Assembly: GCA_016931955.1 (NCBI GenBank)
Contig: JAFGDV010000036.1
Coordinates: 1 to 45,205 of the forward strand
DNA: 45,205 nt
DNA from: Candidatus Altarchaeota archaeon
GTDB taxonomy: Archaea; Altiarchaeota; Altiarchaeia; IMC4; QMZM01
Direction: 5' to 3'
Each line of letters starts with the position of its first letter. Positions within the stretch are counted from its first letter, which is position 1. The notes under the pieces are model-generated. The model worked only from the letters and a program-made list of their open reading frames with translations. It was not told the origin of the DNA and did no database searches. The translations under genes were made by a program, and so were the position numbers. Positions 1 to 45,205 of this stretch are shown piece after piece.

Positions 1-76
1 ACGGAGGTAGAAGCAAGGGTAAAAATATTTTACGTCGCAATTCCTCCGTGGACTAAAGTCCACGGTATCCTTGCGA
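1..76. mobile_element. Probable terminal hairpin of an IS200/IS605 (TnpB) type element
   Basis: A perfect 8-bp stem with a TAAA loop lies at 46-65 (CCGTGGAC/GTCCACGG). It is preceded by a TTCCTC motif and followed by TATCCTTGCG. Bases 13-18 (GCAAGG) can also pair with 70-75 (CCTTGC), and 1-7 (ACGGAGG) with 43-49 (CCTCCGT). This arrangement resembles IS200/IS605-family ends, where a TAAA/TGAA-loop hairpin sits beside a TTCCTC motif; that resemblance is from memory, not from a search. No tnpA or tnpB is inside the window; one could lie to the left. It could instead be an unrelated structured RNA or terminator. Confidence 0.4.
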
Positions 77-108
77 GTTTGTAATGATCACGGAGAAATA
101 ATGCTGGC

Positions 109-342
109 TTAGCCTCTCTTCTCCAGGAAACGGATAAGCTCCTCCGTCTCCCTCAAATTGAAAAATTTTATATCCTGTTTAATAACGTATTTTTTTGCGA
201 CAACCACGACATCACCGTCTTCGTCAAGGAAAACATCCTCAAGCTCTTTCGGGATAAAACCGCAGCCAATAGCCTCACTTTCGCCGCTCTTCCTCTTCAA
301 GGCGGCGCTCTCACGAAGCCGCTCAATAAAATCCTTCTCCAT
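109..342 (-). CDS. Small charged protein of unknown function
   Basis: This encodes 77 residues beginning MEKDFIERL. A longer frame exists upstream, but it would overlap the end of ftr and start with a hydrophobic stretch unlike the rest. A TTTAAGTA box about 26 nt before the chosen ATG supports this start. The protein is acidic and basic throughout, with an internal DEDGD turn followed by a VVVVA strand, and looks like a small soluble alpha/beta protein. I do not recognise the family. It lies 34 nt downstream of ftr on the same strand, so it may share that transcript or have its own promoter. Confidence 0.6.
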   Translation of the reverse strand: MEKDFIERLRESAALKRKSGESEAIGCGFIPKELEDVFLDEDGDVVVVAKKYVIKQDIKFFNLRETEELIRFLEKRG

Positions 343-376
343 TCTGATTCCAATTAGGAAACAATACTTAAAAAAA

Positions 377-1264
377 CTATTTACGCAGATAAATCTTATA
401 CGCCCCCAGTTTTCCGCCAAAGTTGCCGGCAGAGATCCTCACAAGACCACGGGTTTCCTTTGCAATTTCTATAGCCCGGTGAGTCGCCTTCCGGACAGCG
501 CTCAAGCTGACGCCGTTAAAGACGACCTCAGCTATGGATTCCACACCCCTTGGAACCCCAGAACCAGAGACCTTAGCAGCAATAGAAGGGCAAAGCTTCT
601 CCTGAGTTGAAGCCCTAAGGAAACTGTACCTGGAACCAATCTTCGAGCCGGCCGCGCAGACCCCCCCAGGAAAAGAGGTCACCACACCCCTCACGCCACC
701 TATCGCGAAAGCTGCGAGCTCAGCAGCCTCCAACGCAGCGTCTTCGCTTACGGCGAAAAACCAGAGATTGCCGCCCATGACCCCCTTAGAGTAACCGAAT
801 TCCCTCTCGATGAGGAAATCACCCATCATACGAGGAACAACAACCACTGAGCGACCAAAACGCTGCCCCTCCCTCTGAAAGCCGTCACCAAAGAAGCCGA
901 TTTTTTTGCCGACTGCAAGCTTGTTCTCCGCCTGAGTTAGGTTCCATACAGCGGTTGTGGGAGCAGTCAGAACACATTGACCAATTCGTTTAAGTAATTC
1001 CCCTTCAAGCTGTTTTATGGGATCCGCACAGCAGGAGGCAACCCAGAACTGTATGGCTGCGCCAATTCGGTCATCTGGAGAGTCTTCGGGCTCCACAAGA
1101 TAGTCTATTCCAGTTTCACAGCCGCAACCTATGCCACTGGTAGCGCAACCAATAGCAGAATTCACTGCAGAATCCAACCACTTCCTGCTCTTAGCAGTGA
1201 CCAAGACCTCAGAATAGAATCCTGGGAACGCCTCAGCATAGGTGTCATCTATTTCAGCCGGCAT
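377..1264 (-). CDS. ftr: Formylmethanofuran:tetrahydromethanopterin formyltransferase
   Basis: Ftr moves the formyl group between formylmethanofuran and tetrahydromethanopterin, a step of the methyl branch of archaeal C1 metabolism (methanogenesis, methyl oxidation or the archaeal Wood-Ljungdahl route). The 295-residue product matches the usual length of about 297. Family signatures are visible in order: DDTYAEAF near the N terminus, DRIGQCVLTAPT, FFGDGFQ, GVMGGN, FPGG, GSKIGS and a C-terminal ISAGNFGGKLG. The start at MPAEIDD was chosen because it aligns with the family N terminus; it overlaps the preceding NTPase gene by 11 bp, suggesting translational coupling. The middle region diverges from methanogen enzymes as I remember them. 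No other methanopterin-pathway gene is in the window. Confidence 0.93.
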   Translation of the reverse strand: MPAEIDDTYAEAFPGFYSEVLVTAKSRKWLDSAVNSAIGCATSGIGCGCETGIDYLVEPEDSPDDRIGAAIQFWVASCCADPIKQLEGELLKRIGQCVLTAPTTAVWNLTQAENKLAVGKKIGFFGDGFQREGQRFGRSVVVVPRMMGDFLIEREFGYSKGVMGGNLWFFAVSEDAALEAAELAAFAIGGVRGVVTSFPGGVCAAGSKIGSRYSFLRASTQEKLCPSIAAKVSGSGVPRGVESIAEVVFNGVSLSAVRKATHRAIEIAKETRGLVRISAGNFGGKLGAYKIYLRK

Positions 1265-1778
1265 TTTCAATGAACCCCAGTATTTTTGCGACAACACGAT
1301 CACGATTGTCTTCAGTTACTTCGAAGACTGTGAAACCCTGTTGCATGAATCTCTCAACGAAAACATCTAGGAGAGTGTTTCGGACTACGACAACGACGGT
1401 CGCCGCAGATTCCAAAGCCGATTTTGCAGCCTCCATCACGCCGCTCCCGGAGAGCTCAAGGGGGCCGATTTCGTCGATAAATACGATGTCACAGTTCTCA
1501 GCATCACGTATCACCCGCTTCGCGAAGTCTACGCCCTGCGGACTAATATGATACCTTCCGACCTTGATGCCTTTAGCGTAGTCGTCCAAGACAGCGAGCA
1601 TCTTCTTCTCCTTAGTTAAAACGTCGACTGCAATCTTCCCCATATCCCTATCCCCCGTCTTTGCTTTAGGACACAGGACGCCGCCGCATCTAAGACCCCT
1701 CCCCTCGAGTTCGGCTGCAAGCCTCTCGCATACCGTCGTTTTACCGCAACCAGGTCTTCCTGTGACTACTATATTCAT
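1254..1778 (-). CDS. THEP1-type nucleoside-triphosphatase
   Basis: This is a 174-residue P-loop NTPase of the THEP1 (DUF265) family, a small archaeal/thermophile NTPase with broad NTP specificity and uncertain cellular role. The Walker A motif GRPGCGKT is at residues 7-14 and Walker B VFIDE at about 99-103, followed by GPLELS, typical of the family. The start at MNIVVTG puts the P-loop at the expected distance from the N terminus; it is 2 nt after the stop of the upstream membrane-protein gene. The 3' end overlaps ftr, so it belongs to the same operon. Confidence 0.88.
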   Translation of the reverse strand: MNIVVTGRPGCGKTTVCERLAAELEGRGLRCGGVLCPKAKTGDRDMGKIAVDVLTKEKKMLAVLDDYAKGIKVGRYHISPQGVDFAKRVIRDAENCDIVFIDEIGPLELSGSGVMEAAKSALESAATVVVVVRNTLLDVFVERFMQQGFTVFEVTEDNRDRVVAKILGFIENAG

Positions 1779-1780
1779 TC

Positions 1781-2410
1781 TTAGACAATGAAGGCAATAA
1801 ACCAACACAATAAAGTGATCGTTGAGGTTAAAGCATAATACAGGTCATCCCTAAGATGGGATAAGTCGAATGAAGAAAGCCTGAATGCTATGAAGACTAG
1901 GATGGAGGACAAAAACGCTGCATTAAAGCCCCTCACAAATATCAGAGGCAAAAGGGCTATCAGATCAGAGATGAAGAAGCCTGCGGAAGAGAGTAATGGA
2001 GTGAAGACTTCAGTCAGAACGTAGCCACCAGAGTAGGTGGCATAGCCCAGAAATGCCCCAGACAGAAGGCTGTGGGTTTCATGGAACCTTACCATGAGGG
2101 GAATTAAGAGCATGAGCTCAAAGATCAAGCCTTCCGCTATGATAGCTAACATAGCACACCAGACGCAGCCGCCAATGAATCCGAGGTTAAGCAGCTTGAA
2201 GAGAGAGGCAATGAATGCCATAGAAAACTGCATTCCACTTCTCTGGTAGATACGGCGCGTATAGACCATCAGAGACAAGGCAATAGAAGCCATGACGGCA
2301 CCGGCTGGGAGATGAAGCGTGTGAAGAAAAGCCCCAAAAGTACATTCAAGGAGACCCCACAGGGAGCCGAACATCAATATGGCTAAGATAGACTTTTTAT
2401 CCACCACCAT
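1781..2410 (-). CDS. Multi-pass membrane protein, ECF S-component-like
   Basis: The 209-residue product is strongly hydrophobic with about six membrane segments and few charges. Its N-terminal segment carries GSLWGLLECTFGAFLH, and Cys residues cluster in GGCVWC near residue 80. The size and topology resemble substrate-binding S components of energy-coupling-factor transporters or other small vitamin/cofactor permeases, but no decisive signature is visible. It overlaps the upstream lipoprotein gene by 14 bp and precedes the THEP1 gene by 2 nt, so it is an internal operon gene. Substrate unknown. Confidence 0.6.
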   Translation of the reverse strand: MVVDKKSILAILMFGSLWGLLECTFGAFLHTLHLPAGAVMASIALSLMVYTRRIYQRSGMQFSMAFIASLFKLLNLGFIGGCVWCAMLAIIAEGLIFELMLLIPLMVRFHETHSLLSGAFLGYATYSGGYVLTEVFTPLLSSAGFFISDLIALLPLIFVRGFNAAFLSSILVFIAFRLSSFDLSHLRDDLYYALTSTITLLCWFIAFIV

Positions 2411-2771
2411 ACCTCACCTCAACAACATCCTTCACCCAGAAAGCCTTCGGCAGATGCGGGAAAACCGCAAGGCCATCATCAGTTAAAACGCCCTGCAGCA
2501 TATCCTCCCAGTTAAAGGTCTTCTGGTATCCATCAGACCCTACAAGGGTGAAAGAGAGATCCTCAGGGTTATCCACACCCGCTTGGATGACGATGCAGTC
2601 AAGGGGTATGCCTGAGTGCCCATCAGCTTCCACATGACCACATGCAGTAGAGAGCTCAGAGATGGACAGAACGCCCCCAGCCACCACGATTTCATCCGAT
2701 CCACTGGTTTCCTGGCTGACGCAGCCGACAAATAGGGACAGCAAGACAAACGCTGCAATTAGTTCTTTCAT
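2397..2771 (-). CDS. Lipoprotein with molybdopterin-oxidoreductase-like fold
   Basis: The 124-residue product has a lipoprotein signal peptide ending LFVGC, with the lipidated Cys at 17. The mature part contains SGIPLDCIVIQAGV, then a VGSDGYQKTF segment and a DGLAVFPHLPKAFWVKDVVEVR ending. This order resembles the small oxidoreductase-molybdopterin-binding (sulfite-oxidase-like) fold often found alone in exported proteins without the catalytic metal site; that assignment is by pattern only. The ATG at 2771 was preferred over an upstream in-frame start because it directly begins the signal peptide. It heads the run of close-packed genes leading to ftr. Confidence 0.62.
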   Translation of the reverse strand: MKELIAAFVLLSLFVGCVSQETSGSDEIVVAGGVLSISELSTACGHVEADGHSGIPLDCIVIQAGVDNPEDLSFTLVGSDGYQKTFNWEDMLQGVLTDDGLAVFPHLPKAFWVKDVVEVRYGGG

Positions 2772-2806
2772 AACTAAGAATAGCATTTAGAGAAAAATAA
2801 ATTAGC

Positions 2807-3445
2807 TCAGCTCGAGTTCATGGCGGATTGGAGTTGACAATCCTGCAGTCCATCAACGCAGACCTCATAGTTCTCACAACGGTCTTCTATCGAAAGCCTC
2901 TCCCTCACCTTACACTTGGCCTCAAGCGTTCCAGGATCGGCACAGTAGGGGATGACTGTGACCTTTTGAACGTAGTTGAACAAATTGCCTGAAGCATCCA
3001 GATCCGACGCACATCTATAGCTCACAGAGGACTCCCCACACCCGCCGGTAACGCATTCACCGAGCAGGGTCGTGGTAGTAGTCGATGAAGTCGACGTGGA
3101 AGTGGTCGACGTGGAAGTGGTCGACGTGACTTTCACGCAAATACCTGCTGAGCATATCTTATCCATCCTCTTACAGCTCACAACCTCGGAGTCGACGAAG
3201 CCCACCTCATCGCAGAACAACTCAATAAGCTGATCAGAGTTCAGACAATAGTCCGCTTCAGTTAAAGACTCATTATCTTTGCTATACCCGGATACTGCGC
3301 CCTTCACCAAGTAGTCCCTGCCGGCGTCGGATTCATTGCATTCGAGAGTAGTGGATGTTGTCGTCGAAACATCTGAACCATTATCCTGCTGAACACACCC
3401 ACATAAAAACAATGTGATAAAAAATAAAACCAAGAGTCTTTGCAT
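2807..3445 (-). CDS. Ser/Thr-linker lipoprotein with Cys-rich domains
   Basis: The 212-residue product has a lipoprotein signal ending LCGC (Cys17), a short Thr/Ser stretch at about 27-33, a first Cys-containing domain (about 35-105), a 20-residue Ser/Thr linker (about 107-127) and a second Cys-rich domain. It is probably a membrane-anchored surface protein with O-glycosylated linkers and disulfide-bonded domains; no known fold is recognised. A T-rich TATA-like box about 25 nt before the ATG and no Shine-Dalgarno site suggest a leaderless transcript. It is divergent from the transglutaminase-like gene. Confidence 0.72.
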   Translation of the reverse strand: MQRLLVLFFITLFLCGCVQQDNGSDVSTTTSTTLECNESDAGRDYLVKGAVSGYSKDNESLTEADYCLNSDQLIELFCDEVGFVDSEVVSCKRMDKICSAGICVKVTSTTSTSTTSTSTSSTTTTTLLGECVTGGCGESSVSYRCASDLDASGNLFNYVQKVTVIPYCADPGTLEAKCKVRERLSIEDRCENYEVCVDGLQDCQLQSAMNSS

Positions 3446-3512
3446 AATAGATTATGAGATTCAGGGAATAAAAAAACCTGTTTTATATACTATAAAAAAC
3501 AATGAATTTTAC
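3446..3512. promoter_or_regulatory. Divergent promoter region for two lipoprotein genes
   Basis: On the plus strand TTTATATAC at 3482-3490 is centred about 27 nt before the ATG at 3513. On the minus strand a T-rich TATA-like stretch around 3465-3475 is centred about 25 nt before the ATG at 3445. Neither gene has a clear Shine-Dalgarno site, so both are probably leaderless. Confidence 0.55.
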
Positions 3513-4832
3513 ATGGATTACAACAGGATAAGTTGGATTATCTTCATAACAGCAGTCCTCTTCCTACAAGGCTGCGTTGAGCTGCCATTTCAGGGAAACA
3601 GGGAGACAACGACGACACAACCAACGCCGGATGTGACGGCAACCACCCGGACCGAAACTACGACGATACCCGGAACAACTACGCTACCGGAGAAGACACC
3701 GCCAGCTGAGATGCCGCCTGTGCTATCCTATGCGTTGTTAAACTACGACTACTACCAGTATGATGACCCCACAATAAGATCCCACGCAGAATCCATAACA
3801 GAAGGCTGCATGGACGATGAATGCCGGCTTCTGAAGATCCACAAATACGTGATCGACAACATGTACTACGAAAAATACAAAAACAGATCACATGGTATGC
3901 CAGGGTTATTCAACAAAGGATATGGGATGTGCGGCGATTTCGCCGTATTCTACTACAACTACCTTAAATCAATCGGTTTGGAGACATACATAGCCATCAT
4001 ACCAGAGCACACCTACGCTGTCTCATGCAACCACAACCTGACAAGACTACAATCGTATATAGAAGACGACCCAGACTTCAAGGAATACACCAACGAATAC
4101 ATATTTCCGAATTTTGAATTCGAGGTAAACCCGGCATTCAAAAAAACATGTCTGCGCATAGAAGGACCAAGTTCCACGAAAGGAGCATACCGCTATCCTG
4201 GAGAACACTACGAGGATACGAAGATAACGACGGGCGAAAGCTTCTTCCTTGACCCGGAAACATGGGTGTGGGAGCCCTTCAGCGAATCAGAGATAACAAT
4301 AGAGAAACCAAGGGCGCACATAGAACGCCTCTTCAGGTTCTTGATGGATGAAGAAAGCGACATAGCTTGGAGGGTGAAAAAGATGAGCAAGAGGGTTGGC
4401 GGAGGACTGGACTACGAATTCGAAGCCTACGACATAACCACGACACTAAGCTACCAGTACGCTACCTTCACACTTCCAGAAATGGACCGATTCGACAGGG
4501 TAAGGATCCACATCACGATCCAGGCAGCCAATCCGATCCTATTCTACACGCTACAGGATAAAAACCAACTTGAAAACTTCAAATACTATGTGGAACACAG
4601 ATACATCCTGTACAAAGACGACCTATGGAGATACGATGAAAAACCAAAGACTGGATTACACGACTACGAATTTGACTACATAAGCTCCTGCGGCGCAGAA
4701 GAGGGCATAACCTCATTCGACAGGGAATGCATAATCACAGACGCGGGGAGAAGGATGTTCGCCATACACAATGAAGTATTCTTCGAGGAAAATGAGGTCA
4801 ACATAACAGTAAAATACCTTGAATTCCTATAG
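3513..4832 (+). CDS. Transglutaminase-like lipoprotein
   Basis: The 439-residue product has a lipoprotein signal with the lipobox FLQGC (Cys21), a Thr/Pro-rich linker (about 31-66) and a transglutaminase-like (papain-fold) domain. The likely nucleophile is Cys140 in KGYGMCGDFA, with His166 in PEHTYAV as the second catalytic residue. The C-terminal half (about 270-439) is beta-rich and unrecognised. Such proteins may act as surface cysteine proteases or crosslinking enzymes; the substrate is unknown. The ATG at 3513 fits both the signal peptide and the TATA box spacing. The stop overlaps the convergent nadE stop by 6 bp. Confidence 0.8.
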   Translation: MDYNRISWIIFITAVLFLQGCVELPFQGNRETTTTQPTPDVTATTRTETTTIPGTTTLPEKTPPAEMPPVLSYALLNYDYYQYDDPTIRSHAESITEGCMDDECRLLKIHKYVIDNMYYEKYKNRSHGMPGLFNKGYGMCGDFAVFYYNYLKSIGLETYIAIIPEHTYAVSCNHNLTRLQSYIEDDPDFKEYTNEYIFPNFEFEVNPAFKKTCLRIEGPSSTKGAYRYPGEHYEDTKITTGESFFLDPETWVWEPFSESEITIEKPRAHIERLFRFLMDEESDIAWRVKKMSKRVGGGLDYEFEAYDITTTLSYQYATFTLPEMDRFDRVRIHITIQAANPILFYTLQDKNQLENFKYYVEHRYILYKDDLWRYDEKPKTGLHDYEFDYISSCGAEEGITSFDRECIITDAGRRMFAIHNEVFFEENEVNITVKYLEFL

Positions 4833-5621
4833 ACCCAATTCAACTATTGCGGGCATGATCCGCTTATGTTCGCTGCCCTTCACTTGAGAGGATATGCGCT
4901 CAACAAGGTTTATGTCTACTTCAAGCTCCTCTGCCGCCCTCTCAACGGAATAGTTCCTGTCAACTATAAGGTCCAATATACCATCAAGAACCTCATAGCT
5001 GGCCCCAAGCTCCTCCTCATCCGTCTGACCAACCCAGAGACCTGCAGAAGGCCTCTTTACAATAATCCCCTTAGGTATGCCAAGGTGGAGGGCAAGCTGC
5101 CTTACCTGCGTCTTATACAATGCCCCGATCGGCTCAAGATCACAGCCCGAGTCGCCGAACTTCGTCATATAGCCAAGGAGTAGCTCAGTCCTATTGCTTG
5201 TGCCGAGAACAACCCTACCATCGAGGTTCGCTGCAAGATAGCTTAAAAGCATCCTGACCCTGGGCTTGACGTTCGCAAGAGAAAGTTTTTTGTTTTTTTC
5301 GGAAAACTCAACCCAGGGAAAGACCTTCTTCACCGAATCCACGACATCGTTGATCTCCATCAACGAATACCTGACTTGGAGGGACTCCGCCAGCTCCTCG
5401 GCGTCTTTGATGTCTATCGGATCACTGACGCCCATCTCGGGCATGACCAACGCACGAACATCAACCACAGAGGAAGCAAGCTTCAAGACAACAGCAGAGT
5501 CAATGCCTCCACTCAAGGCAACAACGACGCCCTTAGTACTGGTTTTCTCTACGAACGACCTAACAGCTGCTTCTATCGTCTCCCTGCAATACACCAATTG
5601 CCCCTCAGTCAAAGGTTTCAT
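4827..5621 (-). CDS. nadE: NAD+ synthetase
   Basis: NadE makes NAD+ from deamido-NAD+ using ATP and ammonia or glutamine-derived nitrogen. The 264-residue product is the short form without a glutaminase domain. The ATP-pyrophosphatase loop SGGIDS is at residues 37-42, and the conserved GTSNRTELLLGYMTKFGD and KRPSAGLWVGQTDEEELG segments follow. The ATG at 5621 has a GGTGA site 5-9 nt upstream; a GTG at 5630 is an alternative. It is the last gene of the trkH-aroK-yjbQ-nadE run. Confidence 0.95.
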   Translation of the reverse strand: MKPLTEGQLVYCRETIEAAVRSFVEKTSTKGVVVALSGGIDSAVVLKLASSVVDVRALVMPEMGVSDPIDIKDAEELAESLQVRYSLMEINDVVDSVKKVFPWVEFSEKNKKLSLANVKPRVRMLLSYLAANLDGRVVLGTSNRTELLLGYMTKFGDSGCDLEPIGALYKTQVRQLALHLGIPKGIIVKRPSAGLWVGQTDEEELGASYEVLDGILDLIVDRNYSVERAAEELEVDINLVERISSQVKGSEHKRIMPAIVELGL

Positions 5622-5622
5622 C

Positions 5623-6042
5623 TCATTCACCCATCACCTGGAGGACGACCTCCCTCTTCCTCGGGGAGGTGTCTAGGTTCATCACGATGATCTGTTGCCA
5701 CGTTCCCAGAGATAGTTTACCGTCGATGAAGGGTACGACAAGGGAGGTGCCGATGATAGTAGAACAAACATGACCCCTGCCGTTGTCGTCGTGCCACGTC
5801 TTATGATGCTCGTAGTCTATGTTGGACGGAGCGATCCTCTCCAAAGCACGAGGAATATCCTTCTTCAAGCCAGGCTCATACTCTATAGTTGAGACTGCGC
5901 CAGTGGAGCCGACGGAGAAGACCGTGACTATGCCGTTGGAGAGGCCTGAAGCGGACAAAAAACCCTGAACCTCCCGGGAGATGTCGGCCATGTCGCCGTC
6001 CGCCAAGAGGTCGACGTGTATGGTCTTCGTCTTGATCGTCAT
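5623..6042 (-). CDS. YjbQ family protein (UPF0047)
   Basis: The 139-residue product matches the YjbQ/UPF0047 family, whose members can show weak thiamine-phosphate synthase activity but whose true role is unsettled. Conserved features are GSTGAVSTIEYEPGL, the DYEHHKTWHDDNGRGHV segment with its His cluster, and SLGTWQQIIVMNLD near the C terminus. The start overlaps the aroK stop by 4 bp (ATGA), showing tight coupling. Confidence 0.9.
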   Translation of the reverse strand: MTIKTKTIHVDLLADGDMADISREVQGFLSASGLSNGIVTVFSVGSTGAVSTIEYEPGLKKDIPRALERIAPSNIDYEHHKTWHDDNGRGHVCSTIIGTSLVVPFIDGKLSLGTWQQIIVMNLDTSPRKREVVLQVMGE

Positions 6043-6911
6043 CTTAGTATCCTCGCATGCCTGTTGTTTGTTTTGGCTTCTATGACGCTTCCATCAAAGG
6101 AATCCCAGGCAGCTCTTACAGCGTTAGTATCATCCCTGGACAATGCGGCTACTGCAGGACCCTTACCGCAGAGACCAGCTGCAAGAGCACCCGCATCAAG
6201 AGCCGCCAACGCGACACTTGGATCCTGACCCAGGGAAGCAGCATATAATACCCCATTAAGGGTTAATGCGGTAAATAGGTTACCATTCAACGCCTCATTC
6301 CAGGCAAGCTCCACCCCATCCCTCAACAGCTTGGTCTTACCAACATCAACCTCGCTTGTATAGATTTTTTCTTCGGGGATAAATAGGATGACTGAGAGAG
6401 ACTCCATCTCACCTGATCTGAGGATTCTTCTCTCTATGTTATCTGTAACGACGAAGCCGCCGAAAAAAGAGGCCGCAGCATCATCAAAGGCTCCGGTTAT
6501 CGTCACCCTAGCCTTAACAGCAGCATCAACGCCCAGGTTTATCATATCCAAGTCGGAGGGTTTATCCAGCCCAGGATTCTCCTTCAGGACCGCGTCAACC
6601 ACTGCTAAGACAACGGCGTTGGCTGCCGCACTGCTGCTCTTCAAACCCCTTGCAATAGGTATGTTGCTTTCGGTTTCAACCCAGGCACCATAGTCGACCC
6701 CAAAATGGTCGAAGACCCCCCTAACGCATAGCTTTATAAGGGTTGTATCCTCCCTGGAGGCGTTCCTGATCTTGGCCTTAATGGAACCTGAATTATTCAA
6801 TTCAACAAACGCCTTCGTCTCCAAGTCAATACCGAACGCAGCACCCTTGCCGGTTGCGATCGCATTGACTATGGTCGCAGCACCATAGCTTACCGCCTTG
6901 GATTCAGTCAT
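6039..6911 (-). CDS. aroK: Archaeal-type (GHMP) shikimate kinase
   Basis: This enzyme phosphorylates shikimate to shikimate 3-phosphate in aromatic amino-acid synthesis. It belongs to the GHMP kinase superfamily and is not homologous to bacterial AroK. The 290-residue product has the family N terminus (GAATIVNAIATGKGAAFGID) and the phosphate-binding motif PIARGLKSSSAAANA. A later GLCGKGPAVAAL segment matches the GHMP C-terminal motif. It overlaps trkH upstream and yjbQ downstream by 4 bp each. No other shikimate-pathway gene is nearby. Confidence 0.92.
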   Translation of the reverse strand: MTESKAVSYGAATIVNAIATGKGAAFGIDLETKAFVELNNSGSIKAKIRNASREDTTLIKLCVRGVFDHFGVDYGAWVETESNIPIARGLKSSSAAANAVVLAVVDAVLKENPGLDKPSDLDMINLGVDAAVKARVTITGAFDDAAASFFGGFVVTDNIERRILRSGEMESLSVILFIPEEKIYTSEVDVGKTKLLRDGVELAWNEALNGNLFTALTLNGVLYAASLGQDPSVALAALDAGALAAGLCGKGPAVAALSRDDTNAVRAAWDSFDGSVIEAKTNNRHARILR

Positions 6912-8446
6912 TTCTCCCCAATACCCCCAATCTCCCCCTTCTTCCTACCACCCACAAGCTCCTTCTTTACCTCAACCATCTCATGCTCTATCACAGCAAC
7001 ATCGCGCCCGAAGCCCTCAAGGAGATAACCGACTAAAGCCAGGACAGGGAATATCTCCAACCTGCCAGCGATCATCTGAAATATGAGGACTAACTTGACG
7101 ACTAAAGGCTGTAAGCTGACATCGACGGTGGAAAAACCAACGTTGCTTTGAGCCGAAACCGACAGGAAAAACGCATCAAATAATCTCATGTTACCCTCCT
7201 CGCCCATGCCCCACAACATAAGCGAAAAAGTGCCTACAAAGATTAATAACACATATATGAAGAAAAACAAGGCAATGTTCCTCAACTCCTCATCAGAGAA
7301 GACACTCTTCCCGACCTTGAAAGGGAAAACGGCGGATTCTGGAAGGGACAGCTTCTTTATGAACCAGCGGACTGCTTCGAAGAGAACGCCAACCCTGATG
7401 ACCTTTAAACCGCCGGCTGTGGAACCCGCACCCCCGCCAATCAGCATCAAGACGATGACGAGGAAAAGCTCAGGAGCATGCAAATCATCTAGGATATCCT
7501 GCCCAGGACCCCCAGTAGTTATTGAAGAGATAACAAGTGTTATGTTCCTGTGCAGTGAACTCAATAAATCAATGCCAGAAGTTAAAGAGATAAGAGTAAA
7601 GGACAGTATGGCAAGGAAGATCAACCAGCAACCGAAGCGTATCTCCAAGTGACTGAAGAACCTCTTCAGATCCCCCGACAAGAGTATGTAGTCCAGGGTG
7701 AATGGGACAGCTGCCAGAATGAGAAACAAAAGGATCACGATCTCGGAAAACAAACTTATATGGATTCCTTCAACAAGGAAGATGAATCCGCCGGTGGAGA
7801 GGATGCTCATCATGGTAGACAATGCTTCCAGCAGACCCATGTCCAATAGGATCAGGATAGCCGTCCCAGAGAATGTATAGAAGAGGTATATGCGGAGGAT
7901 TATCTTTGCTGTATGGTCGATGCTCGGCACAATCTTTTCGCCGCCTTCCACCCTGTAGAGGAACACGGTCGAGATGCCACCCCTCGCTAGAAGCGACAGA
8001 AACAGGATGACTACGCCAAGACCGCCTGTCCACTCCATCAGGGCCCTGGAGAAGATAAGGCTGCGGCTATAGAATGGAGAATCATTGTTCAGCAGATATG
8101 TGGGAAACACGGTCAGACCGGAAGTGGTATACCCAGATACGCTCTCAAAGTAGCCGTTGACCAGTGCCTCAAACGGCTCATCGAAAACAAAGAAGAAAGG
8201 TATGGCTCCTATGAATGGGATAACCAACAGGCTTAATGCGACCAAGAGCATGGCATGCCTGAAGTCAATATCCATCCTCGGACGCCTGAGACAGAGCGCG
8301 CCTAGAAACCAGAAGACAAGGCTCCTCATGAGAAGCAGAAGTATCGGTTCATTGTAGTACAGCGCCACAGGTATGGGCAACAGAGATAACGCCCCGCTGA
8401 AGAAAAGAAACACTCCAAGGTACCAGGAGATGTCCTTTAGGTCCAT
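6908..8446 (-). CDS. trkH: TrkH-family potassium uptake channel subunit
   Basis: The 512-residue membrane protein is the K+-translocating subunit of a Trk/Ktr system. Four selectivity-filter-like segments are visible: SGYTTSGL, TGGLGV, SITTGGPG with nearby GGGAGSTAGGLK, and SNVGFSTVD. About ten membrane helices are present. Its normal regulator TrkA (an RCK/TrkA-N protein) is not in the window. It is the first gene of the overlapping operon with aroK; a 32-bp gap separates it from gatB upstream. Confidence 0.92.
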   Translation of the reverse strand: MDLKDISWYLGVFLFFSGALSLLPIPVALYYNEPILLLLMRSLVFWFLGALCLRRPRMDIDFRHAMLLVALSLLVIPFIGAIPFFFVFDEPFEALVNGYFESVSGYTTSGLTVFPTYLLNNDSPFYSRSLIFSRALMEWTGGLGVVILFLSLLARGGISTVFLYRVEGGEKIVPSIDHTAKIILRIYLFYTFSGTAILILLDMGLLEALSTMMSILSTGGFIFLVEGIHISLFSEIVILLFLILAAVPFTLDYILLSGDLKRFFSHLEIRFGCWLIFLAILSFTLISLTSGIDLLSSLHRNITLVISSITTGGPGQDILDDLHAPELFLVIVLMLIGGGAGSTAGGLKVIRVGVLFEAVRWFIKKLSLPESAVFPFKVGKSVFSDEELRNIALFFFIYVLLIFVGTFSLMLWGMGEEGNMRLFDAFFLSVSAQSNVGFSTVDVSLQPLVVKLVLIFQMIAGRLEIFPVLALVGYLLEGFGRDVAVIEHEMVEVKKELVGGRKKGEIGGIGEK

Positions 8447-8478
8447 CCTTAAAGATAAGGGAGTGGTGTTTAATAATC

Positions 8479-9855
8479 TTAATGCCCCAATCGCTCTCTC
8501 AGAAGACTGATGACGGTTTTGACGTCAGCCCTACCGTGCATCTTTTTCATGACCTGACCCATCAGGAAATTCAATACCCCATTCTTACCGTCCCTGAAGT
8601 CCTGGACCGCCTCAGGGTTCTCTCTAAGAACATCCTCCACCACATTGGATAGGTCATCTACCGTATGAACCCTCCCAAGGCCCTCCTCCCCAAAGACCTT
8701 CTTAGGGCTCTCGCCCGAGTCGATGACCCTCTCAAGGAGCTTCTTTCCCGTGTTCTCGGTTATCCTGCCATGCCCAATCAAATCCAGGAGCTCTATAAGT
8801 ATCCCAGAATCCAGCTTTGACTCGGAAAACTCTATCCCCCTATAATTCAGCTGACTGAGGACTTCCCTGCAGACCCATTTCGCAGCCATTTCCGGATCAA
8901 TCCTCTCAGCGACGGCCTCAAATAGGTCCGCAATGTCCTTGTCCTTAACCAGGATGCTTGAGTACTTTTCAGGTACGCCGTATTTTTCCATAAGCCTCTT
9001 TCTCCTGGTTTGAGGGGTCTCAGGCAGGGGAACCGCCTCAATGTAGGATTCCTTAAATAGCAGGGGCGGTATGTCTGGGTCAGGGATGTAACGGTAGTCT
9101 TCTGCAGTTTCTTTAACCCTCAAGGGAATGGTTATCATCGACTTCTCGTTGAAGCCCCTGGTTTCCTGCCTCACAGTCTGACCCCTCTTACGCATATTCT
9201 TCTGGCGTATGATCTCGTACTTTATCGCCTTATAGGCTCCGCGAACTGAGTTGATGTTCTTGATCTCGACCCTGGCGCCCCCAGCAAGGGAGATGTTCAC
9301 GTCCATGCGCACGACGCCCCCAACATCGATAATGCGCTCCGTATACCTAAGAAGATTCATCAACTCCTTCAGGAAAGCACGCACATCCTCGGGGGACTTC
9401 ATGTCCGGGGCGGTGACTATCTCCACTAATGGAACGCCTGAGCGATTATAGTCCACCCTGCCAGAGGCTAGGTCGTATCTCCCAGGATCCTCCTCGAGGT
9501 GGACCTCCCATATGCCCACATCAGAAAGCCTTCCATCAACGCCAAGAGGCTCCGATGTCCTCTGGTAACCAGAAGGTAGGTCAGGATAGTTGTAGTGTTT
9601 CCTCTTAACGAATATGTTCTGCTGCTTGACTTCGCAGTTCAAGAGGCGGGCTATCATGAGCGCCGATTCGATAGCATGCCCGTTTATGGGATAAGGCTTC
9701 GCACCAGGCATCCCGGTGCAGACTGGGCAGGTGTTTACATTCGCCAGCTCTGCCCTGTAGTAGTCGGTAGGGCAGTCACAGAACAGTTTTTGTTTCGTCC
9801 TGAGAGGGACGTGGATCTCCAAGCCAATCCTCACCCCAAGGTCTTCTTCAAGCAT
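8479..9855 (-). CDS. gatB: Asp-tRNA(Asn)/Glu-tRNA(Gln) amidotransferase subunit B
   Basis: GatB is the tRNA-binding, kinase-like subunit that with GatA and GatC converts mischarged Asp-tRNA(Asn) or Glu-tRNA(Gln). The 458-residue product begins with GVRIGLEIHVPL, followed by the zinc-binding Cys residues in LFCDC and NTCPVCTGMPG, and YNRSGVPLVEIVT and VRMDVNIS segments. The C-terminal YqeY/tail domain is present, with NFLMGQVMKK. gatA and gatC are not in the window. It is divergent from the methyltransferase gene at 9925. Confidence 0.95.
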   Translation of the reverse strand: MLEEDLGVRIGLEIHVPLRTKQKLFCDCPTDYYRAELANVNTCPVCTGMPGAKPYPINGHAIESALMIARLLNCEVKQQNIFVKRKHYNYPDLPSGYQRTSEPLGVDGRLSDVGIWEVHLEEDPGRYDLASGRVDYNRSGVPLVEIVTAPDMKSPEDVRAFLKELMNLLRYTERIIDVGGVVRMDVNISLAGGARVEIKNINSVRGAYKAIKYEIIRQKNMRKRGQTVRQETRGFNEKSMITIPLRVKETAEDYRYIPDPDIPPLLFKESYIEAVPLPETPQTRRKRLMEKYGVPEKYSSILVKDKDIADLFEAVAERIDPEMAAKWVCREVLSQLNYRGIEFSESKLDSGILIELLDLIGHGRITENTGKKLLERVIDSGESPKKVFGEEGLGRVHTVDDLSNVVEDVLRENPEAVQDFRDGKNGVLNFLMGQVMKKMHGRADVKTVISLLRERLGH

Positions 9856-9879
9856 TTTCGGCTGCTGATTTATAGCTTT

Positions 9880-9910
9880 AATCCATCAATCTTATATCAT
9901 TTGAAATAAG
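9880..9910. promoter_or_regulatory. Divergent TATA region between gatB and the tRNA methyltransferase
   Basis: CTTATATCAT at about 9890-9899 is centred 30 nt before the plus-strand ATG at 9925 and about 38 nt before the minus-strand ATG at 9855. Being nearly palindromic, it could serve both genes. Confidence 0.4.
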
Positions 9911-9924
9911 ACAATAAATGTGAG

Positions 9925-10899
9925 ATGAATCTGCTATTCAAGCTATCGGGAGAGCACCCTGAACTCCCACGGGCTGAGGTGTTCGCTATCCTCGAAGGCG
10001 AAGATATAACCTATAGAATACTCTCAGATGAGGGGGAAAAAAGGATCCTTATCCTAGAAGTGGAGACAGAGAATCCGCTCTTCATCAACAGGCTTGCAAT
10101 GACCAAAAAGGTTGGGGAATTCATCGGCGCATCCAAGGACATGGAGGAACTCGTACAAAGACTTGATGGTAGGATGACTGCGAAAACATTCGCAGTCGAA
10201 AGCGAATCACAGGCAGTTAGAGAGACCCTTGGAGAGGAGATCTGGAAGCTTGGATATGGAGTAGACCTGATGAACCCCGACTCCCGGATACTCTGCTTTG
10301 AGGATGAAAAAGAAGGCTACAACATCGCCGTAGAAACCCCCATAGAGAGGGACTTCAATAAGCGAAAACCGCACAAGAGACCATACTTCCACCCGACCTC
10401 CACGGATCCTAAGATCGCCAGAGTACTTGTAAACCTGGCACGGATCAAGAGGGGAGACCTTGTCTTTGATCCATTCTGCGGCGCTGGCGGAATCCTGATA
10501 GAGGCGGGCTTGATGGGCATGAAGTTGAGGGGATGCGACATCTCAGCGGAGATGCTTGAAGGCTGCATGAGAAACCTGGAACACTTCAACCTGGAAGGAG
10601 GGATAATAGAGTGCGATGCCCTGAACATCAAGGATGTGGGCGAGAGGATTGATGCGATCGTCACCGACCTACCCTATGGGAGATCATCTTTCATGACAGA
10701 CCGGAACAAGGAACGTTTTTATTCGGACTTCCTCAGGACTGCGAAAAACATCTTAGAGAAGGGAAAACACCTTGTCGTAGTATTCCCAGACTCAGTAGAC
10801 ATAGACATTGGGAGTACAGTATTTGAGCTCAGAGAGGAATACTCTCTTTACGTGCACAAGAGTTTGACCAGAAAAATCCTCGTGCTCAGGCGAAGATAA
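9925..10899 (+). CDS. tRNA (guanine(10)-N2)-dimethyltransferase, Trm-G10 family
   Basis: The 324-residue product has an N-terminal THUMP-like region (about 1-150) and a class I SAM methyltransferase domain. SAM-binding motif I is DPFCGAGGILIEA, followed by GCDISAEMLEGC, and the catalytic motif IV is TDLPYGRSS, the D-x-P-Y form used by N2-guanine methyltransferases. Archaeal Trm-G10 methylates G10 of tRNA and stabilises its core. Other THUMP methyltransferases of this group (for example Trm14) are possible, but length and motif IV favour Trm-G10. Confidence 0.87.
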   Translation: MNLLFKLSGEHPELPRAEVFAILEGEDITYRILSDEGEKRILILEVETENPLFINRLAMTKKVGEFIGASKDMEELVQRLDGRMTAKTFAVESESQAVRETLGEEIWKLGYGVDLMNPDSRILCFEDEKEGYNIAVETPIERDFNKRKPHKRPYFHPTSTDPKIARVLVNLARIKRGDLVFDPFCGAGGILIEAGLMGMKLRGCDISAEMLEGCMRNLEHFNLEGGIIECDALNIKDVGERIDAIVTDLPYGRSSFMTDRNKERFYSDFLRTAKNILEKGKHLVVVFPDSVDIDIGSTVFELREEYSLYVHKSLTRKILVLRRR

Positions 10900-10946
10900 A
10901 AAACGTTGATATTTTTCTTTTAGCTACAATATATAACAGATCAAAG

Positions 10947-12641
10947 ATGAAAGGTGCTGAAGCAATCATCAGATCACTGGAAGAAGAAGGGGTGAAACAC
11001 ATCTTCGGAATCCAGGGCGGATCAATCATGGAGGTCTACGACGTACTCCACAGTACAAAGAGCATAAGACACATATTGATGAGACACGAACAGTGCGCCG
11101 CCCACGCAGCAGAAGGCTACGCCCGGGCCAGCGGACGCGTTGGCGTATGTATGGCAACCTCCGGACCGGGAGCAACAAACCTCGTTACTGGAATAGCGGA
11201 CGCACACATGGATTCCGTTCCCATAGTAGCGCTCACAGGCCAGGTCCCAGTGCACATGATCGGCAACGACGCCTTCCAGGAGGCTGACATAGTGGGCATC
11301 ACCATGCCGATAACAAAACACAACTTCCAGATCACTGACGTAGAGGACATACCTTCCACTATCAAGGCAGCCTTCAAGGTAGCGTCAACGAGGAGACCGG
11401 GACCGGTGCTCGTAGACCTTCCAAAGGATATACAACAAAAGGAACTGACGAAGAGGTTCCATTATCCAGAAGACGTGGAGCTGCCGGGATACAAGGTAGT
11501 GAAAAGCGGCGGACACCCACAACAGCTTAAGGGGATGGCCAACACACTGATGAACGCCGAGAGACCGGTGATCATCGCGGGAGGCGGTATAATAATATCC
11601 AATGCAAGCACAGAACTGCTGAATCTTGCAGAATCAATTGGGATGCCGGTAGCGACAACGCTCATGGGTAAAGGCTGCTTTCCAGAGGACCACCCCCTCT
11701 CCCTAGGAATGGTCGGAATGCACGGAAGAAAAACAGCGAACCTGATGGTTACGGAATCGGATATTTTATTAGCGATAGGGATGAGGTTCTCTGACAGGGT
11801 CACAGCCAAGGTCGAACACTTCGCCCCAAACGCAAAGATTATTCACGTAGATATTGATCCGTCAGAGATAGGAAAAAACGTTGAAGTAGACATACCAGTG
11901 GTCGGGGACGCGAAGCTTGTCCTACAGAACCTGCTCAAGATCATAGCCAAGATGAAGGTAAAAAAGAAGACAGAGTGGCACAAGAAACTCAAAAAGTTTA
12001 AGAATGAGTATGCCCCCAGGTATGACCACGACAATGTTCCTATAAAACAGCAAATGGTTATGAAAGAGCTCAATAACATCATAGACGATAAGACGATAAT
12101 AACGACTGAAGTAGGCCAATGCCAGATGTGGGCCGCACACTACCTAAACATAAAGAATCCAAGAACCTTCATATCATCCGGCGGCCTGGGAACGATGGGC
12201 TTCGGCTTTCCGGCTGCGATAGGAGCCAAGGTCGCAAAGCCGGATTTCAAGGTCATAGACGTGGGCAGCGAAGGAAGCCTAATGATGACCGGGCAGGACC
12301 TCGCCACGTGCGTCGTAGAAGATATCAGGATAGTGGTCGTTTTACTGAATAACCGCTATCTAGGAATGGTGAAGCAGTGGCAGGATCTGTTCTACGGCAA
12401 GAGGAGATCACACACCTACCTGGGAGAGGTGCCAGATTTCGTGAAGTACGCCGAGGCGTTCAACGCCAAGGGTATAAGGGTCGAAAGGCCGTCAGAGATA
12501 AGAGAGGCGCTCACCGAAGCTATAAAGTCGGACAAGACATGTTTCGTAGACATCCACGTAGATGCTGAGGAACACATACTCCCAATGGTCAGACCAGGCG
12601 GGAGATTGGACAGCATGATAGAGGCCGTTTATCTAGATTAG
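10947..12641 (+). CDS. ilvB: Acetolactate synthase, catalytic subunit
   Basis: This ThDP enzyme condenses pyruvate to acetolactate (or with 2-ketobutyrate) for valine, leucine and isoleucine synthesis. The 564-residue product has the ThDP-activating Glu48 in MRHEQC, the ATSGPGATNLVTGIADA segment, IGNDAFQEADIVGIT, and GMVKQWQDLFY near the C terminus, all typical of IlvB. The C-terminal ThDP/Mg motif, normally GDG followed by NN, reads GSEGS (about 440-444) with NN at 468-469. Thus Glu442 replaces the Mg-binding Asp. The regulatory subunit ilvN is absent; the next gene, 3 nt away, is a CBS protein. Confidence 0.92.
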   Translation: MKGAEAIIRSLEEEGVKHIFGIQGGSIMEVYDVLHSTKSIRHILMRHEQCAAHAAEGYARASGRVGVCMATSGPGATNLVTGIADAHMDSVPIVALTGQVPVHMIGNDAFQEADIVGITMPITKHNFQITDVEDIPSTIKAAFKVASTRRPGPVLVDLPKDIQQKELTKRFHYPEDVELPGYKVVKSGGHPQQLKGMANTLMNAERPVIIAGGGIIISNASTELLNLAESIGMPVATTLMGKGCFPEDHPLSLGMVGMHGRKTANLMVTESDILLAIGMRFSDRVTAKVEHFAPNAKIIHVDIDPSEIGKNVEVDIPVVGDAKLVLQNLLKIIAKMKVKKKTEWHKKLKKFKNEYAPRYDHDNVPIKQQMVMKELNNIIDDKTIITTEVGQCQMWAAHYLNIKNPRTFISSGGLGTMGFGFPAAIGAKVAKPDFKVIDVGSEGSLMMTGQDLATCVVEDIRIVVVLLNNRYLGMVKQWQDLFYGKRRSHTYLGEVPDFVKYAEAFNAKGIRVERPSEIREALTEAIKSDKTCFVDIHVDAEEHILPMVRPGGRLDSMIEAVYLD

Positions 12642-12644
12642 GGG

Positions 12645-13148
12645 GTGGTTAGAATAAAAAAAGTCAAAGGGATCATGTCAGGCAAGGTGATCTCCGTAAA
12701 GGCCAACGACTCCGTCTTAGAAGCCATCAAGGTCTTAAGGGACAACAGGGTCAGCGGCGTCCCAGTAGTAGACGAAAAAAACAATCTGTGTGGGGTGATG
12801 AGCGGGACGGATATATTAAAGCTGGTAGGTCACCTGATCGACTACCACCCCTTCCTGATACCATTCTTCAGGATACTTGAAGACCGCCCAGAGGACCTAC
12901 GGGATATAGTGAAGGAGGCTTCGAGGAGGGAGGTGAGGGAAATCATGTCAGAGCCCGCGATAACCATAGAAGAAAACGCCTCAGTATACTCTGCCGCAAC
13001 ACTGATGTTCAAGAGGGATATAAACAGGCTCCCTGTTGTGGATAAGAAAGGCTCACTGGTGGGAGTGATAACGAGAAAGGACCTGCTTCAGGCATTCAAG
13101 GACATAGGGGGAAGCGACACCAAATTAGGGAAGTGGGCAGGAGACTGA
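12645..13148 (+). CDS. CBS-pair protein downstream of ilvB
   Basis: The 167-residue product has two CBS motifs: about 8-55 (VISVKANDSVLEAIKVL, then RVSGVPVVDEKNNLCGVMSGTDIL) and about 100-155 (IMSEPAITIEENASVYSAA, then INRLPVVDKKGSLVGVITRKDLL). CBS pairs bind adenine nucleotides such as AMP, ATP or SAM. The GTG start is 3 nt after the ilvB stop, and the frame does not offer an ATG before the first CBS motif. The co-transcription with ilvB suggests, without proving, that it replaces an ACT-type regulatory subunit. Confidence 0.85.
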   Translation: MVRIKKVKGIMSGKVISVKANDSVLEAIKVLRDNRVSGVPVVDEKNNLCGVMSGTDILKLVGHLIDYHPFLIPFFRILEDRPEDLRDIVKEASRREVREIMSEPAITIEENASVYSAATLMFKRDINRLPVVDKKGSLVGVITRKDLLQAFKDIGGSDTKLGKWAGD

Positions 13149-13151
13149 TCA

Positions 13152-13607
13152 CTAGTCAGATACTGTGATGTTTACGTCGTACCCTGGCGAATAGTCAGGA
13201 TTCATAGACTGAAAGACTAATACATAGCGGCCTTCAGCGCACACCCCCGAGCAAATAACGTCAGTGGCATCTCTTCCAGTCATGTTCGCCTTGGTGATAG
13301 AATAGACATCGGTAAAGGATTTGCCCACAGACAAACGGATCCTGACGACCTTACCTTCTATCGAAACATCCTCCACGTTACTTGGAATCGCTATCTCTGC
13401 AGGTATCTTTGATGGGTGGCCGTGGACGTAGATGAAATCCGCAGATTCTCTAATGCCTTGAACAGCGCGGTAGGCTGAATCAACGTCTATCTGCATCCCA
13501 GAAGTAGAGATCAAGAAGGTTGCTACATACAGAACCGCTGCAAAGATGATCAAAGAAAGACCAAGCATGGTCATGTATTCCAGTGAAACCTGCCCTCTAC
13601 TTTCCAT
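13152..13607 (-). CDS. Pilin-like protein with class III signal peptide
   Basis: The 151-residue product begins MESRGQVSLEYMTMLG, the QxSLEY motif of archaeal class III signal peptides cleaved by a prepilin peptidase such as EppA between G5 and Q6. One hydrophobic helix (about 9-32) follows and would form the pilus core, and a beta-rich C-terminal domain with two Cys residues (VICSGVC) would be outside. It may be a minor pilin or pseudopilin. No pilus assembly gene (ATPase, TadC, EppA) is in the window. It is convergent with the CBS gene, 3 bp away. Confidence 0.85.
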   Translation of the reverse strand: MESRGQVSLEYMTMLGLSLIIFAAVLYVATFLISTSGMQIDVDSAYRAVQGIRESADFIYVHGHPSKIPAEIAIPSNVEDVSIEGKVVRIRLSVGKSFTDVYSITKANMTGRDATDVICSGVCAEGRYVLVFQSMNPDYSPGYDVNITVSD

Positions 13608-13705
13608 GTTCTTAAATATATTTTATTCGCTGTATTTATACTTTATTACTATATTTAATATATTGTCAGATGAATGACACATAGAAAAATAGGACGTGAA
13701 GAAAG

Positions 13706-13933
13706 ATGGAATACGAGACGCTTGCAAGCGAATACTTGGACTATGGGAGAAACAAGTTTTTGGAGCTTTCCAAGAAGAAGCCTCTGCCTGACGGCGAAGT
13801 CTTCTTGAATCTGTCTAAAGGTTATTATACGCCAGAGGGGGAGAGGAGATATCAGAAAGGAATCGGTTTCCCAAACGACGAAAAATTCGTAAAAGAATTG
13901 ATAGACAAGTTAAAAGAGATTTCAGGGGACTGA
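13706..13933 (+). CDS. Small protein, weakly PC4-like
   Basis: The 75-residue product has FLNLSKGYYTPEGERRYQKGI in the middle and a helical C-terminal KELIDKLKEI. The order of a YY-x(2)-EGE turn, a KGI strand and a C-terminal helix recalls the PC4/p15 single-strand DNA-binding coactivator fold, but this is not a firm match and it may be an uncharacterised family. It is convergent with the helical-protein gene at 13945, with an 11-bp gap. Confidence 0.6.
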   Translation: MEYETLASEYLDYGRNKFLELSKKKPLPDGEVFLNLSKGYYTPEGERRYQKGIGFPNDEKFVKELIDKLKEISGD

Positions 13934-13944
13934 GATAAGGCCTA

Positions 13945-14163
13945 TCAGGCTCTTCTGTTCTCCTCCAAGAGCCTGAGTTTCTCTTTTATATCCCCAAAGT
14001 GCTCTGAGTTAAGCTTCAGATAATGCTGAAAGTCTTTATAGACTCTCTGCAGTTCAGGATCGTCAGGATAACGCTTGGAGAATTTCTCAAATTCATCCCG
14101 CAGCTCGTTCAGATCACCCCACTTAGCCAGTATCTTTTCAAGTACATAATGGCTTGCTTGCAT
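13945..14163 (-). CDS. Small helical protein, paralogue 3 of the CBS cluster
   Basis: The 72-residue product starts MQASHYVLEKIL and contains FEKFSKRYPDDPELQRVYKDFQHYL. This matches the shared pattern of the two small proteins at 15436 and 15777 (FEKF-x2-RY-x2-D-x-ELQ-x5-F-x2-YL), so the three are paralogues. It is probably all-helical and soluble. The ATG at 14163 has a TGAGGAA site immediately upstream, and a longer upstream frame would overlap the CBS gene heavily. It follows the third CBS gene by 4 nt. The family is not recognised. Confidence 0.75.
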   Translation of the reverse strand: MQASHYVLEKILAKWGDLNELRDEFEKFSKRYPDDPELQRVYKDFQHYLKLNSEHFGDIKEKLRLLEENRRA

Positions 14164-14167
14164 TTCC

Positions 14168-14536
14168 TCATTTGATAAAGGATTTAAGGACGTCGGAATT
14201 TGAGATGATGCCGACAAGCTCCCCCTTGTCCACCACAGGAAACCTCCTCACGTTAGACTTAGCCATCAACCTGGCAACCTCTTTAACGCTAATATCCGGT
14301 GAAACCGTTAGGATAGGCTCTGTGAATACCTCAACAACCTTCACCTTGGTCAAGTCACCTTCATAGGCTATTACCTTGTTCACTATGTCCTTCCGTGTTA
14401 TAATGCCATACTCGCCCCCCTCTTTAACAAGCAAAGAACCTATGTCGTGTTTGATCATAAGCTTCATAGCCGCTGAAACAGGTGCGTCCTTCTTTATCGT
14501 AACAACGTCCTTCTTCATTATGTCGCAGACATTCAT
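14168..14536 (-). CDS. CBS-pair protein 3 of a tandem array
   Basis: The 122-residue product is a stand-alone CBS pair beginning MNVCDIMKKDVVTIKK, with the second motif VFTEPILTVSPDISVKEVARLMAKSNVRRFPVVD. The internal linker YGIITRKDIVNKVIAY is shared with its two upstream paralogues. The ATG at 14536 aligns with the start of paralogue 2 and is better spaced from an AAGGG site than the ATG at 14542. Ligand-binding residues of the S/T-x-x-D type (ITRKD, SNSD) are present. It is the most diverged of the three. Confidence 0.9.
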   Translation of the reverse strand: MNVCDIMKKDVVTIKKDAPVSAAMKLMIKHDIGSLLVKEGGEYGIITRKDIVNKVIAYEGDLTKVKVVEVFTEPILTVSPDISVKEVARLMAKSNVRRFPVVDKGELVGIISNSDVLKSFIK

Positions 14537-14546
14537 TTTCATACCC

Positions 14547-14933
14547 TTATTTTAAGCCCTTGCTCACCGCCTTCATTATGTCTGAGTTAGACACCATGCC
14601 GACGAGCTTGTTCCCCTCCATCACAGGGAACCTCCTTATATCGGTCTTAGCCATCAACCGAGCCACCGTTTCTATGCTCGCATCAGGTGACACACTAAGT
14701 ATCGGCTCGGACATGACCTCAGAAACCAACGTAGCCTTAATGTCTTTATCATAGGCTATTACCTTATTCACTATGTCCTTCCGTGTTATGATCCCATAGA
14801 CACTGTTTTTTCCTTTGTCTTCAATGACTAAGCTGGTTATCTGTTCTTCAACCATCTTATTCATCGCATCCAAGATGGTAGCATCTAGGTCTATTGATAT
14901 CACATTCTTTCGCATGATATCTCTGACATTCAT
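14547..14933 (-). CDS. CBS-pair protein 2 of a tandem array
   Basis: The 128-residue CBS pair starts MNVRDIMRKNVISIDLDATIL. Its second motif (EPILSVSPDASIETVARLMAKTDIRRFPVMEG, then KLVGMVSNSDIMKA) is almost identical to that of the next paralogue, and the DNA is identical for 75 bp (14568-14642 versus 14963-15037). Both CBS motifs carry the nucleotide-binding T/S-x-x-D residues. An AGGT site precedes the ATG. It lies 9 nt downstream of paralogue 1. Confidence 0.92.
   Translation of the reverse strand: MNVRDIMRKNVISIDLDATILDAMNKMVEEQITSLVIEDKGKNSVYGIITRKDIVNKVIAYDKDIKATLVSEVMSEPILSVSPDASIETVARLMAKTDIRRFPVMEGNKLVGMVSNSDIMKAVSKGLK
14568..14642. repeat. 75-bp exact direct repeat, copy A
   Basis: This stretch in CBS gene 2 is identical to 14963-15037 in CBS gene 1, 395 bp away. 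It covers the C-terminal half of the second CBS motif. The flanks diverge quickly, which fits recent duplication or gene conversion. Confidence 0.9.
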
Positions 14934-14941
14934 TTTGATAC

Positions 14942-15328
14942 CTACATGTTCTCCAAGGCTATCGCCTTCATTATGTCTGAGTTAGACACCATGCCGACGA
15001 GCTTGTTCCCCTCCATCACAGGGAACCTCCTTATATCAGTTTTAGCCATCAACCGGGCTATTGTTTCCACACTCATCTCCGGCGATATGGTCATCAACGG
15101 CTCGGACATGACCTCAGAAACCTTGACCTTGTTCGGGTCCTTGTTGTAGGCTATTACTTTATTGACTACGTCCTTGCGTGTCACTATCCCGTAGACTCCA
15201 TGCTCTCCCTCTTTCTCGACTATCAGGCTGGTCACCCGCCTATCAACCATCTTCTTCATCGCATCCATGACAGAAGCATCCTTACTGATTGTCATAATAC
15301 CCCGGGTCATAATCTCATTAGCATCCAT
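14942..15328 (-). CDS. CBS-pair protein 1 of a tandem array
   Basis: The 128-residue CBS pair starts MDANEIMTRGIMTISKDASVMDAMKKMVDRR. It has the linker GVYGIVTRKDVVNKVIAY and a second motif EPLMTISPEMSVETIARLMAKTDIRRFPVMEG. A GAGGTGATC Shine-Dalgarno region lies just before the ATG. A TATA-like box at 15366-15376 on the minus strand indicates it heads the three-CBS transcript. Stand-alone CBS pairs usually sense adenylates; the effector partner is unknown. Confidence 0.92.
   Translation of the reverse strand: MDANEIMTRGIMTISKDASVMDAMKKMVDRRVTSLIVEKEGEHGVYGIVTRKDVVNKVIAYNKDPNKVKVSEVMSEPLMTISPEMSVETIARLMAKTDIRRFPVMEGNKLVGMVSNSDIMKAIALENM
14963..15037. repeat. 75-bp exact direct repeat, copy B
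   Basis: This is the partner of 14568-14642, at the same position in the paralogous CBS gene. Confidence 0.9.
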
Positions 15329-15365
15329 GTGATCACCTCAGTACCATAAGATATTAATTATTGAG

Positions 15366-15376
15366 TTTTATAAATA
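15366..15376 (-). promoter_or_regulatory. TATA box of the CBS transcript
   Basis: The minus strand reads TTATTTATAAAA here, centred about 43 nt before the ATG at 15328. The predicted start site leaves a short leader that carries the GAGGTGATC ribosome-binding site. Confidence 0.5.
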
Positions 15377-15435
15377 AAAAAAGAAATCCGAGGATAGGAT
15401 AATCGCCAGTTCACTGTTGATTTGACGACTGGGGA

Positions 15436-15774
15436 TTAGGTCAGGGTGACAACCTGTCCATCCTGCCCCTTAGAGCGCAGTTGCTTGATTAGGGTCTCCA
15501 AGCGTCTCAAGTAGACGAGTTCGTCAAGCTCCTTTGTGATCCTTTCCATGAGCTCGTTGTCCCTGTGACCGAGGTAGTCCTCAAATTCGTCGCAGATGCA
15601 CTGGAGTTCTTCGTCGTTCTTATACCTTACAGCGAATTTCTCGAATGTGTCTTTTATGCTGGCTAACTCCGGCTCAACATCAGGTGCTTCAAATTTCACA
15701 TCCTGCTCCATGGAGACGAACTGGTCGAGCATGGAGGACATGTTTTTGAGTATATACGGTCCCGCTTTGATCAT
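15436..15774 (-). CDS. Small helical protein, paralogue 2 of the CBS cluster
   Basis: The 112-residue product starts MIKAGPYILKNMSSML and has an insertion (about 18-40) relative to its relatives, then DTFEKFAVRYKNDEELQCICDEFEDYL. A helical, charged C terminus follows (ERITKELDEL and IKQLRSKG). The ATG at 15774 lies 2 nt after the stop of the preceding paralogue, and a longer in-frame start would overlap that gene. It shares FEKF and RY motifs and a YL ending with the proteins at 13945 and 15777. Function unknown. Confidence 0.75.
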   Translation of the reverse strand: MIKAGPYILKNMSSMLDQFVSMEQDVKFEAPDVEPELASIKDTFEKFAVRYKNDEELQCICDEFEDYLGHRDNELMERITKELDELVYLRRLETLIKQLRSKGQDGQVVTLT

Positions 15775-15776
15775 TT

Positions 15777-16079
15777 TTATGTAACCTTTATCAATTGCAT
15801 CGTTCCAGGACGCCTGTCCTTGAACCACAGCTTTGTTCCACCCACGCTCTCCTTTTTCCTGGCTTCGTTCAACCTCTCAAGGGTCTTCTTTATCTTCTCC
15901 AACTCCTCTCTGTTCCTTGTTCCTAGGTATGCCCTAAAGTTGTCGCAAATCTTTTGGAGGTCCCTGTCTTCTGAGTATCTGCTTGAGAACTTTTCGAAGA
16001 CGGCTTCGGTGTCTGCCAGGTCTTTTTTTTCCAAGACGATGGATATGCTTTTTATGACATAGTGGCTAGCCAAGACCAT
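15777..16079 (-). CDS. Small helical protein, paralogue 1 of the CBS cluster
   Basis: The 100-residue product starts MVLASHYVIKSISIVLEKK and contains VFEKFSSRYSEDRDLQKICDNFRAYL, followed by a charged helix rich in Glu and Lys. The ATG at 16079 has a strong GGAGGTG site; a GTG two codons upstream overlaps that site and is less likely. It leads the cluster on the minus strand, from a TATA box at about 16141-16152. The family is not recognised. Confidence 0.78.
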   Translation of the reverse strand: MVLASHYVIKSISIVLEKKDLADTEAVFEKFSSRYSEDRDLQKICDNFRAYLGTRNREELEKIKKTLERLNEARKKESVGGTKLWFKDRRPGTMQLIKVT

Positions 16080-16140
16080 TTTCACCTCCCCACATGATAG
16101 CCAATGTTGTTTAACAATGGTATTAATACATTAGACATAA

Positions 16141-16152
16141 CTTATATATAAA
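16141..16152 (-). promoter_or_regulatory. TATA box of the small helical protein operon
   Basis: The minus strand reads TTTATATATAAG, about 67 nt before the ATG at 16079. A leader of roughly 40 nt carrying a GGAGGTG ribosome site is expected. Confidence 0.5.
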
Positions 16153-16204
16153 TGAGAACGTAATTATTAATCATGATAAATTAATTCTTGGATTTTTTTG
16201 AACG

Positions 16205-16222
16205 ACATACAGATCAAAAAAC
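16205..16222 (-). terminator. T-rich terminator after the atpH-D operon
   Basis: Just past the atpD stop the minus strand carries the run GAGTTTTTTGATC, typical of archaeal oligo-T termination. No strong hairpin is seen. Confidence 0.35.
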
Positions 16223-16239
16223 TCTTGACTATATATTAT

Positions 16240-16890
16240 TCAAGATGACTGCTTCGCCCTCTCACGCTCCTTCTTGGCCTTAACCATCTTCAGACGAACA
16301 AAGCTCTCCCTCTCCATCTCCTCCAAGCGCATCTTGATATAACGCTTCGTATTGTAGAGACGGGGAATCAACACATACTCAAGGGCGTTAACCCTCCTGG
16401 TGGTCTTCTTTATCTCCTCGCCGAGAAGCCTGATCGTTTCCTCTTTCTCAACCAGGTTAAGGACCTGCTTCAGAGCCCGCTCAAATCCATCCACAGACTC
16501 GTCAAGCTTCGAGGAAGTGAAAGCCATATCATACCTCTCCCTGAATCCCTCAGCCCTTGTAAAAACCACCTTTGGGACCCTGACCCCAAAGATGTTCCCG
16601 AATGTTATGTCTATACCCCCCACCTCAGATGTAGAGGAAGAAACAGCCTGAACACTCTTGATGGACATACGAGCCTCAGCATCGATAAGATCCTCATAAG
16701 CGCGGTTGAGGGTCTCTGCCAGTTCCTCCCTGAGACCACCAGCCTGATCAATCCTCTGCAGAAACTCCGTCATCAGAGCGTCTCGTTTCTCCTTCAAGAG
16801 CTTATGACCCTTCACAGCCAGAACGATCCTCTTGTTGATCTCTATAAGCTCCATCCGAGTGGGGTGGACTCCCTCGATGATGTCTGCCAT
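16240..16890 (-). CDS. atpD: A-type ATP synthase subunit D
   Basis: Subunit D is the central-stalk rotor of the A1 sector, turning inside the A3B3 head. The 216-residue product starts with VHPTRMELIEINKRI, the family N-terminal signature, and is almost entirely helical with long N- and C-terminal helices (IPRLYNTKRYIKMRLEEMERESFVRLK). It follows atpB by 2 nt and is the last gene of the H-E-F-A-B-D operon, as in other archaeal clusters. Confidence 0.95.
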   Translation of the reverse strand: MADIIEGVHPTRMELIEINKRIVLAVKGHKLLKEKRDALMTEFLQRIDQAGGLREELAETLNRAYEDLIDAEARMSIKSVQAVSSSTSEVGGIDITFGNIFGVRVPKVVFTRAEGFRERYDMAFTSSKLDESVDGFERALKQVLNLVEKEETIRLLGEEIKKTTRRVNALEYVLIPRLYNTKRYIKMRLEEMERESFVRLKMVKAKKERERAKQSS

Positions 16891-16892
16891 CT

Positions 16893-18266
16893 TTACTTCT
16901 TGTAGTACTTCTCGATGAACTTAGGATTAATCCTCTTCAATTCCCTTTCAGGTATTATCGAAAGAAGATCCCAGCCAAGGGTCAGCGTGTCCTGAATACT
17001 CCTGTCATCGTCAGTTCCCTGATTTATGAACTCTGACTCGAAGCGCTCAGCAAACTCCAGGAACTTTTGATCCCTCTCAGACAAAGCTTCTTCACCCACA
17101 ACGGCGACCAGATCCCTAAGATCACGGCCTTCAGCATACATCGCATACATCTGATTGCTGACGTCACGGTGATCCGCCCTCGTCCTGCCCTCCCCAATAC
17201 CCTGATTCATCAACCTAGAAAGACAGGGTAATACGTCAATCGGAGGATAGATCTCCTTCCTGTGAAGCTGCCTGCTCAGAACGATTTGGCCCTCGGTTAT
17301 ATAACCAGTAAGATCCGGGATCGGATGAGTTATGTCGTCACCGGGCATCGTGAGGATCGGTATCTGGGTGATGCTACCCTTCTTCTCCTTGATCCTGCCA
17401 GCGCGCTCATAGCTCATAGCAAGATCAGTGTAGAGGTAACCTGGATAACCCCTCCTCCCAGGAACCTCCTCTCTCGCAGAGGATATCTCCCTCAAGGCCT
17501 CACAGTAATTCGTCAAATCCGTCAGGATAACGAGGATATCCATGCCCTTCTCAAACGCCAGAAACTCTGCCGTAGTCAATGCAAGTCTTGGAGTAATAAT
17601 ACGCTCAATGGTCGGATCATCCGCAAGGTTGATGAATGAGACAATCCGCTCCAAAGCGCCCGTCCTTTCAAAGTCCTTCCTGAAGAAGTGATACTCTGAG
17701 GAGGTGATGCCCATGGCTGCAAAGACGATGGCGAACTCGCTCTCCTTGCCAGGGACCTTGGCCTGCCTCGCTATCTGGGCTGCCAATTCGTTATGCGGCA
17801 GACCGGCTGCACTGAAGATCGGCAGCTTCTGCCCTCTTACCAATGTGTTCATCCCGTCGATGGCACTTACCCCTGTCTGAATGAATTCACGCGGAAAGTC
17901 CCTCGATGTGGGATTCATCGGGTAGCCTTCAATATTCCGCCTATCTTCAGGGATCACATCAGACCTGCCGTCTATGGGTCTGCCAGCGCCGTCAAAGATC
18001 CTGCCAAGCATGTCCAAGGAGACATCAATCTTCATGGTCTCCCCCAGAAAGCTGGCTCTTGTATTCTTAACATCCAAACCTGTAGTGCCTTCGAATACCT
18101 GCACCACGGCTTTATCCTCCATTGCATCAAGTACCTGACCAGTCTTCCTCTCCCCCCCACTGATCTCTATCTCCACTACCTCGCCGTAGCTGACATTACT
18201 CACTCCATCCACGATCATCAGCGGTCCTGCAACCTCAACCACGCTGGTATATTCCTTGATTAACAT
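16893..18266 (-). CDS. atpB: A-type ATP synthase subunit B
   Basis: Subunit B is the non-catalytic nucleotide-binding subunit of the A1 head. The 457-residue product begins with [22 protein letters not shown], has the beta-barrel domain first and the nucleotide-binding domain next. The P-loop position reads [21 protein letters not shown], a degenerate Walker A as expected for B. The downstream ARITD-like region ([16 protein letters not shown]) is typical. The ATG at 18266 directly follows the atpA stop; an upstream in-frame start would lie within atpA. Confidence 0.96.
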
Positions 18267-18267
18267 T

Positions 18268-20019
18268 TTAAGCCTCCCCTCCCCCACTCAAGCCTTTAAT
18301 CTTTGCAATGATCTTGTTATATTCTCCATCGAATTTGTCCTCAGGAACGTACTTCATCTTGGCAATATCGTCGACGACATCCAGTTTACTTATCTCCAAC
18401 GACTCCATACCACCTTCCATGGCGATCATTGCCGCCTCATAGAAGTCCATTACTACGGAAAGCATCCTGTACTGTTTCTTCGGTGAACAATAGGTGTCGA
18501 TCTCATGGAATGCATTCTGCTGCAAGAAATCCTCCCTCAGCATCCTGGCAACGTCCAAGACGATCTTCTCCCTCTCAGGTAAGGCATCAGGCCCGACAAG
18601 CTGTACAATCTCCCTCAACTCGGACTCCTTCTGGAGTATCGTCATGGCCTCGACCCTCTTATCCGGGAAGTCCTCTGCTACATTCTCTTTGAACCAGTCA
18701 GTTAATCCTGGAGTGTACAGTGAATAAGAGGTAAGCCAGTTGATCGAGGGAAAGTGTCTCCTATCAGCTAGCTTCGCATCCAATGCCCAGAAAACCTGAG
18801 TGACTCTAAGGGTGTTCTGAGTAACGGGCTCCGAGAAGTCACCGCCAGGAGGGGAGACAGCCCCTATAACGGAGATGGAGCCAATCCTTTCATCGGTTCC
18901 CAGGGTGATGACCCTCCCAGCTCTCTCATAGAATTCAGCAAGCCTTGAAGCCAGGTAAGCAGGGTAGCCTTCTTCGCCAGGCATCTCCTCCAGTCTGCCG
19001 GAGATCTCCCTCATCGCCTCAGCCCATCTGGATGTTGAATCAGCCATCAATGAAGTATTGTAACCCATGTCTCTGTAGTATTCAGCAAGCGTGATTCCAG
19101 TATATACTGAGGCTTCCCTTGCGGCGACGGGCATGTTTGATGTATTCGCTATGAGACACGTCCTCTCCATCAATGGAAGCTTGTTCTTGGGATCCTCGAG
19201 GTGAGGGAACTCGTCCAACACCTCAGTCATCTCGTTGCCGCGTTCCCCGCAACCAACGTAGACAATGATCTCAGCATCAACCCATTTAGCCAGCTGGTGT
19301 TGTGAGACCGTCTTGCCAGTGCCGAAGCCTCCGGGGATGGCTGCAGTTCCCCCCTTCGCCAACGGGAAGAAGGTGTCGAAAACCCTCTGTCCACTTATCA
19401 ATGGAATGTTGCTCTCAAGCTTCTTCTTAAAGGGCCTCGGCTGCCTGACAGGCCAAAACTGTGTGCTGGTAATATCGTGATCCTTACCCCTTTCATCCCT
19501 TATTATGCATACTGTCTCAGTCACATCGAACTTACCATCCTCGATATGCTCCACCGTGCCGCTCACTCTCGGAGGCACCATGATCCTGTTCGTTATGACC
19601 CTAGTTTCTTTTATCTCACCTATTATGTCGCCTTCACTAAGTCGGTCGCCTTCCCTGACCTTGGGCACGAAATCCCACTTCTTCCCCCTGTCAATTGGGA
19701 GAACCACAATCCCTCGGGTTATGTAATCACCGGCCTTATCTCGTATAAGGTTTAATGGACGCTGAACCCCATCATAGATGGACTTAAGAACTCCAGGAGC
19801 CAGCTCAACAGAGAGGGACCTCCCCGTGGATTCAACTGGCTCGTTTGGGGTTAGTCCGGTTGTTTCCTCATATACTTGGATGGACGCTGTATCCCCAACC
19901 AGTTTTATGATCTCCCCAATCAATCCTTCTTCGCCTATCTTAACCAGCTCATACATCCTGCTTCCGCGCATTCCCTTAGCCTCTACCAGAGAACCGGCAA
20001 TTCTTGAAATCGTACCCAT
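18268..20019 (-). CDS. atpA: A-type ATP synthase catalytic subunit A
   Basis: Subunit A hydrolyses or makes ATP in the A3B3 head. The 583-residue product has the archaeal A-specific bulge domain (about 115-185) and the Walker A GGFGTGKT at about 230-237. Downstream segments are [17 protein letters not shown], the [27 protein letters not shown] segment and [17 protein letters not shown]. The Walker A sequence has Gly where most members have Pro (GPFGSGKT), a mild variant. The start [12 protein letters not shown] is 1 nt after the atpF stop with a GGAGAT site; no intein is present. Confidence 0.97.
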
Positions 20020-20020
20020 C

Positions 20021-20350
20021 TTAATCTCCTTTTCCTTTATCTCCACTACCCTTAGTCGATCTTATCTCAAAGCCTACTGTATCCTTTATCAGCTTTCTTA
20101 TTATATCCTCTCCGCCTCCACTCCTGTCAGGTATCTTTAGTATTATCTTGCCTGCGGACCTGATCTTTTTGATGCGCTCCTCTGCGCTGTCATAAAGCTT
20201 GTTCGTGATTAGGATGATGTCTGCTTCATCCTTTACCTTGTTCAATACATCTATAACGGTCTCTGTGGTTGCAGAGTACGCCTTCTTCACGCCTCCTAAA
20301 CCAAAGCCGGTTGTGGTGAGTTCGTCACCTATCAGACAAAGTCTCGTCAT
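20021..20350 (-). CDS. atpF: A-type ATP synthase subunit F
   Basis: Subunit F binds subunit D in the central stalk and tunes activity. The 109-residue product starts with [20 protein letters not shown], matching the Rossmann-like fold of the family, with [12 protein letters not shown] in the middle. The ATG at 20350 was chosen over a TTG three codons upstream. It overlaps the end of atpE by 26 bp. Confidence 0.93.
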
Positions 20351-20903
20351 TCTCAGCAAACAATATGGACGCTATCCTTGGTTTAAGTGTCTTCTTCATC
20401 TGCTTCAGCCTGCTTCCAAGGGTGCTGTCTATCCTCAATGTTCCCTCTTTATTAACGATTACGACGCCGAAGTCACCAAGCTCTGCGGCTTCGGCGCCCT
20501 TCAGCAGTTTTTTGTATTCGCCATCAACGAGGATAACAGGATCCTTAACCTCCTTCCTGCCTTCTTCAGCAAGAGCCTCCAGTGTTCTTTTCTTCTCTTT
20601 CTCGTTTAGGTTTAGTATGACACTCCCAGCCTCCTGGAAAACCTCGTCGATGATCCGGTTCTTCTCCGCACAGATCATCTCCTTGACCTGCGTTTTAGCG
20701 TCTGCTACAATCCTCTTCTGGATCATCTCTTTCTCTTTTTCACTGTCTCTCCTGATCTTCTCAGCCTGCTCTCCAGCGCTCTTCTGGAATCCAGCTCGTA
20801 TGCTCTCTATCTCCTTCTGTGTTTCGGCCTCGATCTTCTCAATCTCACTGGCGATGTTCTTCTTGATCTCCGCCTCAAGCTTTTCTAAGCCGATTCTAAT
20901 CAC
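20325..20903 (-). CDS. atpE: A-type ATP synthase subunit E
   Basis: Subunit E pairs with H to form the peripheral stalk. The 192-residue product is a long N-terminal coiled coil rich in Glu and Lys (about 1-100) with a compact C-terminal domain containing VVIVNKEGTLRIDSTLGSRLKQ, typical of the family. The GTG start at 20903 overlaps the atpH stop by 8 bp; no better ATG exists before the coiled coil. Confidence 0.92.
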   Translation of the reverse strand: MIRIGLEKLEAEIKKNIASEIEKIEAETQKEIESIRAGFQKSAGEQAEKIRRDSEKEKEMIQKRIVADAKTQVKEMICAEKNRIIDEVFQEAGSVILNLNEKEKKRTLEALAEEGRKEVKDPVILVDGEYKKLLKGAEAAELGDFGVVIVNKEGTLRIDSTLGSRLKQMKKTLKPRIASILFAENDETLSDR

Positions 20904-21204
20904 CTCTAAGTTCCCTAATGACGAGTTCTATGGCGTCGCCCTTTTTCTTTGACGCCATCGTTTGTATCTTCACGACTTCAGCCTTTCCGGAAGCGATTAT
21001 CCCCTCCGCATCCTCCCTGGCCATCGATTTGGTCCTTTCAAGATCCGACGCTGCTTCTCTCTTCGCCTTATCTACAGCCTGCTGGATTATCTGGGCGCCT
21101 TCGGCCTTAGACTTCGCAATCTTTGACTCCGATTCCTTCTTAGCCGTCTCTACGGCCGCTACAACCTCCTGCTCAACCCGCTTAATCTGCGCTAGGTCCT
21201 TCAT
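20896..21204 (-). CDS. atpH: A-type ATP synthase subunit H
   Basis: The 102-residue product is an almost continuous helix with Ala, Glu and Lys repeats (for example AKREAASDLERTKSMAREDAEG), as expected for the peripheral-stalk partner of subunit E. An AGGAGG site lies upstream of the ATG, and a TATA-like box at about 21241-21252 on the minus strand precedes the operon. It is the first gene of the H-E-F-A-B-D transcript. Confidence 0.88.
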   Translation of the reverse strand: MKDLAQIKRVEQEVVAAVETAKKESESKIAKSKAEGAQIIQQAVDKAKREAASDLERTKSMAREDAEGIIASGKAEVVKIQTMASKKKGDAIELVIRELRGD

Positions 21205-21404
21205 CTTCCCATGCCTCCTTGTTCAACCCAACCATCGGTGGTTTTTATAGTACTAATATAATGATTTATAATGTAGAATTTGAGCATATAAAATAATAGT
21301 TTAGGATATTAAAAAGTGTTATACATTAATTTATAATAGAAGACGTACAATATTATATACAGGGTGTTATTCAACTACAAAGATAAAAAAAGGAGGTGAA
21401 TGAA
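21205..21404. promoter_or_regulatory. Divergent promoter between atpH and atpK
   Basis: The gap is AT-rich. The minus strand has ACTATAAAAACC at about 21241-21252, 42 nt before the atpH ATG. The plus strand has ATTATATACAG at about 21351-21361, 50 nt before the atpK ATG, followed by a perfect AAAGGAGGTGA Shine-Dalgarno site at 21389-21399. Confidence 0.55.
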
Positions 21405-21632
21405 ATGGAACTAACACCAGAGTTCGCGGCTGCATTGGTCATGGGTTTGTCAGCGATCGGGGCAGGATACGGCATCGGCGTATCAGGTAGTGCAGCAGTA
21501 GGTGCAACAGCAGAGAAACCAGAGACCTTTGGTAAGGTGATGATTTTCGTTGCTTTGGCGGAAGCCGTTGCTATCTATGGATTAGTAGTAGCGTTAATGA
21601 TCATACTGAGAATCGGCGTACCCGTCGAATAA
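21405..21632 (+). CDS. atpK: A-type ATP synthase membrane rotor subunit K
   Basis: The 75-residue product is a single-hairpin c-type proteolipid with a Gly-rich first helix (GAGYGIGVSG) and a second helix VMIFVALAEAVAIYGLVVALMIIL. Glu53 is the ion-binding carboxylate and Tyr58 is nearby. The first helix has no Gln opposite the carboxylate and position 54 is Ala rather than Ser/Thr, so the usual Na+ ligand pattern is incomplete; proton coupling is more likely, by inference. The gene stands alone on the plus strand with a strong Shine-Dalgarno site, suggesting high and separate expression. Confidence 0.95.
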   Translation: MELTPEFAAALVMGLSAIGAGYGIGVSGSAAVGATAEKPETFGKVMIFVALAEAVAIYGLVVALMIILRIGVPVE

Positions 21633-21639
21633 TCGATTA

Positions 21640-21668
21640 AATCATTCCTATTTCTTATTTTTTATCTA
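21640..21668 (+). terminator. T-rich terminator after atpK
   Basis: Following the atpK stop, the plus strand has T-rich tracts (CCTATTTCTTATTTTTTATC at about 21647-21666) consistent with oligo-T termination in archaea. Confidence 0.4.
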
Positions 21669-21705
21669 ACCTTAGCTGACGCTTTACAGCTTAGGATCAA
21701 GGAGG

Positions 21706-22776
21706 TTATAATACAGGCGTCAGTAAGAGCATACCTACCTTCCCAGCAGGCAGACCCTCGCCTATGCCAACAGCGATAGCTCTGAGGTCATCTACCTCCA
21801 TCTCTTTAAGTTTCACGTAGCCGAGAATGAACCCAATCTCAAATGGCTGCTTAGCCATTATCCTTACGCCCTGTTTAGCAAGGTAACGCTTAAGTGATAA
21901 CTCAACAGGCAGCAGAGACTTTGTTTCTGCATAGGTAGCAACAGATTCTTTAATAACCTGCCCATAGGGGGTCTTCAATAGTTTTTCGAGGACACTAGAC
22001 ACGTGCCTCACACCATATTTGTCCAATTCATCTCTTATGACATACCTATCCAAATCCTTCAGGTAATAGCCTCCCCCAGGGATGATAAACCTGCTGGCAT
22101 CGAAGCCTCTCGCCGCAGCCCTCAGCACCGTTATTATATTTGCCCCCTCAATCTCCAAAGAAAGTAACATTGCAGCAGTCTTCCTACCGCCGCCACTGAG
22201 ATATTCGACTGCCTTGCTGAGTTCGGAAAAACAATACTTATCCAACGCAACCAACATATCCAACAGTTCCGGAGACGAAGGCATAAACCTGTCAAGGTTG
22301 CTATATCTCTCAAACAAAGACGATCTTATGTCGTTGAGTGACATATCAGCCAGTCGCTCTAAGAACTCCTCCACACCGCCGCCTGCGAAAAGTTGGCCTG
22401 ATTCCGATGCAGGCAAGACTCCTGTTATTTTATCCGATGGCGTATTACCTGCAAGGGAGTTAAGGACGAATTTAACGTATTCGAGCTCATATTTTTTTGA
22501 GACTGCATTGATAAATGGCCTGCAATCCTTGGGGGATATCATAGAAACCTTCGTAATCGTCCTCAGAAGGTCTATGGTTAGATACTGTTCCACCTCCTGT
22601 GGCGTAATCTTTTCAATCTTGGAGAACAGTTCACCGTAGGGTGTCTGCCTGAGGGACATGATAAATCCTTCCAAGCTGGATGCCCTCGAAAACGAATCGA
22701 TCTCTTTCTCACTCAGGAGAAGGCTTCTCATAACCCTGATCCTCGTATTCGAATATGCATAGTCTGCCAAGCTCAT
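21706..22776 (-). CDS. atpC: A-type ATP synthase subunit C
   Basis: Subunit C (homologous to V-ATPase subunit d) couples the central stalk to the membrane rotor ring. The 356-residue product begins MSLADYAYSNTRIRVMRSLLL, where the YAYSNTR segment is typical, and is otherwise helical. The ATG at 22776 was preferred to a GTG two codons upstream. Unusually, it is transcribed alone on the minus strand, between atpK and atpI, which both run on the plus strand. Confidence 0.92.
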   Translation of the reverse strand: MSLADYAYSNTRIRVMRSLLLSEKEIDSFSRASSLEGFIMSLRQTPYGELFSKIEKITPQEVEQYLTIDLLRTITKVSMISPKDCRPFINAVSKKYELEYVKFVLNSLAGNTPSDKITGVLPASESGQLFAGGGVEEFLERLADMSLNDIRSSLFERYSNLDRFMPSSPELLDMLVALDKYCFSELSKAVEYLSGGGRKTAAMLLSLEIEGANIITVLRAAARGFDASRFIIPGGGYYLKDLDRYVIRDELDKYGVRHVSSVLEKLLKTPYGQVIKESVATYAETKSLLPVELSLKRYLAKQGVRIMAKQPFEIGFILGYVKLKEMEVDDLRAIAVGIGEGLPAGKVGMLLLTPVL

Positions 22777-22806
22777 TTTCACACTCTTACTTTTTAATAT
22801 CGACAG

Positions 22807-22818
22807 TATATATTTATT
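22807..22818. promoter_or_regulatory. Bidirectional TATA box for atpC and atpI
   Basis: CGACAGTATATATTTATT contains a near-symmetric box centred near 22812. It is about 31 nt before the atpI ATG on the plus strand and about 36 nt before the atpC ATG on the minus strand, so one box may serve both. Confidence 0.5.
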
Positions 22819-22842
22819 ATTCTCCTATAAATTACAGCCAAA

Positions 22843-24855
22843 ATGTTCAAGCCACTGGAGATGAAGAGGATTCGAGTCCTCTTATTGGACAAATACCTGG
22901 ACCGCGTGATGGATGCTATAGGTCAGAAAGGTGCCATCCAGATGACCAAGGTGGAAGGAGGGGATACAGCAACCCCCGAAAGAAAGAAAACACTGGACGG
23001 ATACTCCTACGTGACAAACAGGATCCAGCGTTTAAAGGAGACGCTGAACGTCCAGCACAAGAGGATAGAGAAGGTCCCTCTACCCAAGAAATCAACGGAA
23101 GAGTACCTTAGAGAGATAGAGAAGACAATAGAGGGCATAGAGGCTGAAGCGGTTCCTACATCAGAGAAACTATCCAACCTCGGTGACGAAAGAAAAAAAC
23201 TGCAGGATGACATAGGAGCCTTAGAGGAACTTGAGAGGCTCAATATTGAAGCAAAGTGGCTTGGGACAACGGATCTGCTGTATGCGACTTCTGGATTCCT
23301 CGACATCAAGGACCTCAAGGAACTGAAATCAAGGATAAATAAGGCAACTGATGGGGATTTTATAGTCTTCGCAGACAAAGAAGAGGGTAAAGAAAAAACC
23401 CTCATCGTCATCGCAACGATAAAGGGTGGGAAGGAAGCTGTTGATGGAATCCTCCAGGACCTTAAATTCGAGCCATTCGAAGTAGCTGGTAAAGACATTA
23501 AGGAGGCCAGAGAAAGGCTGAAATCAATAGACGAGGAGAAGAAGAAGCTCCAAGAAGACTTGAACAAGATCAGAGAGAAGTACAGTGAAGACATCCTCGT
23601 TGCCGAAGAGATAGCCCAGATAGAAAAAAGCAGGCAGGAAGCTGTTCTGAATTTCGGCAGAAGTGAGAGGGTTTACGTTCTTGAAGGATGGATTCCCACT
23701 AAAGAGATAAAAAAAATCACAGAGGTAATAGATGACATCTCGAAGGGCTGCTGTGAGGTCAAGATATTTGAGCCAGAATCATACGATGAGATTCCAGTAT
23801 CATTAGACAACCCTAAGCTGATCAAACCCTTTGAGGTCATCATGGACATGTTCGGCATGCCTTTATATACTGAAATAGACCCAACACCCATACTCGCAAT
23901 AACCTTTCCACTATTCTTTGGGCTAATGTTCGGGGATGTCGGCCACGGTGCAGTCATCGCACTACTGGGGTTAGGAATTATAAGGATGAAAAAGGGGGAA
24001 GAATCCGCATGGAAGTTCGGGATGCTACTAGCCTACTGCGGAACTGCGGCAGTGATCTTCGGTTTCCTCTATGGAAGCCTCTTCGGCAACGAAGAGATAC
24101 TATCCCACCTGTATAAAGGATGGAACATCGGCCACCCAGTCCCAGCAGGACACGAGGAGCTGTGGGTTCTCTGGATGAGCCCACCCAATGAAGTGATGAG
24201 TATGATAGGGATTACACTCTTTATAGGAGCACTGCATATGGGGCTTGGGTTGATCGCCAGCACCATAAACAATATCCGCTGGAAGGGAAAGGGTGTTCTT
24301 CTACCATCGATTGCAAAGCTGTGGTTCTTCCTCGGCGAGGTAGCCATCATAACCGTGGCTTTCACTTTTCCGATACCTTTTTTCAATAAACTACCAGAGA
24401 TCATGCCGATGGAAATCATCGTAATCCTTGGTGTTGGAGTACCTGCTGCGGTAATACTCCTCGTCGAACTAACTCATGTGCTCCACCACTTCAGTATAAC
24501 GAACCTGTTGACTACAATAGGCAACGGACTCTTTGAGATCTTTGAGATGTTCTCCATGTTCCTCAGCAACACGATCTCCTACAGCAGGCTTCTCATCCTT
24601 GCAGTAGTCCACGCCATGATGATGGTCGCAATCTATTCAATCGCGGGCATGGAGTTGTTGTCTGGTCTGATAATAGTCGCCCCCCTTATCATAATATTCG
24701 GCAACATCCTAGTCATAGGGCTTGAAGGGCTTGTGGTTTTCATCCACACAATCAGGCTGCACTTCTATGAATGGTTCACCAAATTTTACCAGTCTGGTGG
24801 AATACCGTACACCCCATTCATAGTCAGGAGGAGATACACGACACTAACTGACTAA
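22843..24855 (+). CDS. atpI: A-type ATP synthase subunit I
   Basis: Subunit I is the membrane stator with the ion half-channels. The 670-residue product has a soluble coiled-coil N-terminal half (about 1-330) and about seven or eight membrane helices in the C-terminal half. The essential arginine is R582 in NTISYSRLLILAV, matching the family. The ATG follows the bidirectional TATA box without a Shine-Dalgarno site. The stop is immediately followed by the start of the AtpZ-like gene. Confidence 0.95.
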   Translation: MFKPLEMKRIRVLLLDKYLDRVMDAIGQKGAIQMTKVEGGDTATPERKKTLDGYSYVTNRIQRLKETLNVQHKRIEKVPLPKKSTEEYLREIEKTIEGIEAEAVPTSEKLSNLGDERKKLQDDIGALEELERLNIEAKWLGTTDLLYATSGFLDIKDLKELKSRINKATDGDFIVFADKEEGKEKTLIVIATIKGGKEAVDGILQDLKFEPFEVAGKDIKEARERLKSIDEEKKKLQEDLNKIREKYSEDILVAEEIAQIEKSRQEAVLNFGRSERVYVLEGWIPTKEIKKITEVIDDISKGCCEVKIFEPESYDEIPVSLDNPKLIKPFEVIMDMFGMPLYTEIDPTPILAITFPLFFGLMFGDVGHGAVIALLGLGIIRMKKGEESAWKFGMLLAYCGTAAVIFGFLYGSLFGNEEILSHLYKGWNIGHPVPAGHEELWVLWMSPPNEVMSMIGITLFIGALHMGLGLIASTINNIRWKGKGVLLPSIAKLWFFLGEVAIITVAFTFPIPFFNKLPEIMPMEIIVILGVGVPAAVILLVELTHVLHHFSITNLLTTIGNGLFEIFEMFSMFLSNTISYSRLLILAVVHAMMMVAIYSIAGMELLSGLIIVAPLIIIFGNILVIGLEGLVVFIHTIRLHFYEWFTKFYQSGGIPYTPFIVRRRYTTLTD

Positions 24856-25083
24856 ATGGAGCTGAAAGATAGTAGAAAGGAGATATTGGTTTCAGGTCTT
24901 GCAAAGGGGACGGAATTCACCGCAGCAGTCGTCGTTTTCATATTTCTAGGCTACTTCTTAGGTTCATTACACAGCGAAACAGGAGGCGTCATTGGAATGC
25001 TCTTAGGCGCCTTAGTCGGTTTCGCCTTAGGTTTATATCTACTGGTGAAGGGGGCTGGTCAGGATGACAAACCAAGTATATGA
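24856..25083 (+). CDS. AtpZ/AtpI-like two-helix membrane protein
   Basis: The 75-residue product has two membrane helices (about 20-38 and 44-66) separated by a short loop, with GYFLGSLHSETGGVIGMLLGALVGFALGLY. This pattern of Gly-rich paired helices resembles the AtpZ/AtpI family, which is usually linked to bacterial F-type ATP synthases and has been proposed to carry Mg2+/Ca2+ or help rotor assembly. Its start abuts the atpI stop, so it is probably translated with subunit I. The assignment is by pattern. Confidence 0.62.
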   Translation: MELKDSRKEILVSGLAKGTEFTAAVVVFIFLGYFLGSLHSETGGVIGMLLGALVGFALGLYLLVKGAGQDDKPSI

Positions 25084-25669
25084 ACTACTAACTGCATTGG
25101 ATCTCACGGAAGCAGTTACCTTGCTCGCTCCCCTCTCCCTCTTCATACTCGGCATCGTTTTCTATTCAATATTCATATTCAGGTTCTACCGGCTACTTGC
25201 GAGAAGAGACATATTCAAGCTGAACCTGCACAGATACGGTAAATCCCAACTCCCATGGCTACAGAAGACCCTAAAAGTGATATTCTACGTGATCGAATAC
25301 GTGATCCTCTTTCCAGTGTTCGCATTCTTCTGGTTTCTTGTTCTCGCTGTATTCCTCTCCTTCCTCTCCAAGGGGCAGACAGCAGAGAACATCCTGATAG
25401 TTTCCATGTCAGTCGTAGCATCCGTGAGGGTGACGGCATACTACAAAGAAGACCTGTCGAAGGACCTCGCCAAGCTGCTCCCATTAGCATTGTTAGGCGT
25501 CTTCCTGGTGGACACACAATACTTCTCTCTTCCAGAGTCCCTTGCAATTATAGCCCAGATACTACAAATGCAGAACACCCTGCCTTACTACCTGCTCTTC
25601 GTGATTGCGCTAGAATTCTCCTTAAGGACGGTTTATAGCATAGTAAAGGCCTTGATGTCAAAGAAGTGA
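25064..25669 (+). CDS. Conserved membrane protein of unknown function
   Basis: The 201-residue product has about five hydrophobic segments (LAPLSLFILGIVFYSIFIFRF and VIEYVILFPVFAFFWFLVLAVF, a weaker one, then two further on) with a basic loop YRLLARRDIFKLNLHRYGK. No family is recognised. The ATG lies inside the end of the AtpZ-like gene (20-bp overlap), so it belongs to the atpI transcript. It is convergent with secD, 1 bp away. Confidence 0.6.
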   Translation: MTNQVYELLTALDLTEAVTLLAPLSLFILGIVFYSIFIFRFYRLLARRDIFKLNLHRYGKSQLPWLQKTLKVIFYVIEYVILFPVFAFFWFLVLAVFLSFLSKGQTAENILIVSMSVVASVRVTAYYKEDLSKDLAKLLPLALLGVFLVDTQYFSLPESLAIIAQILQMQNTLPYYLLFVIALEFSLRTVYSIVKALMSKK

Positions 25670-25670
25670 A

Positions 25671-27266
25671 CTAATCCTTGAGTATCTCCTCTATGATCTT
25701 CGCGTAAGCCGGTCTGGTCACAAAGACACCAATCAATACGCCTATCGAAGTCATGAAAGCGAACCCCTTCAAGGCCTGTATGGAGAACACCGGAAGCATC
25801 ACAGCAATGGTTGTCGCCGCGGCCGTGAAGATGATGAAAAAAGCCCTCCTGATCCTCTCAAGAAGGTTTACGACCTTCCTCTGCTCTCTCTCCCTCCTAA
25901 TCGTCTCGTCTGTGATGACTATCTGGTCATCCACGCCCGTCCCCACGGCAGCGAGTATGCCAGCCACCGCTGGGAGATCAAGCTCCCAGTTCACCAAAGC
26001 AGCTACCCCTAAGATGATGAGGATCTCTGAGAGGCCGGTGATTATCGTAGGTACGACGATGAACAACGCTCTGTACCTGAGGTATATCATAGCAGCCACG
26101 GTAAGGATCGCTATCAAGCCTATGATGAAGCTGTATTCAAGGAACTTCTCGCCCAGGGATGAGGGAAACTCCGATTTAGATTCAACAACGGCCTTCGCAG
26201 GAAGATTCCCAGAACTCAGAAGAATCTTGGTCTCGTCCCTGCTGTTTTTAGCCTCCTCGAATGTGTACTCGCTACCACTTATCTGCGCACTGTACTTGCA
26301 CAGAGTGCATGGATCACACCTCAGCGTAGGTGACGACCTTAAACCTATGAGGTCACGAATCCATTCCTCATACTCCAAACCACTCCGCGGTTTCCTCTCA
26401 GTCATAAAATTATATTCCTCAAATTCATTCCTGACCGATTCAGATACCTGTTCTTCATCTGCTGCAATTATCGCCTTAGTGTAGTTTTTATACTCCATCA
26501 GTATCCTAGGATCGAGGGTATTGTTTTCTACTATGAGGATGGGCATGAGAGAACGATTGCTGATTATGTCCACATATGAATCAGAAATCGACTCCTCTTC
26601 CCTCTCACGTAGTTCAGACAGGATGTCATATGTTGGCTTGTTCATGACAATTATCGTATTCTCCGGTCGGTCTAGGAACATATCAATGGGCCTGCCCTTC
26701 TTATCCCCTCCAATCTCACAGAAGCGTTCACCCCCCTGTCGGGTTAACCTGATTGAGACGTACCAGTTGTAAGGTGGACCGCTGGTTACCGCACTTCCCT
26801 GAGGGCTCAAGTCGACGCTTACCTCAGAGCCTAGTATCGCGAGTTCTCCATCTATCCTGGCCTCGAACCTGGCCTGCTGCTTCAGTATATCCTCTATCGA
26901 TTTAATCTCCTCAGGGGATGCGCTAGCCACCTGCACGAGGATGTAGCGCTCACCCCAAGGCCTCACGGGGATGTCCCTCAAACCCATGGAATTAAGCCTT
27001 CTCTCAAGGATGCCCTTCTCCACCTCAAGTATTCCAGGAGTGATGGTGCCGTTCACCGGCTCCTCCAATCTTATCTGCAGTTGTATCCCACCAGCAAAGT
27101 CGAGGCCGTAGTCGAGACCGTTCCCGAAACCAATGCCCAGAGATTCGCCAGCGCGCTCTTTGTTTACTGGGATCAGGTTAGTAATCAATACCAGGGAAAG
27201 CAAAACAAAGGAGATCAATACTTTTATCCTCCAACTCCGTAAAAGCTTCTTTATCTTCGATTCCAT
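25671..27266 (-). CDS. secD: Protein-export membrane protein SecD
   Basis: SecD works with SecF to pull proteins out of the Sec translocon, using the proton gradient. The 531-residue product has an N-terminal membrane helix, the conserved GLDYGLDFAGGIQL, a long exported domain and five C-terminal helices (GLIAILTVAAMIYLRYR, then NWELDLPAVAGILAAVGTGVDDQIVI). The exported domain contains LRCDPCTLCKYSA, a CxxCxxC cluster not expected in SecD. It starts 1 nt after the secF stop. Confidence 0.95.
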   Translation of the reverse strand: MESKIKKLLRSWRIKVLISFVLLSLVLITNLIPVNKERAGESLGIGFGNGLDYGLDFAGGIQLQIRLEEPVNGTITPGILEVEKGILERRLNSMGLRDIPVRPWGERYILVQVASASPEEIKSIEDILKQQARFEARIDGELAILGSEVSVDLSPQGSAVTSGPPYNWYVSIRLTRQGGERFCEIGGDKKGRPIDMFLDRPENTIIVMNKPTYDILSELREREEESISDSYVDIISNRSLMPILIVENNTLDPRILMEYKNYTKAIIAADEEQVSESVRNEFEEYNFMTERKPRSGLEYEEWIRDLIGLRSSPTLRCDPCTLCKYSAQISGSEYTFEEAKNSRDETKILLSSGNLPAKAVVESKSEFPSSLGEKFLEYSFIIGLIAILTVAAMIYLRYRALFIVVPTIITGLSEILIILGVAALVNWELDLPAVAGILAAVGTGVDDQIVITDETIRREREQRKVVNLLERIRRAFFIIFTAAATTIAVMLPVFSIQALKGFAFMTSIGVLIGVFVTRPAYAKIIEEILKD

Positions 27267-27267
27267 C

Positions 27268-28389
27268 CTACAGTCCCCTCAGCGATTTCCGCAGGTCCAG
27301 TTTACCCCCTTTTTCCTCCACATACCACTTCAGTATGCCCGCATTCATCAACCACGTGGTCGTCGTATCCCCAAGTAGACCGATCAAGAGAACCGACGCT
27401 ATATTCTTCAGCGTCTCTATCTGGAAGAGGGTCGTTGATACAACGATGATGACCAACATAACAGCGATTGTCGTGCCACTCATCGTCAAGCCGGTCTTCA
27501 TGGCGTCGTTTATGCGTTCATCCACTGTCCCCGTTCTGGTCCTCAGAACCCTTGAAGTAAGCATGATATCAGAGTCAACGGAATAACCAATGAGCATGAT
27601 CAATGCTGCGAGGGATGCTGGCTCAAATACTATGCCGAAGAGGCTCATACCACCCAATGCTATCAACGCGTCACATGTTCCCGCAAGGATCACAGCAATT
27701 GAGGGTATAAGGTCTCTGAAAGCAAAGAATATGATGAGGATCACCAGCACATAGGCGAAGATTGCCGCCTTTATGCCCTGCTCCCTGAACGTCTTCCCCA
27801 GGGTTTCGCCAACGGGCTTGATGTTTACGTTCTTCTTCTGCACATCCAAGGTGAAGTTTCCTAGATAAAATTCTAACGCACTCTCCAGTTTCGCCTCATC
27901 CAGATCGAATGCATCGATCCACATCACCCCAGTGCTTTCGTTGAAGGCTACGTCGGCTTTAAAGCGTGCGGCAATCTTTTCTTGGACGTCTTCGGTCAGG
28001 TTACCCTGAACCTTCACACTCGCACTATCCGTCTCATAAAGGCTGCCAGCATAGTTTGAGAGTATCGACTTAAGTCCTTCCTGATCAACCTGGCTTGTTG
28101 TTATAACCGTCAGCTTATCCCTTCCAGTTATAACATCCCCCCCAACATAGACTTCAAGGTCTTCAAGGTTAATGGACTTCAGCTGCGAAGTTAGTTCAAT
28201 GATTTCATCATCGCTCAGGGAACTCTCAGGTATGACCTCGATCCAGGTACCCCCCTTGAAATCGATGCCGAGAGGAACCCCATTAGTGTAAACTATGGAA
28301 ACCATCGCCACAGTTAATAACAGCGGCAGAAACATGAGAAGCTTATAGTTCGCCAAGTTAGTAAGGCGCGTATACATGTCATCTAACAT
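27268..28389 (-). CDS. secF: Protein-export membrane protein SecF
   Basis: The 373-residue product has the conserved NGVPLGIDFKGGTWIEV, an extracellular domain of about 150 residues and five C-terminal helices with GYSVDSDIMLTSRVLRTR. The gene order secF-secD is usual in archaea. A TATA-like TATTTTTAAGTG box about 30 nt before the ATG at 28389 supports that start; the in-frame ATG at 28377 is an alternative. Confidence 0.94.
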   Translation of the reverse strand: MLDDMYTRLTNLANYKLLMFLPLLLTVAMVSIVYTNGVPLGIDFKGGTWIEVIPESSLSDDEIIELTSQLKSINLEDLEVYVGGDVITGRDKLTVITTSQVDQEGLKSILSNYAGSLYETDSASVKVQGNLTEDVQEKIAARFKADVAFNESTGVMWIDAFDLDEAKLESALEFYLGNFTLDVQKKNVNIKPVGETLGKTFREQGIKAAIFAYVLVILIIFFAFRDLIPSIAVILAGTCDALIALGGMSLFGIVFEPASLAALIMLIGYSVDSDIMLTSRVLRTRTGTVDERINDAMKTGLTMSGTTIAVMLVIIVVSTTLFQIETLKNIASVLLIGLLGDTTTTWLMNAGILKWYVEEKGGKLDLRKSLRGL

Positions 28390-28457
28390 GTAACTATAAT
28401 AAACTAGTCACTTAAAAATAGGTGGCTTAAATTGATTAAATCGTAAGTAGTCTTGGA

Positions 28458-28919
28458 ATGTTCAAAAAAGTAGTCATCGGAGGCACCTTTGATAGGATAC
28501 ATCAAGGCCATAAGAAGATCCTGGAGACGGGCATGCAACTTGGGAAGTCAGCAGTCATAGGGCTGACATCAGATGATTTCGCCTCCCGCTTCAGGGTGGA
28601 AAAAATCCAACCCTATGAGGAAAGGAAGAGAAACCTGGAAAAATTCTTGGACTCAGTAGAGAAACCCTATGAGGTAGTCAAGATAAAAGACTCCTATGGG
28701 GTTGCGACAATCGATCCGGAAATAGACTGCATAACTGTGAGCGAAGAGACCCTGCTAAGGGCAGAGGAGATAAACATGATCAGGTTCAAGAAGGGTTTAC
28801 GCAAGCTTATCATTGTCGTGGTCCCGCTGGTGCTCGCAGAAGACGGAAAACCCATATCAGGATACAGAATAACCTCGGGAGAGATCGACGGCGAAGGCCG
28901 TATCCTGAAGAAGCGATAA
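28458..28919 (+). CDS. coaD: Phosphopantetheine adenylyltransferase, archaeal type
   Basis: This enzyme makes dephospho-CoA from 4'-phosphopantetheine and ATP. The 153-residue product begins with VVIGGTFDRIHQGHKKIL, where T/HxGH is the nucleotidyltransferase signature, and has the archaeal form rather than the bacterial one. ERKRNLEKFL and SGYRITSGEIDGEGRI segments follow. It is monocistronic by position and divergent from secF. Confidence 0.93.
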   Translation: MFKKVVIGGTFDRIHQGHKKILETGMQLGKSAVIGLTSDDFASRFRVEKIQPYEERKRNLEKFLDSVEKPYEVVKIKDSYGVATIDPEIDCITVSEETLLRAEEINMIRFKKGLRKLIIVVVPLVLAEDGKPISGYRITSGEIDGEGRILKKR

Positions 28920-28987
28920 CCTGGAAAAAAACCTATTACTTTTTAGTTACTGACGTATACATAATTCTTTGCCTTGCTTTGGTTGAA

Positions 28988-30286
28988 ATGGCCTTAAATG
29001 AATTCGAAGAATACCGGGACTACTATGAGGTGTATGGGGAAGAGATAACAAAAGGGGAAAACCAGGAGAAGATCAAGAAGGCCAGAAAGGAGATGCACAG
29101 GATAAAGGGGGAGGACAAGTTCCTCTTCACTCCGAGGTTCCTCTCCAAGGACCTGATAAAAGACCACCTTGAAAAATGCGAGAACACTATAGGAGTGATC
29201 AACAGGATACTCAAGGAAACACGGGAGGGAGAGAAAACACCCCTACAAGAGATCATACCAAAGAAGAGACAGCACAATATTCCGCACTCGAAGCTCTATG
29301 AGAAGGTTATCGAACTCGTTGACCCAAGGTTTCCGTCGATAATGGAAAGCCGGATAGACGGCTGCATCCTAGAAGACAAAAGGATTATGGCATACGAGGT
29401 GAACGCGAACCGGGCAGGTTGGGAGAACTCGCGCTCATTCTGTGACATCTATAACAGGTACTTCAGCCACCTGCTCCCAGGACATACCGTGGATTTCGCG
29501 GACGGCTGGGAGAGTATAATAAAGTACGTGTTGAAGAAGGTCCACGGAGACAAGACCATTTATCTAACAGAGCAGAGGGGTAAAGAATCCATTGCAGCCC
29601 TAAGGGATAGGGGCATCGACATAGACTTTGTGAGGTTCCAGAACATAAAGAATCTCATGAAGAACGGCGATCTCAGGATAACAAAAGATGACGTAACATA
29701 TAAAGGCGAACGTGTGAACTTGATATGCAGGTTCCTTAGAACCCACCAGGTTCTTGCCCTGCCTGAACTATGTGAATGCGTTAAAAACGGTAACGTGCAC
29801 CTGATAAACCAGATGGATGCCTTCTATGGCGGATTGAAAACACTTTTGATAAAGCTCAGAGACCCCGAAATTGTGGGAAGCTACTCATCCCCTGAAGACA
29901 TAATCAGTATCCCCGAATCAGCCCTACTGCGGGACATCAGAACAGACGATTTGATAGAGAACAAGGACAGATACGTATTGAAGTTCGGCAACCGCGGCGG
30001 GGGAAAAGCGGTCTACTTCGGAGTCGACAGATCAGGGCCTGAATGGGTTGACCTCATAGAGAACTCCAGATTGAAGTATCCTGAGACCGCCATGATCCAG
30101 GAGAGGGTCAACCCCAGCCTGACGCCAAGCTTAGAGGATGGCAGCATGAAGCTGCAGAAAACTACGTGTGACGTCTTCGTCTTCACAACAGATGAACCAA
30201 AAACGGGGGGAGTGTTCTCTAGATGGTCCCACAGCGATCTAGTGAACTTCAAGACGGGCGGAATCAAGGAGACAGTATTCGTTTAA
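28988..30286 (+). CDS. Circularly permuted ATP-grasp-like protein
   Basis: The 432-residue product has a charged helical N terminus (about 1-130), then a segment LICRFLRTHQVLALPELCECVKNGNVHLINQMDAFYGGLKTLLIKL. The C-terminal region reads YVLKFGNRGGGKAVYFG and MIQERVNPSL. This order (nucleotide-binding Lys, Gly-rich loop, then QE-x-V) is that of circularly permuted ATP-grasp proteins, which form amide bonds on peptides or polyamines. The substrate is unknown. The ATG at 28988 is 28 nt from a GTATACATA box; a TTG three codons earlier is less likely. Confidence 0.7.
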   Translation: MALNEFEEYRDYYEVYGEEITKGENQEKIKKARKEMHRIKGEDKFLFTPRFLSKDLIKDHLEKCENTIGVINRILKETREGEKTPLQEIIPKKRQHNIPHSKLYEKVIELVDPRFPSIMESRIDGCILEDKRIMAYEVNANRAGWENSRSFCDIYNRYFSHLLPGHTVDFADGWESIIKYVLKKVHGDKTIYLTEQRGKESIAALRDRGIDIDFVRFQNIKNLMKNGDLRITKDDVTYKGERVNLICRFLRTHQVLALPELCECVKNGNVHLINQMDAFYGGLKTLLIKLRDPEIVGSYSSPEDIISIPESALLRDIRTDDLIENKDRYVLKFGNRGGGKAVYFGVDRSGPEWVDLIENSRLKYPETAMIQERVNPSLTPSLEDGSMKLQKTTCDVFVFTTDEPKTGGVFSRWSHSDLVNFKTGGIKETVFV

Positions 30287-30288
30287 GA

Positions 30289-30921
30289 TCACCCCACCCT
30301 CAGATTCTTGATGCCCTCCATCCCAGCCAGTTTATTGACTAGCTCATCCAGTCTCCTTCTATGCCCCGTGAACATGAACGTGAAGGTGAACTCCTTCCCA
30401 TCCATATTGTAGTCAATGGATACCTCCCTGTAGTCTATGAGGAACCTCTCTTTCACGGCCTTCAATCCATCAATGCTGTCGAAGACCAGGGTTACCGTCT
30501 TAGAGTAATTGCCAAGGCTCTTCCTCTCAAGGAAGCGGTCCAAGAGTATTACTACGATTACGAACAGGTAGAAGAGTAATGCTGCCTCAAAAAAACCCAC
30601 CCCTATGCTGACGCCGAGGGCTGCAAAAGACCAAATGCAGGCTGCCGACGTGAAGCCGAAGGCCTTCTCTTGATAACGTATTATTGCTCCCGCTCCCAGG
30701 AATCCTATGCCGGTGATGATCCCCCCAAGGAGGGGCAACGGAGATGAGCCACCAGAAAAGACCAATGCTATGATCGAGAGCAAACAGGAACCCGTAGCGA
30801 CAAGTGTGAACACGCCGAAGCCTACCGGCTTCTTCGTAATCTGCCTCTCCAAGCCAAAGGACAGGGAGAGGACAAATGCCAGCGTAATCCTCAAGAGCAC
30901 ATCCACGAGATTTGGTTCCAT
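30289..30921 (-). CDS. MgtC/SapB family membrane protein
   Basis: The 210-residue product has four to five membrane helices with the family motifs LSLSFGLERQITKKPVGFGVFTLVATGS and GGIITGIGFLGAGAI. An ACT-like soluble C-terminal domain of about 75 residues (KTVTLVFDSIDGL) is typical of MgtC homologues. MgtC members help survival at low magnesium by acting on the ATP synthase in some bacteria; that link is not shown here, though the ATP synthase genes are about 5 kb away. The ATG at 30921 was chosen over a TTG eight codons upstream. Confidence 0.9.
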   Translation of the reverse strand: MEPNLVDVLLRITLAFVLSLSFGLERQITKKPVGFGVFTLVATGSCLLSIIALVFSGGSSPLPLLGGIITGIGFLGAGAIIRYQEKAFGFTSAACIWSFAALGVSIGVGFFEAALLFYLFVIVVILLDRFLERKSLGNYSKTVTLVFDSIDGLKAVKERFLIDYREVSIDYNMDGKEFTFTFMFTGHRRRLDELVNKLAGMEGIKNLRVG

Positions 30922-30990
30922 CAACAGTAGATATATTACCCTCAATCCTAAAAGAAAGGATTATATGCCCCACAAACCTAAAGGTATAAC

Positions 30991-31698
30991 ATGAAAGCAG
31001 AGCTGGCGAAGATAACAGTCTTTCTAGGGATCGTATTCATACTATCCTTCACCCTGTTCTCCATAATCCTCAACATCTACTTCCCCCCATACGCAACGAC
31101 AACTACCACGACTACGACAACAACAACCTCGAAGACGACAACTACCACGACTACGACAACGACGACAACAAGCAGGACGACAACCAGCACAAGTCAGACA
31201 ACGACGACAACTACTACGACTTCCACCACACAACCCATTGAGTGCGGCTCAAACGCTGACTGCGGGAGCGAGTATTACTCGGGAACATACTTCTGCAACA
31301 AGGATGTTGTCTCCCTCATGAAGTGCACCCCAAGGTGTGTTCTGGGAGTCTGCAAGGATAGATGTGAGATCTTACCAGTAGACAAATGTAGTAGAAACGA
31401 AACATGCGTTCCAGGGAGAAGGTATTGCGTGAAAAACGAGTTCGAGAACGTTACCTCCTTCATTGAGATCTATCCTGGAGAGTACGTCACAGGATACAAA
31501 GGATACCAGTTTAGATTGAATTACACCGTCTATTCCACGGAATATGAGATCAGGGCGATACTCGTAGACGTGATAAAACCCGACGGAACAGAGAATCAGG
31601 TATTGATTAGATGGGACCTCAATGCTATAGTAGACGACCTCGACATCGGGATCTACGCGATAAAGCGGACATCAGCAGTCCTATGGATACAGACTTAG
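30991..31698 (+). CDS. Membrane-anchored Thr-rich surface protein
   Basis: The 235-residue product has an N-terminal membrane helix (about 9-30), a Thr-rich stretch at about 36-80, a Cys-rich domain of eight Cys residues (about 85-150) and a beta-rich C-terminal domain of about 80 residues. The Thr stretch is a likely O-glycosylated stalk holding the Cys-rich domain off the membrane. GATTATATGC 28 nt upstream of the ATG and no ribosome site suggest a leaderless transcript. No known family is recognised. Confidence 0.7.
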   Translation: MKAELAKITVFLGIVFILSFTLFSIILNIYFPPYATTTTTTTTTTTSKTTTTTTTTTTTTSRTTTSTSQTTTTTTTTSTTQPIECGSNADCGSEYYSGTYFCNKDVVSLMKCTPRCVLGVCKDRCEILPVDKCSRNETCVPGRRYCVKNEFENVTSFIEIYPGEYVTGYKGYQFRLNYTVYSTEYEIRAILVDVIKPDGTENQVLIRWDLNAIVDDLDIGIYAIKRTSAVLWIQT

Positions 31699-31737
31699 GG
31701 TATTTAAGCCGCCAGAGAAAATAGATAAGGATTAAAA

Positions 31738-32475
31738 ATGGAGAGGGTGAATACTGGGATTCCGGGCCTGGATAACTTGATCGGAGGCGGCATACCCGCG
31801 GGCTTGAGCGTTCTTGTGGCTGGAACCTGCGGTACAGGCAAAACCATATTGTCGCTGCAATTCTTATACAATGGTGCTCTTGAGGGCGATCCTGGAGTCT
31901 ATGTGACATTCGAGGAGTCTAAGGACAAGATCTTCTCCCAAGGCGGTGAATTCGGATGGGACCTTAAAGGCCTTGAGGATAAAAACCTGTTGGATATCTA
32001 TGTAGTGGACACGGATGACATAGACGACGTCTTAGCCGACATCAAGAGGAGGATTGAGAAGATCAACGCTAGGAGGCTTGCCCTAGATTCCCTGACGACG
32101 ATGATGGAGCACGGCGTCATATATCGCTCAAAGATATCGAAGGATTTAGGGAGGAGGGAGAGGGAGAAACTCGGCCTGAGATTCGCTTCGAAGGGCTTCG
32201 ATGTCACAAGAAAGGACATATACGCAATAATAGGCGAGATAAACAAGTTTGGAACTACTTCCTTTCTAGTATCTGAGGCCGGTGAAGGTGGGGAATATAT
32301 CTCAAGGGACACAATAAGCGAGTTCGCCTGCGACGGAGTGATCCAGTTGAAGATAAACGAGTTTGGAGGGGAGATAGAGAGGCTTCTCTCAGTGAGGAAG
32401 ATGCGCGGGACAAAGATCAACATAAGCCTTTCCCCCATAAAATTCAACGACTCCGGGATAGTGATCGAGGAATAG
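31738..32475 (+). CDS. KaiC-like RecA-superfamily ATPase
   Basis: The 245-residue product is a single KaiC domain, with NTGIPGLDNLIGGGIP at the N terminus, the Walker A GTCGTGKT at 29-36, and YVTFEES further on. Walker-B-type residues lie in RRLALDSLTTM. Archaeal single-domain KaiC-like ATPases act in signalling and DNA-related processes and their partners vary. It is followed after 1 nt by a roadblock-like protein, which suggests a two-gene switch. Confidence 0.88.
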   Translation: MERVNTGIPGLDNLIGGGIPAGLSVLVAGTCGTGKTILSLQFLYNGALEGDPGVYVTFEESKDKIFSQGGEFGWDLKGLEDKNLLDIYVVDTDDIDDVLADIKRRIEKINARRLALDSLTTMMEHGVIYRSKISKDLGRREREKLGLRFASKGFDVTRKDIYAIIGEINKFGTTSFLVSEAGEGGEYISRDTISEFACDGVIQLKINEFGGEIERLLSVRKMRGTKINISLSPIKFNDSGIVIEE

Positions 32476-32476
32476 A

Positions 32477-32878
32477 ATGGCTGAGGACAGGTTCGATCAG
32501 ATCCAGGGGATTCTCAAGGAGTTATACGACAAACATGAGGACGTGGAAGCGTGCATGGTCGTCAGGAAGGGCCTTGAGGGCGTCGTCACCTTCCCTGAAG
32601 ACTTCATAGATAGGGTGTCCACAACCTGGCAGCCCATGAAGGATACAATAGACATCCTCCTTGAAGTGGTCGCAGACAATGCCATGTACGGCATAGACAA
32701 GTGCTATGTTGAGATGCTGGATTATGGAATCGTGTTCTGCATAATATCAATGTCAGACACCTCCCTGGTGACATTCATAAGGAAAAGCGAAGGCTCTGAG
32801 ACCCTGGGGAAGGTTTCAGCTGAACTGGGCGACATCCTGGAAGCCAGAAAGAAAATCGTGGAGCTTGTTGAGGGATAG
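32477..32878 (+). CDS. Roadblock/LC7-like protein
   Basis: The 133-residue product has an alternating strand-helix pattern with QIQGILKELYDKHEDVEACMVVRKGLEGVV and YGIVFCIISMSDTSLVTFIRKS. This matches the roadblock/LC7 layout (helix, strands, helix) that pairs with small GTPases and other NTPases; the identification is structural and not a firm match. It starts 1 nt after the KaiC-like gene, with GATCGAGG upstream as a ribosome site. Confidence 0.65.
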   Translation: MAEDRFDQIQGILKELYDKHEDVEACMVVRKGLEGVVTFPEDFIDRVSTTWQPMKDTIDILLEVVADNAMYGIDKCYVEMLDYGIVFCIISMSDTSLVTFIRKSEGSETLGKVSAELGDILEARKKIVELVEG

Positions 32879-32880
32879 AA

Positions 32881-32889
32881 GGTATATAT
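32881..32889 (+). promoter_or_regulatory. TATA box of the Cys-rich/CARDB gene
   Basis: GGTATATATA is centred about 29 nt before the ATG at 32914, fitting a leaderless transcript independent of the KaiC-like pair. Confidence 0.6.
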
Positions 32890-32913
32890 ACCTGAAACAG
32901 ATAATTTGATAAC

Positions 32914-34482
32914 ATGAAAAAGCTCCTCACAATCCTAGTTCTCCTGCTTTTGGTATCTCAGGCGCATGCCATCGACTGGGAGAAACAACGAATAACCCGC
33001 CAGGAACTTGAACAGAGGCTCTTCTACGACTTCTGTGAGGATGTCAAGGCTGGGGGAAAATGCAACGTTCCTTCGCCCTGGGATGAAAAATTCTGGGGCG
33101 TATGCTGCAATAGCCAATGCAATAGTTACACCAACGAATGTAGTAAGGCGGGCTTCGGAGGACCATCTCTTGTGGATGTAATAGTGAACATGCCCTGTAT
33201 GGATAAAAAACATGGCGAAGAATGTGAGCTGCCTGAGGAGATCGGGAGAGTATATGATTTATGGGGCGTATGCTGCAATAGCCAATGCGTCTACTGGGAA
33301 ACACAATGCGATGACAGTTATCAGTCTGTCTGGGTCGTCGATGAAACACCTAAAGAAGGCGACTACGTCAAAAAAGGGGGTGAAGGCCCGCCCTCACCAG
33401 AGGATATCAGGAAGAGCATAGACTACTATATCATCGCATCCTGTATTGCCATAAAAGACGGCGAACCATGCAGCCAGGAAGTGAAAGGCAGAGATAGTAG
33501 GGGAGTAGAACACAACATAGCCCAGGAATTTAATTTATATGGCGTGTGCTGCTCCGAAAAATGCCAATTGAAAAGCACCGAATGCCCCGAGGAGACAGAG
33601 GACACTAAACCGGACCTTGTGATAATAGGGATGGACATTCACCCCGAAGACCTCAGCAAAACACTCCAGGTAGATAATGTCACAATTACGATAAAAAACC
33701 AGGGAGCCGCTCCTACTGGGAAAAGCTTCTGGATAGAGTTCATGAAGGGGGATGATTCCTCACCCATAACAAAGGAGGTGCCTTCACTGGGTGCTGGAGA
33801 AGATGCAACCGTTGTTCTCGATGAGATACCGACTTATCAGCATCGGAGCAGGTATCGGATGGAGGCTTTGATTGACTTGAATCCGAACTCAGTGAAAAGC
33901 AACCTAGTGGATGAGTCGGATGAAACAAACAACAAGGCCACAGTCGAGGTCTTCGTCGGGGAGGATATGGCAGTATGTGGGGATGGAGTATGTGATGAAG
34001 GAGAGGAAAAAACCTGCCAACGCGACTGCATGACAGAACGCTTCTGCGGCGACGGACTATGTGAGGAAATAGAGAGGGGGTCATGCTTTGAAGACTGCGG
34101 CAGATGCGGTGACGGAAACTGCGATGAAGGTGAAAACGAAAGCTGCCCAGAGGACTGTGAAAACACAGAGAGTAAGTTCCCAGTGTTTCTCTTCCTGGCT
34201 TTTGCTGTGGTCATCCTGATACTTGCCCTGGTTTTTTTCTTTTTCTCAAGGAGGAAGTCGAAGGGGCCTGTGATCGACTATGAGCTGCAGATAAAGAGGC
34301 TGCTCGGTGAGAAAAAAACGATAGAGGAGATGCTAGAGCTTGCGAAGACTAAATACCACAGGAGGAAGCTGGACGAGGAAAGCTTCAAGGAGATTGTGAA
34401 AGAAAACCAGAAGAGGCTGATAGAGGTAGAAACAAGGATCAAGGACATCGAAGACAGGATGAAGAAACTGGAGAAGAAATAA
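32914..34482 (+). CDS. Surface protein with Cys repeats, CARDB domain, TM and coiled coil
   Basis: The 522-residue product has a signal peptide (about 1-19), then three Cys-rich repeats of about 55-70 residues, each with GVCC and a following C (WGVCCNSQC twice, YGVCCSEKC once). A CARDB-type beta-sandwich lies at about 232-348 (TITIKNQG, DESDETNNKATVEVFV). Three CGDGxCxxxE...C-x-x-DC motifs follow (about 355-415). A single membrane helix (about 421-446) is followed by a cytoplasmic coiled coil to the end (KRLIEVETRIKDIEDRMKKLEKK). It looks like a type I surface receptor or scaffold. It is convergent with the antiporter gene. Confidence 0.78.
   Translation: MKKLLTILVLLLLVSQAHAIDWEKQRITRQELEQRLFYDFCEDVKAGGKCNVPSPWDEKFWGVCCNSQCNSYTNECSKAGFGGPSLVDVIVNMPCMDKKHGEECELPEEIGRVYDLWGVCCNSQCVYWETQCDDSYQSVWVVDETPKEGDYVKKGGEGPPSPEDIRKSIDYYIIASCIAIKDGEPCSQEVKGRDSRGVEHNIAQEFNLYGVCCSEKCQLKSTECPEETEDTKPDLVIIGMDIHPEDLSKTLQVDNVTITIKNQGAAPTGKSFWIEFMKGDDSSPITKEVPSLGAGEDATVVLDEIPTYQHRSRYRMEALIDLNPNSVKSNLVDESDETNNKATVEVFVGEDMAVCGDGVCDEGEEKTCQRDCMTERFCGDGLCEEIERGSCFEDCGRCGDGNCDEGENESCPEDCENTESKFPVFLFLAFAVVILILALVFFFFSRRKSKGPVIDYELQIKRLLGEKKTIEEMLELAKTKYHRRKLDEESFKEIVKENQKRLIEVETRIKDIEDRMKKLEKK
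33094..33120. repeat. 27-bp direct repeat, copy A
   Basis: This stretch, encoding WGVCCNSQC, recurs exactly at 33262-33288, 168 bp away. It marks the recent origin of the tandem Cys repeats in the surface protein. Confidence 0.85.
33262..33288. repeat. 27-bp direct repeat, copy B
   Basis: Partner of 33094-33120 in the same gene. Confidence 0.85.
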
Positions 34483-35583
34483 TCAGTATTCTGGCATCTT
34501 AGCCCTGCACAGCCATATAGAAGACATGGATGACAAGATAACAGCACCAATGATGGCTGAAAATACCTCAAAACTCAGGATCTGTGGAACGGACTCGTAG
34601 CCGAAGAATGCTATGATGATCCCGATGGTCAGATTAGCGTTGAATAAAATAGCTGTGTACTTTGCCTTCTCTGGGATAAAAAACCTGCCGGCAAGATACG
34701 TTCCAGCATACTTCGCCGCAAAACAGATCACAAAAAAAACCAGCAGCAGAGGCAGGTTGTTGAGAAGCGACCAGAATTTAATCCTCAAACCCACCCAGAA
34801 AAAGAATACAGGAGCGAAGAAACCAAAGACTATGCCCCTCAACTTCATCTCCAGGTTCTCGTGCTGGACGACGATCTCAGAGGTGATCATGCCAGTCAAG
34901 AACGCAAGTATCGCCGCCTCAAAACCAGCCTGCTCTGAGATAACCGCCACAGCAAGAAGCAACAGCAAGATGATCTTGAATTCAAACTCTGCAACGTTCC
35001 CTTTATAATAGCGAAATATCTTCCCACCCAGAAACGGGAAGAGCTTGGCGAACAGAAAGAGCCCGCCTATAAGAAACAAGATAAACACGGGATTTGGGGT
35101 GAAAAAAACGCTCAAAACAGAAATGCCTAAAATCTCCGTCATCATGGCTGAGGAAAGGATTAATTTCCTGTCCTCTGTCATATCCCCCGCCTGTCTCAGG
35201 ATAGGGTACACTATGGATATCGAGGTAGTAGACAAGGCTATAGCAACCAATGAGGCTTGTTTAGCTTCCATCAACAGGATAGATTGCAGAAATCCAAAGA
35301 CAAACAAGAAAGGGAAAAAGAACGATGCAGATCCGATCACAAGGCTGGGTTTGAATCTCTTCTGCAGTTGGTCGAAGTCAATCTCTAAGCCTGCAACGTA
35401 CATCAGTGTGAGTATTCCAAGGTCAGCTAATACCTCAACGATTTCCACCTCAGTGAAGTCTATGAAATGCCCTGCAATCATGCCCGCAAAAAGCTCTAAT
35501 ATCGCCGTCGTAAAACCCAATTCAAGGGCTATGAAACCGCTGAACACTATCAATGCGCTCATTATGATGATCTCATCCCTCAT
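34483..35583 (-). CDS. CPA2-family cation:proton antiporter
   Basis: The 366-residue product is a membrane protein of about 11-12 helices with LADLGILTLMYVAGLEIDFDQL, the LLFLAGLE-like signature of the CPA2 (Kef/NapA-like) family. A later segment EQAGFEAAILAFLTGMI corresponds to the second family core. No RCK or TrkA-N regulatory domain is attached, so it is a core-only Na+/H+ or K+/H+ exchanger. Its ATG overlaps the deoxyhypusine synthase stop by 4 bp. Confidence 0.88.
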   Translation of the reverse strand: MRDEIIIMSALIVFSGFIALELGFTTAILELFAGMIAGHFIDFTEVEIVEVLADLGILTLMYVAGLEIDFDQLQKRFKPSLVIGSASFFFPFLFVFGFLQSILLMEAKQASLVAIALSTTSISIVYPILRQAGDMTEDRKLILSSAMMTEILGISVLSVFFTPNPVFILFLIGGLFLFAKLFPFLGGKIFRYYKGNVAEFEFKIILLLLLAVAVISEQAGFEAAILAFLTGMITSEIVVQHENLEMKLRGIVFGFFAPVFFFWVGLRIKFWSLLNNLPLLLVFFVICFAAKYAGTYLAGRFFIPEKAKYTAILFNANLTIGIIIAFFGYESVPQILSFEVFSAIIGAVILSSMSSIWLCRAKMPEY

Positions 35584-36509
35584 TCCAGCCTCCTCAGTAA
35601 AGCAGACAACATGAAGGGCAGGATAAGGGTCGCATCACCCTCTATCGTAACATGATCGGCACCCTCCTTTACCTTCCCCCAGGATATTCCTTCCCTGATA
35701 CGCGCCCCCGAAAGGCTTCCATCAAACTCCTGAGCGGTCGTCACATAGACGGCGTAATCCAAGCCCTCTTTGAACTGATTCCACCAGAGGGTGTGGTGTT
35801 TCGAGATGCCTCCGCCTATGATTAATGCCCCAGTCTTCTTCGATTCAAAGACTATGTCGGAGAGCTTCTGCTCATCCTGGAATAGATCAATCTCTAGGTC
35901 CCTGTGTTTTTGCCAGAAAAACCACAGCTGCGATCCTACAGCACCGTCCATTATGCCCGGAATGAATACTGGAATCTGGTTCTTCCACGACCAGTAGACG
36001 ATAGAGCTTTCCTTTTTTTCTTCCTTCTCCAGACGCCTGCCGATCTCCCATACCAGCTCATACGTTGGCAGGTCTTTTTTCTGAGAGTATATATCCTCTA
36101 TTATCGGCTGAAGTTTTTCTTCTAGGATTATGCCATAGCTTTCATTGGGTATGAAGATGTTGCCAAGCCTGTTAATGCCCTTCTTATGCAGTTCACGGTC
36201 ATCTACGGTAAAGCTCCCATTGTAGTAGTCCTGCCATATCCTGGCGAGGTCGTGGTCCAGGGTTCCCGTTGTGGTAATAACCACATCAGCCAGTTTTCTC
36301 TTCAGGATCTCCTTTATGACGCCGCGGGTTCCAGTAGCGATCACACATGCTGGGAAAGACAGAAAGCAGGTGCATTCTTCCCTATTCATCCTCTCAAGGA
36401 TGTCGACGCCCACAGCAAATTTTTTCGCTGTAAAACCCCCAGATAGGCTCATTTCCCTGACGAGGTCGTCCACGTCCCCACTTAATTCGATATCCCTAAT
36501 CGGCTTCAT
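35580..36509 (-). CDS. dys: Deoxyhypusine synthase
   Basis: This enzyme uses spermidine and NAD+ to modify a lysine of archaeal aIF5A. The 309-residue product has the active-site lysine K237 in GGGISKHH, ITTTGTLDHDLAR near residues 79-90, and a later EFDGSLSGARIREGISWGK. The length fits the archaeal family. aIF5A itself is not in the window. The antiporter gene overlaps it by 4 bp. Confidence 0.95.
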   Translation of the reverse strand: MKPIRDIELSGDVDDLVREMSLSGGFTAKKFAVGVDILERMNREECTCFLSFPACVIATGTRGVIKEILKRKLADVVITTTGTLDHDLARIWQDYYNGSFTVDDRELHKKGINRLGNIFIPNESYGIILEEKLQPIIEDIYSQKKDLPTYELVWEIGRRLEKEEKKESSIVYWSWKNQIPVFIPGIMDGAVGSQLWFFWQKHRDLEIDLFQDEQKLSDIVFESKKTGALIIGGGISKHHTLWWNQFKEGLDYAVYVTTAQEFDGSLSGARIREGISWGKVKEGADHVTIEGDATLILPFMLSALLRRLE

Positions 36510-36564
36510 CGTCTTTTAAAATACAATAGGATAATAGTATCTAATAGTATCAAAGAGATTTAAG

Positions 36565-37137
36565 ATGACAGACCCCATGACGAGGTTCCTTAAGCTGCCA
36601 TTAGAGGGCAAGATCATCGTCTTCACTGTATTGTTTTTCATCCTCCTTGGTATGGGGGTTTTGTTTGAGCGTGACACCATCACCGGGCTCATAAACGCCT
36701 ACGGTCTGGTGGGTCTGTTCTCTGTTGCCTTGATCGGTTCCACGGTTTTCCTCCCCTTCCTTGTGGAGGGCTTATTCCCATTCCTCCTAGCGTCCGGTAT
36801 CGATCCCTTCACCATCGTGGGCATAGCGACCTTCGGCGCATTGCTTGGAACCTGCATCAACTATTTTCTGGGCTTTGTCGGCTCAAGCATCATAGAACAG
36901 AAGGTCGACCATGGCAGGATAGAACAAGCGAAGCAGTTGATGAACAAGTACGGGGGGTTTGGTCTCTTCATTGTCATAGCGATGCCGCTTCCAACTATAC
37001 CTGTTGATCCAATAACAGTCATCCCAGGGATCACGAGGATGAGGTTCATAGAGTTCGCATTAACCGTAGCTGCCGCAAAACTGGTTAAGTATGCATTCTA
37101 TGCAGGCATCTTCGAGATCATCAACAGCCTACTGTAA
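36565..37137 (+). CDS. VTT/DedA-family membrane protein
   Basis: The 190-residue product has five to six hydrophobic segments. A GSTVFLPFLVEGLFPFLLAS entry and AMPLPTIPVDPITVIPGITRMRF match the VTT (SNARE-associated/DedA) fold, whose members act in lipid flipping or membrane homeostasis. The upstream region is AT-rich with no clear ribosome site. It precedes a zinc-ribbon membrane protein, 31 nt away. Confidence 0.8.
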   Translation: MTDPMTRFLKLPLEGKIIVFTVLFFILLGMGVLFERDTITGLINAYGLVGLFSVALIGSTVFLPFLVEGLFPFLLASGIDPFTIVGIATFGALLGTCINYFLGFVGSSIIEQKVDHGRIEQAKQLMNKYGGFGLFIVIAMPLPTIPVDPITVIPGITRMRFIEFALTVAAAKLVKYAFYAGIFEIINSLL

Positions 37138-37168
37138 TATTTACGCTCAACCCCAAATAGATTACACA

Positions 37169-37633
37169 ATGATTAGGAAGATACTTGCTATCACAGTAGG
37201 TGCAGCAATTTATCCGCTGTCGTTCTGGATCCTGTTCCTGGGCCCTATGATGTCTGGTTTCGTTGCGGGATGGATCGCTAAGACAAAGCCGAAAGAAGGC
37301 TTCATCCTAGGTGTGGTCTCAGCGTTTCTTGGTTTCCTCATCCTAGTGCACGCATTAGACGTCTTCAACATAGGGATCATCACCCTCTCAGACGTCCTGT
37401 TCTTCTGGATATTCATGCTATGGAATCTCTTCGGGTTCCTCCTTGCAGGAGTAGGCGGCGTATTGGGTTCACTGCTTTCTAAACCCGTTGAAGCCTTGAA
37501 GGAGACTAAAAAACCCCTGAAGGATTTCAAGGAACCTGCTGCAGAGGTATACTTGGTCTGCCCCAGCTGCGGACACAGCAATTCAGAGGAAGATGAATAC
37601 TGCAAATCCTGCGGAACCCGGCTTGTGGGATGA
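37169..37633 (+). CDS. Membrane protein with C-terminal zinc ribbon
   Basis: The 154-residue product has four membrane helices (about 1-110) and a C-terminal zinc ribbon with CPSCGH and YCKSCG (four Cys). The ATG at 37169 is better than an upstream frame start, which would overlap the VTT gene; GTAATATTTAC at 37133-37143 may be the TATA box. The last 41 bp overlap the SpoIIM-like gene. The membrane part is an uncharacterised type. Confidence 0.72.
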   Translation: MIRKILAITVGAAIYPLSFWILFLGPMMSGFVAGWIAKTKPKEGFILGVVSAFLGFLILVHALDVFNIGIITLSDVLFFWIFMLWNLFGFLLAGVGGVLGSLLSKPVEALKETKKPLKDFKEPAAEVYLVCPSCGHSNSEEDEYCKSCGTRLVG

Positions 37634-38243
37634 GATCCAGATAGAGGATGAGTGGGTGGGTATCCCAGAGAAGAGGCCTAACCCAGTGGTGGCTGCTTTA
37701 AAGGATATCCTGGTATTAATCGAGGTCTGCGCAATCGCCTACGCCATAGGTATCGCTCCAGGATACGTCCTCTTCGAGGAAAGCACCAATATCCTGAACC
37801 CCCTGCTAGGGAGCATAAAAAACGAGTTCGGCATGAAGGAATCGACATACCAGCTTGCCGTCGCCATATTCTTGAACAACACGAGAAGCACGCTCCTGAT
37901 ACTCCTGAGCGGGACCCTGCTCTTCATACCATTGCTTACGTTAATGTTCAACGGCTTTCTCACCGGCTTCGTCCTGAGGATGGTCCTCGAGCAAGGGCGC
38001 TCCATCACCTTCTTCATCCTCGGCATCCTACCGCATGGAATATTCGAGCTCCCAGCAGTATTCATCTCAGCTGCAATCGGGCTCAGAATAGGCCTATCCT
38101 ACCTGTTCCCTAGAGGCAAAAGGGTTGTGGAAGTAAGCCAAAGCATTAGGAATGCGGGGATTATCTACCTCCTAGTTGTACTCCCCCTCCTGCTCTTGGC
38201 CGCATTCATAGAAGCCTACATCTCAACTGCATTGATCCTGTAG
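37593..38243 (+). CDS. Stage II sporulation protein M-like membrane protein
   Basis: The 216-residue product has an N-terminal soluble stretch and about six membrane helices. The segment ILPHGIFELPAVFISAAIGLRIG is the hallmark of the SpoIIM family, which is common in archaea and not tied to sporulation; it may act in membrane remodelling or transport. The ATG at 37593 has an AGAGGA site 4-5 nt upstream and lies inside the zinc-ribbon gene; a start at a later GTG is possible but lacks such a site. Confidence 0.82.
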   Translation: MNTANPAEPGLWDEIQIEDEWVGIPEKRPNPVVAALKDILVLIEVCAIAYAIGIAPGYVLFEESTNILNPLLGSIKNEFGMKESTYQLAVAIFLNNTRSTLLILLSGTLLFIPLLTLMFNGFLTGFVLRMVLEQGRSITFFILGILPHGIFELPAVFISAAIGLRIGLSYLFPRGKRVVEVSQSIRNAGIIYLLVVLPLLLLAAFIEAYISTALIL

Positions 38244-38301
38244 AGCATAACTGAGGGGAGTCGTATGCCTTTTATTTACTTGAATCAATAGATAAACAAG
38301 A

Positions 38302-38709
38302 ATGTTAAAGACGAAACAAGAGACTAAAACACAAAAAAAGGCAAGCAACGGCAGACTCCTCCCGCAGAGACAGCTTAAGGACATAAAAAAGGAGGTTGGA
38401 GAGGATACGAAGGCCCTTCTCTTGGCTGCGAAAACCTCCTTGGGGGAAAAACCTGCTGGGATGAAGCAGATATCCTTAAGAGACCTAGAGGAACCCCAAG
38501 AAAAACCAACCAACGTTGAAGCTACAGAATCAGAGATCATAAACGTTAAAAGCATCCCTGACAGGGGTTCATTAATCGAAGTCAGGGACTTCAATGAACT
38601 GAGGAAGGTGGGTAAGGCTTTTAGGTTCATAAACTGCTACGAAGACGAAAAACAGAGGGTGTATTTTGTAGGCGACTATTTTTATAGGGTAGACAAGAAG
38701 CTGCGATGA
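38302..38709 (+). CDS. Hypothetical protein with charged N terminus
   Basis: The 135-residue product has a Lys/Gln-rich disordered N-terminal half (about 1-85) and a compact C-terminal half with IEVRDFNELRKVGKAFRFI and VYFVGDYFYRVDKKLR. No membrane segment or signal peptide is seen. CTTTTATTTAC centred 28 nt before the ATG fits a leaderless transcript. Its stop overlaps the next ATG by 4 bp. Family not recognised. Confidence 0.65.
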   Translation: MLKTKQETKTQKKASNGRLLPQRQLKDIKKEVGEDTKALLLAAKTSLGEKPAGMKQISLRDLEEPQEKPTNVEATESEIINVKSIPDRGSLIEVRDFNELRKVGKAFRFINCYEDEKQRVYFVGDYFYRVDKKLR

Positions 38710-39170
38710 AAAACAAGGTGCTGGTTGGGGGATTAATCCTCCTCTTATCATTGAACACAGGATGCGTTGGCATGGAGGGACTCCAGGATTTCTTGGGTGG
38801 GGGGAAACCGGCTGAAACAACCACGACCACATATAGTTCAACTTCGTCCACGACGACCTTGACCGATGAAACGACCACAACCTCCACTTCAACCTCTACC
38901 TCGACGTCGACTTCTACTTCTACTACTTCGACCACCTTCATGTATGTTAAATGCGAACGCCAGTGGGGTCAAAAAGCTAGGGATGAATGCTACCGCGACC
39001 TTGCATTGGAGAGGAAGAACCCAGAGATATGCTTCCTAGTGCAATTGAAGAGCTTCCGAGACAACTGCTTCCACAGCGTGGCATTGGAAACCAAAGACAC
39101 TGCACTCTGCAACTACGTCATGGACAACATCCAACGAGAGCGCTGCTACACCTACACACAACAAGAATAG
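38706..39170 (+). CDS. Lipoprotein with Thr linker and Cys repeats
   Basis: The 154-residue product has a lipoprotein signal (Cys20), a Thr/Ser-rich linker (about 38-76) and a helical Cys-repeat domain, with units like ARDECYRDLALERKNPEIC, FRDNCFHSVALETKDTALC and RERCYTY. The repeat (RD-x-CY-x2-LA-x4-N/D-x2-xC) resembles the C-terminal lipoprotein at 44659. Such helical Cys repeats occur in several archaeal lineages; their function is unknown. It overlaps the preceding gene by 4 bp. Confidence 0.75.
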   Translation: MKNKVLVGGLILLLSLNTGCVGMEGLQDFLGGGKPAETTTTTYSSTSSTTTLTDETTTTSTSTSTSTSTSTSTTSTTFMYVKCERQWGQKARDECYRDLALERKNPEICFLVQLKSFRDNCFHSVALETKDTALCNYVMDNIQRERCYTYTQQE

Positions 39171-39176
39171 CTGTAG

Positions 39177-42100
39177 TCAAGAGGCTGTGCTGCGACTATT
39201 CTTTCTTCTTTTCAATAAGAGTAATACTAGTATGACGACCAATAGCAGGGCTGCGACCAAGATAAGGTTTAGGTCAAAGCCCCCTACTATAGATTCTCTC
39301 TTCGGCGTCTCATCAGCCGCAATCCGCTGCCTGATTTCCTCAGGGAGCTCAGGTCTGTCGTCGAAAGACATGTTCTGCAGGCGTTCAGGCGACCAGTCTC
39401 CTGTCTCTTCTACATCGGAGACCTTATTATCATCTATGTCGACCGACTCACAGTATGGGTCAGTCCAATTCACCTCTTCACAGTAGTTCCAGACCGCCGG
39501 CCCGAGGTCTACGGTAACCATAAGCTCACCTGTTGAGCCGTTGAATATGTTAAGCCATCTCACTCCGCTGTGCATGGGCACGACCAGCGTGAACATTGTG
39601 TCCTCCGAGAATACTCGGACTGGGCTGCCTTCTGAGTCTGCCATGGTGACCCTCGGGTCTGAGAACGTGAATCTGTCAATCTCTCTCCCTTCTGCGGACG
39701 CCGTCAAACCGACGAAGTCTGTCATCCACATCCCAAGGTCAGGGTGGTTGGGAACTACTCTTGACATTATTCCCCTCATCTTCCCCTGCCTGAATTCGAC
39801 GTAGCTTATTATCCCCTTTGAGCCGCCGCTCGGCCAGTTAGAGAAGACGTGGTTTATCCGTCTGACGTCGGCTTCCTTGAAGACTGAGTCTGCTGCGTTA
39901 GCCCGCATGACGTCGCTTCTCGGCGTGTCGCTGTCGTACCTGTACTTGTCTTTCGAGCAGGTGACTGTGCCGTTTTCGTCGACGTTCCTTATCTGCCTGC
40001 ATGTTCCATTAGTCCAACCCTCTGAGGCTGCTGTGTTCATGCAGTCGCTCAGCGAATTCCATATGTTTGGCTTAGTGCCCGCCCTGCTGTACGCTGTGTC
40101 GCCGCAGTATTCGTCAGTGAGTCCCAAGAGCGAGTGACCGAACTCGTGTATTATCACCGCACCCTGGTTTTGGTACTCCGACTGGAAGTGAGATGTTGGC
40201 CCGAATCCTGAGCATCCTCGTATGTCTGGGTTGGTGTATATTATTCCTGCAGAGTCTGCGAAGGACGCATGTTCCCAGAAGTGGTCTGGCTCGTATGCAA
40301 AGCATCCGCAGCCGAAGCCCAATGTCAGGGCGCAGGTGAACGAGCAGGCGTAGACCCAGTCGTGGTAGGCTTTTTCTCCTGGCAGCCAGCCTTTGCAGCC
40401 GATGCATAGGTAACCTTCAGGGCCTTCGGGGTCGTAGCAGCTGTCGGCGTCGCTGGTGGCGTCTCCTTTTCCGCCCCTGTAGAGGTAGAAGTTGAACATG
40501 TCTTCGTAGCCTGCGTGTATAGGCCTGATCGATATGGCGTCGAGTTCCAAGAACCGGGCTCTTATCGCCTCCTTTATGCGGGCTTCGAAGCCGGTCCAGT
40601 TGCTGCCCCAGTCTTCTTCCGGCACGAAGACCACGTCAATGTATCCGTCGTTGGGTCTGCCTTTTATCCTCAACGGCACTATCTTTGAGTCGCACCAAGT
40701 GCATTCCACACATTCACTGCATTTTCCGCCGCAGTCTATGCCAAGTTCGCCAAATCCTTGATACAGGTCAGCGCAGTCGCATGCGTCGTCTACGCCGTCG
40801 CCGTCTATGTCGTCGACTGCTGGAGAGCAACACTGACTGCAGCCTTTGGTGCCTTCGTCGCTCCAGCCCGGGGATCTGCTGCATATGTTGTCTCTTCCGG
40901 TGTTGTCTGTGCCCTGATTGTGGACGTCATTTGAGTTGTTGCATACCGTGTTCTCCTCAAGGCGGTTTCTGTTGCTCGTCGGGTCTATGTAGATCCCTCC
41001 CCCAGTGTCCCTTATCGTGTTCCCTCTTATCGTGTTTTCGTCTGATGACTCCTCCACTGTTATGCCCTTGACCGACGCTGGGCCATTGCCTCCGGTTATC
41101 GTGTTGCCTTCGAGGGTGTTGGAATCCGACATATAAAATTGTATTCCTGCTATCTCATAGTCTGTTATCTCGCCTACATCCTTGACGAGGGTGCCGCTTG
41201 ACAGGTATATGTACACCCCCCTGTCGCATCCCCTCAGATTGCCCTGCTCTACCAAGGTGTCGCTGCTTTTCTCGACCGAGATGCAGTCCCTCTCCAGGTC
41301 AGTCACCTGACCGCTTATGAGTCTAATGTCGGTTGAATTGATGACTGCTATCCCATGATAGGCTTCTCTGACGCTTGGGTTTGTGAATTCGACGTTCCTT
41401 GAATCCATTACAATTATTCCATCAGAATTTGTCCCACTGTTGTCTACCTCGACTCCTGAGAACGTTGAATCCCGTACATTACATAGTATCAGTTCACTGT
41501 ATCTCCTGTCTGCCGGATATGCTATGTTAAGCCCACTTGTATCGTGGTAGTAGCCTATTTTCCGGCCGCCGCTGCCTTTATTTGATTCAGGTATGCTGTT
41601 ATCGCATCTTGCGTTCGTGTACAATGAGTACTGTCTTCCTTCGATTTCGTTTGTAGTGAACTTGTTGTCCCAGACGCCGCCTTCCAAGTAGACGCCATAT
41701 ACATCATTCGGCACTATCGTGTTATCGCTGACGTTGTTGCTCCTCGACGGCATGTATCCGCCCCTCATCACGAGCCCATAATCATTGTTTCTTATTCCAT
41801 TGAAGAAGAGCCTGCTGTGTGATGCCCCATCCATCAGCACACCCGTCCCATAGTTTTCTACGCCACAGTCCCGCAGCTCCACGTTCACTTTGTTCTTTAT
41901 TTCAACTCCGACTCCGCTGCCTGAGCCAGTTATCCAGTGGCCGTCGCAGTCCAGCGTCACGTGGCTTGCTCCGAAGGAGAGGCCGTCAGGTGAGTTGATG
42001 CTTCTTGTGAGCGTGATTGTCCCATAGTCTCCTGACGAGAGCGCGTCCCTGAGCCCAGAGGATGAGCTTACCGACGTCATGGCGTCTGCAGTGCATGTGG

Positions 42101-43073
42101 TCTCACACCATGTCACATCAGAATCTGAGTTCCAGTTGTAGATGAGGTCGCAGATGTTTTCTCTCAATGTGTTCCCACTAGACTTCGCGTAGGGGCTCGT
42201 GTAGATGTCTGCCACCGTGTTCCTGCAGAGCCTGTTTTCCTCGATCCTCGTGTTCTTGTTGCCTGCTAGGTAGACGCCTTCCTGGTTTTCGGTTATCGTG
42301 TTCTTCAGCAGCCTGTTGCCGTCTGAGCCGTCCGCTACCTCCCCTGTCGCATTATTTAGTCTCCCCCCGCCGAGCCAGATTCCTGCTGCATTCTCTCTGA
42401 TGGTGTTGTTCTCGATGAGGCTGTTTTTCGCGGAATATGCTGCTATCCCCGCCTCGAATCCCTCTATGGTACAGTTCCGTATCGTGTTACCGGAGCCGCG
42501 CAGGTCTACTCCGTAGTAGAATTCCAGTCCTACGCCGAAGCCGCTGATCTTATGGCCTTGACAGTCTAATACTACGTTACTAGCATCGAAGAGGATGCAT
42601 GTCCCTGTAGTGCTTGACAGGTCTCGTCCTACTTTAACCTCTGTCTTTCCACCCTTAATCTCGTCTGTGCAGCTTTTACATGAGGTGCAGCCAATCTCGG
42701 CTGGTGGTCTTACCACATAGGACAGCGTCGTCGTTGGGGTGCTTAATCTTGCTGTGGTCGTGGTCGTCGTCGCCTTTCCTCCCTCCATGAAACAGTACTT
42801 CGGCGTCATTATGAGGGCCACCGCAGTCTGCGAGGTATAGTAGCCGCAGACTTCTTTGCTGCATTTCACGGGGTTCTTGTATGAGTTCTTCGCCTGCGCT
42901 TCAGTCATGCACTCGCAGCCGCCCGAGCATTTGATGAGCGTCGTAGTAGTGGTCGTGGTCGTCGTCACTATCGGGATGAACGTGATCTTCGGAGTCGTTA
43001 TGAACGGATACTGTGCGCACACAAAAGAGACGAACAAAAGAATAACAACTGCTGAGAGAATCTTCTTATCCAA
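39177..43073 (-). CDS. Anchored beta-helix protein with M64-type metalloprotease
   Basis: The 1298-residue product has a signal peptide (about 1-20), a Thr stretch (about 37-45) and a Cys-rich region, then two right-handed parallel beta-helix regions (about 130-330 and 340-745) with repeated N-x-I/V-x-N-T-I motifs. A DDIDGDGVDDAC calcium-type segment follows. The protease domain (about 815-1080) has HEFGHSLLGLTDEY (H976, E977, H980), the M64 signature. A C-terminal membrane helix (about 1268-1287) ends in a basic tail. It is probably a cell-surface glycan-binding or glycan-processing protease. The start is TTG at 43073, with a GGTGA site. Confidence 0.85.
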   Translation of the reverse strand: MDKKILSAVVILLFVSFVCAQYPFITTPKITFIPIVTTTTTTTTTLIKCSGGCECMTEAQAKNSYKNPVKCSKEVCGYYTSQTAVALIMTPKYCFMEGGKATTTTTTARLSTPTTTLSYVVRPPAEIGCTSCKSCTDEIKGGKTEVKVGRDLSSTTGTCILFDASNVVLDCQGHKISGFGVGLEFYYGVDLRGSGNTIRNCTIEGFEAGIAAYSAKNSLIENNTIRENAAGIWLGGGRLNNATGEVADGSDGNRLLKNTITENQEGVYLAGNKNTRIEENRLCRNTVADIYTSPYAKSSGNTLRENICDLIYNWNSDSDVTWCETTCTADAMTSVSSSSGLRDALSSGDYGTITLTRSINSPDGLSFGASHVTLDCDGHWITGSGSGVGVEIKNKVNVELRDCGVENYGTGVLMDGASHSRLFFNGIRNNDYGLVMRGGYMPSRSNNVSDNTIVPNDVYGVYLEGGVWDNKFTTNEIEGRQYSLYTNARCDNSIPESNKGSGGRKIGYYHDTSGLNIAYPADRRYSELILCNVRDSTFSGVEVDNSGTNSDGIIVMDSRNVEFTNPSVREAYHGIAVINSTDIRLISGQVTDLERDCISVEKSSDTLVEQGNLRGCDRGVYIYLSSGTLVKDVGEITDYEIAGIQFYMSDSNTLEGNTITGGNGPASVKGITVEESSDENTIRGNTIRDTGGGIYIDPTSNRNRLEENTVCNNSNDVHNQGTDNTGRDNICSRSPGWSDEGTKGCSQCCSPAVDDIDGDGVDDACDCADLYQGFGELGIDCGGKCSECVECTWCDSKIVPLRIKGRPNDGYIDVVFVPEEDWGSNWTGFEARIKEAIRARFLELDAISIRPIHAGYEDMFNFYLYRGGKGDATSDADSCYDPEGPEGYLCIGCKGWLPGEKAYHDWVYACSFTCALTLGFGCGCFAYEPDHFWEHASFADSAGIIYTNPDIRGCSGFGPTSHFQSEYQNQGAVIIHEFGHSLLGLTDEYCGDTAYSRAGTKPNIWNSLSDCMNTAASEGWTNGTCRQIRNVDENGTVTCSKDKYRYDSDTPRSDVMRANAADSVFKEADVRRINHVFSNWPSGGSKGIISYVEFRQGKMRGIMSRVVPNHPDLGMWMTDFVGLTASAEGREIDRFTFSDPRVTMADSEGSPVRVFSEDTMFTLVVPMHSGVRWLNIFNGSTGELMVTVDLGPAVWNYCEEVNWTDPYCESVDIDDNKVSDVEETGDWSPERLQNMSFDDRPELPEEIRQRIAADETPKRESIVGGFDLNLILVAALLLVVILVLLLLKRRKNSRSTAS

Positions 43074-43180
43074 TTAACTCACCCCATATAACTTAGGTGG
43101 AGTATATTAAATAGCAGAAAAAAAAACTAAACATCCCAGAAGAAACCGCCAATCAGCAGAGCCACTAAGCGACATCAGGA

Positions 43181-43257
43181 AGCGCATGTGGCTCCCTGGT
43201 GTCAACTGACAGAGGCAGTTGCTGGGGAAGGAAATGTCTTTGTTTGCCACATGCGTG
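43181..43257. ncRNA. Structured RNA candidate
   Basis: A perfect 10-bp stem is formed by CGCATGTGGC (43183-43192) and GCCACATGCG (43246-43255), plus one flanking G-U pair. Inside it TCCCTGG (43193-43199) pairs with CTGGGGA (43222-43228) and CAACTG (43203-43208) pairs with CAGTTG (43216-43221), with an ACAGAGG loop. A 17-nt single strand remains on the 3' side. No ACA box or C/D boxes are evident, so the class is unknown. The strand is uncertain because the stem is symmetric. Confidence 0.5.
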
Positions 43258-43359
43258 TAGATCTGTGTTGTTTTAAAGTCTTTATGTCCGCTTTTGATTT
43301 TTACTTCTTCAATAAGTTTGCTTATTAAGCAGCATTTTTCTGGTGAATAATTTTTACTG

Positions 43360-43404
43360 CTCTCCTCTATGGTGATTAGGGAGAGTGTATAAATCTCGTT
43401 TTTT
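43360..43404 (+). terminator. Hairpin with T-run
   Basis: CTCTCC (43360-43365) pairs with GGAGAG (43380-43385), followed about 14 nt later by a T6 run at 43399-43404. This looks like a terminator for upstream RNA on the plus strand, for example the structured RNA. Confidence 0.35.
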
Positions 43405-43465
43405 CCCCATTTTATGGTTTAAACAAGTGTTTATCCCGCTTAATTGAGTCCGCTCTGATAGAAAG

Positions 43466-43475
43466 AATTTATATG
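43466..43475 (+). promoter_or_regulatory. TATA box of the VTT-like gene
   Basis: AATTTATATG is centred about 27 nt before the ATG at 43497, supporting a leaderless start there. Confidence 0.55.
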
Positions 43476-43496
43476 CGAGCGTTAAATAATCTGACT

Positions 43497-44066
43497 ATGA
43501 ATAGGATACATCATAGGATTAGATACCCTAAGCTGTTATTGTTGCTAGCAACTATCATAGTTGCAGCCGTGCTATTTCAGGAAAGTAAAGATTATGGTCC
43601 ATTACACGATTTTCTTATGTCTCTTGGTTATATTGGAACGTTTCTGGGTGGGATTTTTTATGCTTATGGATTTACTGCAGCGCCAGCAACCGCAGTGTTA
43701 TTGGTGCTTGCGAAAGAACAGTGCCTTGTTTTAGCAGTATTAGTCGGGGGTTTAGGCGCTGTGCTAAGTGATCTGTTAATCTTTAGTTTTATCAGATATT
43801 CTTTCATGGATGAAATTGAGGAACTAGAAAAAGAAAAAATCGTTAAATATATCGAAAAAGAAGAAAAAATCATATTTGGCCACTACTATAAGCACATATT
43901 CCCTGCTCTCGCCGGTTTCTTAATCGCCTCCCCTTTACCTACTGAACTCGGCGTAGTTATGATGACTAGCGTCAAAGAAATATCCCTAAAAAAATTCACG
44001 ATAATTGCGTATCTATTGCACTGTCTGGGGATACTCGCAATCTTAGCAATCGGTAATCTTATATAA
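43497..44066 (+). CDS. Small membrane protein, VTT-like
   Basis: The 189-residue product has about five hydrophobic segments, including PKLLLLLATIIVAAVLF and ECLVLAVLVGGLGAVLSDLL-like stretches, a charged loop of Glu and Lys repeats, and FLIASPLPTELGVVMMTSV, similar to the VTT/DedA re-entrant motif. The ATG at 43497 fits the TATA box at 43466; an upstream frame start does not. The coding DNA uses more A/T-ending codons than most neighbours. It may be a recent arrival. Confidence 0.65.
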   Translation: MNRIHHRIRYPKLLLLLATIIVAAVLFQESKDYGPLHDFLMSLGYIGTFLGGIFYAYGFTAAPATAVLLVLAKEQCLVLAVLVGGLGAVLSDLLIFSFIRYSFMDEIEELEKEKIVKYIEKEEKIIFGHYYKHIFPALAGFLIASPLPTELGVVMMTSVKEISLKKFTIIAYLLHCLGILAILAIGNLI

Positions 44067-44118
44067 GGCTGACTCGTATCAACACAATCAGATATCTATC
44101 GGAAGTAAGCCTCTAAGA

Positions 44119-44144
44119 AAAGCTTGCGGGGGAAGGGATTCGAA
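44119..44144. repeat. tRNA-Leu 3' end, copy A of an imperfect repeat
   Basis: These 26 bases at the tRNA 3' end (acceptor strand plus half of the T arm) match 44560-44585 at 23 of 26 positions; the first 15 bases are identical. Confidence 0.75.
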
Positions 44145-44323
44145 CCCTCGAAGGCCTTCGCCACAGGATCTCTTTGAACCCCTTTTCTTTGGGAAAGAAA
44201 AGGTGTTTCATCCCCAAAAGAAAAGCCGCATTGCGGCTGATTCCATTTCATGGAATCCTTTTCTCTCAGAGGGTATAAAGCTCCCTTAAGTCCTGCCCCT
44301 TTGGCCAGCTCGGGCACCCCCGC
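44125..44323 (-). tRNA. tRNA-Leu(UAA) with a 115-nt intron
   Basis: The 5' acceptor strand GCGGGGG (44323-44317) pairs with CCCCCGC (44132-44126), and the T arm contains GGTTCGAATCC. The anticodon loop is CTTAAGA with anticodon UAA and stem CAGGA/TCCTG. The intron is 44170-44284. A long variable arm fits tRNA-Leu. The encoded end lacks CCA after the discriminator A. The exon junctions show a 3-4-3 bulge-helix-bulge arrangement: central CUUA/AAAG with one A-A mismatch, bulges AGG and AGA, and inner helix GAGC/GUUC. Cleavage at the second bulge base gives the intron ends stated. Confidence 0.88.
44170..44284 (-). other. tRNA-Leu intron with three hairpins
   Basis: The 115-nt intron, read on the minus strand, holds GATTCCA/TGGAATC (7 bp), GCCGC/GCGGC (5 bp) and CCTTTTCTTT/AAAGAAAAGG (10 bp). 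It is inserted after position 37 of the anticodon loop, the canonical archaeal place. No open reading frame or endonuclease gene is present in it. Confidence 0.8.
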
Positions 44324-44658
44324 ATGGGATAAAATAAGCCCTATTTAGCCTTCTTTTACGATTTAGAAGCTAATTTAGGCTTTATTTACGTTTTACAGAA
44401 TCCTCCTGTTTCTAAAACAGGATTCACATGTTTCCCTGTTTATCTAACAAAGGCTGTTTAAAGCCCCGTACCCCAAGTTACACCCTAATAACAACCTGAT
44501 CTAATTACAGAGGATGTTAGGGATAAAATTATAGTGAATTCAGCATAAAATAATAACTTAAAGCTTGCGGGGGATAAGATTCGAAGATGAAATTTACATG
44601 AGGGCCTATGTCTAAAACATATTTAGGTTATGGGGCTTATATATTATCCATGGCTTCG
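44324..44658. other. Non-coding region with hairpins
   Basis: No gene is seen between the tRNA and the next lipoprotein. A long imperfect inverted repeat spans about 44330-44393 (AAATAAGCC versus GGCTTTATTT, with CTTCT/AGAAG at its top). GAATCCT-TGTT pairs with AACAGGATTC at about 44399-44426. The partial tRNA copy is at 44560-44585. CTTATATATT at 44637-44646 is a promoter candidate. Confidence 0.5.
44560..44585. repeat. Partial tRNA-Leu 3' end, copy B
   Basis: This is a second copy of the tRNA acceptor end and T-loop segment (AGCTTGCGGGGG, then GATTCGAA) with no tRNA body attached. It could be an att-like footprint or a decayed tRNA. Confidence 0.7.
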
Positions 44659-45205
44659 ATGAGAAGTTTTTTAGTTTTGTTTATGGTGATAGCAATCTCA
44701 TTTCTTAGTGGATGTTCTTTTTGGAACAAAATCGAAGCCCAACAAATTGTCGAATGCCCTGAATGCGACTTAAATCAACACCCAAATGCACAACATCAAT
44801 GCATGATTCCCTGCATGAAAAAATGCCTTGAATTCGAGACTGCGGCAACCACATATCATAAAAGCATCGAAAAAGGAGAGGTCAAATGTGTATGCCATTG
44901 CCAATCAGACGCTATAGATGAACTAAACCTGGCCAAAGCAGTAATCAACAAAGACGAATCCTACTGTGAGAAAATCCCAACCACCGAAGGAACAGCTAAA
45001 AGAGACTACTGTTACATCTATGTTGCAGGAGAAAAAGTCGAAGGGGGATTATGCGAAAAAATCACTGCAAGGTCAGGAGCTAACTCAAAAGACATGTGTT
45101 ATGTGAATCTGGCAATACAAACAAAAAACATCACATTATGTGATAAAATAATTACTGAATCAGGTTACAACTCAAAAGATGCCTGCTTCCTACTATTAGC
45201 ACAGA
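44659..45205 (+). CDS. Cys-repeat lipoprotein, 3' end beyond window
   Basis: The reading frame runs off the window without a stop. It encodes at least 182 residues, with a lipoprotein signal ending SFLSGC (Cys19) and a Cys-rich segment (ECPECDL, QCMIPCMKKC, KCVCHC). Helical Cys repeats follow: KRDYCYIYVA, SKDMCYVNLAIQTKNITLC, SKDACFLLLA. The repeat is the same type as in the lipoprotein at 38706. ATGs at 44650 and 44608 are in frame; 44659 is best for the lipobox length. The gene is A/T-richer than most in the window. Confidence 0.7.
   Translation, partial: MRSFLVLFMVIAISFLSGCSFWNKIEAQQIVECPECDLNQHPNAQHQCMIPCMKKCLEFETAATTYHKSIEKGEVKCVCHCQSDAIDELNLAKAVINKDESYCEKIPTTEGTAKRDYCYIYVAGEKVEGGLCEKITARSGANSKDMCYVNLAIQTKNITLCDKIITESGYNSKDACFLLLAQ

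Follow-up and report, generated by a model that had tools for sequence, protein, structure and literature searches.

A predicted membrane-tethered M64-type metallopeptidase of an Altiarchaeota archaeon as a probable fused form of an archaeal protease–partner gene pair

What might be the role of an archaeal protein in which beta-helices, a zinc-protease motif and a C-terminal membrane helix follow one another in a single chain, and how was such a chain put together? The gene occupies positions 39177..43073 on the minus strand of the window, the 45,205-nucleotide stretch of DNA analyzed here, and all parts of the protein located below lie on that strand. It is an open frame encoding 1298 aa that starts with TTG, shortly 5' of which stands GGTGA, a ribosome-binding-like motif. 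The surface-protein elements listed in the preliminary description of this DNA are recovered by hydropathy and inspection. A signal peptide spans residues 1–20 (43014..43073; Kyte-Doolittle windows of ~1.9–2.1 from residue 1) and is followed by threonine-rich linkers at residues 37–107 (42753..42965), with nine threonines at 37–45 and six at 102–107. The segment DIDGDGVDDACDC / GIDCGGKCSECVECTWC, residues 750–794 (40692..40826), is of calcium and cysteine type, as judged from its sequence and from relatives that carry TSP_3 before M64, and includes DIDGDGVDD at residue 755. A membrane helix at residues ~1268–1290 (39204..39272; Kyte-Doolittle up to 3.36) is succeeded by KRRK. The two predicted beta-helix regions also hold up, both through strong Pfam scores and through a motif that marks the start of each module. 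The first, at residues ~150–325 (42099..42626), has its best PF13229 Beta_helix stretch at 174–320 (125 bits against a cut-off of 25.9, E=2.7e-36) and LDCQGH at 169; the second, at residues ~345–745 (40839..42041), has its best PF05048 NosD stretch at 542–723 (136.7 against 23.6 bits, E=9.7e-40) and LDCDGH at 374, the limits of both regions being approximate. AlphaFold models of the beta-helix part (pLDDT 40.9) and of the protease with the domain that follows it (pLDDT 36.5) are of low confidence, most likely because the alignments were too shallow. Small secreted cysteine-rich proteins flank the gene region (window 38706-39170 and 44608-45204), one threonine-rich and lipoprotein-like, the other with SGxxSKDxCYxxLAxxTKN-type repeats. 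Elsewhere the window encodes CBS-domain proteins in tandem, each 128 aa long (14547-15328); it also has genes for an A/V-type ATPase and a deoxyhypusine synthase, which agree with an archaeal origin.

Does the HExxH-bearing region belong to the M64 family? Taken alone, the window protein scores below the Pfam cut-off for M64 (PF09471; 21.6 against 26 bits, E=1.3e-4), and its best pairwise match to a solved structure is to the M64 protein 3p1v at E=0.3. Several of its relatives pass the PF09471 gathering score. Among archaeal profiles, the window protein being included in the one matched to solved structures, a five-sequence version reached 3p1v at E=6.8e-13 and a twelve-sequence version aligned with the whole domain of 3p1v at E=1.6e-22, with 4df9 at 9e-21 and with the Thomasclavelia ramosa IgA protease (IgAse) at 3e-11. 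On this basis the domain is placed at residues 800–1083 (39825..40676). The zinc motif HEFGHSLLGLTDEY, residues 976–989 (40107..40148), reads H976-E977-x-x-H980-xxx-G984-xx-D987-E988-Y989, and its H, E, H, D and Y are invariant in all twelve aligned archaeal sequences, the window protein and 11 relatives. Igalysins are defined by HExxHxxxGxxD with aspartate as third zinc ligand (PMC12237041), and the window motif has this form, including the added residue before the glycine. In IgAse the motif is HExxHxxxGxxDEY with the same extra residue, D550 is the third ligand, Y552 is a possible tyrosine switch and the Met-turn is C606-I-M608-R (PMC12237041). D987 aligns with D550 and is thus the expected third ligand, as the preliminary description had suspected; Y989 and M1056 are present too, the latter in a Met-turn, D1054-V-M1056-R (39903..39914), recognized by alignment with archaeal relatives. 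Motif, Met-turn and profile matches together argue that the proposed M64-type HExxH metalloprotease was correctly recognized.

A second, structural zinc site, composed of a glutamate and three cysteines, is seen in IgAse (E551, C606, C616, C619; PMC12237041) and BF3526 (E323, C398, C409, C412; PMC12402451) and is not what classifies M64. In the window protein E988 is kept and the three cysteine positions are occupied by D1054, K1066 and D1069, so that an aspartate stands in the Met-turn where a structural-zinc cysteine is expected. A loss peculiar to this protein was considered and rejected, as the cysteines are absent in 8 of the 12 archaeal sequences (the window protein and seven others) and retained in G010, G011, G018 and G022. 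The nearest catalytic domain is that of G066, from another archaeal phylum, with 35% identity and a tree support of 0.96.

The origin of the C-terminal part is disclosed by relatives, in which it is a separate protein. Residues 1084–1210 are homologous to small downstream genes of relatives (pairwise E=2e-5 and 9e-8), and a profile of this partner family, which contains the window sequence, matches the domain at 2.8e-40; the partner domain proper is set at residues 1084–1200 (39474..39824). Since the partner is its own gene behind the protease in other archaea, the window protein is a protease–partner fusion; as judged by homology, its last 215 residues represent a copy of the downstream protein that has become part of the same chain. 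Two further fusions bring the number to three: one in G548 (L096:1584-3617), with the zincin at 392 and the partner at 479–586, and one in G616 (L103:103-3351), with the zincin at 633, the partner at 777–831 and an end that appears dockerin-like. The window junction has no hydrophobic signal segment, yet the membrane helix of the partner is kept. The fusion is thus not merely a missed stop codon, and a sequencing error or lost stop was rejected on the same ground.

How regular is this pairing? Among 45 partner copies examined, 40 lie directly behind a zincin gene and three are fused, across five archaeal phyla, adjacency being judged by the succession of ORFs in genomes that are fragmentary. 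The adjacent pairs are distributed as four in the phylum of the window, one in a second, five in a third, 29 in a fourth and one in a fifth. In each of the four relatives from the window's own phylum, the gene immediately 3' of the protease gene is small and encodes a protein that starts with a signal peptide. A survey of 29 genomes of that phylum found M64 in five, and strong partner matches in the same five, one of them cut by a contig end; weaker matches fall mostly in the threonine-rich linker and C-terminal part, and full-length matches occur only where M64 is present. The pair in G066, a 972-aa protease and a 184-aa partner with a membrane helix, is encoded by genes that overlap by 8 bases. 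The phylum of G058 contributed five loci with the pair and that of G054 thirteen, one of the latter behind a degenerate zincin; the pair was also found in G642. A partner-profile search of the G054 phylum added further copies, sixteen of them behind more divergent HExxH zincins, along with the fusions of G548 and G616. One copy, in G552, follows another copy in tandem, and one in G054 has no adjoining zincin. No partner was found with the M64 genes of G564 and G622, so the partner is not needed in every case. A profile search gave no confident family member in 390 genomes of another phylum, and relatives were absent from the viral contigs scanned and from the plasmids searched with the window protein; a search of genome contigs returned one ordinary bacterial M64. 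Among the papers retrieved from a partial collection, none describes the pair as far as titles and abstracts show.

Separate partners have a signal peptide and a beta-rich domain, and most of the complete ones end in a membrane helix, although G087 has a partner in which no clear terminal helix is seen. The M64 proteases at L049, L050 and L051 begin with a pilin-like segment, GQAFDxFKLLI..., in place of an ordinary signal peptide. G608 (L071:4641-5999) has a second, degenerate M64-like gene with QEITH for HExxH and a partner gene of its own 3' to it.

What is the beta-rich domain itself? Pfam, including the bacterial M64_N family (PF16217), identified no family in the 19 partner members tested. 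Comparison of alignments by hhalign, the E-values of which refer to single comparisons, relates a 22-sequence partner alignment to M64_N with a probability of 86.6% and E=4.5e-6 over 89 columns. The M64_N side comprised residues of PDB 4df9 and 3p1v, a Krumholzibacteriia protein and four plasmid-borne Bacteroidota proteins. The real score was 35.6, and none of 100 column-shuffled controls exceeded 17.3. With deep alignments the probability ranged over 83-87%, whereas shallower ones gave weak values of 0.3-36%, and the control domains PKD, CARDB, Big_2, CarboxypepD_reg and another archaeal Ig-like domain remained at or below 0.7%. The partner profile did not retrieve M64_N from PDB sequences, and the partner sequence compared directly with PDB gave chance matches only. 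Homology between the partner and M64_N is likely from these comparisons, and in the window protein the M64_N-like domain has apparently exchanged an N-terminal place for a C-terminal one relative to the protease. The N-terminal sandwich of BF3526 may limit access to the active site (PMC12402451), and the C-terminal sandwich of IgAse, the wrapping domain, belongs to the minimal functional assembly (PMC12237041). The partner of archaea would correspond to such a domain, split off into a gene of its own.

The partner might instead be a mere membrane anchor or docking stub with no catalytic role, its likeness to M64_N being that of any beta-sandwich. This would agree with the membrane helix that ends most complete partners and with the want of a convincing Pfam match in any member. 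However, the proteases of G036 and G093 have their own pilin-like N-terminal membrane helix and are paired nonetheless, so that anchoring alone seems insufficient; the G087 partner, moreover, lacks a clear membrane helix, and unrelated beta-sandwich controls score below 1%. We regard this explanation as unlikely.

We propose that the window protein is a surface, membrane-tethered M64-type zinc endopeptidase in which a protease–partner unit, made from two genes in other archaea, has been fused, a reading that we hold to be probable from the sequence comparisons. In most relatives the protease, encoded by the first gene of the unit, would be secreted or held by a pilin-like anchor, and its outer module varies, be it a beta-helix, TSP3, PKD or lysozyme-like domain; the second gene, often overlapping the first by a few bases, would supply an M64_N-related, beta-rich partner with its own signal peptide. 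By analogy with the sandwich of BF3526 or the wrapping domain of IgAse, the most likely place of the partner is against the catalytic domain, where it may keep the protease in an active shape or restrict access to the cleft, and it would also tie the enzyme to the membrane. In the window protein the helix, partner domain and protease would lie near the membrane, with the calcium/cysteine segment and the two beta-helices extending outward. The beta-helices may bind glycans or act as a spacer toward glycans or a neighboring surface, and the enzyme would cleave extracellular proteins or glycoproteins. On a broader scale, the balance of the evidence tilts slightly toward the view that at least five archaeal phyla use a two-subunit surface metallopeptidase, composed of an M64-like zincin and a dedicated M64_N-like subunit, in most cases anchored in the membrane, whose gene comes next. 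On this view the window protein would be among the three fusions detected, in which a domain N-terminal in bacterial M64 enzymes was brought to the C-terminal side by a permutation that passed through a split-gene stage.

The host or biofilm glycoproteins and the S-layer of the cell itself that the preliminary description proposed may each serve as substrate. The outer modules differ among relatives. Beta-helix and M64 also co-occur in G552, G555 and G556/G557 (G556 counted through its near-identical partner, only the others having been scanned), with the helix on the opposite side. Homologues that combine the two domains thus exist, as the preliminary description had suggested looking for, and the combination is not unique to the window. 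G018, G022 and G066 have TSP3 (TSP_3) repeats ahead of M64. The 1402-aa protein of G011 (L008:5132-9340), apparently an exoprotein with several enzyme activities, unites M64 with a GH-like DUF6298/collagen-binding part, PKD domains and a lysozyme-like domain of SLT type. The small archaeon G564 (L079:782-4054) has a protein that combines NlpC/P60-like, M64-like and M23 peptidase domains with a lysozyme-like C-terminus and resembles an enzyme for the degradation of walls. The M64 enzymes of the family might accordingly be directed mainly at bacterial walls or competitors rather than glycoproteins, the outer modules choosing the target: fusions with lysozyme-like SLT domains are seen in G011 and in the M64 protein of G509, and one with M23 and NlpC/P60 in G564. 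In the window protein, however, the outer modules are beta-helices and a wall-lytic domain is absent, and we give this alternative little credence. That the M64 domain is an inactive, non-proteolytic zincin-like binding module in what is chiefly a beta-helix adhesin is highly improbable, for although the structural-zinc cysteines are gone and the G608 paralogue has degenerated, the catalytic residues, third ligand, tyrosine and Met-turn are all retained, as in 11 aligned relatives.

What are the implications of a surface endopeptidase assembled in this way? To our knowledge, the characterized M64 enzymes come from gut bacteria. They are medically interesting, and what they cut seems to depend on their extra domains. 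The natural split into two genes, together with three fusions, offers a direct handle on the role of the access or anchor domain. It points to a widespread and uncharacterized group of surface proteases in archaea, the outer modules of which are exchangeable and which are possibly involved in the contacts of small archaea with other cells. The earlier statement that M64 domains are known mainly from bacteria needs amending, for M64 is not rare in archaea: members of the family occur in five archaeal phyla among the genomes searched, and M64 proteins with signal peptides had already been listed for Nanohaloarchaeota (PMC9563170).

How does the window protein compare with known systems? IgAse (ThomasA), itself an M64 enzyme, shares HExxHxxxGxxDEY with the aspartate ligand and the Met-turn, and is likewise secreted, membrane-anchored and multidomain; its wrapping domain, a beta-sandwich after the catalytic domain, is likened to the partner by its place in the chain. 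Unlike the window protein, it retains the structural zinc of a glutamate and three cysteines, carries a lectin-like domain at the N terminus and lacks a beta-helix. The G066 protease also lacks structural-zinc cysteines but differs in its unfused partner and in having TSP3 instead of beta-helices. Right-handed beta-helix repeats are common to NosD (TIGR04247) and the window protein; identity as the NosD copper protein was rejected, the TIGR04247 score being 85 bits against a cut-off of 300. The N-terminal metalloprotease of CLCA proteins (PF08434) has the same HExxHxxxGxxDEY consensus (PMC3650047) and matches the window protein at E=0.16; a VWA domain was not found in the latter. BF3526 and BACOVA_00663 (4df9, 3p1v; PF16217 + PF09471) combine M64 with a small beta-sandwich that is profile-related to the partner, and the sandwich is N-terminal in these two, C-terminal in the window protein and a separate protein in most archaeal relatives.
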